64,000 nucleotides of DNA from assembly GCF_000373185.1 (NCBI RefSeq), contig NZ_KB890639.1, forward strand, positions 1 through 64,000, in the 5' to 3' direction. Both the position numbers and the translations under genes were made by a program. The notes under the pieces are model-generated. The model ran no database searches. It was not told where the DNA came from and saw only the letters and a program-made list of their open reading frames with translations. How positions within the stretch are numbered: the stretch's first letter is position 1; every line of letters starts with the position of its first letter. Below are positions 1 through 64,000 of this stretch, piece after piece. The DNA comes from Segatella paludivivens DSM 17968 = JCM 13650. GTDB lineage: Bacteria > Bacteroidota > Bacteroidia > Bacteroidales > Bacteroidaceae.

Positions 1-1699
1 TATTCCATTGAGCTATATATGAATCAGAAGGCTTTAGCAAAGGATTACCACATTGGTACATAAACTCATTTGAATAATAACTAGAGTTGCTTAATTGCCT
101 GAATGTTGGTCTACTTGTACGGGAAGTGAACGACAATGTATTAGCCCAACCATTCTTATTATATATTAATGATATAGAGGGGTATATATTTTTATAATGT
201 CGATGAACATCTCCTGTCCTATCTATTAAATTCTTATAATCAGAAACTAATTCTTCATAGCGTAATCCTCCATTGACCAGTACATCACCCATATTAAGTT
301 TAGCTTCTGCATAGGCAGCATATTTATTTTCTTTATCGCTATAATTTGAAGACGGCGTATTCCCAGAGTCGCTACTCAAAGAACCTGATATATTTATGTG
401 ATTACATTCTATTCCCCATGATAATCCCAACTTCTCGTTTAATTTGTAATCGAATGCAAACTTACCAGAATAAATGTCCAACATATTATTTCCGATACTG
501 ATGGTTAATTTAGGAACACTCGCTGTTGTTTCATTTGTTTCCTGATTGTATTTATTATTATTATTGGCATAATCCAGATTAAATTCTGACGACAACAGCT
601 TGCTCCACTGTGCATTATAGAATAGGTTTACGTGATTATATTTCGTCTTATTAGTATAATCATTAAGAATATCTGTTAACTGAACAACTTTATCATTTAG
701 CTGATAATCAAGCATAGAAATACGATGTTCATTATCTTTGTTATTTGATGAATTCCACTCAACGCCTATGTTATGTCTATCATTTATTTCATAATCCATG
801 TTTATTTGCCATTCACCGTTAGTCAAATGTCCCTTAGCTGTTTGATCTTGAGTATAACGATGTGTGTTTTCTCCAAGGAATAATTCTTTTGTTTGTGGAA
901 GTATAGATCTGTTTTTTGTATTATCGTAACTGAAGTTAGCTGATAAACTAAGTTTCTGATGCTTAAATCCTATCTTCATGTCATTACCATAGCTTGACCG
1001 TCTGTTTTGTTTGGCACTGCTCCCAACTTGCAATGTCAGTCCGTCTTCTTTTTTCAAAAGAACAATCTTAAGTACAGCCTTTCCTTCTGCGTCATATTTG
1101 GCATCAGGGTTACTAATAAGTTCGATGCTTTTTATATCTTTCGGAGATAGTTGTCTCAATTCAGTCTGATCTTGTACTTTTTTGTTATTTATGTATATTA
1201 TAGGAGCACCTAAGCCGAAGACTTCAAATCCACCATTAGCTGTTCTTACTATTCCTGGAATCTGAGAAACTAAATCTGAGAATTCATGTACTTGACTCAA
1301 TACAGATCCAGCTACATCCGTTATCATAGATCCATTCTTTTGTCGAAAGATGGGTTTACTTCCTATCACAGAAACCTCACTCAAAGTGGTAGAGTTTGTT
1401 TTAAGCTTAAGTATTCCTACATTAGTCTTCGTTTCTGATACAGGATAATATAAATCTTCATATCCAATGTGTGTCAGTTTTAATATTTTTGCAGTAAGGT
1501 TAGTATTAGATAGAACAAAATTTCCATCTTCGCTTGTTACACAACCAACTACAAATGAAGAGTCTTTGGCATTCAGCAAAATTATATTTGCATATTCGAT
1601 GGAAATCCCGCCTTCATCAACCAGACGTCCTGTAATAGTTTGAGCATGTCCAGCATATATGTTGCAGCATACGGCTAATATCATTAATAACTTCTTCAT
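1..1699 (-). CDS. TonB-dependent receptor-like outer membrane beta-barrel protein (partial, C-terminus off the left edge)
   Basis: About 566 residues are visible, from MKKLLMILAV onward; the barrel end lies outside the window. Residues 1-20 form a signal peptide ending AGHAQ. Residues ~21-95 look like a carboxypeptidase-regulatory-like fold (TITGRLVDEGG..., IGYEDLYYP). Residues ~100-200 form a plug-like domain (LVSQIPGIV, IIYINNKKVQD, IELISNPDAKYDAEG), and from ~205 there are alternating amphipathic strands typical of the outer membrane beta-barrel family (Pfam OMP_b-brl_3 type). It lies 33 bp downstream of the radical SAM maturase on the same strand, so it is probably the last visible gene of that operon and could move or recognise the peptide product. 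That role is inferred from position only. It is not a full SusC, since no SusD partner is seen. Confidence 0.85.
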   Translation of the reverse strand, partial: MKKLLMILAVCCNIYAGHAQTITGRLVDEGGISIEYANIILLNAKDSSFVVGCVTSEDGNFVLSNTNLTAKILKLTHIGYEDLYYPVSETKTNVGILKLKTNSTTLSEVSVIGSKPIFRQKNGSMITDVAGSVLSQVHEFSDLVSQIPGIVRTANGGFEVFGLGAPIIYINNKKVQDQTELRQLSPKDIKSIELISNPDAKYDAEGKAVLKIVLLKKEDGLTLQVGSSAKQNRRSSYGNDMKIGFKHQKLSLSANFSYDNTKNRSILPQTKELFLGENTHRYTQDQTAKGHLTNGEWQINMDYEINDRHNIGVEWNSSNNKDNEHRISMLDYQLNDKVVQLTDILNDYTNKTKYNHVNLFYNAQWSKLLSSEFNLDYANNNNKYNQETNETTASVPKLTISIGNNMLDIYSGKFAFDYKLNEKLGLSWGIECNHINISGSLSSDSGNTPSSNYSDKENKYAAYAEAKLNMGDVLVNGGLRYEELVSDYKNLIDRTGDVHRHYKNIYPSISLIYNKNGWANTLSFTSRTSRPTFRQLSNSSYYSNEFMYQCGNPLLKPSDSYIAQWN

Positions 1700-1732
1700 T
1701 ATACTCTACTGTTGCATATTAATTTTATAAAA

Positions 1733-3046
1733 TTATTGTATTCCATCCTTCATGCTTTTAATGTAATATAGCTCAATCAAAGAAAGAAAATCGTCTTCAT
1801 CTATTGGGCATGGATCATAAGATATTTTATTGTGATTTTGAGTATATCTTCTTTCAATACATCCGCCATCGCAAATTGGCATAAATACACAATCCTTACA
1901 TCTTTTATCCGAAAACATATCTGAACCTACTGTATATGTTGGGAGTATATAATTAGCTAGTTTCCCGTCAAAGACATTACTTACGACTTTTTCTTTTTTC
2001 CCTACATCAACCCAACACTTATATATTTCTCCAGATGGTCCTATAACATAAGAGTTTATACACGATGCTGCGCATCCTCCTATTTGAGGCTGTGTGGAAA
2101 CATCGATGTCGTTTATCCCATATTGTTCATACAAAGAACGTACAAAAGATATTTTTCCTTTATCTGCTAAACATGCTACTTTGCATGAATTATTTACATC
2201 ATTAACAAAAGCCACATTAATTGAATAATTTTGGTCTCCCCATCTTTCTTTCATTTCCTTATATAACAAGGGAAAGGTATCTTTATTTTCTGAATGTAGA
2301 TTTACTCGAACAATAACATGACAATCAGGCATATATCGAAAGACATTTTCTATGTTATTCATAATTATATCATAGGTAGGAATTCCTGATTTGTGAATTC
2401 TGCTTTTATTATGATAAGCTTTATTACCATCAACTGTGATTTGAATTTTATTTAAGTTATAATCACTTAATATTTTACATTTTCTTTCATCTAGCAAGAA
2501 AGCATTGGTAACCATTGAATGAGAACGTAACGACAAACTTTTATCATTCCGAATCTTATTTAAAAATGATAACATTTTGTCGAAAGCAATTAAAGGCTCA
2601 CCACCATGCCAACACAAATCTATATTATTCTGATTTTTCTTCTTAATAAAAGAATAGATACCTTCAATAACTTCTTCCGTAATTGTTATTGGTGGTAAAT
2701 TATTCTCATAACAATATGGACATTTAAAATTACAAGAAAAGGTAGGTAATAGGATAATACTAAGACTATTGCAAGCAAAAGCTTGTTTATATCTTAAAAA
2801 CTTTTTCAGTTCATAAAAATCCACATCTTCATTTTGTTGAACAAAGACTTTCCCCTTAATCAATTTTTCAATTATATCTTGGTTTATACCTAATGTATTA
2901 ACTTCAAAGTAATTTAATTTGGACAGTTCTTCTAATTTTGCAAAAAGCTGCCTACTCAATGATATGAAAAATCTGGTTCTTGTATTAAATAAAAGTGCAC
3001 CATATTTTTCGGAATATTTCAAATAATTATATCGTGAAAATTTCAT
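1733..3046 (-). CDS. radical SAM/SPASM peptide maturase, GG-Bacteroidales type
   Basis: 437 residues. The radical SAM [4Fe-4S] motif CxxxCxxC is C105-NFK-C109-PY-C112, followed by the GGEP motif at 148-151. A C-terminal SPASM domain with auxiliary-cluster cysteines is clear: C325, C329, C344, C383, C386, C392, C396 and C413, in the pattern CKDCVFMPICDGGC. The N-terminal ~90 residues look like the usual leader-recognition region of such maturases. SPASM enzymes install thioether, C-C or other crosslinks in ribosomal peptides. The target is very likely the 49-residue double-glycine peptide encoded 60 bp upstream on the same strand. The family assignment rests on the motifs plus the adjacent precursor; the type of modification cannot be told from sequence. 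Confidence 0.93.
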   Translation of the reverse strand: MKFSRYNYLKYSEKYGALLFNTRTRFFISLSRQLFAKLEELSKLNYFEVNTLGINQDIIEKLIKGKVFVQQNEDVDFYELKKFLRYKQAFACNSLSIILLPTFSCNFKCPYCYENNLPPITITEEVIEGIYSFIKKKNQNNIDLCWHGGEPLIAFDKMLSFLNKIRNDKSLSLRSHSMVTNAFLLDERKCKILSDYNLNKIQITVDGNKAYHNKSRIHKSGIPTYDIIMNNIENVFRYMPDCHVIVRVNLHSENKDTFPLLYKEMKERWGDQNYSINVAFVNDVNNSCKVACLADKGKISFVRSLYEQYGINDIDVSTQPQIGGCAASCINSYVIGPSGEIYKCWVDVGKKEKVVSNVFDGKLANYILPTYTVGSDMFSDKRCKDCVFMPICDGGCIERRYTQNHNKISYDPCPIDEDDFLSLIELYYIKSMKDGIQ

Positions 3047-3106
3047 ACTTTATAAAAAATAGGGTACGACAAACTTATAATGTCGCACCCACATGATTAG
3101 ATTTTG

Positions 3107-3256
3107 TTAAAATACAGATACTGAAAGCTGGTTAGGTGGTAGGTGAACAACACCATCTCCCTTGCACTCTATAACAGGCTGCTCATTTCCTCCATAAATT
3201 GATTCCAATTCAGAGGTTAACACATCTTCAAAAGATGTCAATGTTTTAAATTCCAT
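3107..3256 (-). CDS. 49-residue double-glycine RiPP precursor peptide (GG-Bacteroidales type)
   Basis: Reading the minus strand from ATG at 3256 gives 49 codons and a TAA. The leader MEFKTLTSFEDVLTSELESI ends in the motif ELESIYGG (GG at residues 22-23), the hallmark of Bacteroidales natural product precursors that are cut after Gly-Gly by C39 peptidase exporters. The predicted 26-residue core begins NEQPVIECKGDG and ends LSVSVF; it has one Cys, two consecutive prolines and mixed hydrophobic residues. It is encoded between a secreted DUF3244-like protein (102 bp upstream) and the radical SAM/SPASM maturase (60 bp downstream), all on one strand. A C39 transporter is not in the window and could lie beyond the left edge. 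The gene is small enough to be skipped by automatic callers. Confidence 0.85.
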   Translation of the reverse strand: MEFKTLTSFEDVLTSELESIYGGNEQPVIECKGDGVVHLPPNQLSVSVF

Positions 3257-3358
3257 TTTATTCTTTTTTCATTATACCTACTCACTAAGCTTTTGGGCAC
3301 ACTCTCCTGTTTACCAGTAAGGTCTGGATATAATATTGTCGACTTTATTATGTCATAG

Positions 3359-3733
3359 TTATATTTCCTCAGAAGAACTGAAAATTATATTACCACTATA
3401 GTATACTTCGATGGTATATTCTCCTTTCCCATATCCTTGAAGATCTAGAGTATAGGTTTCACCTTCTGCAAAAGAGCCAGAATTCTGATCTATAAGAATA
3501 CCATTTTGATAAACTTTTATTTCTGCATTATCAAATGCTCTCATAAAAGTCAATGAACATACCCCATTGTCCATGCTATCAATAATATAGGACATATGAG
3601 TTGATTTACGGACAGGAGGAGTTATACCTCCCATGGTTGGTGTTTCACTATTATCAAAATTAATAGCGAATGTGCTTAAATATATTGAACTAAGCAACAT
3701 TATCAAAGCAAAAAATAAGATATTCTTTTTCAT
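3359..3733 (-). CDS. secreted small beta-sandwich protein, DUF3244-like
   Basis: 124 residues with a clear signal peptide (MKKNILFFALIMLLSSIYLSTFA, cleavage near residue 23-25). The mature part has a TPPVRKS segment and then a repeated strand pattern ending with FDNAEIKVYQNG, YTLDLQGYGKGEYTIEVYYSG and IIFSSSEEI, which resembles the small DUF3244 beta-sandwich proteins common in Bacteroides and Prevotella. Those have no assigned enzymatic activity. It is the first gene of the minus-strand set that continues with the double-glycine peptide and its maturase, and it is divergent from the TPR regulator. A TAACTTTG -7 box lies 46 bp upstream of the start. A role in envelope protection or immunity is possible but only guessed from position. 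Confidence 0.75.
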   Translation of the reverse strand: MKKNILFFALIMLLSSIYLSTFAINFDNSETPTMGGITPPVRKSTHMSYIIDSMDNGVCSLTFMRAFDNAEIKVYQNGILIDQNSGSFAEGETYTLDLQGYGKGEYTIEVYYSGNIIFSSSEEI

Positions 3734-3779
3734 GTTTTAATCTCTATTTATTTAATCCATTTTTTGTCTTTCGGCAGAA

Positions 3780-3787
3780 CAAAGTTA
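3780..3787 (-). promoter_or_regulatory. -7 box TAACTTTG for the RiPP operon
   Basis: On the minus strand the sequence is a perfect TAnnTTTG, the Bacteroidota sigma-ABfr -7 consensus, 46 bp before the DUF3244-like start. The -33 element is weak. Confidence 0.55.
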
Positions 3788-3838
3788 TAAACGTTTTTAT
3801 TACCATCCAATTTATCTTGCAAGAAATTAAAAGTAGGT

Positions 3839-3922
3839 GTTGCAGGTTGCGTTGCAAGTTAAAATACACTATATCAGCTTTTTATGCTTATTTAAGCTAT
3901 TTTGTTGCAAGTCAAATGCAAC
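3839..3922. repeat. GTTGCAAGT direct repeats, candidate operator
   Basis: GTTGCAGGT at 3839-3847, GTTGCAAGT at 3851-3859 and GTTGCAAGT at 3904-3912; the first two start 12 bp apart and the third 53 bp later. TGCAAC at 3917-3922 is an inverted half copy. They lie upstream of both divergent transcription units, so an activator or repressor site is plausible. Confidence 0.45.
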
Positions 3923-4074
3923 AGAAATAGACAATCCTTAGACTGGAAAAATTACATTTTAAACAAAAAAGAATATTATTATTCAGCTATGAATAGAATA
4001 TTTTAATTGAACTTTTTTATAGTTAATAGTCTCAATTATATTACAAATAGTTAATAAAAGTCACCAAAAAGTTG

Positions 4075-4082
4075 TATTTTTG
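4075..4082 (+). promoter_or_regulatory. -7 box TATTTTTG for the TPR regulator
   Basis: Perfect TAnnTTTG match, 35 bp before the ATG at 4118. No clear TTTG -33 element. Confidence 0.5.
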
Positions 4083-4117
4083 CATCACTATTACTGATTA
4101 TAATAAAAAAACACTAC

Positions 4118-5707
4118 ATGATGAAAATCAATATAAAAGCATTATCTGCGATATTTATAATCATGGTATTTACATCATGCCATGAAAATATAAACCACAA
4201 ATTACAAATGGCAGACGAGTGCCTAGACAGAAATAATGTTGACTCTGCATATAACATCATAAAGCATATTAATCCTGATAATCTAAATGGAGATGAAAAT
4301 ATAGCCCTTTATACATTGTTAAATACTAAAGCAAAATACATCAAATATATTCCTGTAAAAAACGACTCGATTGATTATGCTATATTTTATTATAAACAGA
4401 ATGGACCTGAAAAAAGGCTAGCAGAAGCATATAATTATAAGGCTATGACAATGTATTATGATCAAGGAAAAAAGGAAAAAGCAATTGAATATCTTAAAAA
4501 AGCAGAAGCGATTGCTTTAAAAACTACTGATACAAAACTAATACAAAAGATTTATGATAATATATGTATTGTTAATTTATGGAGTAACCATTATAATATA
4601 GCTCTTGAATATGGATATAAAGCTCTTAATATTGCATATAATATAAAAGATACAGCTAGCGTAGCTTATGATTTAAGATATATATCTGATACATACTCTG
4701 AACTAAAAATGGATAAAAAGGCTATGGAATATTATTTAAAAGCTATTCGATATTCAAAATACTACAACAAGCAAAGTCTAAGTATTCTATTAGGGAATAT
4801 TGGTGAGTATTATTTTGAGAAGGGAAATATTATGAAAGCCAATGAATTTTTAGAGAAAGCATTCCAAAAGAGTCCTAATGTATATACATATTCTGTTGTC
4901 GCAGACATGTATATAGAAAAAGGTAAATACATAAAAGCAACAGAGCTTATGGAAAAAGCACCTTTACCAACTAATGATTTTGATAATTTGAAAAAACTAT
5001 CTACTCTATACAACTTGAATAGAAAATCCAAGAACTATGTGAAGGCTTTAAATTTTGCAGACTCAATCATTCAACTTAACAAGAAAATAAATTACTCAAA
5101 AGAGCATGACAACCTCAACGATATCCAGGCTAAATACGATCGTGAGATTATGGCACAAAAATTTAAAAGCCAAATCATATATATGATTGGAGCATTGTTG
5201 CTATTATCACTGTTAATCATATTGCTAATATTCAGACAGAAATATAGAAACTCTAAAATAAAACATGGCATAATCGAAAACAGGCTTCTAATAAACGAAT
5301 ACAAAAAGAGAATATCTGAAATGGAAAATGCAAAAGATAATTCCATTTCTAAGATTTCAAACTTGGAACAAAAGATTAATGTCTTAGAGGATAAAGAGTC
5401 GAAAACTTTATATAATGGCAAAAAATGCTACGAGAGTATCCTTGATAATAATACTATCGTAAATTGGTCTGCAAAGGATTTGAATGATTTCGTAGACTAT
5501 TATAGGTACAAAGACCTTCCATTCGTTTCATCGCTTGATGATGAATACAAAAATCTAAGTCCTAAACAATATCTATACTTGATCATGGTGAACGCTATGA
5601 ATAAAGACGACGCTACTGCGGAAAAAATAATGGGAGTGAGCAATGTTACCATTAGGTCTATTAAATCACGTATAAAGGCTAAGAAAGTCTATCATCCAAG
5701 TGTTTGA
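4118..5707 (+). CDS. TPR lipoprotein-like membrane regulator with cytoplasmic HTH-like C-terminus
   Basis: 529 residues. The N-terminus has a hydrophobic segment ending FTSCHEN, a lipobox-like Cys near residue 21. Residues ~25-330 are tetratricopeptide repeats (AEAYNYKAMTMYYDQGKKEKAIEYL and similar helix pairs). A single transmembrane helix lies near 352-373 (IIYMIGALLLLSLLIILLIF), then a coiled coil to ~440. The C-terminal ~90 residues end LSPKQYLYLIMVNAMNKDDATAEKIMGVSNVTIRSIKSRIKAKK, which reads like a helix-turn-helix. This architecture, periplasmic TPR sensor plus one TM plus cytoplasmic HTH, is a known Bacteroidota class of one-protein regulators. It is divergent from the RiPP operon and is its most likely controller, by position. 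Either of two adjacent Met codons could be the start. Confidence 0.8.
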   Translation: MMKINIKALSAIFIIMVFTSCHENINHKLQMADECLDRNNVDSAYNIIKHINPDNLNGDENIALYTLLNTKAKYIKYIPVKNDSIDYAIFYYKQNGPEKRLAEAYNYKAMTMYYDQGKKEKAIEYLKKAEAIALKTTDTKLIQKIYDNICIVNLWSNHYNIALEYGYKALNIAYNIKDTASVAYDLRYISDTYSELKMDKKAMEYYLKAIRYSKYYNKQSLSILLGNIGEYYFEKGNIMKANEFLEKAFQKSPNVYTYSVVADMYIEKGKYIKATELMEKAPLPTNDFDNLKKLSTLYNLNRKSKNYVKALNFADSIIQLNKKINYSKEHDNLNDIQAKYDREIMAQKFKSQIIYMIGALLLLSLLIILLIFRQKYRNSKIKHGIIENRLLINEYKKRISEMENAKDNSISKISNLEQKINVLEDKESKTLYNGKKCYESILDNNTIVNWSAKDLNDFVDYYRYKDLPFVSSLDDEYKNLSPKQYLYLIMVNAMNKDDATAEKIMGVSNVTIRSIKSRIKAKKVYHPSV

Positions 5708-5736
5708 TAAACTTCCTGCTACGTATTTGAAAATAC

Positions 5737-6270
5737 TTAAATAAACTTCTTGGCAAACTCCCACATCACAATACCAGAGGTTACACTGACATTAAGACTA
5801 TGCTTTGTTCCAAACTGAGGTATCTCCAAACAGTCATCACTCATATCTACGACATTCTGCTTTACTCCTTTTACCTCATTGCCAAATATGACAGCATAAC
5901 CGTTGCCTGATTCTGTATTGAGATTAAGATTCTGTAATTTAGTGCTTCCCTCAACCTGTTCTATACTATACACGAAATAACCATCACGATGCAATTCTTC
6001 TACGGCATCCTCAGTGCGTTCAAAATATTTCCAATCTACACTATCTTCACCACCAAGTGCAGTCTTGTGAATTTCAGCATTAGGGGGACATGCGGTGATA
6101 CCGCAAAGATATACAGCAGCAATGCGAAAAGCGTCTCCACTACGGAAAACACTACCCACATTATACAAACTGCGTACATCATCAAGAACCACAATTAGTG
6201 GTAACTTCTTTGCTTCCTTGAATTCCTCAACAGAAAGCCTGTTCATTTCTATTGTTCTTAACTTGCGCAT
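5737..6270 (-). CDS. TrmH/SpoU family RNA 2'-O-methyltransferase
   Basis: 177 residues, single SPOUT domain. The three family motifs are present: motif 1 NVGSVFRSGDAF at 37-48 (catalytic Arg43), motif 2 FGNEVKGV at 129-136, and motif 3 CLEIPQFGTKHSLNVSV at 147-163, which form the AdoMet-binding trefoil knot. The protein lacks an N-terminal L30e-like domain, so it resembles the short TrmH/TrmL group that modifies tRNA. The exact target nucleotide cannot be assigned. It is the last gene of a minus-strand set with the U32 protein and sufE (9 bp gap to sufE) and is convergent with the TPR regulator. Confidence 0.88.
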   Translation of the reverse strand: MRKLRTIEMNRLSVEEFKEAKKLPLIVVLDDVRSLYNVGSVFRSGDAFRIAAVYLCGITACPPNAEIHKTALGGEDSVDWKYFERTEDAVEELHRDGYFVYSIEQVEGSTKLQNLNLNTESGNGYAVIFGNEVKGVKQNVVDMSDDCLEIPQFGTKHSLNVSVTSGIVMWEFAKKFI

Positions 6271-6279
6271 GTCTTTGGT

Positions 6280-6699
6280 TTATGCTTTTACAGAGTATGC
6301 AAGAGCGTATGCCTTAATTTGCTTTATCATTGCAAGCAAACCATTTGAGCGTGTAGGACTAAGATGATCTTTAAGTCCAATCTTGTCAATGAAATAAAGG
6401 TCAGCATCAAGTATTTCAGTTGGAGTATGACCACTAAGAACTTGAATAAGCAATGCTATAATTCCTTTTACGATAAGCGCATCACTATCAGCCGTAAACT
6501 GAAGTTTACCATCTACAAGATCGCATTGCAACCAAACACGACTCTGACAACCATCAATCAAATTGCTGTCGTTCTTGTATTTATCATTAAGAACATCCAA
6601 TTCATTTCCCAGATCAATAAGCATCTGGTATTTATCCATCCAGTCGGTAAAGTCTTCAAATTCCTCTACCACCTCATTCTGGGCTTCATTTATGGTCAT
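6280..6699 (-). CDS. sufE: SufE family cysteine desulfuration protein
   Basis: 139 residues, close to the usual length of SufE. The conserved segment LIDGCQSRVW at 47-56 contains the sulfur-accepting Cys51. SufE takes persulfide sulfur from the SufS desulfurase and hands it to the SufBCD scaffold for Fe-S cluster assembly. No suf genes are adjacent here; the start codon sits one base from the end of the U32 family gene, so the two are translated from one message. In Bacteroidales an isolated sufE like this is common. Confidence 0.92.
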   Translation of the reverse strand: MTINEAQNEVVEEFEDFTDWMDKYQMLIDLGNELDVLNDKYKNDSNLIDGCQSRVWLQCDLVDGKLQFTADSDALIVKGIIALLIQVLSGHTPTEILDADLYFIDKIGLKDHLSPTRSNGLLAMIKQIKAYALAYSVKA

Positions 6700-6700
6700 A

Positions 6701-7984
6701 TTATTTTATCTCCTTTATTTCGTTAACGGTAACTAATTTATATAGTTTGTCGCTTGGTCTAACCTTTCCCGGTACAGGAATTGAAACCCTTGTACCTTGT
6801 TCTGCTTTTTCCACACAATTCAAATCGAAACGTATTTCATCCGCATTCAGATACATAACTCCAGTTGTTGGACCAGTGATAAGAAGTTTGTCACCTTTGT
6901 TGAAATCAGAAGCCTCTACAGCAACCTCAGCAACACCCAACTTAGAGAAATATTTCATGACTTTACCAACAAGGACTTTCTTTTCTGTTGCAGCACTGCC
7001 ATAATGCTTATTCCATTCGCCCAATGTCTGTCCCTGATAATATCCATCCCAGAATCCACGATTGAAGACTTTAGCAAGTTGCTTATCCCACTCGTCCTTC
7101 TTTTCTTCGGTTAATGTATCGTCAAGAACACTCTGAATAGCTTCCTTGTAGCATTTCACTACTGTATATACATATTCAGGTCCACGAGCACGTCCCTCTA
7201 TCTTGAAAACTCTCACACCCGCATCCATCATACGGTCTATAAAACGAATTGTCTTCAAGTCTTTAGGACTCATGACGTATTTATTGTCTATTTCCAACTC
7301 GTTACCTGTCTCATTATCAGTAACGGTATATGAACGACGACATATTTGCACACATTCGCCACGGTTAGCACTGCGATTAGCATTGGCAAGACTGAGATAG
7401 CATTTTCCGCTTACAGCCATGCACAAAGCACCATGACAGAACATCTCAATACGTATCTGCTTACCCATTGGCCCACATACATTTTGAGCGATAATCTGTT
7501 CATGAATTTCTTTCACCTGATCCATGTTGAGTTCACGCGCCAAGACAGAAACATCTGCAAAACGACTATAAAACTTCAACGACTCTATATTTGTTATATT
7601 AAGTTGAGTTGATAGATGAACTTCCTCTCCTACTTCATTACAATAACTCATAACAGCCACATCACTAGCAATTACAGCACTTATTCCAGCCTCTTTAGCA
7701 GCATCAATAATCTGCTTCATTGTTGCAATGTCATCATCATATATGATGGTGTTGACAGTAAGATATGTCTTTATCCCATGCTCATTGCATGTGGCAGCTA
7801 TTTCGCGCAAATCATCAATATTAAAATGATTTGCCGAATGAGAGCGCATATTAAGTTTTCCGATACCGAAATAAACGGAATCAGCACCAGCCTGTATTGC
7901 AGCGGCAAGACTCTCACGAGAGCCTACAGGTGCCATTACTTCAAATTCTGATATTTTTCCCTTCATGGGTGCAAATTTACTCAT
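6701..7984 (-). CDS. U32 family protein, TrhP-like (tRNA hydroxylation) or collagenase-like
   Basis: About 427 residues from the Met in MSKFAPMKGK. A longer reading frame upstream (to 8131) is rejected because it would run through the neighbouring gene's promoter and start; MKGKISEFEV at 7966 is an alternative start. The N-terminal TIM-barrel-like part begins FEVMAPVGSRESLAAAIQAGADSVYFG and includes four closely placed cysteines of the U32 type (FCHGALCMAVSGKCYLS, then RGECVQICRRSY) that in TrhP/RlhA relatives hold an Fe-S cluster, followed by PKDL and VFKIEGRARGPEYV. Length and motifs fit TrhP (YegQ), which makes 5-hydroxyuridine in tRNA from prephenate. A neighbouring methyltransferase and SufE agree with RNA modification and Fe-S supply, but this is inference. 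Confidence 0.88.
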   Translation of the reverse strand: MSKFAPMKGKISEFEVMAPVGSRESLAAAIQAGADSVYFGIGKLNMRSHSANHFNIDDLREIAATCNEHGIKTYLTVNTIIYDDDIATMKQIIDAAKEAGISAVIASDVAVMSYCNEVGEEVHLSTQLNITNIESLKFYSRFADVSVLARELNMDQVKEIHEQIIAQNVCGPMGKQIRIEMFCHGALCMAVSGKCYLSLANANRSANRGECVQICRRSYTVTDNETGNELEIDNKYVMSPKDLKTIRFIDRMMDAGVRVFKIEGRARGPEYVYTVVKCYKEAIQSVLDDTLTEEKKDEWDKQLAKVFNRGFWDGYYQGQTLGEWNKHYGSAATEKKVLVGKVMKYFSKLGVAEVAVEASDFNKGDKLLITGPTTGVMYLNADEIRFDLNCVEKAEQGTRVSIPVPGKVRPSDKLYKLVTVNEIKEIK

Positions 7985-7992
7985 TTTATTTG

Positions 7993-8000
7993 TAACTTTG
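7993..8000 (+). promoter_or_regulatory. -7 box TAACTTTG upstream of the C1 peptidase gene
   Basis: Perfect TAnnTTTG ending 6 bp before the ATG at 8007, implying an almost leaderless transcript if used. It overlaps the 5' end of the U32 gene. No TTTG at -33. Confidence 0.4.
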
Positions 8001-8006
8001 CGCAAT

Positions 8007-9020
8007 ATGAAAAAAATACTTTTATATATAAGTGTCTCTCTTGCATTGATTTCATGCGGTCGTCCTTCTAAACAAACTGTTGAAAAGAACCCGTTTATCA
8101 CCGATGTAATGCTGAAGACAACTCCAATCAAAAATCAGGGTCATAGTCAACTGTGTTGGGCTTACGCAATGTTGGCCACCATAGAAACAAATCACCTTAT
8201 GATGGGTGACTCTGTGAACCTAAGCGCAGACTATATTGCAAGAATGATGCTTACAGACGCATCAACAAAATATTATCTTTCAGGGGGCAAAAATACAATT
8301 TCAATGCGAGGAATGGGCAGTCTGCTTATTCATCTTATGCAAAACTATGGTATTGTTCCTTTTGATTCATACAACGCCAAAGAACCTGCAAATTATAACG
8401 TCATTTGTCGTAAGATCATGCAGGCTACAAAAAGTGCAAACAATCTTAGCACACTCAATCAAAAAGTGAATGATGTACTAGATGAAGAAGTTGGATATAT
8501 GCCATCAAAATATGTACACATGCTTGGTGCAGAATATACTCCACAAGAATTTGGGCACAGCGTATGCCGTGATGACGAATATGTGAACGTGACAAGTTTT
8601 AAGCATCATGTAATGGGTGAATCATTTATATTAGAAACTCCAGACAACATTATGAACGATAAATTCTTAAATGTTCCTATAGAAACCTTGATGAGTATGA
8701 TTACAAAAAGTATTGTGAAAGGTAAGGCTGTATGCTGGGAAGGTGATATCACCGATTCTGGTTTTTCTTTTAATGACGGAATTGCCGAAACCAATCATCG
8801 TACTGTAACTCAGGATTTGAGGCAACAAGAGTTTGAGAGTAGGCAGACTACTGACGACCACGCAATGGAGCTTGTCGGTCTGGCTCATGACAAAAACGGA
8901 AAGAAATACTTTATTGCAAAAAACAGCTGGGGCACTGGCAACCGCTTTAGGGGTTACATGTACCTCAGCTATAATTATGTAAAACTAAAGACAATAGCTG
9001 TATTCCTTTCTCGGGATTAA
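8007..9020 (+). CDS. C1 family (papain-like) cysteine peptidase, lipoprotein
   Basis: 337 residues from MKKILLYISV. The N-terminus is a lipoprotein signal, with the lipobox LISC putting the lipid Cys at 17. The catalytic triad is visible: NQGHSQLCWAYA gives Cys50, DDHAMELVG gives His285, and AKNSWG gives Asn306. The pattern matches bleomycin-hydrolase/PepC-type aminopeptidases of Bacteroidales, here shorter and envelope-anchored. An upstream in-frame Met at 7965 is rejected because the protein would lose its signal peptide at the N-terminus. The gene is divergent from the U32 gene and convergent with the phosphatase. Substrate is unknown. Confidence 0.88.
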   Translation: MKKILLYISVSLALISCGRPSKQTVEKNPFITDVMLKTTPIKNQGHSQLCWAYAMLATIETNHLMMGDSVNLSADYIARMMLTDASTKYYLSGGKNTISMRGMGSLLIHLMQNYGIVPFDSYNAKEPANYNVICRKIMQATKSANNLSTLNQKVNDVLDEEVGYMPSKYVHMLGAEYTPQEFGHSVCRDDEYVNVTSFKHHVMGESFILETPDNIMNDKFLNVPIETLMSMITKSIVKGKAVCWEGDITDSGFSFNDGIAETNHRTVTQDLRQQEFESRQTTDDHAMELVGLAHDKNGKKYFIAKNSWGTGNRFRGYMYLSYNYVKLKTIAVFLSRD

Positions 9021-9037
9021 AGCCTGTCAACTAGTTA

Positions 9038-10321
9038 TTATTCCGTAAACTTATTTATCTTATCGAGATAATACTGTCTCACATCTTTCCAATGATAATA
9101 TGGAGCTATATCTGTCTTAACAGGCAATGTGGCTTCATTTTCATTTCTAAGTACTTTTACGAGTATATCCTTAGAGCCTTTCTTGTGATAAAACACAAAC
9201 TGAATATTGCAAGCCATCGGGAAGATACGATAGTTATTCCATCCCTTGTAAGCAAGCTGCTCTAAATCACTCACCTGCATTCCCATTCCATCAAGATCCA
9301 TAAGGCATGTAAGCGGCATAACCATCGTGTCATGACCATAACGCAAAGTCACTCCTGGATGTGGTAAAGCTATACAACTATCGGCATCACTAATTATCTT
9401 GCGAAGAAGGTTACGCTGACTGTAAGGTTGGTTACCTCCATTCAAAGGACATGCGCCATAGTTGATATACCACCAAGCATTATTTATCTGCCAAAGATCA
9501 TATATCTCGTCATCGGTAAATAGGTCATATAATGACATGCTATTGCGCAACTCTGTACTTTGCACGTTACTAGCCTGCTTGAATAACATTTCATACAATT
9601 TATTGGCATTTAAATGATTTTTCCAATATTCATCATCATTAAACAACAGTCGCATTACACGCTCAGGATGCTCATGATTTTTACAAAATTCAGTATAAGG
9701 TATCATTGCGCTTGTTGGCATACGTTTTTTAAACAATAATGAATCATCATAATTCATATAATACATATCATGGTAACTTGCATCATGAGTAATATTCAGC
9801 TGTGGATTCATTTTTGTCATTTGCTGCAACGCATTTTCCATACTTAGTATGCAACGTATCACATTAGTGCTCTTTGCATCGACATTAGTTTTTCCAGCAA
9901 ATATCTGCGGAAAGTTCTTCAACATGCGTTCTGCAATCTGCTTATGCTGCAAAGCTCCCCTTTGAGTAAGTTCTCCGTCACGTCCAAGAGCAGCGGCGCG
10001 CATAATACGGAGTTTGGCAAGCACGTCCTTACCCTTAAGTGTGAGTTTACCAAGTGAATCAGCCTTTTCAAGCAGCACAACTGGTTTATTGTAATCACTG
10101 TCACCAATAAGCCAACGGCTGCCATGACGTCCATAGTGACTAAGGTAAAACGGTTCATATCCAGAAGGTGCAGGAGTAAGTTTTTTCTGCAAAGGCCCTG
10201 GATAAGCCAAATAATTACTTGCCGACAAACTACGGTCGGCTTTAAAATCCTTTCGTGCCTGTTGTGCAAACCCTATAATGGCAATTGACAACAGAATAAC
10301 GATAAAAGCATTTCTTTTCAT
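9038..10321 (-). CDS. secreted histidine acid phosphatase, MINPP/phytase-like
   Basis: 427 residues with a signal peptide (IVILLSIAIIGFAQQA). The histidine phosphatase signature RHGSRW is at 65-70 (nucleophile His66) and the proton-donor region RYGHDTMVMP has His330-Asp331. The length and the two motifs agree with the multiple inositol polyphosphate phosphatase (MINPP) group known in Bacteroides. MINPP enzymes usually carry HAE at the donor site; the HD pair here is like many phytases and glucose-1-phosphatases. The substrate is probably a phosphorylated inositol or sugar, but only assay could tell. Upstream on its strand there is a TATATTTG -7 box at 10345-10352. Confidence 0.85.
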   Translation of the reverse strand: MKRNAFIVILLSIAIIGFAQQARKDFKADRSLSASNYLAYPGPLQKKLTPAPSGYEPFYLSHYGRHGSRWLIGDSDYNKPVVLLEKADSLGKLTLKGKDVLAKLRIMRAAALGRDGELTQRGALQHKQIAERMLKNFPQIFAGKTNVDAKSTNVIRCILSMENALQQMTKMNPQLNITHDASYHDMYYMNYDDSLLFKKRMPTSAMIPYTEFCKNHEHPERVMRLLFNDDEYWKNHLNANKLYEMLFKQASNVQSTELRNSMSLYDLFTDDEIYDLWQINNAWWYINYGACPLNGGNQPYSQRNLLRKIISDADSCIALPHPGVTLRYGHDTMVMPLTCLMDLDGMGMQVSDLEQLAYKGWNNYRIFPMACNIQFVFYHKKGSKDILVKVLRNENEATLPVKTDIAPYYHWKDVRQYYLDKINKFTE

Positions 10322-10715
10322 ATATTGAAAGTTAATTATGATTGCAAATATAATGAATTATTTGGTATAATGATATTCAAATATATATTTTCTACCATAT
10401 TCTTGGGAGTATAGTAACACAATATTAGATATGGAATATACCACATGAGTAACATGTGTCAATGAAATTAATGCTTTAAAGAAAAACTCTTGAATAAAAA
10501 GAAATGTATTGTTACATTTCATCCAGTGTGACATTGATAAGAGATATGTATATTTCTTTTCAAGTATCAAAAAAGTAACTAAATAACACGATATATTAAA
10601 AAAATCAGTAACTTTGTAGTCAGTGATTATAAGTAATACTTGTTTATTATGAAGCTATATAAGGGCTTTGAGTATTAAAGGTAAATAGAGAATATAAACT
10701 AGAATTGATGAAAAA
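10322..10715. other. 394-bp divergent intergenic region
   Basis: It contains the minus-strand -7 box at 10345-10352 (TATATTTG, 23 bp before the phosphatase start) and a plus-strand -7 box TAACTTTG at 10609-10616, about 100 bp before the beta-lyase start. A short inverted repeat, CACATG at 10442 and CATGTG at 10453, is present. No convincing gene; a 70-codon minus-strand frame here has no recognisable features. Confidence 0.6.
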
Positions 10716-11939
10716 ATGGACAGAAACAATATAAAGAAAATCAACAAGGATAAATCTGGGGAATCTTATGATTTCGATAAGATTATAGATCGCTCAGGAA
10801 GTGGCGACTTAAAGCATAAAGCATTGTTACCAAGATGGAGACGTAATGATTTACTTCCATTATGGGTTGCTGATATGGATTTTGAGACACCAATGTTCAT
10901 AACAGACGCTTTGAAGAAACGCCTTGAGCACTCACTCTTTGGATATACTGTTGAACCTAAAGAATTATGGCAATCAACAATTAATTGGGTTAAAGAACAT
11001 CATCAATGGGAACTGAAACGTGAATGGCTCAAGTTTATACCTGGAATTGTTAAAGGTATAGGTCTTGTTATTAATGTATATACTAAACCGGGAGATAAAG
11101 TAATTATACAACCTCCTGTTTATCACCCTTTCCGATTAACTCCAGAAGGAAACGACCGTGAAGTAGTTTTTAATCCATTAAAACTACGTGATGATGGCTA
11201 TTATGATATGGATTTTGACAATCTTGAAAAAGTTTGTGATGACAAATGCCGAATATTCATACTCTGCAATCCTCACAATCCAGGAGGTATATGCTGGTCA
11301 AAAGAAACATTGCAAAAACTAGCAGATTTCTGTTATGATCATCATTTGCTTGTTATATCTGATGAAATTCATTGCGACATGGCTATATTCGGACACAAGC
11401 ATATACCATTTGCTACTGTCAGCGACAAGGCCAGAGAAAACAGTATCACTTTTCAGGCACCAACAAAGACATTCAATATTGCTGGAATTATTTCAAGCTA
11501 TGCCATTATACCAAATGCAGACATAAGAAAAAAATTCTATGGTTGGATAAAAGCCAATGAACTTGATGAAGCTAACATATTTGCTCCAATCGCAACAATT
11601 GCAGCCTTTACCAAAGGTGAAGAATGGCGAAAATCTATGCTTACGTATATTGAAGATAACGTGCGATTTGTTGAAAAATACTGCGAAAAGAATATTCCAC
11701 AAATTCATCCTTTGCGCCCACAGGCATCTTTTCTTATATGGCTTAATTGTCGTGAACTAAATTTAGACCATAAAAATCTACTTGATTTGTTTATTGACAA
11801 AGCTCATCTGGCACTTAACGACGGAGAAATGTTTGGTCAAGGAGGTGAAGGCTTTATGAGAATGAATATAGCAACTCCACGATCTGTAATAAAGCAAGCA
11901 TTAGATCAATTAGCAACAGCTGTCAACAACTTAAAATAA
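10716..11939 (+). CDS. patB: MalY/PatB family PLP-dependent cystathionine beta-lyase
   Basis: 407 residues, fold-type I aminotransferase class I/II. Key sites: LWVADMDFETP at 49-59, the glycine-rich CNPHNPGG at 184-191, ISDEIHCDM at 214-222 (Asp216 contacts the PLP ring nitrogen), and the PLP Lys251 in APTKTFNIAG. These match MalY/PatB C-S beta-lyases, which cleave cystathionine or cysteine conjugates to a thiol, pyruvate and ammonia. It precedes a strong inverted-repeat terminator and is followed by a methionine synthase-like gene and an Lrp regulator, so methionine biosynthesis or sulfur recycling is likely. The -7 box TAACTTTG lies about 100 bp upstream. Confidence 0.9.
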   Translation: MDRNNIKKINKDKSGESYDFDKIIDRSGSGDLKHKALLPRWRRNDLLPLWVADMDFETPMFITDALKKRLEHSLFGYTVEPKELWQSTINWVKEHHQWELKREWLKFIPGIVKGIGLVINVYTKPGDKVIIQPPVYHPFRLTPEGNDREVVFNPLKLRDDGYYDMDFDNLEKVCDDKCRIFILCNPHNPGGICWSKETLQKLADFCYDHHLLVISDEIHCDMAIFGHKHIPFATVSDKARENSITFQAPTKTFNIAGIISSYAIIPNADIRKKFYGWIKANELDEANIFAPIATIAAFTKGEEWRKSMLTYIEDNVRFVEKYCEKNIPQIHPLRPQASFLIWLNCRELNLDHKNLLDLFIDKAHLALNDGEMFGQGGEGFMRMNIATPRSVIKQALDQLATAVNNLK

Positions 11940-12014
11940 GTTATTGACAGTTGCAGTCCGAATTTTATTCAGACATAAATTAAAGAATAATCACTTTTGA
12001 AATGAATGATTATT

Positions 12015-12081
12015 AAAAATCATTATCGTGTTGAGTTGGAAGAATTTCACATCTACCACTCAACACGATAATGACTTTTTT
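12015..12081. terminator. bidirectional terminator, 17-bp perfect stem
   Basis: Arms at 12020-12036 and 12058-12074 (TCATTATCGTGTTGAGT and its complement), loop 21 nt, with an A-run on the left and T-run on the right, so it can end the convergent patB-like and MetE-like transcripts. Confidence 0.85.
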
Positions 12082-12103
12082 ATACAAATTGAGTATATAA
12101 CAT

Positions 12104-13225
12104 TTATTCCCAAACTTCTTTTGCTATTTCTTTAACAAGTTTTATTTTCGCCCACTGCTCTTCTTCAGTCAGTTTATTGCCAATTTCGCAAGAAGCAAAT
12201 CCACATTGAGGACTGAGGTAAAGACGATCAAGAGGTATGTATCGTGCAGCCTCATGGATGCGGGCAATTATAGTTTGCTTATCTTCTAGTATCGGACTTT
12301 TCGTCGTAATGAGTCCCAATACAACTTTCTTACCCGGAGCAACATGTGCCAAAGGCTCAAAACCACCAGAACGCTCATCATCATACTCCAGATAGAAAGC
12401 ATCCACATTTTCACGAGCAAATAGAAAATTCTCTACTGCATCGTATGCACCTTCAGAAGCCCATGAAGAATGGTAGTTTCCACGACAGACATGCGTACTG
12501 ATGACCAATCCTTCATGTCGTTCTTCGAGAGCAAGGTTGTTTAGGCGGAGATAAGTTTCCTGTAACTGTTCAGCATTATAGCTAGAACCAGCCATAGATT
12601 TCCAAAAATTCTTATCGCACACCATTCCCCACGTACAGTCGTCAAATTGAATGTTGCGGCATCCGGCATCATAGAGATCACGTATGATTGTGCGATAAGT
12701 TTGTGCAATATCCCATATTAATTCTTCATTGTCTGGGTAGATTGCGGTTGTTGTTTTACCATTGTCACCACGAAACAATTCTGCATAGAATTGTGCTGGG
12801 GCAGGAATTGTCTGTCGTGCAACAATACTTTCTGTTTCAAACTGTTTCACATACTTGAAATGCTCTATGAATGGATGGTTCTTGCCATTAATCTTTCCTG
12901 TTAGTGCTACAGAACCATGTGTCGTTTCCTCATGATGGAAGAAATAACCATTGTCAAGCTCAATATGCTTTGCACCATTTATACCCCACATGAAGTCAAG
13001 ATGCCAATAACTGCGACGAAATTCGCCATCGGTTATCACCTGCAAGCCTGCTTTTATCTGTTTTTCAATAAGCTCGGCAATGCACTTGTCTTCCACTTGC
13101 TTTAGTTCTTCACTTGTAATGTCGCCTTTCGCAAACTTTACCCTTGCCAGTTTTATATCTTCAGGGCGGAGAAAACTGCCCACTATGTCTGCACGGAATG
13201 GTGCATTCAGTATATTTTTACTCAT
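12104..13225 (-). CDS. short cobalamin-independent methionine synthase-like protein, YxjG/YxjH type
   Basis: 373 residues, corresponding to the C-terminal catalytic barrel of MetE alone. Zinc ligands of the family are present: His245 and Cys247 (STHVCRGN), Glu280 (FYLEYDDERSGG) and Cys341 (SPQCGFAS). The N-terminus RADIVGSFLRPEDI is typical of the YxjG/YxjH group, which acts as a methyltransferase to homocysteine from a donor not firmly known (S-methyl compounds or methylcobalamin-independent folates have been proposed). It is divergent from the Lrp regulator, with 178 bp between starts containing a candidate Lrp operator. A near-consensus -7 box (TAACTTCG, minus strand 13282-13289) lies upstream. 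Confidence 0.88.
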   Translation of the reverse strand: MSKNILNAPFRADIVGSFLRPEDIKLARVKFAKGDITSEELKQVEDKCIAELIEKQIKAGLQVITDGEFRRSYWHLDFMWGINGAKHIELDNGYFFHHEETTHGSVALTGKINGKNHPFIEHFKYVKQFETESIVARQTIPAPAQFYAELFRGDNGKTTTAIYPDNEELIWDIAQTYRTIIRDLYDAGCRNIQFDDCTWGMVCDKNFWKSMAGSSYNAEQLQETYLRLNNLALEERHEGLVISTHVCRGNYHSSWASEGAYDAVENFLFARENVDAFYLEYDDERSGGFEPLAHVAPGKKVVLGLITTKSPILEDKQTIIARIHEAARYIPLDRLYLSPQCGFASCEIGNKLTEEEQWAKIKLVKEIAKEVWE

Positions 13226-13340
13226 CTTGTTTACTTTTAAAATTGTTACTTTATCTTACTTATAATCCGGATTTCATGCAGCGAAGTTACTAAAAGCAAT
13301 TTTTACAGGCAAATATTTTGATAAATTCAGAAAAATATGC

Positions 13341-13348
13341 TATTTTTG
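13341..13348 (+). promoter_or_regulatory. promoter of lrp, TTTG-N20-TATTTTTG
   Basis: -7 box TATTTTTG at 13341-13348 with TTTG at 13317-13320 as -33, spacing 20 bp. The palindrome at 13356-13374 sits at the expected start of transcription. Confidence 0.65.
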
Positions 13349-13355
13349 TATGATA

Positions 13356-13374
13356 ATTCTGTAATTAACAGAAT
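13356..13374. promoter_or_regulatory. palindrome ATTCTGTaattaACAGAAT, candidate Lrp operator
   Basis: Seven-base perfect arms with a 5-base spacer, flanked by TGAT on the left and ATCA on the right. It lies between the divergent lrp and MetE-like genes just downstream of the lrp -7 box. Position and symmetry suggest autoregulation and control of the neighbour. Confidence 0.5.
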
Positions 13375-13403
13375 ATCATTCTTTAAATTAAACAATATAC
13401 AAA

Positions 13404-13886
13404 ATGGAAAAATATGAAAATTTAGACAATATAGACATTACAATTCTACGAACTTTGCAGAAGAATTCGCGACTGACCACCAAGGAACTTGCGGCAAAGA
13501 TACACCTTTCCACATCTCCAGCCTTTGAGCGTCAGAAGCGCTTAGAAAGGGAAGGATACATAAAAGGGTATATGGCAGTAGTAGATGCAGAAAAAGTTGG
13601 TAACGGTATTTTAGTACTGTGTAACATTCGACTCAAGCAGCACACGGAAGATCTAATACAGCAGTTTATGGATGCTGTGAAAAATATCGATGAAATCACA
13701 GAATGTTTCAACACCAGTGGGGATTATGACTTCTTGATAAAAGTCTATGCAAAGGATATGAAAGACTATCAGCAGTTTATGCAGCACACGCTGGGTAGAA
13801 TAGAGTGTGTTGGTAGCTTACATAGCGTATTCGTCATTGACGAAACTAAAAATACCCATGGTGTCACGATTCGACGAAAAATATAA
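13404..13886 (+). CDS. Lrp/AsnC family transcriptional regulator
   Basis: 160 residues, the normal length. The N-terminal winged HTH is at about 8-60 (DITILRTLQKNSRLTTKELAAKIHLSTSPAFERQKRLEREGYIKGY) and the RAM ligand-binding domain spans ~70-150 (GNGILVLCNIRLKQ, ITECFNTSGDYDFLIKVYAKDM). Lrp proteins bind DNA as octamers or dimers and respond to amino acids. The divergent gene is a methionine synthase-like enzyme and the next plus-strand unit is a beta-lyase, so the ligand may be methionine or cysteine; that is inference. The binding site is probably the nearby 19-bp palindrome. Confidence 0.93.
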   Translation: MEKYENLDNIDITILRTLQKNSRLTTKELAAKIHLSTSPAFERQKRLEREGYIKGYMAVVDAEKVGNGILVLCNIRLKQHTEDLIQQFMDAVKNIDEITECFNTSGDYDFLIKVYAKDMKDYQQFMQHTLGRIECVGSLHSVFVIDETKNTHGVTIRRKI

Positions 13887-14091
13887 GTTTGTTTTATTAT
13901 ATTGTAAGAGAAAACTATATTGATAAAAAAATAGAGAACTAAAACAAAGTAATTTTTAGCTAATTCAAACAAAGCCTAAAGAACGCTATTTCAGCTATTT
14001 GAGTACACTTTGTTCCAAATTTAATGCTCAACTATGTCGTTATTTTAAGAACAAAAAGGCATTATAACTTGTTTGTTTTAAAATTAATATC

Positions 14092-14099
14092 TATATTTG
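14092..14099 (+). promoter_or_regulatory. -7 box TATATTTG of the thiamin operon
   Basis: Perfect TAnnTTTG about 27 bp upstream of the riboswitch start. TTTG occurs at 14072-14075, 16 bp upstream, a little close for -33. Confidence 0.6.
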
Positions 14100-14125
14100 C
14101 CGTCGAAAATCATTTAGATTTTTAA

Positions 14126-14203
14126 AAGAGGGGTGCTGACAAAAATGTCGGCTGAGATTATACCCGTGGAACCTGATGCAGTTAGTACTGCCGTAGGGAG
14201 AGA
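14126..14203 (+). ncRNA. TPP riboswitch (THI element)
   Basis: The conserved aptamer parts are present in order: GAGGGGTGC, the GCTGAGA pyrimidine-sensor loop with the following ATTATACCCG, GGAACCTGAT, GCAGTTAGTACTG and CCGTAGGGAG. These form the P1-P5 arrangement that binds thiamin pyrophosphate. A 7-bp hairpin (GACTTTT/AAAAGTC at 14202-14218) and a T-run follow and probably serve as the expression platform, ending transcription when TPP is bound. It precedes thiD-thiE-thiC-thi4. Confidence 0.95.
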
Positions 14204-14226
14204 CTTTTTTTAAAAGTCGCTTTTTG
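14202..14226 (+). terminator. short hairpin of the riboswitch expression platform
   Basis: GACTTTT at 14202-14208 pairs with AAAAGTC at 14212-14218, followed by GCTTTTT. It is a modest hairpin, so attenuation may also work at translation. Confidence 0.45.
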
Positions 14227-14287
14227 TATATCCATGTATATATATTAATATATAGTAGCTCCTCTTGATTAATTTATTAAGTGGAGC

Positions 14288-15120
14288 ATGTTTTATTTTA
14301 CAGCTTTATCTATTGCCGGCAGTGATTGCAGTGGAGGCGCCGGTATTCAAGCAGACATTAAAACAATGTCGGCATTGGGTGTTTATGCTGCATCTGTAAT
14401 AACTAATATTACCGTACAAAACACATTGGGCGTAGAATCATTGTGTCCAATAGACTCTTATGTCATTGAGCGACAAATTCATGCCGTAATGAATGATATC
14501 CGACCAATGGCTGTAAAGATTGGTATGATGGGTAACAAAGATACAGTTGAAGCCATTGTAAAATCATTATCAGTTTACTATCACGGAAACTTGGTAGTTG
14601 ATCCTGTGTTAGTTTCAACTAGTGGTTCTGTGCTGCTTGATAACAACGCAATAGATATCATGTGTAGAAAATTATTTTTTATGGCTACAGTTATAACACC
14701 AAATATTCATGAGGCTGAAGTATTAGCAAACATGAAAATAATCAATAAAGATGATATGAAAGTGGCTGCACTAAATATAATGGATTATGGATGTGGCGCT
14801 GTACTTATTAAAGGCGGTCATATAGAAGGTGACAATAAATGTGATATACTTGTTGAACGCAAAAAAAATGGAATTTATGAAGAACATGAATACAACAGTG
14901 TAACTGTGGACAGTAAAAATACTCATGGAACAGGTTGCACTCTCTCATCTGCTATTGCTGCATATCTGGCACAAGGAATGAGTTTGACTAACGCCGTGGA
15001 AGAGGCTAAAGAATATATAACAATGGCAATAGCTGAAGGTGCTGATGTTTGTATAGGAAAGGGTCACGGACCGCTAAACCACTTTTTTAATCCTATAAAA
15101 ATGATAAAAACAAATCAGAA

Positions 15121-15124
<4 letters not shown>
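14288..15124 (+). CDS. thiD: hydroxymethylpyrimidine (phosphate) kinase
   Basis: 278 residues. Ribokinase-fold HMP/HMP-P kinase, making HMP-PP for thiamin. Seen: IAGSDCSGGAGIQADIKT at 7-24 (substrate-binding glycine motif), VDPVLVSTSG near 101, LIKGGH and the catalytic anion-hole motif THGTGCTLSSAIAAYL near 218-233. First gene of the riboswitch-controlled operon; it overlaps the next gene by 4 bp (ATGA). A non-thiamin pyridoxal kinase relative is less likely given the operon. Confidence 0.95.
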
Positions 15125-17347
<2,223 letters not shown>

Positions 17348-17355
17348 GTAAAAAA

Positions 17356-18126
17356 ATGATTGAGACACAAGTATCAAAGGGTATAATAAATACCTATTTT
17401 GAAAAATTACAAAGTAATCTGGACCTTGACGTTGCTATTGTTGGCGGTGGTCCTTCTGGTATTGTTGCAGCTTATTACATGGCTAAAGCTGGATTAAAAG
17501 TTGCTCTTTTTGATCGTAAGTTGTCACCTGGTGGCGGCATGTGGGGCGGTGCTATGATGTTTAATCAGGTTGTTATACAAAAAGAGGCTATGGATATTAT
17601 CAAAGACTTTGATATAAATTCAACTCCTTTCGATGATAACCTGTTTACAATAGATTCTGTTGAGAGCACTTCTTCATTGCTTTATAATGCAGTACATGCA
17701 GGTGCAACCATTTTCAACTGCTATTCTGTTGAAGACGTAGTTTTTAAAAATAATATTGTTAGTGGAATTGTTGTAAACTGGACTCCTGTACTTCGTGAAA
17801 AACTTCATGTAGATCCATTGAATATAATGGCAAAATGTGTTATTGATGGTACAGGTCACGACAGCGAAATATGCAAAACTGTTGCCAGAAAGAATGGTAT
17901 CAAACTAGACACAGAAACAGGGGATGTAATAGGTGAACGTTCACTTGATGTAATTGCGGGTGAAGAAGAAGTCGTAAATGGCACAAAAGAAATATATCCT
18001 GGATTATACGTATGTGGAATGGCTGCATCAGCAGTTTCTGGTACACCTCGTATGGGTCCAATTTTCGGTGGTATGCTTATGTCTGGTAAGAAGGTTGCCG
18101 AAATGATTATAGAGCGTATAAAATAA
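17356..18126 (+). CDS. thi4: Thi4-type sulfide-dependent thiazole synthase
   Basis: 256 residues. The FAD/NAD-type Rossmann signature is VAIVGGGPSGIVAAYYMAKAG at about 26-46, followed by GGGMWGGAMM at 59-68 and the C-terminal SGTPRMGPIFGGMLMSGKKVAE. These, and the LHVDPLNI and GTGHD motifs with Asp153 and His168 that match the iron-binding pair of archaeal and anaerobic bacterial Thi4, identify a Thi4 family ADP-thiazole synthase. It makes the thiazole from NAD and glycine with sulfide. It closes the operon, and no thiG, thiH, thiS or thiF is present in the window, so it probably replaces that route. Cysteines are at 122, 161, 173 and 220; whether one occupies the sacrificial Cys position of yeast Thi4 needs an alignment. 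Confidence 0.92.
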   Translation: MIETQVSKGIINTYFEKLQSNLDLDVAIVGGGPSGIVAAYYMAKAGLKVALFDRKLSPGGGMWGGAMMFNQVVIQKEAMDIIKDFDINSTPFDDNLFTIDSVESTSSLLYNAVHAGATIFNCYSVEDVVFKNNIVSGIVVNWTPVLREKLHVDPLNIMAKCVIDGTGHDSEICKTVARKNGIKLDTETGDVIGERSLDVIAGEEEVVNGTKEIYPGLYVCGMAASAVSGTPRMGPIFGGMLMSGKKVAEMIIERIK

Positions 18127-18142
18127 GTATTATGAAAAAACG

Positions 18143-18193
18143 AAAGTTCTTTCTTGAATAGAAATATTTTCTTTTCTTGAAAGAACTTTTATT
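18143..18193. terminator. terminator after thi4
   Basis: AAAGTTCTTTC at 18143-18153 and GAAAGAACTTT at 18179-18189 form an 11-bp stem with a 25-nt loop and a following T-run. Confidence 0.75.
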
Positions 18194-18310
18194 TTAACCA
18201 ACCATAAAGGTATGAATGACAACCAATCCGGTAAGATAAGACAACTTATCTAACAATAAATCTAAACTATTACGGCTAAAGACACAGCTTCTACCAGAAA
18301 AAGTTTTTTT

Positions 18311-18401
18311 AATGTCACTAATGTCATAATGTCACAAACGCCCTATTTATAAGGCTTCAGCGAGTGACATTAAGTGACATTATCGGGCTAAAAGTGACAT
18401 T
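18311..18401. repeat. TGTCAC/GTGACA repeat cluster
   Basis: Three direct copies of AATGTCA(C/T) at 18311, 18320 and 18328 face three inverted copies, GTGACATT, at 18364, 18374 and 18394. Arms are imperfectly complementary and enclose a GCCC...GGGC pair. Architecture is like the larger palindrome at 32.4 kb. Confidence 0.6.
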
Positions 18402-18495
18402 AAATATAAAATAGCACCTTTTTTTTGCGATATTTTACTAATTATGGTACAAAGATCATTAAATATATCTGTGAATATTTTCCGATGTTCTATCT

Positions 18496-18560
18496 AGTGA
18501 TTAGGGCCTTATCACTCAGTGATGCTTCGAAAAACGCAGAGTGATATGGGCCTTATCACT
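18496..18560. repeat. two 21-bp near-palindromes with GGGCC centres
   Basis: Both begin AGTGAT, have GGGCC in the middle and end TTATCACT, at 18496-18516 and 18540-18560. The second is exactly complementary to the element at 44873-44893. Confidence 0.75.
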
Positions 18561-19122
18561 TCAATACATTCAAATTAATTTATTATGATTTTACATGTGT
18601 TATTCGTTGATATTAAAGGTAATTACTCAATGCTATATTTATAAAGTATCATGATAGAATTTCTAATAAATCAATATAGCTTTTAAATTGATTTAAATAA
18701 ACATTTACATTTTATCAAAAGTAAATATTATTAATATTAAGTAAATATATTTCCAATATTATTTTATTATAAGCATATTCATTTGCACACTAAATTAAGT
18801 ATAACATCTTGTTTTATCATAGAAATTAGCTAAAATTGAATGTAGGATACATGTAGGTTTTCGATTATCATACATTAGTTAACAGACTATCAAATAGTTA
18901 TTTACAAAAAAACATGTAGGTATGTATGTTTTTAAAACATTTATTTATTTTTTCTATTATATGAACTATAACAAAATATAAAGGTAATAAAAAAATCACT
19001 AAAAATTAAGTTAGTTATATTATTATGTTTTACTATTTTTTCTGTGATTGTCTTTGTTAAATACAAAGTAATAATTAACTTAGCAAAAAATAAAGTATCA
19101 TTGATTAAATCCATTCAAAAAT

Positions 19123-19614
19123 ATGACGATAACAAAGGCAAAATATAATGATTTAGAAATAATTATATCTATATACGATTATGCTCGCAACTTTATGGCA
19201 AACAACGGAAATCCAAATCAATGGATAGATGGCTATCCCTCACGTGAAATTATAGCAAAAGACATTAGTAATGATAGTTTTTATGTTTGCAAAAATGAAG
19301 AAGGAAATATTGTAGGTGCATTTACTTTTATTATAGGCAATGATCCTACTTACGAAAAAATATATAGCGGAAAATGGTTGAATGATAAACCTTACGGTGT
19401 TATTCACAGACTTGTATCAAATGGAACGACTCACGGTATTACAAAAACTTGTATAAAATGGTGCTTAAAACAAATTCAGAATATTCGCATAGATACTCAT
19501 GCTGATAATAAAATTATGCAAAGTTTAATGCTTAAAAATGAATTTAAATATTGCGGAATAATACATACACACAATGGAACAGAAAGACTTGCGTTTCAAA
19601 TAGCTGAGGGATAA
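19123..19614 (+). CDS. GNAT family N-acetyltransferase
   Basis: 163 residues. Typical Gcn5-fold pattern: MTITKAKYNDLEIIISIYDYARNFMANNGNPNQW at the N-terminus (the helix pair found in a Firmicutes/Bacteroidetes GNAT subgroup), a strand segment NIVGAFTFIIGND, YGVIHRLVSNG, and the C-terminal IRIDTHADNKIMQSLMLKNEFKYCGIIH, which corresponds to acetyl-CoA-binding motif A/B regions though the Q/R-x-x-G-x-G/A loop is degenerate. Substrate unknown. It stands alone, after the gene-free repeat region and about 100 bp before the sirtuin; an acetylase next to a deacylase is suggestive but not proof of a pair. Confidence 0.8.
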   Translation: MTITKAKYNDLEIIISIYDYARNFMANNGNPNQWIDGYPSREIIAKDISNDSFYVCKNEEGNIVGAFTFIIGNDPTYEKIYSGKWLNDKPYGVIHRLVSNGTTHGITKTCIKWCLKQIQNIRIDTHADNKIMQSLMLKNEFKYCGIIHTHNGTERLAFQIAEG

Positions 19615-19673
19615 TATATATTATTAATTTAAAATTATTCTCTTTCTGAATATTTTAATACAAAAAAAATATG

Positions 19674-19681
19674 TATGTTTG
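19674..19681 (+). promoter_or_regulatory. -7 box TATGTTTG before the sirtuin gene
   Basis: Perfect TAnnTTTG, 29 bp before the ATG at 19711. No clear -33 element. Confidence 0.45.
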
Positions 19682-19710
19682 CATTGCATAAATTTTAAAG
19701 CTTATTCGCT

Positions 19711-20406
19711 ATGAAGAAAATAGTATTTCTTACAGGCGCCGGAATGTCGGTGGAAAGTGGTTTCAAAACTTTTAGAGGTAATGATGGATTATGGGAAAAT
19801 TATCCTGTAGAACAAGTTGCTTCGCATGAAGGATGGGAAAAAGACCCAACTCTTGTAACCAACTTCTATAATATGCTTCGACGTAAATTATGGGATGCAC
19901 AGCCAAACGATGGACATAAACTGATAAAAGAACTTGAAAAAGAATACGACGTAACTGTTATCACTCAAAATGTAGATAACCTTCATGAGAAAGCCGGTTC
20001 TTCAAAAGTTATTCATCTGCATGGAGACCTTACCAAAGTTTGTTCTAGTATAAATCCATATAACTCTAAATACATTCAACAATTGACTCCTGAACATAGC
20101 CACGTGAATCCAGGAACAAAAGCTGGTGACGGAAGTTTACTACGACCTTTTATTGTTTTCTTTGGCGAAAGTGTACCAATGATAGAACCTGCGGCTCAAG
20201 AAACACAAAAGGCTGATATATTCGTTATTATCGGTACAAGTCTTAATGTTTATCCAGCAGCAGGACTAATACAATACTGTAATCCTGGAATACCTATATA
20301 TTTGATAGATCCAAGTTCCGTTAAAACAGATAACTATCGTAATATAAAACACATTGAAATGGGTGCTAGCAACGGAATGAAAGAATTGATGAAAGAACTT
20401 AAATAA
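19711..20406 (+). CDS. sirtuin-type NAD-dependent protein deacylase lacking zinc cysteines
   Basis: 231 residues. The Rossmann NAD site is seen in FLTGAGMSVESGFKTFRG at 6-23, TQNVDNLHEKAG at 85-96, the catalytic His104 in HLHGDL, and the ribose-binding IGTSLNVYPAAGL at 174-186. Normal sirtuins have four zinc cysteines in the small domain; here the corresponding stretch (111-146) contains only Cys111, so the zinc ribbon is missing. In the acyl-lysine pocket, Tyr53 is kept but the Arg two or three residues on, used for succinyl groups by CobB/SIRT5, is Leu56. Such zinc-less forms are uncommon; the fold may be stabilised otherwise. Function inferred as deacylase. Confidence 0.88.
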   Translation: MKKIVFLTGAGMSVESGFKTFRGNDGLWENYPVEQVASHEGWEKDPTLVTNFYNMLRRKLWDAQPNDGHKLIKELEKEYDVTVITQNVDNLHEKAGSSKVIHLHGDLTKVCSSINPYNSKYIQQLTPEHSHVNPGTKAGDGSLLRPFIVFFGESVPMIEPAAQETQKADIFVIIGTSLNVYPAAGLIQYCNPGIPIYLIDPSSVKTDNYRNIKHIEMGASNGMKELMKELK

Positions 20407-20428
20407 TAAAAAAACATCACTATAAAAG

Positions 20429-20462
20429 TAATGGAGGATAAATATTAATTTATCCTCCATTA
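20429..20462. terminator. bidirectional terminator between sirtuin and nadA
   Basis: Perfect 15-bp arms TAATGGAGGATAAAT (20429-20443) and its complement (20448-20462), loop ATTA, between convergent genes. Confidence 0.85.
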
Positions 20463-20466
20463 TCAT

Positions 20467-21474
20467 TTAACTCAGACTAAGCATCTTTTCAATAGGCTTA
20501 ACTGCGTCTTTTGCTATTTTAGAATCGACCACAACTTCCGGCCAACCATATTTTAGCGTATTATATATCTTTTCAAGACTATTTTTCTTCATATACTCAC
20601 ATTCATTACAACTGCATCCTAAGCCTCCCTCAGACACTTCTGGTGGAACTGGATAGAATGTTGCATCAGGACACGTACGTTCCAACTCGTGAAGAATACC
20701 AGCCTCTGTGGCTATAATATACTCATGTTTACCATTAGCCTGAGCATAATTCAACATTGTGGCAGTAGAACCCTTAATATCAGCAATAGCTAGAATAGGA
20801 GCTTTACATTCAAGATGTGCCATTACAATTGCGTCAGGATGTTCTTTCTTAAGCTTTATAATCTCCTCTACAGAGAATTTTTCGTGTACATGGCATCCAC
20901 CATTCCACAACAACATGTTACGACCTGTAACGCTGTTTATATAATTTCCCAAATTGTAATCAGGACCGAATATAAGTTTTTCATCTTCTGGAAAACTGTC
21001 TATTACCTTTTTTGCATTTCCACTAGTAACAACACAATCAGTAAGAGCTTTTACTGCAGCTGTTGTATTTACATAACTTATAACCTTATATCCAGGATGC
21101 TCCTCCTTATATTTCTTTAGGTCTTCAGCTTTGCAGCTATCAGCAAGAGAACAACCAGCAGTGAGATCAGGACACAACACTATTTTGTCTTCACTCAAAA
21201 GTTTGCACGTTTCAGCCATGAAGTGAACACCACACATAACCATAACCTTAGCATCAGTCTCTGCAGCCTTACGTGCTAAAGCCAGAGAGTCGCCAACGAA
21301 ATCAGCAATATCCTGTATATCACCAATTGTATAATAGTGGGCAAGAATAATAGCATCTTTCTCTTTACACATTCTGCGTATCTCAGCTTTAAGATCAATA
21401 GACTTGTCAATAGGTTCGTCTACATATCCCTTATCTATCCATTCTTTCTTTACCATATTTGTTTTATCTTTCAT
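20467..21474 (-). CDS. nadA: quinolinate synthase
   Basis: 335 residues. NadA condenses iminoaspartate with dihydroxyacetone phosphate to quinolinate for NAD synthesis, using a [4Fe-4S] cluster held by three cysteines. Seen: AHYYTIGDIQDIADFVGDS at 45-63, Cys81 in MCGVHFMAET, Cys223 in HLECKAPILAIAD, and the C-terminal CSCNECEYM group at 287-294 that supplies the third ligand. No nadB or nadC is adjacent. The gene borders the origin candidate at its 5' side, so its promoter lies within or beside oriC. Motifs are complete; assignment is safe. Confidence 0.96.
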   Translation of the reverse strand: MKDKTNMVKKEWIDKGYVDEPIDKSIDLKAEIRRMCKEKDAIILAHYYTIGDIQDIADFVGDSLALARKAAETDAKVMVMCGVHFMAETCKLLSEDKIVLCPDLTAGCSLADSCKAEDLKKYKEEHPGYKVISYVNTTAAVKALTDCVVTSGNAKKVIDSFPEDEKLIFGPDYNLGNYINSVTGRNMLLWNGGCHVHEKFSVEEIIKLKKEHPDAIVMAHLECKAPILAIADIKGSTATMLNYAQANGKHEYIIATEAGILHELERTCPDATFYPVPPEVSEGGLGCSCNECEYMKKNSLEKIYNTLKYGWPEVVVDSKIAKDAVKPIEKMLSLS

Positions 21475-21573
21475 ACAGTGTTTTAATTTTTAAACAGATT
21501 AATTCACACTATATTATTATTATATTATTTATTTTTCTATTTAATAAAAAGAAATAAGAGTAGTATGATGTGG

Positions 21574-21902
21574 TGTTGATAAGTTGATAAAATGATATTC
21601 AAATATTTGCTTTTTCTATTATCAACGTTTGTCTATCACTTATGCACACATACAACTTATAATTTCTTCTTGAATATCAGAAAGATAGAGAGTTATCCAC
21701 AATTCTGGTATTTTCTGCAAAGTTAATAAGTTTATATCTTTTTCTGTGATTTTTTAGTGGAAAACTTCGTAAAAAGTATTTCAAAACTATGTGGATATCC
21801 ACAATATGAAGGGGGTGTATATTAGTGTGTGGATATCTACATAGTTATTAGTTTGCTTATACAGTAGTTTTCAACATGGTTATCAACACTTTTTGTGGAT
21901 AA
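21574..21902. other. oriC: candidate chromosomal replication origin (DnaA box cluster)
   Basis: Perfect TTATNCACA boxes: TTATGCACA at 21640-21648 (+), TTATCCACA at 21693-21701 (+) and its complement TGTGGATAA at 21894-21902 (-). One-mismatch copies: TGTTGATAA at 21574, TTATCAACG-like at 21619, TTATCAACA at 21880, and TGTGGATAT at 21828. A 14-bp perfect palindrome TGTGGATATCCACA at 21790-21803 holds two overlapping boxes. Density in about 330 bp of AT-rich DNA without a gene is characteristic of oriC. dnaA is not adjacent, which is common in Bacteroidota. Confidence 0.75.
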
Positions 21903-21948
21903 CTTTTTTGATGAAAATGAGGATTTAATAAAAAAAACAATTAAATAT

Positions 21949-21978
21949 TTTGTATTTAAAATAAAAGTTGTACCTTTG
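21949..21978 (+). promoter_or_regulatory. promoter of tRNA-Leu, TTTG-N18-TACCTTTG
   Basis: -33 TTTG at 21949-21952 and -7 TACCTTTG at 21971-21978, ending 11 bp before the mature tRNA 5' end. Confidence 0.75.
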
Positions 21979-21989
21979 CACTCGCAAAA

Positions 21990-22074
21990 GCGCCCGTGGC
22001 GAAATTGGTAGACGCGCTAGACTTAGGATCTAGTAGTTCACGCTGTGTAGGTTCGAGTCCTATCGGGCGCACCA
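21990..22074 (+). tRNA. tRNA-Leu (anticodon UAG)
   Basis: Acceptor arms GCGCCCG and CGGGCGC with discriminator A and an encoded CCA end. The anticodon stem is CTAGA/TCTAG with loop CTTAGGA, so anticodon TAG. A long class II variable arm (TAGTTCACGCTGTG) and the T-arm GTAGG-TTCGAGT-CCTAT are present. It lies immediately beside the oriC candidate and is followed by a strong terminator. Confidence 0.96.
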
Positions 22075-22078
22075 CTTT

Positions 22079-22119
22079 AAAGAGCTAAATAGTTTATTAA
22101 CTGTTTAGCTCTTTTTTTT
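22079..22119 (+). terminator. terminator after tRNA-Leu
   Basis: AAGAGCTAAA pairs with TTTAGCTCTT across a 14-nt loop, followed by eight T. Confidence 0.9.
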
Positions 22120-22357
22120 GTATAGTAATATAATGTATTTCTACTCTATTATAGATTAAATAATGAATGCTAATAGCATAGAAAATAAATGCACATTACA
22201 CCATTTTGCTAATGTCAGCTAAATGGGGCTGAATAAAATCACGGTATTAGTATATAAATAACAATTCCATTGGTAGAATTTAATATTCACTGATTTAATT
22301 CCGCCAATGGATTGCATTCATATTTATAGAAAGTTTTATCGCTTATGGGTTGAAATT

Positions 22358-23137
22358 TTATTTTTTACTCATTTTATTATGCTCATTATTTTTTTGAGTA
22401 GTTGAAGATTTCTTTATAGGAAGGTCTTTTACAACAGTGGCCTTAAGTATCTTTATATCATTAATAGGGCGATTATTATTGTCTTTCTCTACATTTTGTA
22501 TTTTATCTACTACATCCAATCCATCCACTACTTCACCAAATACAGTGTATAGTCCGTCAAGATGTGGAGCACCACCAATTGTCTGATAATCGTTTTTAAT
22601 TTTGTCATTAAAGAATATTGTTCCTCCTGATTTCTCTGTAAGTTCGTTAAGCTTTGTTTCAAGCATTTTTGGACCGAAAGTTTTTCCTGTTACTATATAA
22701 AATTGGCATGAAGATGATGCATGATCTTTTGCATTTTCTTCTTGGGCTGCTGCCACAGCACCACGTTTATGATAGTATTGAGGAAACCTTATTTCAGCAG
22801 GAATTGTATAATCTAGGGATACATTGCCTAACAATTGTCCAGAGACTGCTGTTTTACTTGATGGATCACCAGCTTGAACCATAAAGTTAGGTATTACGCG
22901 ATGGAATAAAATTCCATTATAAAACCCTTCTTTTACTAGTTTAAGAAAGTTGTCTCTATGCTTAGGTGTTTCATTGTATAAGGCAATTTTAATATTTCCC
23001 AAAGATGTTTCTATAGAAACTATACATCTGTCATCCACAGACTTTGCTATCGAATCCAGATTATTATTTTGTGCAAACATTGGTAGCGATAATATTGCAA
23101 ACAAAACAGAAAATAAAATTTTATTTTTCATTGTCAT
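22358..23137 (-). CDS. secreted cyclophilin-type peptidyl-prolyl isomerase
   Basis: 259 residues; MKNKILFSV at the third codon may be the real start. Signal peptide ends PMFAQ. The cyclophilin core runs from VSIETSLGNIKIALYNETPKHRDNFLKLV through GILFHRVIPNFMVQAGDPSS (the catalytic Arg in FHR and the Phe/Gln pair) to DGLYTVFGEVVDGLDVVDKI. A spacer of about 40 residues rich in Lys and Glu (KTFGPKMLETKLNELTEKSGG) is inserted near the middle, as in Bacteroidales periplasmic cyclophilins. It helps fold proteins in the periplasm or at the outer membrane. The C-terminal tail is Lys/Ser/Asn-rich. Confidence 0.9.
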   Translation of the reverse strand: MTMKNKILFSVLFAILSLPMFAQNNNLDSIAKSVDDRCIVSIETSLGNIKIALYNETPKHRDNFLKLVKEGFYNGILFHRVIPNFMVQAGDPSSKTAVSGQLLGNVSLDYTIPAEIRFPQYYHKRGAVAAAQEENAKDHASSSCQFYIVTGKTFGPKMLETKLNELTEKSGGTIFFNDKIKNDYQTIGGAPHLDGLYTVFGEVVDGLDVVDKIQNVEKDNNNRPINDIKILKATVVKDLPIKKSSTTQKNNEHNKMSKK

Positions 23138-23194
23138 ATATATGTAGGTGATAATTTATAGACTAATATCCGCAAGCGGATAGATTGATATTTT

Positions 23195-23944
23195 TTATAA
23201 AACGTAATTCCATTCTTCATTTGAATCATCAATACTGAAACCTTCATATTCAAATGATTTTAGTTCATCTATATTGGTAATTCTATTTTTAATGATGTAG
23301 CGTGCCATTGCTCCACGACACATTTTAGTATAAATGACAATAGTCTTTAGTTTACCGTCTTTAATAACTTTAAAACTAGGAGTGATAACTTTTACTTCAC
23401 TTTTTACACGTTTCCAATCAAACAAATTACGCATTTCGTCGCTAGCTAAGTAGATAAGAATACCATCATCAGCTTTGATTTTATTGATAAACCAGTCTGT
23501 TAGAATTGGCTTCCAAAAATCAAATATTGACTTTGAATTATGATTGGAAAGAATAACATTACCTTCCAAGCGATATTTATTAATCATGTCAAGCGGACGC
23601 AGAATGCCATATAAAAAAGAACTAATCATAAGATGATCATTGGCATATCGTAATTCGCTGTCTGAAAGAGTTTCGGGAGCAAGTCTCTGGTAAACCATTC
23701 CATCATAGCAAAATGCTGCAGGTTGACGGATACTGTTATCATGGAAAGAACGAAAACGTTTCCAGTTTTCTAAAGCCATATCTCGGTTTATATGCAACAT
23801 CTCACCTAATTCTTCAACAGAATAATTCAACATCTGCATTGCATTGTCATTGGCTTGACTTTGAAATGTAGGTTCAGTTGCAAATGAAATATCAGATGGA
23901 GCACATCCGGTCATTATTTTAGCACAGCCTATCAGTATCTGCAT
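23195..23944 (-). CDS. yaaA: YaaA/UPF0246 family peroxide stress protein
   Basis: 249 residues, the family length. Recognised segments are QLMNYS-like ELGEMLHINRDMALENWKRFRSF, AAFCYDGMVYQRLAPETLSD, the conserved LYGILRPLDMINKYRLEG, and MCRGAMARYIIKNRI near the C-terminus (K-x-x-R-G of the family). YaaA in E. coli limits DNA damage after peroxide by lowering free iron, and binds DNA in a helix-hairpin-helix-like fold. A TATATTTG -7 box lies upstream at 23967-23974. Context gives no further hint. Confidence 0.93.
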   Translation of the reverse strand: MQILIGCAKIMTGCAPSDISFATEPTFQSQANDNAMQMLNYSVEELGEMLHINRDMALENWKRFRSFHDNSIRQPAAFCYDGMVYQRLAPETLSDSELRYANDHLMISSFLYGILRPLDMINKYRLEGNVILSNHNSKSIFDFWKPILTDWFINKIKADDGILIYLASDEMRNLFDWKRVKSEVKVITPSFKVIKDGKLKTIVIYTKMCRGAMARYIIKNRITNIDELKSFEYEGFSIDDSNEEWNYVL

Positions 23945-24062
23945 ATATTCTAATATTAATATTTTGCAAATATAGTGATTTCACTTTATAAAACAAATGA
24001 ATATTATAAAGTATGTGCTTATAATGATAAATTAAGTAATTACTTAATTGTAATAAAATAAA

Positions 24063-24103
24063 AAAGGGGAAAGTGTAATATATATTATACACAATCCCCT
24101 TAC
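24063..24103. terminator. terminator after aspA
   Basis: AAGGGG and CCCCTT arms (24064-24069, 24096-24101) with an inner GTGTA/TACAC pair form an imperfect hairpin downstream of aspA. Confidence 0.6.
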
Positions 24104-24127
24104 TTATTTGAGTTGATAATAGTTGAT

Positions 24128-25540
24128 CTACTTTAAAAACTTATGAGAAACAAGCATGTTTTTAGGATTCAATGCTTCGTCAAGCTTCTCCTGTGTCATT
24201 AATCCCTGTTCCAATACAATATCATATACAGAACGGTTTGTCTCAAGCGCTTCTTTGGCAACTTTTGTACAAGTCTTATAACCAATATAAGGATTAAGAG
24301 CTGTAACGATACCAATAGAATTCTTTACCATTTCATAGCAACGCTCTTTGTTGACAGTTATGCCAAGAACACATTCTTCTACAAGTGTGTCAATAGCATT
24401 ACTCAACCAAACCAAACTCTCAAACAATGACTCTGTAATAACAGGTTCCATTACATTAAGTTCCAACTGTCCAGCTTCTGCAGCGAAAGAAATGGTTGTG
24501 TCATTTCCAACAACCTTGAAACATACCTGATTTGTAACCTCTGGAATAACAGGGTTTACTTTTCCAGGCATGATAGATGAACCAGGAGCCTTTGGAGGAA
24601 GATTTATTTCATTCAGACCGCAACGTGGACCTGATGCCATAAGACGCAAGTCATTACAAATCTTTGAAAGTTTGATAGCTAAACGCTTCAATGCTGAAGA
24701 GTAGCTTACGTATGCACCTGTATCAGGAGTAGCTTCTACTAAGTCGGTAGCTGAAACAAAAGGTTCACCTGTAAGTTTGCTAAGATTAGCTGCACATAGT
24801 TTGGAAAATCCTGGGACTGCATTCAATCCTGTACCGATAGCTGTACCACCCATATTTATTTCATGAAGCAACTTCACGTTACGTTCAAGATTCAATATTT
24901 CCTCTTCAAGGTTGTTAGCATAAGCACTAAATTCCTGTCCGCTGGTCATTGGCACAGCATCCTGAAGTTGTGTACGTCCCATCTTGATGACATCCTTAAA
25001 CTCTTCACCCTTATAGCGGAAAGCACTGATAAGTCCAGTAAGGCTAGCAACAAGATTTTTATTCATTCTGATTATTGCCAATCTTATAGATGTAGGATAG
25101 ACATCATTTGTAGACTGTCCACAATTCACATGATCATTAGGATAGCAATATTGATACTCTCCCTTTTTATGTCCCATTATTTCAAGCGCACGGTTAGCAA
25201 TAACTTCGTTAGCATTCATATTTACAGATGTACCTGCCCCACCCTGCATCATGTCAATAGGGAAATTTTCGTGTAGTTTTCCGTCAATTAATTCCTGACA
25301 AGCCTTGCTGATTGCGCCAGATATTTCATCATTGATCACACCAAGCGAATGGTTAGTCTGGATAGCAGCCAATTTAACGTATGCTATTGCAATTACATAG
25401 TCAGGATAGTCACGCATCTTCTTACGTGAGATATGATAGTTGTTGATACCACGCTGTGTCTGTACACCATAGTATGCATCAACCGGAACCTTTAATTCAC
25501 CTAAGAGATCTGACTCTAATCTAAATTTTTCTTCTGCCAT
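24128..25540 (-). CDS. aspA: aspartate ammonia-lyase
   Basis: 470 residues. Fumarase/aspartase superfamily. The signature GSSIMPGKVNP is at 320-330, with the catalytic Ser in the mobile loop. Further conserved blocks are GGAGTSVNMNANEVIANRA (~105-123), GRTQLQDAVPMTSGQEF and NEINLPPKAPGSSIMPGK. Reaction: aspartate to fumarate and ammonia. It has its own -7 box (TAATTTTG on the minus strand, 25613-25620), and a 7-bp inverted repeat lies in its leader. Downstream of porin, asparaginase and Dcu on the same strand, it completes an asparagine/aspartate utilisation set. Fumarase is excluded by the lack of fumarase-type residues in the signature context and by the operon. Confidence 0.95.
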   Translation of the reverse strand: MAEEKFRLESDLLGELKVPVDAYYGVQTQRGINNYHISRKKMRDYPDYVIAIAYVKLAAIQTNHSLGVINDEISGAISKACQELIDGKLHENFPIDMMQGGAGTSVNMNANEVIANRALEIMGHKKGEYQYCYPNDHVNCGQSTNDVYPTSIRLAIIRMNKNLVASLTGLISAFRYKGEEFKDVIKMGRTQLQDAVPMTSGQEFSAYANNLEEEILNLERNVKLLHEINMGGTAIGTGLNAVPGFSKLCAANLSKLTGEPFVSATDLVEATPDTGAYVSYSSALKRLAIKLSKICNDLRLMASGPRCGLNEINLPPKAPGSSIMPGKVNPVIPEVTNQVCFKVVGNDTTISFAAEAGQLELNVMEPVITESLFESLVWLSNAIDTLVEECVLGITVNKERCYEMVKNSIGIVTALNPYIGYKTCTKVAKEALETNRSVYDIVLEQGLMTQEKLDEALNPKNMLVSHKFLK

Positions 25541-25612
25541 AATATTGAGTTTATTTATTGTAGAGAGTCAACAATATCATTGAAATATGTCAACTCTCTG
25601 TTTGTTGTTGTG

Positions 25613-25620
25613 CAAAATTA
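25613..25620 (-). promoter_or_regulatory. -7 box TAATTTTG of aspA
   Basis: Perfect TAnnTTTG read on the minus strand, 73 bp before the aspA start. An inverted repeat AGAGAGT/ACTCTCT at 25562 and 25593 lies in the leader. Confidence 0.6.
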
Positions 25621-25661
25621 CACTTTAATTTTCAAATAAATCTTTTTACCTTATTATATTT

Positions 25662-26882
25662 TTAATATGCTTTAATTCTATACATGAAACCAATTTCTAT
25701 GCGATTTGTATTGTAATCTTTCAGACCACATTTATCGCTATAGTCATATTTGCGTCCTATATAAGAAAGGAATACGCGGAAGTCCTGATCTTTTATAGGA
25801 TAGTATTCTATACTTCCAATATAAGCAAATGACTTTCTATAGTCTTTGTATTTTTCTATCTTACTGACACTTGCGGTCTCATACATACCTTTTACCATCA
25901 GATTCCATTGTGGAGCGAATTGCCAATTAAGTTTTGTTATAAATGAATTGTAATGCACATCACTGAAGTACATGTTCTTATCAGCAACAGGTTGACCATC
26001 GCTTGTAGGCATAGACAGTTCGCTACTTGCAATCTTTAATCTGTCAAGAGCATCCCATGCACCCATATAGTCGAAATACCATTGAGTTTTTGGTAATGCT
26101 AACTGCTGTCCAAGTACAAGCATTCTTGAATATTTGTTCTTAGCCTCAGTCTGAGTACCCCATGACCAACGAGTATTGAAAAGTCCACCTGCAAAACTAC
26201 CATTCCAGTTTACTATATATGTAAGAGGACTATTAGCCTGTTCTAGAGTACGACTTGTTGTTCCGTCACTTTCAATAGACTTCGCGCCTACACCATATTC
26301 ATTAACAAGTTTACCATTATTGGCATTTGAAATTTCAACAGCAATTTCCTGAGAAGGAACAGGCTTATAAGAAGCCATAACACCAGCCATAAAGTTATCC
26401 ATATTGTCAACCATATCAGAATACTGATAGATATACATAGGATTCTCGTCAAATTCAAATCCACCCCATATCTGACACATCTTACCGGCTTGGAGACTTA
26501 CTTTGTTGTTGAACTTATATCCAACCATCATAATGTCTGTAGCCTTGGCAAAATTATCTTGACTCTTGGCGTCTGTAGCCTTATTCAATCTATGACGAAA
26601 GCGATAGAACAAGTGATCACCTAAATTACCTTTTATCTCAAGACGCAACTGCTTGTTGGCAAATCCTGTTGCCCAGTCCTGTCCGTCTACTTTCTCAGCT
26701 TTAAAGCTATAAGCATAGTTGAGATATAAGTTGAATGCATCATTTTTCTTTTCCAAATTCAGCACTTTTTCTGCAAGCGATTTATAATTACCATCATTGC
26801 CGCCCATACCAGTATTTTCTCCTTGTGCGCTTACTGTTAATGTAGCAGCAAGTAACGCACTTATTATCAATATCTTCTTCAT
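25662..26882 (-). CDS. porin, OprO/OprP-like (phosphate-type or general porin)
   Basis: 406 residues, signal peptide ending TVSAQ. A short coiled segment (YKSLAEKVLNLEKKND, ~34-49) precedes a beta-barrel of amphipathic strands: LYLNYAYSFKAEK, LRLEIKGNLGDHLFYRFRHRLN, LQAGKMCQIWGGFEF and the terminal IEIGFMYRIKAY. The alternating pattern and coiled N-terminus match Bacteroidales phosphate-selective porin family members. It sits between aspA (121 bp) and asparaginase (71 bp) on the same strand, so it may let amino acids or C4-dicarboxylates across the outer membrane; the phosphate name should not be taken as its substrate. Confidence 0.8.
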   Translation of the reverse strand: MKKILIISALLAATLTVSAQGENTGMGGNDGNYKSLAEKVLNLEKKNDAFNLYLNYAYSFKAEKVDGQDWATGFANKQLRLEIKGNLGDHLFYRFRHRLNKATDAKSQDNFAKATDIMMVGYKFNNKVSLQAGKMCQIWGGFEFDENPMYIYQYSDMVDNMDNFMAGVMASYKPVPSQEIAVEISNANNGKLVNEYGVGAKSIESDGTTSRTLEQANSPLTYIVNWNGSFAGGLFNTRWSWGTQTEAKNKYSRMLVLGQQLALPKTQWYFDYMGAWDALDRLKIASSELSMPTSDGQPVADKNMYFSDVHYNSFITKLNWQFAPQWNLMVKGMYETASVSKIEKYKDYRKSFAYIGSIEYYPIKDQDFRVFLSYIGRKYDYSDKCGLKDYNTNRIEIGFMYRIKAY

Positions 26883-26953
26883 AGTTTTATTGATGCTTAA
26901 GTTTTAAAAAGTCTTTTCGTAAATTTTTTATGAGAGAACACATATAGTGAGCA

Positions 26954-28003
26954 TCAATACTCCTGGAAGTATTTCTGAATCTGTTGCCAGTCGTGGGTCT
27001 TTGTAAGAGCCAACTGAAGAAGAATGCGTGCTTTTTGCGGGTTAAGGTTTAGGGCTGCAACAAAATGATACTTGCTGTCGTCAACCTCACCGTTAAGACA
27101 TGTTGGACCTGTAGGAACACGGCTTGAACGAACAATCTGGATTCCACTGTTCTGTGCCTTTACTGCTACGTCAAAAACATCTTTGTAGAAATTGCCGTCA
27201 CCGACACCTGCCAAAACGATACCGTCAAACTTTGCGTTTACGAAAGCCTGCATTGGAAGTGGAGATGCATTAGCATAACCATATACGATACCTACCAATG
27301 GGAGTTTAGTAAGATTGTCTACATCAAACTCACTCTGTGTTGTGTGCTTATATGTAGGTTCAAGGATATAATATGGCTTACCATTGTAAACATATCCAAT
27401 TTCTCCATAAGTACCCTTAAATGTAGCACAATCTGTCGTGTTAGTCTTAATAAGAGACTTTGCATCAATCAGTTTATTATTCATACAAGCCATTACGCCG
27501 TGACCATTTGATGATGGATCAGCAAGAGCAGCCACACCATTATAAAGATTGGCTGGACCATCAGCACTGATAGCAGTTGAAGGGCGCATACTACCAACAA
27601 GAATCACTGGTTTGTCACTATGAACGGTAAGAGTCAAAAAATATGCGGTCTCTTCCATTGTGTCTGTTCCATGAGTAACGAGTACACCGTCGTAACCTTC
27701 CTCGTTTAGAAGTTGATTAATACGTTTTGCTAGTTTCAACCAAACATCGTCGTTCATATCCTGACTACCAATATTTACAAGCTGTTCGCCGCTTACATCA
27801 GCAAGATCTTTAATCTGTGGAACAGCATCAATAAGAGTTTGTATACCAACTTGTCCTGCACCATAAGCAGACGAAGTAGCACTTGCGCTTACACCGGCAA
27901 TAGTTCCGCCAGTAGCGATAATACGAATCTTAGGTTTGGCACTTATTGTTAGTGTGAACACTAAAGCCAAAATCATCAAAATAGAAATTCTAAATGTCTT
28001 CAT
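26954..28003 (-). CDS. periplasmic type II L-asparaginase
   Basis: 349 residues with a signal peptide (MILALVFTLTISA). First catalytic motif IIATGGTIAGV (Thr34 nucleophile), second motif THGTDTMEETAYF (Thr113, Asp114), plus the conserved VILVGSMRPSTAISADGPANLYN. A signal peptide is typical of type II enzymes with high affinity. It converts Asn to Asp plus ammonia. Placed between the Dcu transporter and the porin/aspA pair, it would feed aspartate to AspA. Confidence 0.94.
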   Translation of the reverse strand: MKTFRISILMILALVFTLTISAKPKIRIIATGGTIAGVSASATSSAYGAGQVGIQTLIDAVPQIKDLADVSGEQLVNIGSQDMNDDVWLKLAKRINQLLNEEGYDGVLVTHGTDTMEETAYFLTLTVHSDKPVILVGSMRPSTAISADGPANLYNGVAALADPSSNGHGVMACMNNKLIDAKSLIKTNTTDCATFKGTYGEIGYVYNGKPYYILEPTYKHTTQSEFDVDNLTKLPLVGIVYGYANASPLPMQAFVNAKFDGIVLAGVGDGNFYKDVFDVAVKAQNSGIQIVRSSRVPTGPTCLNGEVDDSKYHFVAALNLNPQKARILLQLALTKTHDWQQIQKYFQEY

Positions 28004-28033
28004 AACTGAATATTTTTAAAGGTTAGTAATTTA

Positions 28034-29380
28034 TTAATAAAATAGGTTTATGATAAGATAGCCTACCCCTATTGATACAAATGTAGTTATAAAACCAGAA
28101 AGTTGGAATGAATGGTTTATCACATATTTTCCAATCTTTGTCGTACCTGTTCGGTCAAAGTTTATTGCTGCCACTTCTGTAGGATAGTTTGGAATGAAGA
28201 AATATCCATTCACTGCCGGGAACATTGCTACAAGAGCAAGTGGACTTATACCAAGTCCTATTCCTAAAGGATAAAGTGTGCGAACTGTAGCTGCCTGAGA
28301 GAATAGCATGATTGACATGAAGAACAATGCAACAGCGAATAAAAATGGGTACTGAGTAACAATGTCTGCAATATGCGATTTGAAAAATTCAAGATTTCCG
28401 TTAAAGAAAGTATCTCCCATCCAAGCAATACCAAAGATGCTCACCATGGCGTTCATACCTGCAGCAAAAACATTTCCTTTTACTGCTTCAACAACATTTG
28501 CTTTGCCTACAAGTAATATCAATGCAGCAACAGACATCATGATAATTTCAATAGTTTCAGGCATTCCCAAGCGAGTCATCTCTCCATCCACATTGAATGA
28601 TGGACGAAGTGAAGGCACAGAGCCGAATATCACAACTAATAATACGCCTAAAATAAATGCCATTACAGAATATTTTGCACGTGGATTTGGAGTGGTTATC
28701 AATTTCTCCATGTTATTCTTGTCTTCTTCTGGATTTATGATGCCTTCTTTAATACGACGCAGGTATTCAGGATCTGCATCGAGTTCCTTCCCTACTCTAT
28801 TTTGTACAAACGAAGCTACTAGTATGGCAATAAGTGATGCTGGTATACACACCAACATAATATCCTTCAATTCAATACCTTTTCCACCAAGTAAGTCTGT
28901 TGATATGATTGCAGCTGTAGCCGCAGAAACTGGACTTCCCGTAATACCTAATGATGCGGCAATCGTTGCAACGCTTAATGGGCGTTCTGGACGAATTTTA
29001 GAGTTTGTGGCAATCTCAGATATAATAGGTAAAAGAGAGTAAGATGTGTGTGCTGTACCTGCAACAAGACAAAACAACCAAGTTACCAGAGGACCATAAT
29101 ATGTAATCTGTTCAGGATGTTTGCGCAAAAACTTCGCAGCAAGTCCAACAAGATAATCTAATCCTCCCGAAGCTTGCAGGGTCGCCGCGGCGGTTATTAC
29201 AGAAACAATAATCAACATCACGTCTATTGGAATGTTACCAGGTTTCTGTCCAAAGATAAAAACTAGGATAAATACACCTACCATTCCGTAGATACCGAGT
29301 CCGATGCTGCCTACGCGAGCACCGATAAAAATCAATGCCAGAACTATAAAGAATTGCAATAATACTAAAAAGGTTACCAT
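28034..29380 (-). CDS. dcuB: anaerobic C4-dicarboxylate transporter, Dcu family
   Basis: 448 residues with about 10-12 membrane segments. Dcu-family landmarks include GLDYLVGLAAKFLRKHPEQITYYGPLVTWLFCLVAGTAHTSYSLLPIISEIA, TGSPVSAATAAIISTDLL and the C-terminal FFIPNYPTEVAAINFDRTGTTKIGKYVINHSF. Dcu proteins exchange fumarate, malate or aspartate for succinate and are used with fumarate respiration. DcuA and DcuB are hard to separate by eye; the name is tentative. First gene of the set running to aspA. Its -7 box (TAATTTTG, minus strand, 29444-29451) is divergent from an AraC-type regulator. Confidence 0.9.
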   Translation of the reverse strand: MVTFLVLLQFFIVLALIFIGARVGSIGLGIYGMVGVFILVFIFGQKPGNIPIDVMLIIVSVITAAATLQASGGLDYLVGLAAKFLRKHPEQITYYGPLVTWLFCLVAGTAHTSYSLLPIISEIATNSKIRPERPLSVATIAASLGITGSPVSAATAAIISTDLLGGKGIELKDIMLVCIPASLIAILVASFVQNRVGKELDADPEYLRRIKEGIINPEEDKNNMEKLITTPNPRAKYSVMAFILGVLLVVIFGSVPSLRPSFNVDGEMTRLGMPETIEIIMMSVAALILLVGKANVVEAVKGNVFAAGMNAMVSIFGIAWMGDTFFNGNLEFFKSHIADIVTQYPFLFAVALFFMSIMLFSQAATVRTLYPLGIGLGISPLALVAMFPAVNGYFFIPNYPTEVAAINFDRTGTTKIGKYVINHSFQLSGFITTFVSIGVGYLIINLFY

Positions 29381-29443
29381 ATTTGCAGGTTTAATTGTTT
29401 AGGTGAAATTGTCTATTAATACCAAATGTTTAATGTCATGTGG

Positions 29444-29451
29444 CAAAATTA
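29444..29451 (-). promoter_or_regulatory. -7 box TAATTTTG of the dcu gene set
   Basis: Perfect TAnnTTTG on the minus strand, 63 bp before the transporter start and 66 bp from the opposing AraC promoter box. Confidence 0.6.
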
Positions 29452-29493
29452 TATATTTTTTTTGGACATGTATTTATATATTTCTAACCATTT

Positions 29494-29524
29494 TTTGTAA
29501 AATCGGAAACATTTTGTATATTTG
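29494..29524 (+). promoter_or_regulatory. promoter of the AraC regulator, TTTG-N19-TATATTTG
   Basis: TTTG at 29494-29497 and TATATTTG at 29517-29524 with the standard 19-bp spacing. It shows that the upstream in-frame Met at 29522 cannot be the start; the ATG at 29552 is. Confidence 0.8.
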
Positions 29525-29551
29525 CCAATTATTGACCTTAAATTTTATATT

Positions 29552-30430
29552 ATGGACAAGGGAATTTCACATAATCTACAGGAATTTGCTGTTCAAAACA
29601 ACATCAAAGACTTATATGGTGCCATAGTGGCAACAATGCCTGTTAATCAGGAAACATTTGAGTCTATCACTAAACAATTGAAGTATGTGGACTTCTATAC
29701 TATCTTTGTGCTTATTGATGGAGAAGCTGTGATTATGATTAATGACAAGGAAATAGTATTGTCTCAGCAAAGTGTTATAAGAATGACTCTTATGCAGAAC
29801 ACTGAATTCATTAAATGTACAAACGAACTTGATGGATACTTTCTTTTCTGCGAGACAAATTTCTACAATAATATACTTGAAAATGATCCTAATATGCAGG
29901 ATATTTTTCAACGCAACATTCTTGACTCATATCTCTATTTTGATATTACAGAAGCTAAGATCTCTGAACTTTTAGGAATAATAATGCAAGTGGAAAAAAC
30001 AATAAATCAACCACATTTATATAAAAAGGAGATGCTAAGTTTCCTTGTGCATTTAGCTCAAATGCATGTTAATGAACTCATTGACAGCGCAAGCAATGAA
30101 TTACACGACATGAAGCATAAGGAAAACATATTCAAAATATTTATACACCTTGCTTCAAACAACTTTAAAAAGGAAAGACAGATTAATTTCTATGCTGACA
30201 GAATGAACATCACGTCTACTTATCTTTCAAGGATAGTGCGTGAAGTTTCAGGAAATACTGTATGTGGATATTTACAAAGCTTCTTATACAGCGAAGCCTG
30301 CAAAATGCTTAAGATGACTGATAAAACTATTGGCGAGATTTCAACTGAGCTTAAATTTAATGACCAATCGGCATTTACTAAGTTTTTTAAGCAGAAATCA
30401 GGAATCTCGCCAAAAGCATATCGCGAATGA
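29552..30430 (+). CDS. AraC family transcriptional regulator
   Basis: 292 residues from MDKGISHNLQ. N-terminal cupin-like sensor (~25-130) and C-terminal AraC double HTH (~190-290): FYADRMNITSTYLSRIVREVSGNTVCGYLQSFLYSEACKML and IGEISTELKFNDQSAFTKFFKQKSGISPKAYRE, the latter being the canonical second HTH. It is divergent from the Dcu/asparaginase/porin/aspA set and most likely controls it, perhaps in response to aspartate or fumarate. The stop codon is 5 bp from the convergent phosphatase end. Confidence 0.92.
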   Translation: MDKGISHNLQEFAVQNNIKDLYGAIVATMPVNQETFESITKQLKYVDFYTIFVLIDGEAVIMINDKEIVLSQQSVIRMTLMQNTEFIKCTNELDGYFLFCETNFYNNILENDPNMQDIFQRNILDSYLYFDITEAKISELLGIIMQVEKTINQPHLYKKEMLSFLVHLAQMHVNELIDSASNELHDMKHKENIFKIFIHLASNNFKKERQINFYADRMNITSTYLSRIVREVSGNTVCGYLQSFLYSEACKMLKMTDKTIGEISTELKFNDQSAFTKFFKQKSGISPKAYRE

Positions 30431-30435
30431 TTTTA

Positions 30436-31902
30436 TTAAAATATTGAATTGCCTACACATGCATTAGGCATCTGAATATGCAACATGCTACATATTGTTG
30501 GAGCAATGTCTGTCATACTTGTAGGCTTTGAAGTTTCCCCGTGATTGATATTCCATCCCATAAAGATCAAAGGAATATGTGAATCATCTGGATTCCATAA
30601 TCCGTGGGTTGTACCTTTATAATTAGTTGCATTACTTGCATCTATCCAACCTGGGTTGGTAATAAGGAGTAAATCTCCCCCACGTTCACGACTATAACCA
30701 TTGATTATTCTTTCACGTATAGGTTGCGGAATACTTTGTGCTGCTACATTATCATAATCTACAACAAAAGCTACATTGTCATATTTCTCAAACTCTTTTT
30801 TTGCAGCAGCTTTAACTTCATCAACTTTTAGTCCAGCATTCTCAATACTTTCATGATCAAGAAATATACGTAATGAGTTTTCACCAAGTATTAGTCGGGC
30901 TGTTGTTTTAAATTGCTTTTGTAGAGTATCATTCACACTTTTAGCAACGTTCCAGCCTTCAAATCCTCCTGCTGGTAAACGATGTGAACGCATGAAGTTT
31001 GGATTGTGTGAACCTCCATGGTCTGCACTAAGAAATAATAGATAATTTCCTTTACCAACCTTTTCATCAAGAACCTTCATGAATTGTGCAATGTCTTTGT
31101 CTAGTTGCAGATATACATCATGATTTTCTTTGCCACGTGTACTATAAGCATGTCCAATGGCATCTGTTGATGAAACGCTTACGGCCAACATATCAGTAGT
31201 GCTACCCTGCCCTAGTCTTTCATTTTCAAGTGCAGCTTCTGCCATCTTGAATGTCATTGTCACTCCTTGATCGCTGGTCTTAATATCAAATCCAGGTTTG
31301 GTGCTATTTTGTTTGTTGAAATCAGTAACCCATTTTGGTAGCTCTTTCATATAAAATGTACTGCTAACGAAATGTCCTGCACTGGTATCCCACCAATATG
31401 CTGCATCAGCACTATGTCCGGCAGGAAGAATAGCGGCTCTGTCTTTCAATGCAACTCCAATGACCTTTGACTTGAAGTTTGTAGCTATTTTTAGTTCGTC
31501 TCCAATTGTAGAAGCAAGTAGTCTGTGTGGTGACATCTGACCTTCTTTAGAGTCACTTCCTACACTCTTCACGTCATCATCCTGACAGCAATAAACTGCT
31601 TTTCCTTTAATGAAAAAGTCATTTCCAAGAATACCTGTCATTGCAGGAACGCTACCTGTATAGATGCTTGAATGTCCAATAGCAGTAACGGTTGGTATAT
31701 AAGGTATCATTGTGTTTTGACAGCTATACCCTTCGTCAAGCAATCGTTTCAATCCGTCATTACCATATTCGTTATAGTAATAATAAAGATAATCCCAACG
31801 CATTTGGTCTACGACAACGCCCACTACAAGTTTCGGACGTTTAATCTGTGCATTGGCAACCATGCATAATGTCAATAATGCTAAAATAAAAATTTTCTTC
31901 AT
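30436..31902 (-). CDS. pafA: PafA-like alkaline phosphatase, secreted
   Basis: 488 residues with signal peptide MKKIFILALLTLCMVANA. Alkaline phosphatase superfamily: VVVDQMRWDYL with metal ligand Asp32, nucleophile Thr71 in YIPTVTAIGHSSIYTGS, Asn94 in GILGNDFF, and the Lys153/Arg155 pair in GVALKDRAAILPAGHSAD that marks PafA-type monoesterases. Later metal ligands include DAIGHAYS and SADHGG. PafA enzymes hydrolyse phosphate monoesters in the periplasm or outside and are not inhibited by phosphate. Promoter: TACCTTTG box on the minus strand at 31926-31933. Confidence 0.9.
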   Translation of the reverse strand: MKKIFILALLTLCMVANAQIKRPKLVVGVVVDQMRWDYLYYYYNEYGNDGLKRLLDEGYSCQNTMIPYIPTVTAIGHSSIYTGSVPAMTGILGNDFFIKGKAVYCCQDDDVKSVGSDSKEGQMSPHRLLASTIGDELKIATNFKSKVIGVALKDRAAILPAGHSADAAYWWDTSAGHFVSSTFYMKELPKWVTDFNKQNSTKPGFDIKTSDQGVTMTFKMAEAALENERLGQGSTTDMLAVSVSSTDAIGHAYSTRGKENHDVYLQLDKDIAQFMKVLDEKVGKGNYLLFLSADHGGSHNPNFMRSHRLPAGGFEGWNVAKSVNDTLQKQFKTTARLILGENSLRIFLDHESIENAGLKVDEVKAAAKKEFEKYDNVAFVVDYDNVAAQSIPQPIRERIINGYSRERGGDLLLITNPGWIDASNATNYKGTTHGLWNPDDSHIPLIFMGWNINHGETSKPTSMTDIAPTICSMLHIQMPNACVGNSIF

Positions 31903-31925
31903 AATAATATTGTTGATTGTTATGG

Positions 31926-31933
31926 CAAAGGTA
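31926..31933 (-). promoter_or_regulatory. -7 box TACCTTTG of pafA
   Basis: Perfect TAnnTTTG on the minus strand, 24 bp before the start codon. Confidence 0.55.
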
Positions 31934-32425
31934 GTGGAAATATTGAAGAGGACAAAATGAATCTATTCCTTTATCAGGAGATGCGCCCTATTTTCATGTT
32001 ATTGTAACTCTTGTTTATCAAATTCATTCGCTTTGTCTCTCTTTTCCATTCGCTCAGGCTTGCCGTTTCATTGATGTTGGATTGCATTCTCAATAGACTT
32101 CACAGCCAAGTTTTTCGAATGTCTTTAATTGCTTTTGTGTTTGTTCATGATCATGTTAAGTTTGTCGTTCAGAGGCATGGTATTGATATTTTGGTTTGTG
32201 TTTTCGACTTTGGTGAGCAGCGCTAATTCTCTCTTCGGTCCTCATTACGTTGGGATGACGAGTGCAAAGGTAGGGCAAATTATCATTCTAGGCAAGCGAT
32301 TTCAATGTTTCGTTGTTTGGAGGGCTAATTTCAAAACATTAAAGTGCTGATATTGCCAACTTTACAAGGCTAACAATTTGCGTTCAGAGTGTAATTAGCG
32401 GCATTCAGATATGATTATCCTCACG

Positions 32426-32590
32426 ATGTGGTCATTTAGTCAAAGTCATTTTGGTCATTTTGGATTTCCATAGTGGGGGGCAGCCCCCTTATATAAATTA
32501 TATATTTAAATATATAATTTATATAAGTATATATATCCCCCGTATCAGAAGTTGAAAATGACCAAAATGACTTTGACTAAATGACCACAT
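32426..32590. repeat. 165-bp nested perfect palindrome
   Basis: Outer arms of 36 bp at 32426-32461 and 32555-32590 are perfectly complementary and made of three GTCATTT-like units each. In the 93-bp centre lies a second perfect palindrome of 40 bp at 32488-32527 (half-sequence CTTATATAAATTATATATTT). GGGGGG and CCCCC runs flank the inner one. It can form a large cruciform or RNA hairpin. Confidence 0.9.
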
Positions 32591-32790
32591 ATTGACCACA
32601 TTCTTTGATAGAAAAGAGCTTATTTGTAAGCCAAATATATTTACATAAATACAATTATTTATAACTGTTTTGATACTTATATTATGAATAAATATTTGAC
32701 GAGATTGATAGATTTCAGCATGTCGCAATAAGCATGATGTGTTGTTGTCTTTTTTCATAAAAGCACATTCTTGCTGTTTTGATGTTAACT

Positions 32791-32969
32791 TGCACTACTC
32801 TACTGCGGTGAAGGTAAGGTACACTTGGGGAAACAAAATTAAAACGTGTTTTATTTTGCTTTTCCACTCGTTTGCATTACTCTACCTACGGTGAAGATAA
32901 GCTGCACTCGGGAAAACAAAATTAAAACGTGTTTTTATTTTGCTTTTCCACTCGTTTGCATTATCTTTG
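32791..32969 (+). repeat. tandem duplication of the leuS promoter region
   Basis: Unit 1 spans 32791-32872 (82 bp), unit 2 32873-32956 (84 bp), and a partial third unit starts at 32957. All end with CTTTTCCACTCGTT; only the third unit carries an intact -7 box. Confidence 0.85.
32939..32969 (+). promoter_or_regulatory. promoter of leuS, TTTG-N19-TATCTTTG
   Basis: TTTG at 32939-32942, -7 box TATCTTTG at 32962-32969, spacing 19 bp. In the preceding unit the same place reads TACTCTAC, so it is not a match. Confidence 0.8.
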
Positions 32970-33031
32970 CACATAATTACGCGCACGCGTTATATTTTTT
33001 GAGTAAAATATAAAATAACTATATAACTGCA

Positions 33032-35887
33032 ATGGAATACAACTTCAGAGAAATCGAGAAGAAATGGCAAAAATCTTGGGTTGATAATAAGACCTATAAG
33101 GTTGCTGAGAACAAAGACAAGAAGAAATTTTATGTACTTAACATGTTTCCTTATCCATCAGGAGCAGGCTTGCATGTTGGACATCCACTAGGCTATATAG
33201 CTAGTGATATTTATGCACGTTTCAAGCGTTTGCAAGGTTACAATGTGCTTAACCCAATGGGATATGATGCTTATGGACTTCCTGCAGAACAATACGCTAT
33301 ACAGACAGGTCAGCACCCTGCAATCACAACAGAAACTAACATCAATCACTATCGTGAACAACTTGACAAAATAGGATTTTCTTTTGATTGGAGCCGTGAG
33401 GTTAGAACTTGTGATCCTAAATATTACCATTGGACACAGTGGGCTTTCGAAAAAATGTTTAACAGTTATTTCTGCAAAAACTGTCAGAAAGCGAAGCCTA
33501 TCGAAAATCTTATTGCTTACTTCAAGGAAAACGGAAGTAAGGACTTGAACGTGGCAGAAAGTGAAGAATTGATTTTCACTGCCGATGATTGGAACAAGAT
33601 GAGCGACAAGGAACAACAGCAGACGCTGATGAACTATCGTATTGCTTATCTTGGTGAAACAATGGTAAACTGGTGCCCAGGACTTGGAACAGTATTGGCA
33701 AATGATGAAGTTGTAGACGGCGTTAGCGAAAGAGGTGGATACCCAGTAATACAGAAGAAAATGCAGCAGTGGTGCTTGCGTACTTCTGCTTATTCACAAA
33801 GACTGCTTGATGGACTTGATACAGTTGCATGGACAGACTCTATAAAAGAGACACAGCGCAATTGGATTGGCCGTTCTGAAGGAACAGAAATGCAATTCAA
33901 AATTGCCGAAAGTGATAAAAACTTTACTATATTTACAACTCGTGCCGATACCATTTTCGGAGTTACATTCATGGTTCTTGCTCCTGAAAGCGAACTTGTG
34001 GATGAACTTACAACTTCTGACCATAAGGCTGAAGTAGGAGAGTATCTTGCTTATGTAAAAAAGCGTACAGAACTTGACCGCATGAGTGATAGAAAAGTTA
34101 CAGGTGTGTTCTCAGGTAGTTATGCTGTAAACCCATTTACTGGTGACAATATTCCAATTTGGATAAGCGAATATGTATTGGCTGGTTATGGAACTGGTGC
34201 AATTATGGCTGTTCCTGCACATGATAGTAGAGACTATGCTTTCGCAAAGCATTTCAACTTGCCAATTATTCCTCTTATTGAAGGTGCAGACGTAAGTGAG
34301 GAAAGCTTTGACGCAAAAGAAGGCGTAGTAATGAACAGTCCTCGTAACGGAGTGAATACTCTAGACGGATTTAATCTTAATGGTAAGACTGTAAAAGAGG
34401 CTATTGCTGCAACTAAGGAGTTTGTTACATCTCATAATCTTGGTAGGGTAAAGATAAACTATCGTTTACGTGATGCTACATTCTCTCGTCAGCGCTATTG
34501 GGGAGAACCATTCCCTGTATATTACAAGAATGGAATGCCACAGATGATTCCTGAAGAATGTCTGCCACTTGAATTGCCTGAAATAGACAAATACGAACCT
34601 ACTGAAACTGGCGAACCTCCATTGGGACGCGCAAAGAAATGGGCTTGGGACGAAACAAACAAGTGCATCGTTGATAAGAGTTTGATTGATGAAGAAAAAG
34701 TATTCGCTCTCGAACTGAACACAATGCCTGGATTTGCAGGAAGTTCTGCTTATTATCTGCGCTATATGGACCCAGGTAATGATAAAGCTCTTGTTGGTAA
34801 GGATGCTGACGAATATTGGCAGAATGTAGACTTATATGTAGGTGGAACAGAGCATGCAACAGGCCATCTTATCTATAGTCGTTTCTGGAATAAATTCCTG
34901 TTTGATAATGGAGTAAGCAGTAAGGAAGAACCATTCCAGAAGCTCATCAACCAAGGTATGATTCAAGGACGTTCAAACTTTGTTTATCGTATTAACAACG
35001 AGGACCATTCTAAAGCTCCTGTGTTTGTAAGTCTTGGACTTAAAGATAAATATGAGACAACTCCTATACATGTAGATGTAAACATTGTGAGCAACGATAT
35101 TCTAGACACAGAAGCTTTCAAGGCTTGGCGTCCTGAATACAACAATGCTGAGTTTATACTTGAAGATGAAAAGTATGTATGCGGATGGGCTGTAGAGAAG
35201 ATGTCTAAGAGCATGTTCAATGTAGTAAATCCAGACAAGATAGTAGAAGTTTATGGAGCAGATACACTTCGTCTATACGAAATGTTCCTAGGTCCTGTTG
35301 AAGCAAGTAAGCCTTGGGATACCAACGGTATAGATGGTTGCCACAGATTCCTTAAAAAGTTCTGGAACCTGTTCTGGGTAAGGAATGCTGACGAACTTGC
35401 TATTACTGATGAAGAGCCTACTGCAGAGAGTCTGAAGAGCGTTCACAAACTGATTAAGAAAGTAAGTGAAGATATTGAAAAGTTCAGCTATAATACAGCT
35501 ATCAGTGCATTCATGATTGCAGTAAACGAATTGGGTCAGCAGAAATGTAAGAGTGCGGCTTTGTTGAAGAATTTGGTAGTTGTTATTGCTCCATTTGCTC
35601 CACATATTGCAGAAGAATTGTGGCACACTTTAGGAGAAAAGGGTAGTGTTTGTGATGCAGCATGGCCAAAGTATGAAGAGAAATATCTTGCAGAAAGCGA
35701 GATACAGCTCACCATCAGTTTTAATGGAAAGGCTCGTTATCAGAAGACTTTTGCCACAGATGCTAGCAATGATGAAATACAGAAAGCAGTTATTGAAGAC
35801 GAAAGAAGTCTGAAATATCTTGAAGGAAAGAATATAGTTAAAGTTATCATAGTTCCAAAGAAGATTGTTAATATCGTAATTAAATGA
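33032..35887 (+). CDS. leuS: leucyl-tRNA synthetase
   Basis: 951 residues, class I synthetase. HIGH motif is [16 protein letters not shown] (48-51 HVGH). KMSKS motif is at 723-727. The editing CP1 domain is present ([15 protein letters not shown] and the catalytic-like Asp in [12 protein letters not shown]). It is longer than E. coli LeuRS (860) because of insertions typical of Bacteroidota LeuRS, for instance the stretch around 170-200 ([21 protein letters not shown]) and the segment around 655-700. First gene of a unit with a YitT-like membrane protein, rdgB and a propeller protein. Confidence 0.98.
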
Positions 35888-36804
35888 TAGAGAGACTAAA
35901 AATCTGGAATGAGGTCAAGGATTATCTCTTGATAACCATTGGTCTCTTTCTCTACACCTTTGGTTGGACAGTGTTTTTGCTGCCATATCAAATCGTTACC
36001 GGTGGAGTTACCGGTATTGCCGCTATTGTTTTTTATGCCACTAAAATTCCAATTGTTTATACGTATTTTGCTATCAACGTCTGTCTATTGGTAGTGGCGT
36101 TGAAAATATTGGGATTTAAGTTCATGATCAAGACTGTCTACGCAATCCTAATGTTGTCTTTTATGTTGTGGATGGCGCAGAAAATTATGACAGATCCCGA
36201 TGGAACAATGCATCAAGTGTTGGGACGCGGACAGGATTTTATGTCGCTGATTATCGGCTGTACTTTTACGGGTTCTGCATTGGCAATCGTTTTCCTTAAT
36301 AATGGTTCTACTGGTGGTACTGATATTGTAGCTGCGGTAGTAAACAAATACCATAATATCAGTCTTGGACGCGTGCTGGTGTATGTAGACTTGCTGATTA
36401 TCGGTAGCACGTATCCTATCTTCCAGGATTGGCGCAAGATTGTGTTCGGTCTCTGTACGATGGTGATTGAAAACTTCGTGCTTGATTATGTGATGAATGC
36501 AAGGCGAGAGAGTGTGCAGTTTATGATATTTACAAAGAAATATCAGGAGATAGCTAATGCAATAGGTGTTGAAATGGGACACGGTGTTACAATACTTGAC
36601 GGTCACGGATGGTACACGGGACAGCAGATGAAAGTGCTGTGTATTTTGGCGAAAAAGCGTGAGAGTACTGAAATATTCAGACTTATCAAGATGATTGACC
36701 CTAATGCATTCGTCAGTCAGAGTAGCGTTATTGGTGTCTATGGAGAAGGATTTGATGAGATGAGAGTTAAAGTAAAAACTGATTCATTAGATTCAAAAAA
36801 ATAA
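35884..36804 (+). CDS. YitT family membrane protein (DUF161 + DUF2179)
   Basis: 306 residues. The first ~215 residues have about five or six membrane helices ([62 protein letters not shown] and so on) with the conserved motif [14 protein letters not shown], and the C-terminal part is the soluble DUF2179 domain ([21 protein letters not shown]...[33 protein letters not shown]). The family is widespread and of uncertain function, with transport suggested in some members. It overlaps leuS by 4 bp (ATGA). Confidence 0.92.
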
Positions 36805-36818
36805 CAATCTGTATCATT

Positions 36819-37406
36819 ATGAAAATAGTTTTTGCAACAAATAATAAGAATAAGTTAAGAGAAATAAGAGAGATTCTTGGACCAGATTTCGAGATTGTGT
36901 CTCTTAGTGAAATAGGTTGTCACGAAGATATTCCTGAAACAGGGGATACCCTAGAGGAGAATGCTTTGCAGAAGGCTCAGTTTGTATGCGATAAATATCA
37001 TATCGGTTGTTTTGCCGATGATACTGGTCTTGAGGTTGAAGCTCTTGATGGTCAACCTGGTGTGCACAGTGCAAGATATGCTGAAGGCACTGATCACGAT
37101 AGTGAAGCTAATATGGCTAAACTATTAGCTAATCTTGAAGACAAAAGTAATCGCAACGCAAGATTCCGTACAATCATCGTTTTGTTGCAACCTAATGCAC
37201 AACCTATATATTTCGAGGGTAGGGTAGACGGACAAATTGCAACAGAGAAGCATGGAACTGAAGGTTTTGGCTATGATCCGATTTTTGTTCCAGAAGGTTA
37301 TGATAAGAGTTTTGCGGAACTTGGTGAGGAGATTAAAAACACTATAAGCCATCGTGCAAGGGCTGTCGTGAAACTCTCGGAATACCTTAAGGAAAATAAG
37401 CAATAG
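36819..37406 (+). CDS. rdgB: dITP/XTP pyrophosphatase (HAM1 family)
   Basis: 195 residues. Motifs: [12 protein letters not shown] near the N-terminus, the catalytic [23 protein letters not shown] at about 66-88 with acidic metal ligands, and [12 protein letters not shown] with TISHRARAV at the C-terminus. It removes non-canonical purine nucleotides from the pool. The stop codon is immediately followed by the ATG of the next gene, so they are co-translated. Confidence 0.96.
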
Positions 37407-39419
37407 ATGAAAAGAATATTATTACTTGCAATAGTCTTAATGAGTTGCGTAGGCATTATGCAAGCAGCACAGACTGGTAGTTGGAAGGCTTACATGGCTT
37501 ATTCTGATGTGCAGGATGTGGAGCAGGGCAGTGGAAACATGATTTATGTACTTGCAAGTAATAATATCTATTCTTATAATACTGCAGACCAGAGCATACA
37601 GACTTTTGATAAGACAAATGGGCTAAGTGACTGCAATATATTACATATTTCTTATAATAAATCAGCAAAAAGGCTTGTAATAGTTTATTCAAACCAGAAT
37701 ATCGACCTTATGGACGATAAAGGCAATGTGGTGAATATCAGTGACTATTACAATTCTTCAATAACTTTAGATAAGAATATTAATGATATTTATCAAAGTT
37801 TAGGATATACTTATTTAAGTACTGGTTTTGGAATTGTGAAACTGAATGTTGCTAATGCCGAAATAAGTGATACATATAATCTAGGGTTTAAAGTAGACTA
37901 TTCGTATCTGGATTCAGAATACATCTATGCGGCAAGTAGCGTTAACGGTATTTATCGTGCATTGATAACGTCTAATCTGCTTGATAAAAACAATTGGAAA
38001 CGTGTTGCTGATTATTCTGCAAAGTCTGCTGATAATAAGGCGAGCCTTGTAGAAAAAATATCAAAAGCAAATCCCGGTGGTCCTAAGTACAATTACTTTG
38101 GATTCATGAGGTTCTATAATGGAAATCTTTATACCTGTGGAGGAGGGTGGAATCCTGATAAGGATCTCATGCGCCCAGGCTGTGTTCAGGTGTTGAAAGG
38201 TGATGAATGGACAGAATATCAAGATAATCTTCAAAGTATTACAGGGCATTCTTATGTGAATTTGATGTCAATGGATGTTGATCCAAATGATAATTCGCAT
38301 GTATTTGCAAGTGGAAGGATAGGACTCTATGAATTCAAAGATGGAAAATTCGTAAAGGAATACAACTATAACAACAGTCCTTTGCAGGGAGCTGCAACAG
38401 TGAAGAATATTAGCAAAGATTATGTTCTTGTTCAGGGCTTGCGCTTTGATGATAGTTCCAACTTGTGGCTGTTTAATAGCAACAGTGCCACGACTTCGCT
38501 TTTTGAATTGACTCCTGACAAGAAGTGGAATTCATTTCATAAAGATATTTTTATGAACGATGGTCGTTCGTTTGATAATATGACCAATCCATTCTTTGAT
38601 AGTAGGAAACTTCTTTGGTTTGTTGATAACTATTGGGGATATCCTGCTCTAGTGTGGTATAATAAGGCAACAGACAAAGCTGGCGTTATCAATAATTTTG
38701 TGAATCAGGATGGCACGAAACTTACCTTGTATTACGTAAGGTGTGCTGCTGAGGATAAAGAAAATAATATATGGATTGGTACTAGTGTAGGACCATTAAT
38801 GCTAGCGTCTTCTAATGTGACAGATGTGAATCCTGTATTCCAGCAGATCAAGGTTCCACGTAATGACGGTACGAATTATGCTGATTATCTTCTTAGTGGC
38901 GTTGATATTACATGTATGGCTGTTGACGGAGGTAATCGTAAGTGGTTTGGTACAAATGGAAACGGTGTTTACCTTGTCAGTTCAAACAATATTGAAGAAA
39001 TACATCATTTCACAGAAGATAATAGTAAACTGCTTTCAAATAATATAGAGAGTATTGCTATAAACGGAACAACTGGTGAAGTGTTTTTCGGTACAGATAA
39101 GGGCTTGTGTTCTTATATCAGTGATGCAACTGAAGCCGAAAGCAAGATGACAAGTCAGAGTGTGTATGCATATCCTAATCCTGTACGTCCAGATTATACA
39201 GGTTTGATAACCGTTACAGGACTTTCATATAATGCCGATGTAAAGATTGTTACTTCTTCAGGAGCACTTGTTGCTGAGGGTCGTAGCAATGGAGGTCTGT
39301 TTACTTGGGATGGCAACGACAAGAATGGGCGTCGTGTCGCTTCAGGTATTTATATGGTTGAGACAGCAACTCAGGATGGATCAAAGGGCGTAGTCTGCAA
39401 AATAGCAATAGTAAATTAG
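37407..39419 (+). CDS. porZ: PorZ-like beta-propeller protein with C-terminal sorting-like domain
   Basis: 670 residues with signal peptide ending MQAAQ. Repeated WD/Y-propeller-like blades fill ~25-570 (QDVEQGSGNMIYVLASNNIYSYN, YLSTGFGIVKLNVANAEI, HVFASGRIGLYEFKDGKF, RKWFGTNGNGVYLVSS), of the two-component-regulator propeller type. The last ~75 residues (VYAYPNPVRPDYTGLITVTGL ... YMVETATQDGSKGVVCKIAIVN) form an Ig-like CTD as in type IX secretion cargo. PorZ of Porphyromonas gingivalis is a propeller plus CTD protein of the T9SS attachment complex; length and architecture agree, but other two-component propeller secreted proteins look alike. Downstream of rdgB without a gap. Confidence 0.7.
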   Translation: MKRILLLAIVLMSCVGIMQAAQTGSWKAYMAYSDVQDVEQGSGNMIYVLASNNIYSYNTADQSIQTFDKTNGLSDCNILHISYNKSAKRLVIVYSNQNIDLMDDKGNVVNISDYYNSSITLDKNINDIYQSLGYTYLSTGFGIVKLNVANAEISDTYNLGFKVDYSYLDSEYIYAASSVNGIYRALITSNLLDKNNWKRVADYSAKSADNKASLVEKISKANPGGPKYNYFGFMRFYNGNLYTCGGGWNPDKDLMRPGCVQVLKGDEWTEYQDNLQSITGHSYVNLMSMDVDPNDNSHVFASGRIGLYEFKDGKFVKEYNYNNSPLQGAATVKNISKDYVLVQGLRFDDSSNLWLFNSNSATTSLFELTPDKKWNSFHKDIFMNDGRSFDNMTNPFFDSRKLLWFVDNYWGYPALVWYNKATDKAGVINNFVNQDGTKLTLYYVRCAAEDKENNIWIGTSVGPLMLASSNVTDVNPVFQQIKVPRNDGTNYADYLLSGVDITCMAVDGGNRKWFGTNGNGVYLVSSNNIEEIHHFTEDNSKLLSNNIESIAINGTTGEVFFGTDKGLCSYISDATEAESKMTSQSVYAYPNPVRPDYTGLITVTGLSYNADVKIVTSSGALVAEGRSNGGLFTWDGNDKNGRRVASGIYMVETATQDGSKGVVCKIAIVN

Positions 39420-39501
39420 TAACCGTGTAGTGAGGGTTATTTGGGCTACGAATCATAATTATTCGTAAATCGCCATAAAATCATAAAAATAAAGGATTTA
39501 T

Positions 39502-39532
39502 TTTGCGTTTCGTCTTTATTTGCGTAATTTTG
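39502..39532 (+). promoter_or_regulatory. promoter of mutS, TTTG-N19-TAATTTTG
   Basis: TTTG at 39502-39505 and TAATTTTG at 39525-39532, with the ATG 24 bp further on. Confidence 0.8.
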
Positions 39533-39556
39533 TAATTCAGACGAACTTTTAGATAT

Positions 39557-42223
39557 ATGGCTAAGGACGAAAAAGGACTTACGCCGATGATGAAACAGTT
39601 CTTTTCGCTAAAGGCAAAACATCCTGATGCACTGATGCTGTTTCGTTGTGGCGATTTCTATGAAACTTATTGTGATGATGCTGTTGAGGCAAGCAAAATA
39701 CTAGGTATTACGCTTACAAGGCGTAATAACGGTGGTGAATCAGGTTCTGCTGCAATGGCAGGATTTCCGCATCACGCATTGGATACTTATCTACCAAAAC
39801 TAATTCGTGCCGGAAAGCGTGTGGCTATTTGCGACCAGCTTGAAGACCCTAAAAAGAAGCGAGAGCAGATTAAGGGTAAGAAGGGACTGAGCGAAATGGA
39901 CAAGATGGTGAAGCGTGGAATAACAGAACTTGTTACTCCTGGTGTCGCCATGAGTGACAATGTGCTGAATTATAAGGAAAACAACTTCCTTGCCGCAGTG
40001 CATTTCGGTAAAGCTTCTTGTGGTGTAAGTTTCTTGGATATTTCTACAGGTGAGTTTATGACGGGCGAAGGAACTTATGATTATGTAGAGAAACTGTTGG
40101 GCAATTTTATGCCAAAGGAGGTTCTCTATGACCGTAATTATAAGAAAGAATTTGAATGCTATTTCGGTAATAAGTTCTGTGTTTTTGAACTTGATGATTG
40201 GGTGTTTACAGAACAAAGTGCGAAACAGAAACTTCTTAAACATTTTGGAACAAAGAACCTTAAAGGATTTGGAGTAGAACATTTAAAAAATGGTATTATA
40301 GCCAGTGGAGCTATAATGCAGTATCTTGAGATAACCCAGCATACTCACATCAGTCATATTACGTCTCTTTCACGAATAGAAGAGGAAAAGTATGTAAGAC
40401 TTGACCGTTTTACAATACGTTCTTTGGAGATTATTGCTCCGATGCAAGATGACGGAAGTTCATTACTTGCTGTGATAGACCGTACTGTTACCCCAATGGG
40501 AGGACGAATGCTGCGTAGATGGCTTGTATTTCCACTAAAAGAGGTTCGTCCTATACAGGAACGCCTTGACATTGTGGAGTATTTCTTCAGAGAACCTGAA
40601 TTCAGACAGATTGTTGATGATCAATTGCATCGTATAGGAGATTTGGAACGTATCATCTCTAAGGTGGCAGTAGGGCGTGTTTCTCCGCGTGAAGTAGTGC
40701 AGCTAAAGTACGCTCTAGAGGCAATTCGTCCAATAAAAACAGCTTGTCTTTATGCCAACAATGATGCGCTGAAACGCATAGGTGAACAGCTGAATCTTTG
40801 CGAAAGTATAAAAGACCGTATTGAAAAAGAAATACAACCAGATCCACCACAGCTTGTAAACAAAGGTGATGTAATCGCCGATGGATATAATGATGAACTT
40901 GATGAATTGCGCTCTATAAGCCGAAACGGTAAGGATTATTTGTTGAAGATACAGGAAAAGGAAATAGAGGCAACTGGCATATCAAGTCTGAAAGTGGGTT
41001 ATAATAATGTCTTTGGATATTATCTTGAGGTAAGAAATTCCTTTAAGGATAAAGTTCCGGCAGAGTGGATAAGAAAGCAGACTCTTGCACAGGCAGAACG
41101 ATATATTACACAGGAATTGAAAGAATATGAGGAGAAAATCCTTGGAGCAGAAGAAAAGATATTAGCTCTTGAAACAAAACTGTTTAATGAGTTGATTGTT
41201 GCTATGCAGGATTTTATTCCTCAGATTCAGATAAACGCAAATTTACTTGCTCATACCGATTGTCTTCTTAGTTTCGCTAAGATATCAGAGGAAAATCGTT
41301 ATGTGCGTCCTGTAATTGATGACAGCGACGTGATAGATATTAAACAGGGAAGGCACCCTGTAATCGAGACGCAATTGCCTTTAGGTGAGAGTTATGTGCC
41401 AAATGACGTGTATCTTGACACAGAAAAACAACAGATCATGATGATTACCGGTCCTAATATGGCTGGTAAATCGGCTCTGTTGCGTCAAACGGCATTGATT
41501 GTACTCTTATCCCAAGTGGGATGCTTTGTGCCTGCAGAAAGCGCGAAAATAGGTTTGGTGGATAAAATCTTCACTAGAGTGGGAGCCAGCGATAATATTT
41601 CACTAGGTGAATCAACATTTATGGTTGAAATGACAGAGGCTGCCAATATTCTGAATAATGTCTCTTCTAAGAGTTTGGTCTTGTTTGATGAGCTTGGAAG
41701 AGGAACAAGTACGTATGACGGTATTAGTATTGCTTGGGCTATTGTGGAATATCTGCATGAACATTCAAAGGCTCGTGCACGTACGCTTTTCGCTACACAC
41801 TATCATGAACTTAACGAGATGGAGAAGAATTTCTCTCGCATCAAGAATTATAATGTAAGTGTTAAGGAGGTTGACAATAAAGTGATTTTCCTTCGAAAGT
41901 TGATGCGTGGAGGCAGTGAGCATTCATTTGGTATTCATGTTGCCGAGATTGCTGGTATGCCACGTTCGATAGTTAAGCGTGCTAACGTGATACTGAAGGA
42001 ATTGGAAACTGACAATGCTGGAGTAGGGGGCGCAGGTAAACCGAATACCGCGAAGATCGCTGAACATTCAGGCGATATGGAATTGAGTTTCTTCCAACTT
42101 GATGATCCTGTGTTGACTCAGATTCGTGATGAGATATTGGGACTTGACGTGAATAACTTGACGCCTGTTGACGCTTTGAACAAACTGAATGATATTAAAA
42201 AGATATTAAGAGGTAAGGCATAG
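39557..42223 (+). CDS. mutS: DNA mismatch repair protein MutS
   Basis: 888 residues. Mismatch-recognition domain begins [26 protein letters not shown] with Phe34 and Glu36 of the F-x-E motif. ATPase at the C-terminal third: Walker [17 protein letters not shown] (about 628-643), ABC-type signature, Walker [18 protein letters not shown] and the H-loop FATHYHEL. It starts the mismatch repair reaction with MutL. Followed by a strong terminator. Confidence 0.98.
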
Positions 42224-42237
42224 ATTGCTTATCATAT

Positions 42238-42292
42238 AAGAAAAGTCCATTGACAAACGAGTTATTCTCATTCAGTCAATGGACTTTTTTTG
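42238..42292. terminator. bidirectional terminator between mutS and lgt
   Basis: AAAAGTCCATTGAC at 42241-42254 pairs with GTCAATGGACTTTT at 42275-42288, then a T-run; the genes converge. Confidence 0.9.
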
Positions 42293-42310
42293 TTTATATG
42301 CTGTTGTCGC

Positions 42311-43174
42311 TTATTTCTTAGCTCTTATCATACAGTATATTCCCAATATTACGAAAGGTATGCTTAGAATCTGTCCCATGTTTATTAGCATTCCTGATTC
42401 AAAATTCACCTGAATATCTTTTGTGTATTCAATGAAGAAGCGGAATGTGAATATAAGAGTGATGCAGAGGCCGAAATAAAAGCCTGTACCAACCTTTTTC
42501 TTTGCGACACGATAGAAGTACCATCCGACGAAAAAGAACACAGCATACGCAATTGCTTCATATAATTGACCTGGATGGCGTGGGTATTTATCAACTTTTT
42601 CGAAGATGAAAGCCCATGGCACAGATGTAACTTTACCTATAATCTCACTGTTCATGAGGTTTCCCAATCTAATAAAGCATGCTGTGATAGGGGTTGCAAT
42701 GGCAATATTGTCGAGTACTTGCCACATCTTCAAGCCTGTGTTTTTGCAGTATAACCATAATGCAATCATCAGTCCAAGTGTTCCTCCGTGGCTGGCCAAT
42801 CCTTCATACCCAGTGAACTTTATGGTTCCGTCGGTCATGAAGTGTATAGGTAGAAACATCTCAATGAAATGCTGACCAGAAGTAAGGAAATAATCAGGCT
42901 GATAGAATATGCAATGACCTAACCTGGCACCAATGAGAATACCAAGGAAACAGTAAATGAAGAGGGGATCAAAGACATTCTTCTCAACCTTTTTTCCGTC
43001 TACTGTCGTGGAGATCGTTGTTATGTTCTGGTTGTTGAACAACCATTTCACCATAAAATAGGCTCCGATAAGTCCGGCAAGCCAGCATAGTGAGTACCAG
43101 CGTAGGCCCCAATTGCCAATTTGAATGGCATATATATCGGGATTCCAGACGATGTAGTTTAATAATTGAACCAT
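42311..43174 (-). CDS. lgt: prolipoprotein diacylglyceryl transferase
   Basis: 287 residues with about seven membrane helices. Characteristic features: the family motif region [31 protein letters not shown] and [19 protein letters not shown], which matches the Lgt signature HGG...R-G-N-x-x-N-x-E. It adds diacylglycerol to lipoprotein precursors in the inner membrane. The window encodes several of its likely substrates. The N-terminus [14 protein letters not shown] is a normal start. Confidence 0.95.
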
Positions 43175-43218
43175 AATATCAGCTTATTATATCCTTGTCT
43201 TTTCAGACTTTAGATTGT

Positions 43219-44322
43219 TTATACGTTAAATCTAAAGTGCATGATGTCGCCATCTTGAACTTCGTATTCCTTACCTTCGACACCGAGTTTTCCAGCTTCG
43301 CGTATGGCTGTTTCTGTGCCATATTTGATATAGTCTTCATATTTAATAACCTCAGCGCGGATAAAGCCTTTTTCAAAGTCAGTGTGGATAACTCCAGCAC
43401 ACTGTGGTGCTTTCCAACCCTTGTGGTATGTCCATGCCTTTACTTCCATTTCTCCTGCAGTGATGAAAGTCTGTAGGTTCAGTAGTTGGTAGGCCTTCTT
43501 TATAAGTCGGTTTACACCACTTTCCTTGAGTCCTAGTTCTTCAAGAAACATTTGTTTGTCTTCGTATGTTTCTAGAGATGCTATGTCTTCTTCTGTTTTT
43601 GCAGCAATGACCATGGCTTCAGCACCTTCATTAGCGGCGATTTCCTCAACTTGTTTTGAATATTCGTTGCCATCTTTAGCGCTAGTTTCGTCTACATTAC
43701 AAACGTAGAGTACTGGCTTTGTGGTTAGAAGGAACAAATCATGTGCTGCTTGTTGTTCATCTTTGCTTTCGAAAGAAGCCTCACGTGCGTTTTTCCCCTG
43801 TTCTAGTATTGCCTTGTATGTTTCAAGAACAGTGCAAAGAACTTTTGCGTCCTTATTGCCAGCTGCTGCAGCTTTCTGCTGTTTAGCCATTTGTGAGTCT
43901 ATTGTTTCAAGGTCTTTCAACTGCAACTCTGTATCGATTATTCCTTTGTCTGACAATGGATCTACAGCCATTCCGCCCTCACGAACAATATTGTCGTCAT
44001 CAAAGCAACGGATAACGTGTATGATGGCATCACATTCGCGGATGTTACCAAGGAATTTATTACCAAGGCCTTCGCCTTTGCTAGCTCCCTTTACGAGTCC
44101 GGCTATGTCAACAATTTCACATGTTGCTGGTACGATACGTCCCGGGTGGATAATTTCCGCAAGTTTGGTGAGTCGCTCGTCTGGAACTGTGATTACACCA
44201 AGATTTGGTTCGATAGTACAGAAAGGAAAATTTGCTGACTGTGCCTTAGCACTAGACAGACAGTTAAATAATGTAGACTTACCCACGTTTGGTAAACCTA
44301 CAATACCACATTTTAATGCCAT
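43219..44322 (-). CDS. ychF: redox-regulated ATPase YchF
   Basis: 367 residues. Obg-like GTPase-fold ATPase: P-loop CGIVGLPNVGKSTLFNCLSS at the N-terminus, switch II region IVDIAGLVKGASKGEGLGNKFL (DxAG), NVDE in place of NKxD, and the C-terminal TGS domain (TFITAGEMEVKAWTYHKGWKAPQCAGVIHTDFEKGF...). YchF binds ribosomes and prefers ATP. Two long open frames lie antisense to it and are ignored. Confidence 0.97.
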   Translation of the reverse strand: MALKCGIVGLPNVGKSTLFNCLSSAKAQSANFPFCTIEPNLGVITVPDERLTKLAEIIHPGRIVPATCEIVDIAGLVKGASKGEGLGNKFLGNIRECDAIIHVIRCFDDDNIVREGGMAVDPLSDKGIIDTELQLKDLETIDSQMAKQQKAAAAGNKDAKVLCTVLETYKAILEQGKNAREASFESKDEQQAAHDLFLLTTKPVLYVCNVDETSAKDGNEYSKQVEEIAANEGAEAMVIAAKTEEDIASLETYEDKQMFLEELGLKESGVNRLIKKAYQLLNLQTFITAGEMEVKAWTYHKGWKAPQCAGVIHTDFEKGFIRAEVIKYEDYIKYGTETAIREAGKLGVEGKEYEVQDGDIMHFRFNV

Positions 44323-44629
44323 ATTTTTTAAACGTTTAAATGAGCCAATCTTCCCTTCGATCGGCTATTACTTTTTATTTATTTGCAAAATTACACAAAA
44401 TATCATAAAGGTAAAAGTAAAAAGGGATTTTTAAGGATAAATAGGGAAAAAAAGTAATAAAGCCTTCTTATCGTATGGTTGCGTTTGTAGAACAATGTTG
44501 CTACTATATATTTTTACCTTAGCTGTTGGTACAATTTTAATTGCTTGTTTCACTTGATATGATAATTTTATTGTCTTTGCATTTATAATTGGTTTCTAAC
44601 AACGAAAAATATTTTTTTTAAAGAAAAAA

Positions 44630-44975
44630 CATACATAACATACATGTTTTAATCTAACTTGTTTATAGTCAATGTTTTATCTTATGTATGTCCTTTTCAT
44701 ATCCTACATGAAACCTACATTATCCTACATGGTTCATACATAGATTTTAAACATGAAAACTATGTTTGCCGCTATTTATAATCAATTGGTGCAGCGATAA
44801 CAAAATCACCGATTTCGTTGCGCTGTTGAGTGATATGGGCCTTATTACTCTACAACGCATGTAGGATAATAGAGTGATAAGGCCCATATCACTCCGTTTT
44901 ATGTATGTTTTTGAGTAATCATACATATGCTAACATGTTGAATGCTAAATAATTACGACAATCATGTAGGATATC
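44630..44975. repeat. TGTAGGATA / CATACAT repeats
   Basis: Several copies of the motif or its complement: CATACATAACATACATG at 44630, TATCCTACATG at 44700, CCTACATTATCCTACATGG at 44714, CATGTAGGATAA at 44859 and CATGTAGGATAT at 44964. Related copies occur at 18841-18928. Confidence 0.6.
44828..44894. repeat. 25-bp inverted repeat with GGGCC centre
   Basis: Arms 44828-44852 and 44870-44894 match except at one position, around a 17-base loop containing CATGTAGGATAA. Each arm carries one copy of the 21-bp element that also appears twice at 18.5 kb. Confidence 0.85.
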
Positions 44976-45169
44976 TCCTTAAATTCATGAAAAATATTTT
45001 TGGATTATAACTTACATAGGTCAAAATCGTATTAAAATAGATGATATTTTATAATTAGCATATTGCTATTTCTGTTGAGAGTGCCATGTAAACAGAATGA
45101 TAGTTTACAAGACACTCTCGAGTAAAGTTAGGAATGCTTATATCTGTGAAAAATTTCACATGATGCGAG

Positions 45170-45748
45170 TTAATTGTTATTTTTAAGGGCATTCATGTTC
45201 ATATTTAGAATATTCTTATTCATTTCAGCTTGCTTCATACCTATTAATATTATTTTTTCATTCAGTTTTAACTTTTTGTCATGAATTATACTTTCTATAT
45301 CTGTGTCTATTTTTCCTTTAGATAAAAATGTATTAAACAACTTATTAAACCTCTTAGTTTTCATAGATTTATATAAATCTAATGCCATTAGTGGATTAGC
45401 TTTCATCATATCTATAGAGTCTTTGCTAATATGAAAATTTTTCTCTTGTGGAGTTACATCAGCTGCGATATCATGTTTCCCGGCAAATTCTTTTATAGCC
45501 ATCACTATTTGCTCTTTGGCTTCTTTTATTTCTGGTGAAACAGAATCTGTTTTTGTTGGTTTGGCAGATTCTCTGATCTTTTGAAAAGCATTAGCTTCCT
45601 TTTCATTTAGAATCTCTAAATCAGCTATCACTGATTTATCAAAAGAGTTCTTTTCTTTTGAAGTTAGTTTTGATGAACAGCCACAAGTAAGTGTGGATAT
45701 CATACATGTACATGCGAGTACAATAGTGGTAAATAAATGTTTTTTCAT
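45170..45748 (-). CDS. predicted lipoprotein of unknown function
   Basis: 192 residues. The N-terminus MKKHLFTTIVLACTCMISTLTCGC is a lipoprotein signal; lipidation could be at Cys22 or Cys24. The mature part is charged and mostly helical, with a Lys/Glu-rich central section and an Asn/Lys tail ending ALKNNN. No family is recognised. It lies 17 bp downstream of a small two-helix membrane protein on the same strand, so they form a pair; a role in envelope stress is imaginable but unsupported. Confidence 0.75.
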   Translation of the reverse strand: MKKHLFTTIVLACTCMISTLTCGCSSKLTSKEKNSFDKSVIADLEILNEKEANAFQKIRESAKPTKTDSVSPEIKEAKEQIVMAIKEFAGKHDIAADVTPQEKNFHISKDSIDMMKANPLMALDLYKSMKTKRFNKLFNTFLSKGKIDTDIESIIHDKKLKLNEKIILIGMKQAEMNKNILNMNMNALKNNN

Positions 45749-45765
45749 AAAAATGTGTTTATATA

Positions 45766-45996
45766 TTAATTATACATGATTAGGCCAAATACTACTGATG
45801 CAATTGCAATAAGTCCTAATGCTACAGCCCAATAATCTCTTTTGCATTCTATTTTTACTATTGCGTATATTGTAAAGCCAATCATTATTAGAAACATGGC
45901 AACCGTTAACCATATGTTTCTACAGATTGTTTTCATAAAATGTTGTACCCCTATAGTAAAGAACACAAACAAAGTGTTTACTGTGTATTTGTCCAT
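45766..45996 (-). CDS. small membrane protein, 76 residues, unknown
   Basis: Two membrane segments: NIWLTVAMFLIMIGFTIYAIVKI and YWAVALGLIAIASVVFGLIMYN. The start may be either MDKYTVNT or the internal MKTICRN at codon 21. No family is recognised. It is 17 bp upstream of the lipoprotein. A -7 box TAACTTTG on the minus strand lies at 46097-46104, 101 bp before the start. Confidence 0.6.
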   Translation of the reverse strand: MDKYTVNTLFVFFTIGVQHFMKTICRNIWLTVAMFLIMIGFTIYAIVKIECKRDYWAVALGLIAIASVVFGLIMYN

Positions 45997-46096
45997 AATG
46001 ATTAATTTAAGTTTACATTAAAAATATCTATTTAGATTATTAAGAATGATGCTTCACGGTAACTTCGTTAGTTGTTGCTTGGTAATTCTTTGCTTG

Positions 46097-46104
46097 CAAA
46101 GTTA
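46097..46104 (-). promoter_or_regulatory. -7 box TAACTTTG upstream of the small membrane protein
   Basis: Perfect TAnnTTTG on the minus strand. The leader would be about 95 nt. Confidence 0.5.
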
Positions 46105-46195
46105 TGCAAAAATTATATATAATAGATGCTTCCTTGTTCCATAAATTTTATGTTATGTAACAAAGTAAGGTTATGAAACAGATAATGCATATAAA

Positions 46196-46245
46196 ACAGA
46201 CGAAACATACGATTTAAATTATTGATGTTCGTATGTTTCGTCTGT
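46196..46245 (-). terminator. terminator of polA
   Basis: 17-bp perfect arms at 46196-46212 and 46229-46245 with a 16-nt loop, downstream of polA on its strand and followed by a T-run. Confidence 0.9.
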
Positions 46246-46273
46246 ATTCTCAAAATGTCAGTTTGTGCGTTAT

Positions 46274-49036
46274 TTAATGCGCCTCAAGCCAGTTTTTGCC
46301 CCATCCAGCATCTGCGATTAGTGGAACGTTGAGGTTGTATGCTCCCTGCATTTCTTCTAAAACTATTTTCTCAACAATCTTTTTTTCATCAGGATATACT
46401 GAGAAGTTCAGTTCATCGTGTACCTGAAGAATCATTTTGCTTCGTATGTTCTCTTTCTTGAAACGTTTCCATATACGAATCATAGCAATTTTTATGATAT
46501 CGGCTTCACTTCCCTGTATAGGAGCGTTGATAGCATTACGCTCTGCAAATCCTCTTACAGTACCATTTTTTGAATTAATATCCGGCAGATATCTGCGACG
46601 ACCAAAGATTGTTTCAGCATAGCCTTTTGCACGGGCTACTTCTTTTGCTTTCTCCATATATTCTTTTACATTAGGGAAAGTTTTGAAATAACCATCAATG
46701 AGTTCTCGTGCCTCATGATTATCGATATTCATGCGTTGAGCTAAACCATAAGTTGTTATGCCATATATGATACCGAAATTGGCTTGTTTTGCTTTCTTAC
46801 GTTCTTCTGGCGATACATCATCCACATCTTTGTGCCATATTTTTGCAGCTGTTGCTGCATGTATGTCAAAGCCTTCGCGAAAAGCCTCTGTCATATTTTT
46901 GTCTTTACTCAAATGTGCCATTATTCGCAACTCTATCTGAGAATAGTCAGCAGAAAAGAATAGGCATCCTGGCTCTGGAATAAAGCATTTGCGTATCTCT
47001 TTTCCATCTTCACTCCTTACAGGTATATTCTGCAAGTTTGGATCACTTGACGATAGGCGACCTGTTGCTGTAAGTGCCTGATTGAAAGACGTATGTATGT
47101 GTCCTGTATGCTTGTTAATAAGCTTTGGAAGTGCATCAATGTATGTACCGAGAAGTTTTTTTAATCCACGGTAGTTAAGGATGTCTTCTATAATTGGGCT
47201 TTTACCTTTCAGTGATTGCAGCACTTCTTCGCTAGTCACGTATTGTCCGGTCTTTGTCTTTTTAGGTTTCTCTAATATATGCATCTTGCCAAAGAGAATG
47301 TCACCAACTTGTTTTGGACTTGATATATTGAATGTTTCACCAGCTTCTTTGTATATCGTTTGTTCCAATTGGTTCATACGTTCTGTGAAAAGACCTGATG
47401 TTTCCTTCAAGGCCTCTGTATCAAGACATACACCGTTTAGCTCCATATCCGCAAGTACAGGAATAAGTGGCATCTCTATATTCCAGAACAAATCCTCAAC
47501 ATTATTTTCTTTAAGTTTTGGTTCGAGTATATTTTTTAGTCGCAATGTAATATCGGCATCTTCTGCTGCATATTCATAAACATCTTTAGGATCAAGGTCG
47601 CGCATTGATTTTTGGTTTTTACCTTTCTCACCAATAAGTTCCTCAATATGAATCGTTTTGTATCCAAGAAGTGTTTCTGCCATGAAATCCATGTTATGAT
47701 GTATTTCTGGTTGGATGACATAGTGGGCGAGCATTGTGTCAAAAATCTTACCTTGAAGAGTTACTCCATACTTCTTAAGAATTTCGTAATCGTATTTTAT
47801 GTTCTGACCTATTTTTAATATATTTTCGTCTTCATATACCGATTTAAATATATTAACATATTGCAATGCTTCTTGACGATTAGCTGGTATGGCAACATAG
47901 AACGCTTTATTTTCTTCAACAGAAAAGCATAAACCGACCAATTCTGCATCGATAGTATTGGTTGATGTTGTTTCTGTATCTAAACTTAAAATGCTTTTTG
48001 TCCTGAAATAATCACAAAGTAATATTGCATCTTTCTGATTATCAATAAGTTTGTATTCGTGTGTTGTTGTTTTAAGTGTTTCAAAATTTTGATTTTCAAA
48101 AGTCTCTTGAGGTTCGCTCGCATTTTCTGCAAAGAGATCAAGCTCTTTGTTAACAGATTTTGACTTTTGTTCGTTCTTGTTTAGAATCTTGTTTGCAAGA
48201 GACTTAAATTCAAGTTCATTGAAAATTGTGCGTAATTTTTCTTCATCTGGATTTTGAAGTTTTAGTTCTTCAAGATTTAATTCTGTTGGCACATCAATTT
48301 TTATTGTCGCAAGGAATTTCGACATTTTAATATCTTCAATTGCGCTTTCAACTTTTTCGCGCATTTTTCCTTTAAGTCGATTTGTATGTGCAATGAGTTC
48401 TTCTGTTGATCCAAATTCATTGATAAGTTTAGCAGCTGTTTTTTCTCCAACTCCAGGACAACCAGGAAAATTATCTGCAGAGTCACCCATTAATGCAAGT
48501 AAATCAATTACTTGGTGTGGAGTGGGGATACCATATTTCTCTTGAACTTCCTTTTCGCCAATTATATCATATCCTCCACCATGTCTTGGACGATACATGA
48601 AAACATTGCTTCGGATTAGTTGTCCGTAGTCTTTATCAGGTGTTAGCATGTAGGTTTCAACACCAGCTTTTCCAGATTTTAATGCAAGTGTACCAATCAC
48701 GTCGTCGGCTTCATATCCGTCTACCTGTAAAATAGGGATGTTAAAGGCGCTAAGAATATCTTTTATAATAGGAACACTACGTGTAATATCTTCAGGAGTT
48801 TCCTCACGTTGTGCCTTATACTGTGGAAATGCTTCGTGACGAAATGTTTTTCCATGATCGAAAGCTACACCTAAATAGGTAGGGTTTTCTTTGGTTATTA
48901 TCTCGTTTAGAGTATTTACAAAACCAAGAATTGCTGACGTGTTAAGTCCCTTCGAATTTATTCTTGGATTACGTATTAGTGCATAGTATGACCTGAATAT
49001 TAGTGCATAAGCATCTAAAAGAAATAATTTTTCCAT
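46274..49036 (-). CDS. polA: DNA polymerase I
   Basis: 920 residues with all three domains. 5'-nuclease ~1-290 (FDHGKTFRHEAFPQYKAQREETP, DNFPGCPGVGEKTAAKLI). 3'-5' exonuclease ~340-510: the key acidic motif is LSLDTETTST. Polymerase ~540-920: motif A FSADYSQIELRIMAHLS, motif B RKKAKQANFGIIYGI, motif C ILQVHDELNF. Both nuclease activities therefore look intact. Divergent from the prenyl synthase gene. Confidence 0.98.
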   Translation of the reverse strand: MEKLFLLDAYALIFRSYYALIRNPRINSKGLNTSAILGFVNTLNEIITKENPTYLGVAFDHGKTFRHEAFPQYKAQREETPEDITRSVPIIKDILSAFNIPILQVDGYEADDVIGTLALKSGKAGVETYMLTPDKDYGQLIRSNVFMYRPRHGGGYDIIGEKEVQEKYGIPTPHQVIDLLALMGDSADNFPGCPGVGEKTAAKLINEFGSTEELIAHTNRLKGKMREKVESAIEDIKMSKFLATIKIDVPTELNLEELKLQNPDEEKLRTIFNELEFKSLANKILNKNEQKSKSVNKELDLFAENASEPQETFENQNFETLKTTTHEYKLIDNQKDAILLCDYFRTKSILSLDTETTSTNTIDAELVGLCFSVEENKAFYVAIPANRQEALQYVNIFKSVYEDENILKIGQNIKYDYEILKKYGVTLQGKIFDTMLAHYVIQPEIHHNMDFMAETLLGYKTIHIEELIGEKGKNQKSMRDLDPKDVYEYAAEDADITLRLKNILEPKLKENNVEDLFWNIEMPLIPVLADMELNGVCLDTEALKETSGLFTERMNQLEQTIYKEAGETFNISSPKQVGDILFGKMHILEKPKKTKTGQYVTSEEVLQSLKGKSPIIEDILNYRGLKKLLGTYIDALPKLINKHTGHIHTSFNQALTATGRLSSSDPNLQNIPVRSEDGKEIRKCFIPEPGCLFFSADYSQIELRIMAHLSKDKNMTEAFREGFDIHAATAAKIWHKDVDDVSPEERKKAKQANFGIIYGITTYGLAQRMNIDNHEARELIDGYFKTFPNVKEYMEKAKEVARAKGYAETIFGRRRYLPDINSKNGTVRGFAERNAINAPIQGSEADIIKIAMIRIWKRFKKENIRSKMILQVHDELNFSVYPDEKKIVEKIVLEEMQGAYNLNVPLIADAGWGKNWLEAH

Positions 49037-49097
49037 AATTATTGATATATTTGGCGTAAAATTACTAAAAAATTGTCAGTAATCCCGTAAAAATGAG

Positions 49098-49105
49098 TAT
49101 TTTTG
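49098..49105 (+). promoter_or_regulatory. -7 box TATTTTTG of the prenyl synthase gene
   Basis: Perfect TAnnTTTG, 18 bp before the chosen ATG at 49124; this excludes the in-frame Met at 49103. Confidence 0.6.
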
Positions 49106-49123
49106 TATCAAATTACGGAAAGA

Positions 49124-50101
49124 ATGGATTATTTATCTCTTATCAAACAGCCTATTGTAGAAGAACTTAACGATTTTATAAAATTCTTTAATAAGTCGTT
49201 GGATCATGATAATGGACTACTTTCTCAGGCTCTTAATCATATCAAGCAGCGTGCGGGTAAACGTATGCGTCCTATGCTTATATTGCTTATCGCCAAGAAC
49301 TTCGGCAAAGTATCTGATACAACTCTGCATGCCGCTGTAGGCCTTGAATTGCTTCATACTGCAAGCCTAGTTCATGATGATGTCGTTGATGAAAGTGCTG
49401 AAAGAAGAGGGCAGAAGAGTGTAAATGCCCTTTATGATAATAAAGTTTCTGTGCTTGTTGGCGATTTTATTCTTTCTACAGCTTTGCTTAATGTGTCTTA
49501 TACTCATTCTGAGATTATTGTAAGATATCTTGCAGAATTAGGTCGTACTCTTTCTGACGGCGAGATATTGCAGTTGAGTAATATACAGAATGCAGATATT
49601 TCTGAAGATGCTTATTATGAGATAATTAAGGGAAAGACTGCTGCTCTTTTTGAGGCTTGTGCTGCTATAGGTGCAGAGAGTGTAGGTGCGTTAAAAGAAG
49701 ACGTTCTGGCAGCAAAGAAATTTGGACAAAACATTGGTATTATCTTTCAGATTAGGGATGATATATTTGACTATTATAACTCTGATGAGATAGGTAAACC
49801 AACAGGAAATGATATGATTGATGGTAAGCTGACTTTGCCGGCTATTTATGCATTAAACTCAACAAAAAATGAGGAAATGATAGCAATAGCACGTAAGATT
49901 AAGGCACATCAAATAAGCTCAGACGAAATAGCACGATTGGTTGAATTTACAAAGCAGAGCGGTGGTATTGATTATGCTGAGAAGCGAATGTGGGACTTTC
50001 ATTCAGAATGTATGACTTTCCTTGAAAGTAAAGTTGCAGATGAGGAAATAAGAAAGTCGTTGACAGCTTATGTTGATTACGTTATAAAAAGGAAATTATA
50101 A
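49124..50101 (+). CDS. ispB: trans polyprenyl diphosphate synthase
   Basis: 325 residues. Two aspartate-rich motifs: first VHDDVVDESAERRG (DDxxD), second FQIRDDIFDYYNSDEIGKP. These bind magnesium and the allylic substrate. The length and the lack of a small residue pattern suggest a long-chain (octaprenyl-like) product for menaquinone, which fits the fumarate reductase encoded later. The symbol is by similarity; product length cannot be read directly. It precedes a strong terminator. Confidence 0.9.
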   Translation: MDYLSLIKQPIVEELNDFIKFFNKSLDHDNGLLSQALNHIKQRAGKRMRPMLILLIAKNFGKVSDTTLHAAVGLELLHTASLVHDDVVDESAERRGQKSVNALYDNKVSVLVGDFILSTALLNVSYTHSEIIVRYLAELGRTLSDGEILQLSNIQNADISEDAYYEIIKGKTAALFEACAAIGAESVGALKEDVLAAKKFGQNIGIIFQIRDDIFDYYNSDEIGKPTGNDMIDGKLTLPAIYALNSTKNEEMIAIARKIKAHQISSDEIARLVEFTKQSGGIDYAEKRMWDFHSECMTFLESKVADEEIRKSLTAYVDYVIKRKL

Positions 50102-50135
50102 AAAAGCCTCTCAATTGAGAGGCTTCTTTATTTTA
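50102..50135. terminator. bidirectional terminator between ispB-like gene and deoC
   Basis: AAGCCTCTCAATTGAGAGGCTT at 50104-50125 is a perfect palindrome with flanking A- and T-runs; the genes converge. Confidence 0.9.
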
Positions 50136-50136
50136 T

Positions 50137-51072
50137 CTAGAAGAAGTTTACTTCTTTTCCTATAATCTCACTAATAAGTAGATTTGTGAGACGACTTGTT
50201 CCCATACGGAACCATTTGTTTGTAAGCCATTGCTCGCCAAGAACTTCTTTTACTATTGTGTAGTAGGTTATTGCGTCCATTACGGTGTTTATGCCACCAG
50301 CAGGCTTGAGACCTATTTGGATTCCTGTTTCATCGTAGTACTCTTTTATAGCCTGGCACATTACATAGGCAGCTTCGGGTGTTGCACTTATCTTTTCTTT
50401 GCCTGTAGATGTCTTAATATAGTCGGCACCAGCATACATTGATAGGATAGAGGCAATCTTTATATTGCTGCAATTCTTAAGGTCGCCCGTTTCAAGTATC
50501 ACCTTCATTGGAACATCACCGCAGGCTTGTTTCATTTCGCTGATATCGTCGCAAACGCTTTCGTAATCACCACTTAAAAACTTTCCTACAGGCATGACAA
50601 TGTCTATTTCTGTTGCTCCGTCAACAATCGCAAGCTGGGTTTCCGCAATCTTAACTTCCATTCTGCTCTGTGATGAAGGGAAATTGCCACATACGTTGGT
50701 TATTTCCACACCGTCAACTTCAAGAGAATTGCTTACTAATTCAGTGAAAGCAGGGAATACACATATTGTTGCAACATGAGGAAGGTCTGGATATTCACTC
50801 TCAAATCTGTTTACAGACTCTGTGAGAGCAAGAATCTCCTCTTCTGTGTCTGTTGTGTGAAGTGATGTTAGTTCCACGCTTCCTAGAAGGAATTTTTTAA
50901 TATCAAGAGTGTCGTTTTGAGGTACTTTTTCTTCTATTATCTTCTTTACGGCAGCTTTTACTTCAGCGTCGTCAATATTTGTATTATACTTACTAAGAGC
51001 TTCTTCGTATTTGCTCTGATCTTTCTTGACATTTAGACTATTCTTGTCAAGGTTTGATGTAACTTCTGTCAT
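50137..51072 (-). CDS. deoC: deoxyribose-phosphate aldolase
   Basis: 311 residues, class I aldolase barrel. The Schiff-base region has Lys220 in YIKTSTGKE and the second catalytic Lys256 in GLKPAGGINT. Other DeoC parts: ATEIDIVMPVGKFLSGDYESVCDDI and VILETGDLKN. It splits deoxyribose-5-phosphate to glyceraldehyde-3-phosphate and acetaldehyde. The N-terminal extension of about 60 residues, rich in charged residues, is longer than in E. coli DeoC (259). Genes downstream on the same strand order run mazG-like, dtd further away. Confidence 0.95.
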   Translation of the reverse strand: MTEVTSNLDKNSLNVKKDQSKYEEALSKYNTNIDDAEVKAAVKKIIEEKVPQNDTLDIKKFLLGSVELTSLHTTDTEEEILALTESVNRFESEYPDLPHVATICVFPAFTELVSNSLEVDGVEITNVCGNFPSSQSRMEVKIAETQLAIVDGATEIDIVMPVGKFLSGDYESVCDDISEMKQACGDVPMKVILETGDLKNCSNIKIASILSMYAGADYIKTSTGKEKISATPEAAYVMCQAIKEYYDETGIQIGLKPAGGINTVMDAITYYTIVKEVLGEQWLTNKWFRMGTSRLTNLLISEIIGKEVNFF

Positions 51073-51114
51073 AACGTTGTCTTTTATGTTTATAACTATT
51101 TTATAATCAATGTT

Positions 51115-51441
51115 TTATGCTTTTAGTTTCGGATTGTTGAGATGTCTTGTAGCATCTCTTTTGGTTTTCTTCTCGAAACTCTTTTGCAGCTCTTCTGTAA
51201 TGTCAGTTTCTGTTTGGTTGGCTAGGCATATAAGTACCCACATAATGTCGGCAATCTCTTCTCCGATGTTTGCTTTTTCTCCTTCCTTAAAACTCTGATC
51301 ACCGTATTTCCTTGCAATAACTCTAGCCAGTTCTCCTACTTCTTCGGTGAGACAAGCCATGTTAGTAAGTTCGCTGAAATACCTAACTCCATATGTCTTT
51401 ATCCACTGATCTACAGTTTCTTGTGCTTCTTTTATTGTCAT
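51115..51441 (-). CDS. MazG-like nucleotide pyrophosphohydrolase
   Basis: 108 residues, all-alpha NTP pyrophosphatase. The metal-binding EExxE...ExxD pattern is seen in LTEEVGELARVIARKYGD and IGEEIADIMWVLICLANQ. It lies between deoC and dtd, both on the same strand, 12 bp from dtd. Close relatives are annotated as MazG-domain or dCTPase-like proteins; the substrate is not determined. Confidence 0.9.
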   Translation of the reverse strand: MTIKEAQETVDQWIKTYGVRYFSELTNMACLTEEVGELARVIARKYGDQSFKEGEKANIGEEIADIMWVLICLANQTETDITEELQKSFEKKTKRDATRHLNNPKLKA

Positions 51442-51453
51442 ATTTCTCTATGG

Positions 51454-51906
51454 TTATTCTTTATTATGAGTGTCCATAAATATGGTTACAGGACCATCGT
51501 TTAATAATTCTACCTTCATGTCTGCTCCGAATTCACCTGTGCCAACTTGTCTACCTAATGCCGTGGACAGCTTTTGGCAGAATTCTTCGTAGAGTGGGAT
51601 AGATATGTCATGACGAGCGGCTCTAAGCCATGACGGGCGATTGCCTTTCTTATAGCTAGCAAATAGCGTGAACTGACTTATCACCAAAATGTCTCCTTCA
51701 ACGTCTATTATGGAGCGATTCATAACTCCATCCTCATCGTTAAATACCCTAAGTCCTATCACCTTTTTAACCAGCCAGTCAACGTCTTCTGAGAAGTCTG
51801 TTTCCTCTATTCCACATAGTATCATGTACCCTGTCTTTATAGCTGATTTCGTGTTGCCTTCTATTGTTACTGATGCATGACTAACACGTTGAATAATGAT
51901 TCTCAT
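51454..51906 (-). CDS. dtd: D-aminoacyl-tRNA deacylase
   Basis: 150 residues. Family motifs: SQFTLFASYKKGNRPSW (the -SQ- and substrate-binding region) and the C-terminal NDGPVTIFMDTHN that carries the Gly-cisPro-like DGPV loop. It removes D-amino acids, and glycine from mischarged tRNA-Ala. The start MRIIIQRVSHASV is the standard one. Translated with the mazG-like gene on the same strand (12 bp gap). Confidence 0.95.
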   Translation of the reverse strand: MRIIIQRVSHASVTIEGNTKSAIKTGYMILCGIEETDFSEDVDWLVKKVIGLRVFNDEDGVMNRSIIDVEGDILVISQFTLFASYKKGNRPSWLRAARHDISIPLYEEFCQKLSTALGRQVGTGEFGADMKVELLNDGPVTIFMDTHNKE

Positions 51907-52101
51907 ACTGCAAAGATACTTTTTATTTTCTATTCTACCAAATTATTGTTTTGTATCAGTTATCTAGATACCTTTTTAAACGAATAATTTAAATTATATT
52001 TCTTAATACATTCTTGGAATATCTTGTTAAGTGGTTGTATGTCAACAACTTACGGTTTGTAGTGCAATGTTATAATGCCTCTTTAGATGAGTTTGTAGTT
52101 A

Positions 52102-53949
52102 CTAACTATCAATTTGCGCCTGTTTATTGAAGTGATCTTGTAATATTTTTGTTTTTGCTTTACCAAGTACTTCTTCCACTGCCTCTGCGTTGCTTTCCTT
52201 TATAGCTTTTACAGTTTTAAAGCGTTTTAAAAGAGCCTCTTTTGCTTTGGGTCCTATGCCTTTTATGTCGTCTAGTTCGCTGTGTAATGCATGCTTAGAA
52301 CGCTTGTCGCGATGGAAGGTTATTGCGTATCTGTGTACCTCATCTTGTATCTGCGTAAGCACCTTAAATAATTCACTTTTTACGTCTATTCCTATTGTTT
52401 GTGGTGGGTATCCAAATAACAGTTCATTAGTGCGGTGGCGATCGTCTTTTGCTAGTCCAGCAATAGGTATATTTATATGTAATTGGTCTACTACAACCTC
52501 TCTGACTACATCCATCTGACCTTTACCTCCATCAGTTATAATAAGGTCTGGTAGAGGTGTCTTTTCTTCTACCATTCTGCTGTATCTTCGTCTTACGACC
52601 TCTTGCATAGAAGCATAATCATCAGGTCCGACAACAGTTTTTATGTTGTATTTTCGGTAGTCTTTTCTTGAAGGTTTCATACCTTTGTAAACTATACATC
52701 CTGCAACAGCATCAGTTCCAGAGATATTTGAATTATCAAAACATTCAATCTGATAAGGTAGTTTCTCAAGCTTAAGTTTGTTCTGCAGTTCTTTCATTAA
52801 CCTTGTTTGCTTCTGCTCGGGATTAAGTTTCTCTGCTTGTTTCAGTCTATCAAACTTATATTGTTTTCCATTCATTTCAGATAGTTCTAGCAGATGTTTC
52901 TTATCTCCACGTTGTGGAACAAAGAATTCTGCATCTTTTATCTTCCATTCCATTTCAAATGGGACTATTATTTCTTTAGCCTTGCTCTTAAATCTTTCCC
53001 TTATGTCTGGGATAGCTGTAATAAGTAGTTCCTCGTCAGTTTCTTCAAGTTTTCGCTTATACTCATACGTAAAACTTTGGTTTATGGTTCCGTTCTTTAC
53101 ATGTATGTAGTTTATATAAGCATTTTTGCGATCTTCATTGTCTACAATTGTAAATACGTCCACATTGTCTATAGTATGGCTGACAACCTCACTTTTCGCG
53201 ACAAATTCATTAAGGAGATTTAGCTTTTTCTTTAAATCATCTGCTATTTCGAATTTCAACAGTTCTGCATTTTTCATCATTAGGTCGTATATTCTCTTTC
53301 CGACTTCTCTTGTGTTGCCTTTTAGAATTTCACGAGCCTGATTCATATTCTCCTGATATTCCTCGTAGCTTTGCTTATTTATACAAGGTGCATTACAGTT
53401 ATGGATGTGGTATTCCAAGCAAGGACGATATTTGCCAAGGTCTATTCCTTCACGCGTAATAGGTTGTCTGCATGTACGAGGTTTATATAATCTTTTTATA
53501 ATGTCAAGTACTGCGTACATACTTGATATGTGCGGATAGGGTCCATAAAATGTTCCAAAGCGCTTGTTTATAGTTCTTGTTTTGAAAATGCGAGGAAAAT
53601 ATTCATTAGTTACGCAAATACTGGGATACGTCTTGCCATCTTTAAGCAAAACGTTGTATTTAGGATTATATTTCTTTATAAGACTGTTTTCTAGTAATAG
53701 GGCGTCTTCTTCTGAGTTTACAACAGTATAACTTATGTCTCTTATCTTAGAAACAAGTACTTTGGTCTTAAAACGGTCGACTTCTTTATGGAAATAAGAC
53801 GAAACTCGTCTTTTTAGGGACTTTGCCTTGCCTACATATATAATGGTATGACTATCATCATAGAACTGATAGCTTCCAGGCTTCTCTGGCATGTTCAATA
53901 CTATACCTTTTAGATAAGCTAGTCTTTGCTCATTTTCTTCTTTGTTCAT
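52102..53949 (-). CDS. uvrC: UvrABC system protein C
   Basis: 615 residues. N-terminal GIY-YIG-type nuclease MPEKPGSYQFYDDSHTIIYVGKAKSLKRRVSSYF, central cysteine-rich/UVR region, and C-terminal RNase H-like endonuclease (LIITDGGKGQMDVVREV with catalytic Asp), then helix-hairpin-helix repeats LDDIKGIGPKAKEALLKRF. It makes the dual incisions in nucleotide excision repair. Upstream is a parS-type palindrome and apt. Confidence 0.97.
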   Translation of the reverse strand: MNKEENEQRLAYLKGIVLNMPEKPGSYQFYDDSHTIIYVGKAKSLKRRVSSYFHKEVDRFKTKVLVSKIRDISYTVVNSEEDALLLENSLIKKYNPKYNVLLKDGKTYPSICVTNEYFPRIFKTRTINKRFGTFYGPYPHISSMYAVLDIIKRLYKPRTCRQPITREGIDLGKYRPCLEYHIHNCNAPCINKQSYEEYQENMNQAREILKGNTREVGKRIYDLMMKNAELLKFEIADDLKKKLNLLNEFVAKSEVVSHTIDNVDVFTIVDNEDRKNAYINYIHVKNGTINQSFTYEYKRKLEETDEELLITAIPDIRERFKSKAKEIIVPFEMEWKIKDAEFFVPQRGDKKHLLELSEMNGKQYKFDRLKQAEKLNPEQKQTRLMKELQNKLKLEKLPYQIECFDNSNISGTDAVAGCIVYKGMKPSRKDYRKYNIKTVVGPDDYASMQEVVRRRYSRMVEEKTPLPDLIITDGGKGQMDVVREVVVDQLHINIPIAGLAKDDRHRTNELLFGYPPQTIGIDVKSELFKVLTQIQDEVHRYAITFHRDKRSKHALHSELDDIKGIGPKAKEALLKRFKTVKAIKESNAEAVEEVLGKAKTKILQDHFNKQAQIDS

Positions 53950-53989
53950 ATTCTGAATCCCCTTAGTTTAAAGGCGTTTTGAGAAATTT

Positions 53990-54005
53990 TGTTTCACGTG
54001 AAACT
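53990..54005. other. parS: parS-type site, TGTTTCACGTGAAACT
   Basis: 16 bp, with a perfect 14-bp palindromic core GTTTCACGTGAAAC, the ParB/Spo0J consensus. It lies in the gap between uvrC and apt, 32 kb from the oriC candidate. Confidence 0.9.
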
Positions 54006-54041
54006 GATTACAAAATTGGCTTGAGAAGAAATTAAAACTAA

Positions 54042-54083
54042 AGCAAGAAGATGGCCAAAGTCCTTCTCTTCCATCTTCTTGCT
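54042..54083 (-). terminator. terminator of apt
   Basis: 13-bp arms at 54042-54054 (AGCAAGAAGATGG) and 54071-54083 (complement) with a 16-nt loop, just downstream of apt on its strand. Confidence 0.75.
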
Positions 54084-54090
54084 GATTGTT

Positions 54091-54621
54091 TTAAAACTTC
54101 AGTAAGGAAGTTATTTCAATATCTTTATCAAATAGTTCGCGACTTTTTGGAAATTCACTGTTTAATTCAATAATGAAGTTGCAATAAATCTTCTTTGGGT
54201 GGAATTTCTTAACCAAGTTGCATGCTGCAAGCATTGTCCCTCCAGTTGCAAGCAAATCATCGTGTAGGAGTATTATGTCGTTTTCGTTTATGGCATCTTC
54301 ATGTATTTCTATCGTATCAATACCATATTCTTTTGCATAACTTTCCTGAACTGTTTTGCATGGAAGTTTGCCTGGCTTTCTGCAAAGCACGATACCTGCC
54401 CCAAGTTTTACAGCTACGGCAGATGACATTACAAATCCACGACTTTCTATGCCTACAATTTTGGTAATTCCTTTATTTGTATAAAAGTCACACATTTCAT
54501 CGGCGATTTCTTTTAGAGCTTCTGGGCTCTTAAAAAGGGTAGTGACGTCGCGGAAATTTACACCATCGATTGGCCAATCTGGTATACAACGCAGATTGTC
54601 TATTAGCAGTTGATTATTCAT
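54091..54621 (-). CDS. apt: adenine phosphoribosyltransferase
   Basis: 176 residues. Type I phosphoribosyltransferase: GVNFRDVTTLFKSPEAL and IVGIESRGFVMSSAVAVKLGAG give the APRT pattern; the PRPP-binding loop is IILLHDDLLATGGTMLAA at about 114-131. It salvages adenine to AMP. It lies between two parS sites. A spacer of about 165 bp separates it from mnmG, which is on the same strand upstream. Confidence 0.97.
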   Translation of the reverse strand: MNNQLLIDNLRCIPDWPIDGVNFRDVTTLFKSPEALKEIADEMCDFYTNKGITKIVGIESRGFVMSSAVAVKLGAGIVLCRKPGKLPCKTVQESYAKEYGIDTIEIHEDAINENDIILLHDDLLATGGTMLAACNLVKKFHPKKIYCNFIIELNSEFPKSRELFDKDIEITSLLKF

Positions 54622-54726
54622 TTTATTCTATATAGTTGTTTGTTATATTTTGTTTCGATTTCATCGAAGTTTTACGTTTTACTTTAATGCTTAAAGTACT
54701 TAATATCAACACTTTATTGTTTGTTT

Positions 54727-54776
54727 GGTTTCACGTGAAACATAGCAGGTTCAATGCTTGTGTTTCACGTTTAGCA
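54727..54776. other. parS: parS-type site plus half-site between apt and mnmG
   Basis: GGTTTCACGTGAAACA at 54727-54742 has the perfect 14-bp core GTTTCACGTGAAAC. At 54761 TGTTTCACGTTTAGCA keeps the left ten bases of the consensus and only part of the right, so it is a decayed or half site. Confidence 0.88.
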
Positions 54777-54786
54777 CCCTCTTGTG

Positions 54787-56658
54787 CTATCTCCCTAAGA
54801 GAACCAAAAGGACGTTGATGTCGCTAGGAGAAACGCCTGGAATTCTGCTCGCTTGTGCTAAAGTTTCCGGCTCGATTCTTCCAAGCTTTTGACGGCCTTC
54901 TGTCGAAATTTCGTGAAGTTCGTTATATTTGAATCGTCCCTTGATTTTTATATTCTCAAGACGGTGCATTTTGTCTGCAACGATTTTTTCTCGCTCGATG
55001 TAACCTTGATATTTCATTTTGATTTCGGCTGTCTCTGCGATTTCTTCTTTTCTGTTTTCTGGCGCATTTATCGCTTCTTTAAGTGAAGGGATTATTTCAG
55101 AAAGATTACTTAGAGAAAGGTGTGGACGTGCAATGAGATCTATTAGTTTGCAGCCAGCACGTAATGGAGTAGTACCGAGAGTCTCAAGTTGGGAATTTAT
55201 TTCCTGCGATTTTATCGGAGTTTCCTTGCAGAAATTAATCAGTCTATTTACAGCCTCTTTCTTTTCAATCCACCAATCATATCTGTCGCGTTTAGCAATT
55301 CCCAATTCGAATGCTTTTTCTGTTAGTCTGGCATCGGCGTCATCTTGTCTCAACAGAATGCGATATTCTGCTCTTGAAGTGAACATTCTGTAAGGTTCAT
55401 CAACGCCCTTTGTTGTAAGGTCGTCTATCAGCACGCCAATGTAACTTTCGTCACGTTGCATTATAAGTGGTTCTCCGCCTCCGCATCTTATAGCTGCATT
55501 TATTCCGGCAACAGTTCCCTGTCCACCTGCTTCTTCATATCCGGTAGTTCCATTTACTTGTCCGGCAAAAAACAAACCTGGAACTTTTTTTGATTCAAGA
55601 GTGTGCTTTAGTTGCGTTGGGTCGAAATAATCATATTCTATCGCATAACCAGGTCGATAAATCTTCACATCTCTGAAAGCATAAATTTTGTGGATTGCGT
55701 TAAGTTGCACATCCATAGGCATGCTTGACGAAAATCCGTTTAGATACATTTCATTAGTATCTTCTCCTTCTGGTTCCAAAAACAAAGGGTGTTGCTCCTT
55801 ATCAGGAAACGTTACTAGTTTTGTTTCAATTGATGGACAATATCGTGGACCGGTGCTTTGTATCTGACCATTGAAGAGTGGGGAATCGGCAAGTCCGTTT
55901 TTCAACGTCTCGTGTACTTCCTTATTAGTATATGTAGTCCAGCAAGGCAATTGTTTCAATACGCGATGTTCTCCAAAGTAACTGAATTGGTGAAAATCAA
56001 CGTCGCCTTTCTGCTCCTCCATGTCTTCAAAGTGTACGCTGCGTTTATCTATTCTTACCGGTGTTCCTGTTTTCATTCTTGCTGATGCAATACCGAGTCG
56101 GTTAATGCTTTCTGTGAAATTATGCACGGCTGGTTCGGCACATCTTCCGCCTTCAACCATTTTTCTTCCTACGTGCATCAATCCATTAAGGAAAGTGCCT
56201 GCGGTGACGATTACGCTTTTGGCTCTGAATTCCACTCCCCAGATCGTATTTACACCAACAGCTTCTCCGTTTTCAACTAAAAGTTCATCGGCTTGATCTT
56301 GCCAGATGTCAAGATTCGGAGTGTTGTCAAGAACAGTACGCCATTCCCATATAAATTTACCACGATCACATTGTGCTCGAGGGCTCCAAACGGCAGGCCC
56401 TTTGCCAATGTTTAGCATGCGGAATTGTATAGCTGTCTTGTCAGTCACTCTAGCCATTTGACCTCCAAGTGCATCAATCTCGCGTACAATCTGTCCTTTC
56501 GCAATTCCGCCAATAGCAGGGTTGCAACTCATCTGACCAATCTTGTTCATGTCCATTGTTATCAGGCACGTCTTCGCCCCCATGTTAGCTGAGGCAGCAG
56601 CCGCTTCACAGCCTGCATGACCGCCGCCGATAACAATAACGTCGTATTTAAAAAGCAT
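54787..56658 (-). CDS. mnmG: tRNA uridine-5-carboxymethylaminomethyl modification protein MnmG (GidA)
   Basis: 623 residues. FAD-binding Rossmann DVIVIGGGHAGCEAAAASANMGAK at the N-terminus, the GidA signature GPRYCPSIETKLVTFPDKEQHPLFLEPEG, and GQVNGTTGYEEAAGQG-like GQVNGTTGYEEAGGQGTVAG. The C-terminal helical domain ends SRIPGVSPSDINVLLVLLGR. With MnmE it modifies the wobble uridine of several tRNAs. mnmG near the replication origin is a common arrangement in bacteria. Promoter box TACTTTTG lies upstream at 56684-56691 on the minus strand. Confidence 0.97.
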   Translation of the reverse strand: MLFKYDVIVIGGGHAGCEAAAASANMGAKTCLITMDMNKIGQMSCNPAIGGIAKGQIVREIDALGGQMARVTDKTAIQFRMLNIGKGPAVWSPRAQCDRGKFIWEWRTVLDNTPNLDIWQDQADELLVENGEAVGVNTIWGVEFRAKSVIVTAGTFLNGLMHVGRKMVEGGRCAEPAVHNFTESINRLGIASARMKTGTPVRIDKRSVHFEDMEEQKGDVDFHQFSYFGEHRVLKQLPCWTTYTNKEVHETLKNGLADSPLFNGQIQSTGPRYCPSIETKLVTFPDKEQHPLFLEPEGEDTNEMYLNGFSSSMPMDVQLNAIHKIYAFRDVKIYRPGYAIEYDYFDPTQLKHTLESKKVPGLFFAGQVNGTTGYEEAGGQGTVAGINAAIRCGGGEPLIMQRDESYIGVLIDDLTTKGVDEPYRMFTSRAEYRILLRQDDADARLTEKAFELGIAKRDRYDWWIEKKEAVNRLINFCKETPIKSQEINSQLETLGTTPLRAGCKLIDLIARPHLSLSNLSEIIPSLKEAINAPENRKEEIAETAEIKMKYQGYIEREKIVADKMHRLENIKIKGRFKYNELHEISTEGRQKLGRIEPETLAQASRIPGVSPSDINVLLVLLGR

Positions 56659-56683
56659 TATTAGTATATACTTATATTTTTCG

Positions 56684-56691
56684 CAAAAGTA
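56684..56691 (-). promoter_or_regulatory. -7 box TACTTTTG of mnmG
   Basis: Perfect TAnnTTTG on the minus strand, 26 bp before the start. Confidence 0.5.
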
Positions 56692-56722
56692 AGAAATAAA
56701 ATTGGATTTTTTATAAAATAGC

Positions 56723-56753
56723 TTTGAATTATCACTAAAATATAGTATTTTTG
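56723..56753 (+). promoter_or_regulatory. promoter of frdCAB, TTTG-N19-TATTTTTG
   Basis: TTTG at 56723-56726, -7 box TATTTTTG at 56746-56753, spacing 19 bp; leader about 125 nt before frdC. Confidence 0.85.
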
Positions 56754-56883
56754 CAATCTGTTATGAGGATAAATATACCTATTAATAGGTATTATATTGT
56801 GATTTTTTATAACGTAAAATAGATTAGTGTAAATTAAATTGAATATAATTTCTAACAGTTAAATATTTAAAAATCAATCATTT

Positions 56884-57570
56884 ATGTGGTTAATCAATTC
56901 ATCTATTGGTAGAAAATTGGTAATGTCAATAACAGGCGTTGCCCTTATTCTATTTATGACGTTCCACTGTTGTATGAACGTTGCGGCCATTTTCTCAGGA
57001 AAGGCTTATAACACAATCTGTGAGTTGCTTGGAGCCAATTGGTATGCAGTAGTTGCAACAATTGGATTGGCAGCACTTGCAGTTTGTCACATCGTTTATG
57101 CTTTCATTCTTACTGCGCAGAACCGCAGCGCACGCGGTAGCGAGCGTTACGCAGTGACAGCTAAGCCTGAAAAAGTAGAGTGGGCTAGTCAGAACATGCT
57201 TGTACTCGGACTTATCGTTGTTTTGGGTATAGGTCTTCACTTGTTTAACTTCTGGTACAAGATGATGTTTGCAGAGCTTGCTGGCATGCAGACAGCACTG
57301 GCTCCATCAGACGGCTTTGGTCTTATTAAGGCAACATTCAGCAATCCTGTATATGTTGTTCTTTATATCATTTGGCTTGTTGCTATCTGGTTCCACCTTT
57401 CACATGGTTTCTGGAGTGCTATGCAGACACTTGGTATCAATGGTAAGGTGTGGTTCAATCGTTGGAAGGCAATTGGTATTGTTTACGTAACAGTACTTAT
57501 GCTTGCTTTCGTTGCTGTAGTGCTCGCTTTCTACTTTGGTCTTGCACCTAGTCTTTGCGCTGCTGCATAA
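56884..57570 (+). CDS. frdC: fumarate reductase/succinate dehydrogenase cytochrome b subunit
   Basis: 228 residues with about five membrane helices (VMSITGVALILFMTFHCCMNVAAIF, WYAVVATIGLAALAVCHIVYAFIL, MLVLGLIVVLGIGLHLFNFWYKM, YVVLYIIWLVAIWFHLSHGFWSAM, VTVLMLAFVAVVLAFYFG). Conserved histidines in these (FHCC, CHIVYAF, GLHLFNF, FHLSHGF) fit the di-heme b558 type of Bacteroidales. It binds menaquinone and anchors FrdAB. First gene of frdCAB. Confidence 0.93.
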   Translation: MWLINSSIGRKLVMSITGVALILFMTFHCCMNVAAIFSGKAYNTICELLGANWYAVVATIGLAALAVCHIVYAFILTAQNRSARGSERYAVTAKPEKVEWASQNMLVLGLIVVLGIGLHLFNFWYKMMFAELAGMQTALAPSDGFGLIKATFSNPVYVVLYIIWLVAIWFHLSHGFWSAMQTLGINGKVWFNRWKAIGIVYVTVLMLAFVAVVLAFYFGLAPSLCAAA

Positions 57571-57635
57571 TTTATAATCAATATTATTTCCACATAGTGA
57601 AAGCATGTGGCTTATAATTCAAAACAAAGAATATT

Positions 57636-59618
57636 ATGACTAAGACATTAAATGCCAGAATACCAGAAGGACCAGTGGCTGAGAAATGGACCAACTATAA
57701 GGCTCATCAGCGCTTGGTTAACCCAAAAAATAAATTAAAACTGGACGTTATCGTTGTCGGTACAGGTCTTGCAGGTGCAAGTGCTGCCGCATCTCTAGGT
57801 GAGATGGGTTTCAACGTTCTCAACTTTTGCATACAGGATTCTCCACGCCGTGCTCACTCTATCGCAGCTCAGGGTGGTATCAATGCAGCTAAAAACTATC
57901 AGAACGACGGTGACTCTATTTATCGCCTTTTCTATGATACAGTAAAGGGTGGTGACTACCGTGCTCGTGAGTCAAACGTGTATCGTCTTGCTGAAGTTTC
58001 AAATGATATTATCGACCAGTGTGTTGCTCAGGGCGTTCCTTTCGCACGTGAATATGGTGGTATGCTTGCTAACCGTTCTTTCGGTGGTGCACAGGTAAGC
58101 CGTACATTCTATGCAAAGGGTCAGACAGGTCAGCAGCTTCTTCTTGGTGCTTATTCTTCTTTGAGTCGTCAGATTCAGGCAGGTAAGGTTAAGCTCTATA
58201 CTCGTTACGAGATGGAAGATGTTGTTATCGTTGACGAGCATGCTCGTGGTATTATTGCTAAGAACCTTGTTTCTGGCGAACTTGAGCGTTTCACAGCAAA
58301 TGCTGTTGTAATTGCTACTGGTGGTTATGGTAATACATATTTCCTTTCAACAAATGCTATGGGTTGCAACTGTACAGCTGCTGTTCAGTGCTATCGTAAG
58401 GGCGCTTATTTCGCTAACCCTTCTTATGTTCAGATTCACCCTACATGTATTCCTGTACATGGTGACAAGCAGTCTAAGCTTACTCTTATGTCTGAGTCTT
58501 TACGTAATGATGGTCGTATATGGGTTCCAAAGAATATCGAAGATGCTAAGAAATTGCAGTCTGGTGAAATCAAGGGTTCTGATATTCCTGAGGAAGCACG
58601 TGACTACTATTTGGAGCGTCGTTACCCAGCATTCGGTAACCTCGTACCTCGTGACGTTGCATCTCGTGCCGCTAAGGAGCGTTGTGATAAGGGATACGGT
58701 GTAAACAATACAGGTCTTGCTGTTTACCTTGACTTCTCTGAGTCAATCAACCGTCTTGGTATTGATGCTATTCTCCAGCGTTATGGTAACCTCTTTGATA
58801 TGTATGAGGAGATTACAGACGTTAATCCAGGTGAAGTAGCAAGTGAAATTGATGGTGTTAAGTATTATAATCCAATGATGATATTCCCTGCTATCCACTA
58901 CACAATGGGTGGTATCTGGGTTGACTACGAACTTATGACTACTGTTCCTGGTCTATTCTCAATTGGTGAGTGTAACTTCTCTGACCACGGAGCTAACCGT
59001 CTTGGTGCTTCTGCTCTTATGCAGGGTCTTGCAGATGGTTACTTCGTATTGCCATATACAATTCAGAATTATCTTGCAGATCAGGCTTTATGGCCACACC
59101 TTGATACAAATCGTGCTGAGTTTGACGAGGCTGAGAATGGTGTTAAGGCAGAAATTGATCGCCTTATGAATATTAAGGGTAAGCGTTCTGTTGATTCTAT
59201 CCATAAGGAACTTGGTCATATTATGTGGGAACACGTTGGTATGGGCAGAACTAAGGAAGGTCTTGAAGAAGGTTTGAAGCAGATGGCTTCTCTCCGTGAA
59301 GAATTCAATACTAACTTGTTTATCCCAGGTTCTAAGGAAGGTCTTAATATCGAACTAGACAAGGCTATCCATCTTCGTGACTTTATCCTTATGGGTGAAC
59401 TTGTAGCTTATGATGCTTTGCATCGTGAGGAAAGCTGTGGTGGTCATTTCCGCGAGGAGCATCAGACTGAAGAAGGCGAAGCAAAGCGCGACGATGAGAA
59501 CTTCTTCTATGTTGGTTGCTGGGAATATAAGGGCGACGATGCAAAGGCTCCTGAACTTATCAAGGAACCACTTGAGTATGAGGCAATTAAGGTACAAACA
59601 CGTAACTATAAGAATTAA
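57636..59618 (+). CDS. frdA: fumarate reductase/succinate dehydrogenase flavoprotein subunit
   Basis: 660 residues. FAD Rossmann motif [19 protein letters not shown] at 37-55. The covalent-FAD region [17 protein letters not shown] has the His74 that binds the flavin. Catalytic area includes [10 protein letters not shown] and the capping-domain VPRDVASRA. The substrate-binding C-terminal [13 protein letters not shown] and [27 protein letters not shown] are typical. In an anaerobe the direction is probably fumarate to succinate. 65 bp after frdC, 5 bp before frdB. Confidence 0.96.
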
Positions 59619-59623
59619 TAATC

Positions 59624-60382
59624 ATGGTAAAAAATATTTCTTTCACAATAAAGTATTGGAAACAGAATGGTCCTAAGGAACAAGGTCATTTCGATACACA
59701 CGAGATGAAGAATATTCCTGAAGATACTTCATTCCTTGAGATGCTTGACATCCTTAACGAGGAACTTATCGAGGCAGGTCAGGAACCATTCGTCTTCGAT
59801 CACGACTGCCGCGAGGGTATCTGTGGTATGTGTTCTCTTTACATCAACGGAACACCACACGGAAAGACTGAGCGTGGAGCTACCACATGTCAGCTTTATA
59901 TGCGTCGTTTCAACGAAGGTGATGTTATCACTGTAGAGCCTTGGCGTTCTGCCGGTTTCCCTGTTATCAAGGACTGTATGGTAGACCGTTCTGCATTCGA
60001 TAAGATTATTCAGGCTGGTGGTTATACAAGTATCCGTACAGGACAGGCTCAGGATGCTAACGCAATCCTTATTCCTAAGGGAAACGCTGACGAGGCTATG
60101 GACTGCGCAACTTGTATTGGTTGTGGTGCATGTGTTGCAGCTTGTAAGAATGGCTCTGCGATGCTTTTCGTTAGCTCTAAGGTTAGTCAGTTGGCTCTTC
60201 TGCCACAAGGACGTCCTGAGGCTGCAAAACGCGCTAAGGCAATGGTTGCTAAGATGGATGAACTTGGCTTTGGTAACTGTACAAATACTCGTGCATGCGA
60301 GGCTGTATGTCCAAAGAGCGAATCTATCGCTAACATAGCACGCCTTAACCGTGAGTTCATCAAGGCTAAGCTTGCAGATTAA
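59624..60382 (+). CDS. frdB: fumarate reductase/succinate dehydrogenase iron-sulfur subunit
   Basis: 252 residues. The [2Fe-2S] motif is [17 protein letters not shown] with a fourth Cys in TTCQLYM. The two C-terminal cluster motifs are [17 protein letters not shown] and [14 protein letters not shown], for [4Fe-4S] and [3Fe-4S] centres. It carries electrons between FrdC heme and FrdA flavin. It ends the operon, before a strong terminator. Confidence 0.97.
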
Positions 60383-60401
60383 GATAAATTATAATTATAC
60401 T

Positions 60402-60445
60402 TTTAAAGCCCTGCGTCAATTTATTGATCGCAGGGCTTTTTCTTT
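60402..60445 (+). terminator. terminator of frdCAB
   Basis: AAAGCCCTGCG (60405-60415) pairs with CGCAGGGCTTT (60429-60439), then a T-run. Confidence 0.95.
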
Positions 60446-60495
60446 TTATAATATATGAAACCAAAAAGATATGTATTATTCTCTTGGTTAATCAA

Positions 60496-60540
60496 TAAAA
60501 AAGCGCTGGAACTTATTATAATAAGTTCCAGCGCTTATAT
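60496..60540 (-). terminator. terminator of tRNA-Pro
   Basis: A 36-base perfect palindrome at 60501-60536 with half-sequence AAGCGCTGGAACTTATTA, followed on the minus strand by a T-run. Confidence 0.9.
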
Positions 60541-60548
60541 TTTGCAAG

Positions 60549-60621
60549 TCGGGATGACCGGACTTGAACCGGCGACCTCGCGCCCCCCAGACGTGTACGC
60601 TACCAACTGCGCTACATCCCG
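60549..60621 (-). tRNA. tRNA-Pro (anticodon GGG)
   Basis: Reverse strand gives acceptor CGGGATG/CATCCCG, D-arm GCGC...GCGT, anticodon loop CTGGGGG (anticodon GGG), T-arm GCCGG-TTCAAGT-CCGGT and discriminator A. One A-C mismatch sits in the anticodon stem. No CCA is encoded, unlike tRNA-Leu in this window. An open frame reading through its complement is spurious. Confidence 0.93.
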
Positions 60622-60721
60622 ATTGCATTATTTAAATGCTGTGCAAATTTAATAATAATAATCGTAATCACCAAATTTATACAGCCATCTAAATCAATAG
60701 CATAAAATGTATAAAAGTCGT

Positions 60722-61258
60722 CTATATAGACTTAATGATATTTTCTATCTCTGATATGTTATTGGCTACGCGTATATAATCTGTCCATTGACCACGAATC
60801 ATTCCACGAGATTGCATATCATTGAGTAGTGCGATTAGTGAATCGTAGAATCCTTTCATATTATAGAGTATCACTATTTTCTTATGATACCCAATTGTAT
60901 TGCTGGCTGCGACCGTGAATATCTCGTCAAGAGTTCCGATTCCTCCAGGAAGTGCAATCACAATATCGCTTTTTGCCAGCATCAGTTCCTTACGGTCGCT
61001 AAGATTGTCACATGCTATGTTTACGTCTACTGAGTTGCTAACTTTTCCACCCTTTTCAATAATCTGCGGAATAACTCCTATTGTCATTCCTCCAGCTTCG
61101 TGAACACTTTTGCCTATACATTCCATAAGGCCACAGTTACATCCTCCAAAAACGATTGAATGGCCGTTTTGTACTATCCATGCTCCCAACTCTTCTGTCA
61201 TTTTGAAGAAATCTTTGTCTATATTCTCGTTGGCAGAGCAAAAAACTGATATTTTCAT
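60722..61258 (-). CDS. LOG family protein (nucleotide 5'-monophosphate phosphoribohydrolase-like)
   Basis: 178 residues. The LOG motif PGGIGTLDE is at 104-112, with the upstream SDRKELM (catalytic Arg89 region) and FGGCNCGLMECIG in the nucleotide-binding turn. LOG proteins release nucleobases from cytokinin riboside monophosphates or other NMPs. In most bacteria the physiological role is unknown. It stands alone, 50 bp after another minus-strand gene. Confidence 0.92.
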   Translation of the reverse strand: MKISVFCSANENIDKDFFKMTEELGAWIVQNGHSIVFGGCNCGLMECIGKSVHEAGGMTIGVIPQIIEKGGKVSNSVDVNIACDNLSDRKELMLAKSDIVIALPGGIGTLDEIFTVAASNTIGYHKKIVILYNMKGFYDSLIALLNDMQSRGMIRGQWTDYIRVANNISEIENIIKSI

Positions 61259-61309
61259 ATTTAAATATATTGTTAATGTGGCATTTCTGTTTATGCCAAG
61301 TATTGATGT

Positions 61310-61867
61310 TTATTTATTAAGATGCTTCTTTACAACGGCAGGATTGCCGGCAGCCATGCAATCATCCGGTATATCGCGTATTACGACGCTTCCTGCGGCG
61401 ATTATACAACGCTTCCCTATTCTTACCCCAGGACATACAATAACGCCGCCTCCGAGCCACGTATCGTCGCCTATCGTTATCGGAAATGATGTTTCACAAG
61501 TTCCTCTTCGTGCTTTGAAGTCTATTGGATGTTGTGGAGTTAGCAATTGGCATGAAGGTCCAATCTTCACATCATTGCCAATTGTGACGTATGCACCGTC
61601 AAGAATTACGCAATTATAATTAATAAACGAGCGCTCGCCAATTTTTATTCCAGAACCATGGTCGCAATGAAAAGGAGGACAAATCCCAGATGATTTTGGA
61701 AAATTAGGAATGAGTTTCTCAATTACATCTCTATATTCAGATGATGAAAGAGTGAGTACCTGTAGACGTGTGCACAAATCTTTGGCATTCCTTAAACTCA
61801 TGTTTATCTCTTTATCCAAGAAATTATAAAGTTCCTCGGAACGCATCTTTTCAAATTCTGTTTTCAT
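61310..61867 (-). CDS. maltose/galactoside O-acetyltransferase family (left-handed beta-helix)
   Basis: 185 residues. The N-terminus MKTEFEKMRSEELYNFLDKEI is a Mac-type domain, then hexapeptide repeats (IKIGERSFINYNCVILDGAYVTIGNDVKIG...GVRIGKRCIIAAGSVV) forming a left-handed beta-helix. The catalytic His in NYNCVILDGA-like and PISC-DHGSGIKIG (CDHGSG) region matches LacA/Maa. It acetylates small sugars with acetyl-CoA. Substrate unassigned. Confidence 0.92.
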   Translation of the reverse strand: MKTEFEKMRSEELYNFLDKEINMSLRNAKDLCTRLQVLTLSSSEYRDVIEKLIPNFPKSSGICPPFHCDHGSGIKIGERSFINYNCVILDGAYVTIGNDVKIGPSCQLLTPQHPIDFKARRGTCETSFPITIGDDTWLGGGVIVCPGVRIGKRCIIAAGSVVIRDIPDDCMAAGNPAVVKKHLNK

Positions 61868-61892
61868 TATATGTTGCGAATAAATACGAAGT

Positions 61893-62690
61893 CTATTTAA
61901 TTAGTGATTTAGCTGTGACATTCAAAAACTTATTCAATTGCGAGTAAGGTATCGTTAATTGTGGAGTCCCTGCTGCATAAGGAGCTATCTCATATTGTCC
62001 GTAGACTAATTTAATACCATCTCTAGTAAACAAGGGAGGGCATTTTGGGAGCGGAATAATATACATGTTGTCAAGCATTAAGCAACTTTTCAGTTCGTCA
62101 TCATTATTGACATTGAAATATTTTCTCAGTCCAGTCTTTATTATATTCTGGAAGTCATCGTCATACGTGTTGTTTAATACTTCCCATCCTATTCGTCTTC
62201 CGTCGCTTTTGCGGAATGTCTGTCCTGTCACAATTGTTGAGCCATGAGCACCTCCTTGATATTCATAACATGAATATTCAAAAGTGACGAACTTCGCAGT
62301 CTCAGCAGTTTTTTGTGAATTGCAAATGTATTCGTACTTCCATTCACGGTCATTGTTAGCTGTATCCTTTTTTAGTTCGGCATAATCAGCCGAGTCATGA
62401 CCGAAAGCGGTATTAATATAATGCTTTGCAATAGGCATAGTCTCATTGTATCCTCCTTCGTATGTTCCGCCCATTGTTTCACTCAACCATTCATTTATAG
62501 TGCTAGTCAAAGCTTCTGTTTTGCTTGTTGGGCAATCTGCCTTTATAGAGAAGTTGCCAACTTTATTGTTTATAGTAACGCTGTCGGTCTTAACTCTAAT
62601 ATCATAAGGAATAGTTTCACTGTGCGTACAGGCATTCAAAGCACATAGTGCCAATCCTCCGATAACAATTGTCTGTAATGTTTTTCTCAT
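61893..62690 (-). CDS. DUF4163/DUF3298 (RsiV-like) lipoprotein
   Basis: 265 residues. Lipoprotein signal ends LCALNACTH with lipid Cys near 21. The N-terminal half fits DUF4163 (VTINNKVGNFSIKADCPT) and the C-terminal half DUF3298 (FEYSCYEYQGGAHGSTIVTGQTFRKSDGRRI and the terminal LTIPYSQLNKFL). In Bacillus RsiV this module binds lysozyme, but the Bacteroidota proteins are envelope lipoproteins of unknown role. The gene is alone before the DEAD-box helicase leader. Confidence 0.88.
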   Translation of the reverse strand: MRKTLQTIVIGGLALCALNACTHSETIPYDIRVKTDSVTINNKVGNFSIKADCPTSKTEALTSTINEWLSETMGGTYEGGYNETMPIAKHYINTAFGHDSADYAELKKDTANNDREWKYEYICNSQKTAETAKFVTFEYSCYEYQGGAHGSTIVTGQTFRKSDGRRIGWEVLNNTYDDDFQNIIKTGLRKYFNVNNDDELKSCLMLDNMYIIPLPKCPPLFTRDGIKLVYGQYEIAPYAAGTPQLTIPYSQLNKFLNVTAKSLIK

Positions 62691-62867
62691 AAATCTTTAT
62701 TATTTACGAATAATGAAGTGTAAAAATACTCAATTATATTAATATTCTAATTAGTTAGCTGTCATTTTTATATAAAATTAAAGGGCTTTGATTCAGATAT
62801 GCTTACTCAAAAAGTGAAAATAAAACAAATAAATATGGTTTTATGATGTTGTTACAAAATAAAAGTG

Positions 62868-62875
62868 TAACTTTG
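62868..62875 (+). promoter_or_regulatory. -7 box TAACTTTG of the DEAD-box helicase gene
   Basis: Perfect TAnnTTTG, with a leader of about 110 nt before the TTG start at 62994. Confidence 0.6.
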
Positions 62876-62926
62876 CACCCGATTTTAAGTCACAACTTAT
62901 TGTTTGTGATAATTTATTCATTTAGC

Positions 62927-62975
62927 GGAAGGTCTTCACGCCCAAGTATATGGCTGGGAGGGCGATTGTCCTTCC
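62927..62975 (+). ncRNA. candidate structured 5' leader of the helicase mRNA
   Basis: GGAAGG at 62927-62932 pairs with CCTTCC at 62970-62975 and, inside, CGCCC at 62939-62943 pairs with GGGCG at 62960-62964, leaving a loop of 16 nt. It ends 18 nt before the start codon. No known family is recognised. Confidence 0.4.
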
Positions 62976-62993
62976 AATATAAAATTTTATTTT

Positions 62994-64000
62994 TTGAAGA
63001 CATTTGAAGAGTTAGGCGTAAGCGAAGAGATTCGCCGTGCCATTGAGGAATTGGGTTTTGAACATCCAATGCCAGTTCAGGAAGAAGTAATCCCTTATTT
63101 ATTAGGAAGTAAAAACGATGTAATCGCACTGGCACAGACCGGTACGGGAAAAACTGCAGCTTATGGTTTGCCAATGCTGCAAAAGATTGACCCTAAAAAC
63201 AATGCTACTCAGGCTATTGTTCTTAGTCCTACACGTGAACTTTGTATTCAGATTGCGGATGATCTTAACGGTTTTGGTAAGTATATTGACGGACTTCATA
63301 TAGTAGCAGTATATGGAGGTGCAGATATTCGTTCACAAATCCGTACGATCAAGCATGGTGTGCAGATTATTGTTGCCACACCAGGCCGTATTGTAGATTT
63401 GATTAACCGTGGTGTCACCGAGTTAGGCCATGTCAACAATATTGTTCTTGACGAGGCTGACGAGATGCTCAATATGGGTTTCTCAGACAGTATAAACGCT
63501 ATTTTCGAGCAGTTGCCTGAAGATAAGAACACGCTTCTTTTCTCAGCTACAATGGGTAAAGATATTGAAAGAGTAGCAAAGAAATACTTGCATGAATATA
63601 AGGAAATTGTTGTAGGCAGTCGTAATGAAGGTGCTGAACACATAGACCATATATACTATATGGTTCATTCAAAAGACAAGTATCTTGCCTTGAAGCGTAT
63701 TGTGGACTTCTATCCACATATCTATGCTATTATTTTCTGCCGTACAAAGATTGAAACTCAGGAAATAGCTGATAAATTGATTAAGGAAGGATATAATGCC
63801 GAGGCTTTACATGGAGACCTAAGTCAACAGCAGCGTGATCTCACAATGCAGAAGTTCCGTCAGCACACAGTTCAGTTGCTTATCGCAACAGATGTAGCTG
63901 CACGTGGTCTTGATGTTGAAGACCTTACTCATGTTATCAACTATGGTCTGCCTGATGATATTGAAAGTTATACTCACCGTAGCGGACGTACAGGACGTGC
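62994..64000 (+). CDS. DEAD-box RNA helicase (partial, 3' end off the right edge)
   Basis: At least 335 residues are visible. No ATG exists in frame between the upstream stop at 62910 and the conserved N-terminus, so the TTG at 62994 is taken as start (then KTFEELGVSEEIRRAIEELGF). Motifs: Q-motif PMPVQEEVIP, Walker A AQTGTGKTAA, PTRELCIQ (Ia), TPGRIVDL, DEAD-box VLDEADEM, SAT, and in the C-terminal lobe ATDVAARGLDVE, RSGRTGRA at the edge. RhlE/CsdA-type helicases remodel RNA, often in cold or ribosome assembly. Confidence 0.95.
   Translation, partial: MKTFEELGVSEEIRRAIEELGFEHPMPVQEEVIPYLLGSKNDVIALAQTGTGKTAAYGLPMLQKIDPKNNATQAIVLSPTRELCIQIADDLNGFGKYIDGLHIVAVYGGADIRSQIRTIKHGVQIIVATPGRIVDLINRGVTELGHVNNIVLDEADEMLNMGFSDSINAIFEQLPEDKNTLLFSATMGKDIERVAKKYLHEYKEIVVGSRNEGAEHIDHIYYMVHSKDKYLALKRIVDFYPHIYAIIFCRTKIETQEIADKLIKEGYNAEALHGDLSQQQRDLTMQKFRQHTVQLLIATDVAARGLDVEDLTHVINYGLPDDIESYTHRSGRTGR

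Follow-up and report, generated by a model that had tools for sequence, protein, structure and literature searches.

The stretch of DNA analysed here (the window) comprises 64,000 nucleotides of the genome of Segatella paludivivens, and a small group of genes lies on the minus strand at its left end. The first gene of the operon encodes a small secreted DUF3244 protein (3359..3733; PF11589, 32.2 bits against a cut-off of 25), for which a sequence search found no solved relative. It is followed by the gene of a 49-residue precursor peptide (3107..3256), by that of a radical SAM/SPASM peptide maturase with an RRE-like N-terminal domain (1733..3046), which starts 60 nt downstream of the peptide stop, and by a TonB-receptor-like outer membrane barrel (1..1699) with CarboxypepD_reg-like and OMP_b-brl_3 domains and a weak plug match. 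The barrel gene is truncated by the contig end: the window opens at base 1 of contig C14, and the genome data therefore hold no sequence further left.

A sequence-only reading of this DNA had described a RiPP locus with a peptide, a radical SAM enzyme, a DUF3244 protein and a barrel on the same strand. All four are present, all on the minus strand, and the RiPP assignment is borne out. The shared strand does not extend to the divergent gene at 4118..5707, which is on the plus strand and, although it falls within the region covered by that reading, went unmentioned there. Its product has Pfam TPR matches and a weak similarity to the BT3442/FimS families, far under the cut-off; a lipobox-like N-terminus, one transmembrane segment and a C-terminal HTH-like region were read by eye. 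We take it to be a probable regulator. A homologue adjoins the DUF3244 gene in relatives, and all 13 distinct loci with a DUF3244 match also hold the TPR regulator. The DUF3244 gene thus accompanies this regulator rather than the peptide, and in relatives the barrel often accompanies loci of this kind, so that neither is the unusual neighbour that it had been thought to be.

Two non-coding features complete the minus-strand layout. The upstream (promoter) region with the start of the DUF3244 gene (3640..3850) has two further copies in the genome, on contigs C44 (84%) and C47 (78%). Between precursor and maturase, a 10-bp stem-loop followed by a U-rich run (3062..3090) has a folding energy of −17.4 kcal/mol (z −4.86), a stability equalled in none of 200 shuffles, and a stem-loop occurs at the matching place in all four close relatives. 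It may be a leaky terminator or an RNA-stabilising hairpin. A search for related DNA gave a single match among viral contigs (26%) and 60 plasmid records, every one below 60% identity; PADLOC gave nothing beyond two viperin models, both on the radical SAM core.

The precursor peptide and its maturase

The precursor gene is coding and under purifying selection. A profile built from the peptides of six other loci, one of them entered (as also in the alignment) without its first Met, finds this reading frame among 1255 window frames at E 4.3e-24, with the next match at E 5.4, and it is the only precursor match in the source genome. For the 11 of 21 precursor pairs with finite dS, dN/dS is below 1 throughout (0.11-0.42 in ten, 0.75 in one), while dS is saturated in the remaining ten. 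Among 45 codons, 15, 23 and 3 sites are invariant at codon positions 1, 2 and 3, respectively. The same radical SAM/SPASM gene follows the precursor in 6/6 related loci with upstream DNA and a full-length enzyme; these represent four lineages, including Palleniella muris and Tannerella forsythia, or five when the window is counted. The suspected overlooked precursor is thus real, its frame is conserved, and it has orthologues beside the same enzyme.

The leader (residues 1-23, positions 3188-3256) ends in ELESIYGG. A GG-type leader of the form ELxxIxGG is found in 7/7 precursors, with GG, L13 and E16 invariant and EDVLxxELExI[YF]GG as the typical motif. The core (residues 24-49, positions 3110-3187) reads NEQPVIECKGDGVVHLPPNQLSVSVF. 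Every precursor has a single Cys, within an aligned C[KN]x[DN]G[IV]Vx[ILV]P segment, and the alignment has nine invariant columns, this Cys among them; position +3 from it is D in six precursors and N in one, and +4 is G in all seven. The Pro-Pro pair that had been singled out in the core varies across the alignment. No core aromatic is conserved save the terminal Phe, which is missing in Tannerella.

The peptide had been assigned to the catalogued GG-Bacteroidales precursors, a family which we take to be TIGR04149. This assignment finds no support: with the models of the NCBIfam release scanned, the seven precursors give at E<=5 only BlpC (0.054) and TIGR03893 (0.13), each in one member, neither of them a meaningful match. 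Judged by title and opening of the abstract, none of the literature matches listed reports the precursor. The precursors constitute a new family of a familiar kind, and the export module discussed below is the more surprising part.

The maturase sequence contains the radical SAM motif CNFKCPYC and the SPASM cysteines CINSYVIGPSGEIYKC...CKDCVFMPICDGGC...C, and it scores above the cut-off of the SPASM domain model TIGR04085 (48.8 against 27 bits). Its best NCBIfam family scores, all below the curated cut-offs, are to Clo7bot (181 vs 600 bits) and CefB 'Cys-every-fifth' (180 vs 600), with PapB (NF047865, 109.5 vs 340) and SCIFF (70 vs 425) lower. Among solved structures, its nearest relative in sequence is that of CteB (5wgg; E 1.1e-16, residues 99-256). 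The predicted fold matches CteB over the whole length, N-terminal domain included (Z 21.2, 368 residues), as it does TigE (Z 18.4, 367 residues). The highest structural Z, 23.2, is to the catalytic core of the sulfatase maturase anSMEcpe. Among eight aligned enzymes, those of L007 and the Tannerella locus L008 have lost the second Cys of the GGCxxxC stretch that the window has at the SPASM start, and the Hallella maturase (L009) lacks the CxxxCxxC part.

Ring chemistry

We consider it rather probable that the product of the locus is a ribosomal peptide, closed by one intramolecular thioether and then exported through the TonB-type barrel; both the ring and the route are inferred. The RRE-like domain of the maturase would bind the conserved leader, and the enzyme would join the sole Cys to a residue close by, with the Asp/Asn at +3 (CX2[DN]) as the likeliest partner, to give a small ring just before the GIVx[ILV]P segment. 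The radical SAM/SPASM fold, the RRE-like N-terminus, the leader peptide and a Cys as likely donor are all shared with the ranthipeptide/sactipeptide maturases CteB (5wgg/5why), PapB, Clo7bot and CefB. In contrast to the SCIFF, Clo7bot and CefB cores, which have several Cys, the present family has one (7/7), and its CX2[DN] differs from the CX3D/E motif given for PapB in the available part of PMC9413430. According to the same text, PapB closes CXnD rings with n=0-6, completely at n=1-5.

To the register of the ring, more distant relatives also speak. Before the count, eight candidates were excluded: two L002 duplicates and six peptides judged by eye to be non-substrates (L083, L084, L097, L103, L117, L129), although the L083 and L084 peptides may be genuine. 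This left 55 cores, drawn from 36 of 64 loci. Among relatives with an enzyme above 140 bits, the close family included, D, N or G occupies +3 in 67/157 cases (43 expected) and S or T in 9 (22.5 expected). Leaving the close family out, D/N/G is found in 60/150 (42 expected), a signal carried by N (28/150, 14.4 expected) and G (26/150, 16 expected), D being at 6/150 (11.4 expected); part of it comes from a few repeat-rich precursors, so that shuffle p-values overstate it. Other offsets score too, such as N at +8 (22/118, 11.7 expected), which makes the CX2 register suggestive only. A strict CX2N rule across relatives was considered and rejected, as G at +3 is enriched like N and other offsets score.

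It is important to point out that SPASM enzymes share a catalytic core and perform many reactions. The maturase could then carry out another chemistry on the peptide, such as epimerisation, a C-C or C-O crosslink or a backbone change, and leave the Cys free or in an intermolecular disulfide. The fold of the catalytic core cannot tell these reactions apart, and the conserved GIVx[ILV]P could be the target. Several observations count against the thioether itself: the nearest named maturases act on Cys-rich substrates and not on a lone Cys, the best structural score is to anSMEcpe over a core that SPASM enzymes share, the +3 signal outside the close family does not come from D, and the second Cys of GGCxxxC is not retained in L007 and L008. 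We nevertheless regard a different chemistry as fairly unlikely, given that the Cys is invariant, that the nearest solved relative over the whole length is a thioether synthase, and that a cyclophane needs an aromatic residue where the core conserves only a terminal Phe that Tannerella lacks.

Exporter, barrel and mini-adaptor

We now consider how the peptide might leave the cell. A C39 exporter (PCAT) had been expected to the left of the window. In relatives it does lie past the barrel gene, whole in L003, L005 and L008, where barrel and PCAT follow the maturase, and truncated at the end of the contig in L002 and L006. In the source genome the expectation is not borne out: the assembly, rated 99.96% complete, has no C39 domain (PF03412) above the cut-off (best 13.6 vs 22 bits). 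What it holds are remnants on C44, where short PCAT fragments and the beginning of a mini-adaptor lie next to that contig's copy of the operon's upstream region. Either the exporter falls into an assembly gap or the genome has lost it.

If it is lost, the locus would be a relic, with precursor and maturase not yet decayed and a product that is not secreted, and the exporter-free assembly indeed means that the product may not leave the source strain. The C44 remnants and the Hallella maturase without its CxxxCxxC part point the same way. On the other hand, the precursor and maturase frames are intact, the barrel frame is open up to the contig end, and on C44 a contig end likewise truncates the mini-adaptor piece. 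In addition, a second barrel copy opens contig C33 (92.7% identical over 425 bp), so the break lies inside a duplicated barrel and an assembly gap is possible. Direct adjacency of C14 and C33, as in a tandem barrel duplication, is a doubtful arrangement: the overlap is only 92.7% identical over these 425 bp, and in 10 relatives retrieved with longer flanks, of which two are short, the metG-like gene of C33 (assigned by eye) was not found beside the window's flanking SpoU gene. A relic is a serious possibility, albeit one that we do not favour.

Some relatives add to the locus a mini-adaptor, 153-178 residues long in rSAM-linked loci, which consists of an HlyD-like membrane anchor and a terminal barrel, with neither lipoyl domain nor TolC-docking hairpin. 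Columns 55-162 of mini-adaptor A1 align with 8dck_C 355-466 (E 2.3e-8). Of four mini forms scanned, two align with TIGR01843 (302-412 and 313-405 of its 422 positions), far under the whole-protein cut-off, while those of L008 and L009 match nothing in that scan. Full-length adaptors match the profile in two stretches, approximately the first 60-120 and the last 100 positions, and the part in between is what the mini forms lack. The AlphaFold model (VIA), of low confidence (mean pLDDT 64.6), scores a middling Z, 9.4 at best, against one chain of a MacAB-TolC entry. Pfam gives no match above cut-off for any of five mini-adaptors tested, only two chance matches at E 0.08. By title and abstract opening, none of the literature matches listed reports a mini-adaptor with a PCAT. 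The terminal beta-barrel domain is common to the HlyD, EmrA and MacA adaptors, and the absence of an alpha-hairpin is shared with BesA of Borrelia, as described in the available part of PMC3807786. The mini-adaptor differs from all of these in also lacking the lipoyl part, in its size, and in being encoded with a PCAT and often a TonB-type barrel.

In the upstream-complete set, the barrel is present in 28/31 mini-adaptor loci vs 6/37 with a full-length adaptor (Fisher 7e-10, a value that ignores relatedness; many mini loci were found via their rSAM gene). The corresponding numbers are 30/39 vs 8/44 for all loci, 22/23 vs 3/9 for those with a detected rSAM gene, and 8/16 vs 5/35 (p 0.013) for those without. 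Three mini loci with sufficient upstream DNA (L200, L210, L213) lack the barrel. These counts use an iterated barrel model at E 1e-8; a stricter model labels fewer barrels. A parsimony count on a FastTree phylogeny of the exporter (69 rows) gives 6 changes of the mini form, but one clade accounts for most cases, and well-supported branches yield only 3 independent pairs (1.8 in the same direction, 0.1 opposite, 1.1 equal), which is not significant.

We tentatively propose, as a possibility with the odds still against it, a TolC-free export of modified peptides in Bacteroidota by a C39 exporter, a mini-adaptor without hairpin and lipoyl part (sometimes only a membrane anchor) and a TonB-like exit barrel, with the single Cys-X2-Asp/Asn ring family as one cargo. 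In the narrower reading of the locus itself, held above to be rather probable, transcription would begin upstream of the DUF3244 gene, and the stem-loop would hold the peptide mRNA above that of the maturase. After modification, the C39 ABC exporter, as encoded in relatives, would cleave after GG and carry the core over the inner membrane, and the peptide would exit via the barrel, assisted by the mini-adaptor where one is encoded, as the gene linkage suggests. The TPR regulator, its repeats in the periplasm and its HTH-like end in the cytoplasm, might respond to an envelope signal, perhaps one relayed by the DUF3244 protein, and so regulate the operon.

The opposite direction of transport has to be weighed as well. 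Most proteins of the TonB-receptor type import, and the barrel has this architecture. It could act as receptor either of the peptide itself, as feedback, or of some nutrient that the peptide captures, like microcin and siderophore receptors, with exit by TolC. Its place between maturase and PCAT in L003, L005 and L008 argues against this, as does the pairing with hairpin-less adaptors noted above, whose cases are not independent. There is also a precedent for outward transport: the available text of PMC6434023 reports that Oar of Myxococcus xanthus, a TonB-dependent transporter, is necessary for secretion. The Oar substrate is a protease and that text mentions no PCAT partner. We consider an importing barrel somewhat improbable.

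Implications

The host, one of the Prevotella group, belongs to bacteria common in the mouth and gut. Its precursor and maturase offer a short substrate-enzyme pair with which ring closure at CX2D/N by a radical SAM enzyme can be tested. The export proposal bears on the Bacteroidales rSAM/PCAT clusters of PMC10352776, where the association of PCAT with GG precursors was already reported and which, in the part of the paper available, share a GG precursor, a radical SAM enzyme, a PCAT, an outer-membrane gene and a TPR gene with the locus. The window precursor does not occur in that text, the precursor sequences being given in a figure. For four of the clusters, BGC6-9, the same text states that a membrane fusion protein was not found; since mini-adaptors escape the Pfam cut-offs, an adaptor could have been missed there. 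The proposal is thus a possible answer to the question, raised in that text, of how export works in clusters that have a PCAT and an outer-membrane gene but no recognised membrane fusion protein: the adaptor may exist but be too reduced for standard family models, and its partner barrel may be of the TonB type.

Results and Discussion

The genes of the sequence-only reading all lie where it had placed them. In the direction of transcription, on the minus strand, a DUF3244 protein (3359-3733) is followed by the precursor (3107-3256), the radical SAM/SPASM enzyme (1733-3046) and the outer-membrane barrel (1..1699), and a TPR regulator (4118..5707) is encoded on the plus strand, divergently from this operon. 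The interpretation as a RiPP locus was broadly correct; corrections are needed to the specific family and to the claim about the exporter. The peptide family is new, but of an already known RiPP type. Farther along, a TPP riboswitch is found at 14119-14217 on the plus strand (58.9 bits).

The precursor gene is real. Scanning genome contigs with the window's enzyme gave nine loci, and the orthologous peptide expected beside the same enzyme is found in the six that have upstream DNA and a full-length enzyme, as one or two small ORFs 5' of it with the same leader and core. These are L002-L004, with the same two peptides in each and including Palleniella muris, L005 (Prevotella sp. UBA6994), L006 (on a contig that carries a Lachnospiraceae label and may be misbinned) and L008 (Tannerella forsythia). 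The contigs of L007 and L010 start within the enzyme gene. No precursor was found at L009 (Hallella multisaccharivorax, 3.3-Mb scaffold), probably a decayed locus, where the maturase homologue (8049-8987), which lies behind a barrel fragment, begins past the CxxxCxxC motif. A profile of the six non-window peptides matched the window ORF with an E value of 4.3e-24 (1255 frames), the next match being at 5.4, and the window's precursor is the sole match in its genome. Synonymous substitutions predominate in the gene. Each of the seven peptides contains a single Cys, with [KN]x[DN]G[IV]Vx[ILV]P directly after it, and six end in [IV]F; the ProPro pair noted earlier in the core is not conserved among these seven.

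The locus is rare and patchy within the sampled family and genus genomes. Of 399 family genomes, 51, the window's among them, encode a relative of the enzyme at E<=1e-20, and identity to the window's enzyme is at most 38% in each of the others. The genus sample (398 genomes) holds two besides the window's with the enzyme at 70% identity or more, probably the Palleniella muris and UBA6994 genomes already among the loci.

We now turn to the maturase, for which CteB is the closest solved structure by sequence. The AlphaFold model (mean pLDDT 73.6, with a weak SPASM part) resembles CteB and TigE along its full length, N-terminal RRE-like domain included, and anSMEcpe across the core. The top NCBIfam models are the Clo7bot and CefB maturases, with PapB lower, all under cut-off. 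The CteB-like enzyme and this ranking favour, but do not show, the predicted thioether product. Since PapB is reported to tolerate varied CXnD spacings (PMC9413430), a CX2D ring would be chemically reasonable. At position +3 from the Cys in wider relatives, N and G are enriched and S/T scarce, with relatedness among the sequences as a caveat. Repeated Cys-X2-Asn precursors adjoin related maturases at L082 (G058) and L098 (G090), with six units in the latter, and would be good substrates on which to probe the +3 register. A radical SAM/SPASM-like protein with 26-29% identity to the window's enzyme is also encoded at 7992-9260 of a very large viral contig (IMGVR_UViG_3300021431_002946, 467 kb), and matches PHROG 1802 across most of its length.

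Between the precursor stop and the enzyme start, a stem-loop is found in the window and in 4/4 close relatives (z -2.9 to -6.1), with stem sequences that differ between them. Including wider relatives, 31 of 36 folded gaps have z <= -2, in a set where near-duplicates were kept and 50 nt of the next gene appended; one more gap was too short. A U-run follows in only some of the gaps, and both a terminator and a stability element therefore fit.

DUF3244 hits fall in 13 distinct loci (L002, L077, L151 and L152 being omitted as duplicates), and the TPR regulator is present in all of them; one of the 13, L212, has no detected rSAM gene. DUF3244 thus accompanies the regulator, not the modification. 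In eight more loci the regulator is present but DUF3244 gave no hit.

The exporter had been expected to the left of the window. The assembly consists of 61 contigs (3.46 Mb), and the window begins at base 1 of contig C14, so that nothing to its left is present in this genome's data; nor does any C39 domain reach the cut-off in the genome. The expectation is thus not supported for this genome, whose exporter may have been lost or may sit in an assembly gap. Contigs C44 and C47 each carry a barrel and a further copy of the region upstream of the operon with the start of DUF3244; C44 also has two 46-residue pieces of the C39 exporter (PCAT) and a mini-adaptor start. At the start of C33 lies another copy of the window's barrel (92.7% identity, 425 bp); a further barrel and then a metG-like gene (named by eye) come after it. 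Parts of the operon have thus undergone duplication and some loss. Both C44 and C47 are short, the extra copies adjoin other barrel genes, and exporter debris lies on C44; this repeated cassette may be what breaks the assembly.

In relatives, the barrel and then a C39 ABC exporter come downstream in L003, L005 and L008, and in L008 and L009 a mini-adaptor of 155-158 residues is next. No Pfam match above cut-off was obtained for five mini forms scanned, and two of four matched TIGR01843 (an HlyD model of 422 positions), at 302-412 and 313-405. A profile of 13 mini-adaptors matches HlyD residues 355-466. The structure model is weak, with middling scores, and its best 20 matches are adaptors or efflux complexes containing one. 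Full-length adaptors from the same bacterial order align with this mini-adaptor profile in two separate stretches, and what lies between them is missing from the mini form. BesA, described as a hairpin-less adaptor, provides a precedent (PMC3807786). The forms in L003 (13852-14070) and L005 (near 13.8-14.0 kb) are shorter still, with 72 and about 50 residues; they consist of an N-terminal tail and a membrane segment immediately behind PCAT, and may be either degraded remnants or minimal versions that still function.

Where a locus has PCAT and 5.5 kb or more of upstream DNA, a barrel accompanies the mini form in 28 of 31 cases and a full-length adaptor in 6 of 37. On the exporter tree this link comes mostly from one broad clade and two smaller lineages, and it is not significant by independent pairs. 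For outward passage via a TonB-dependent barrel, Oar is a reported precedent (PMC6434023); four clusters with PCAT and an outer-membrane gene, and with no recognised adaptor, are also reported (PMC10352776). The reduced export module linked to a TonB-type barrel is the variant that merits testing.
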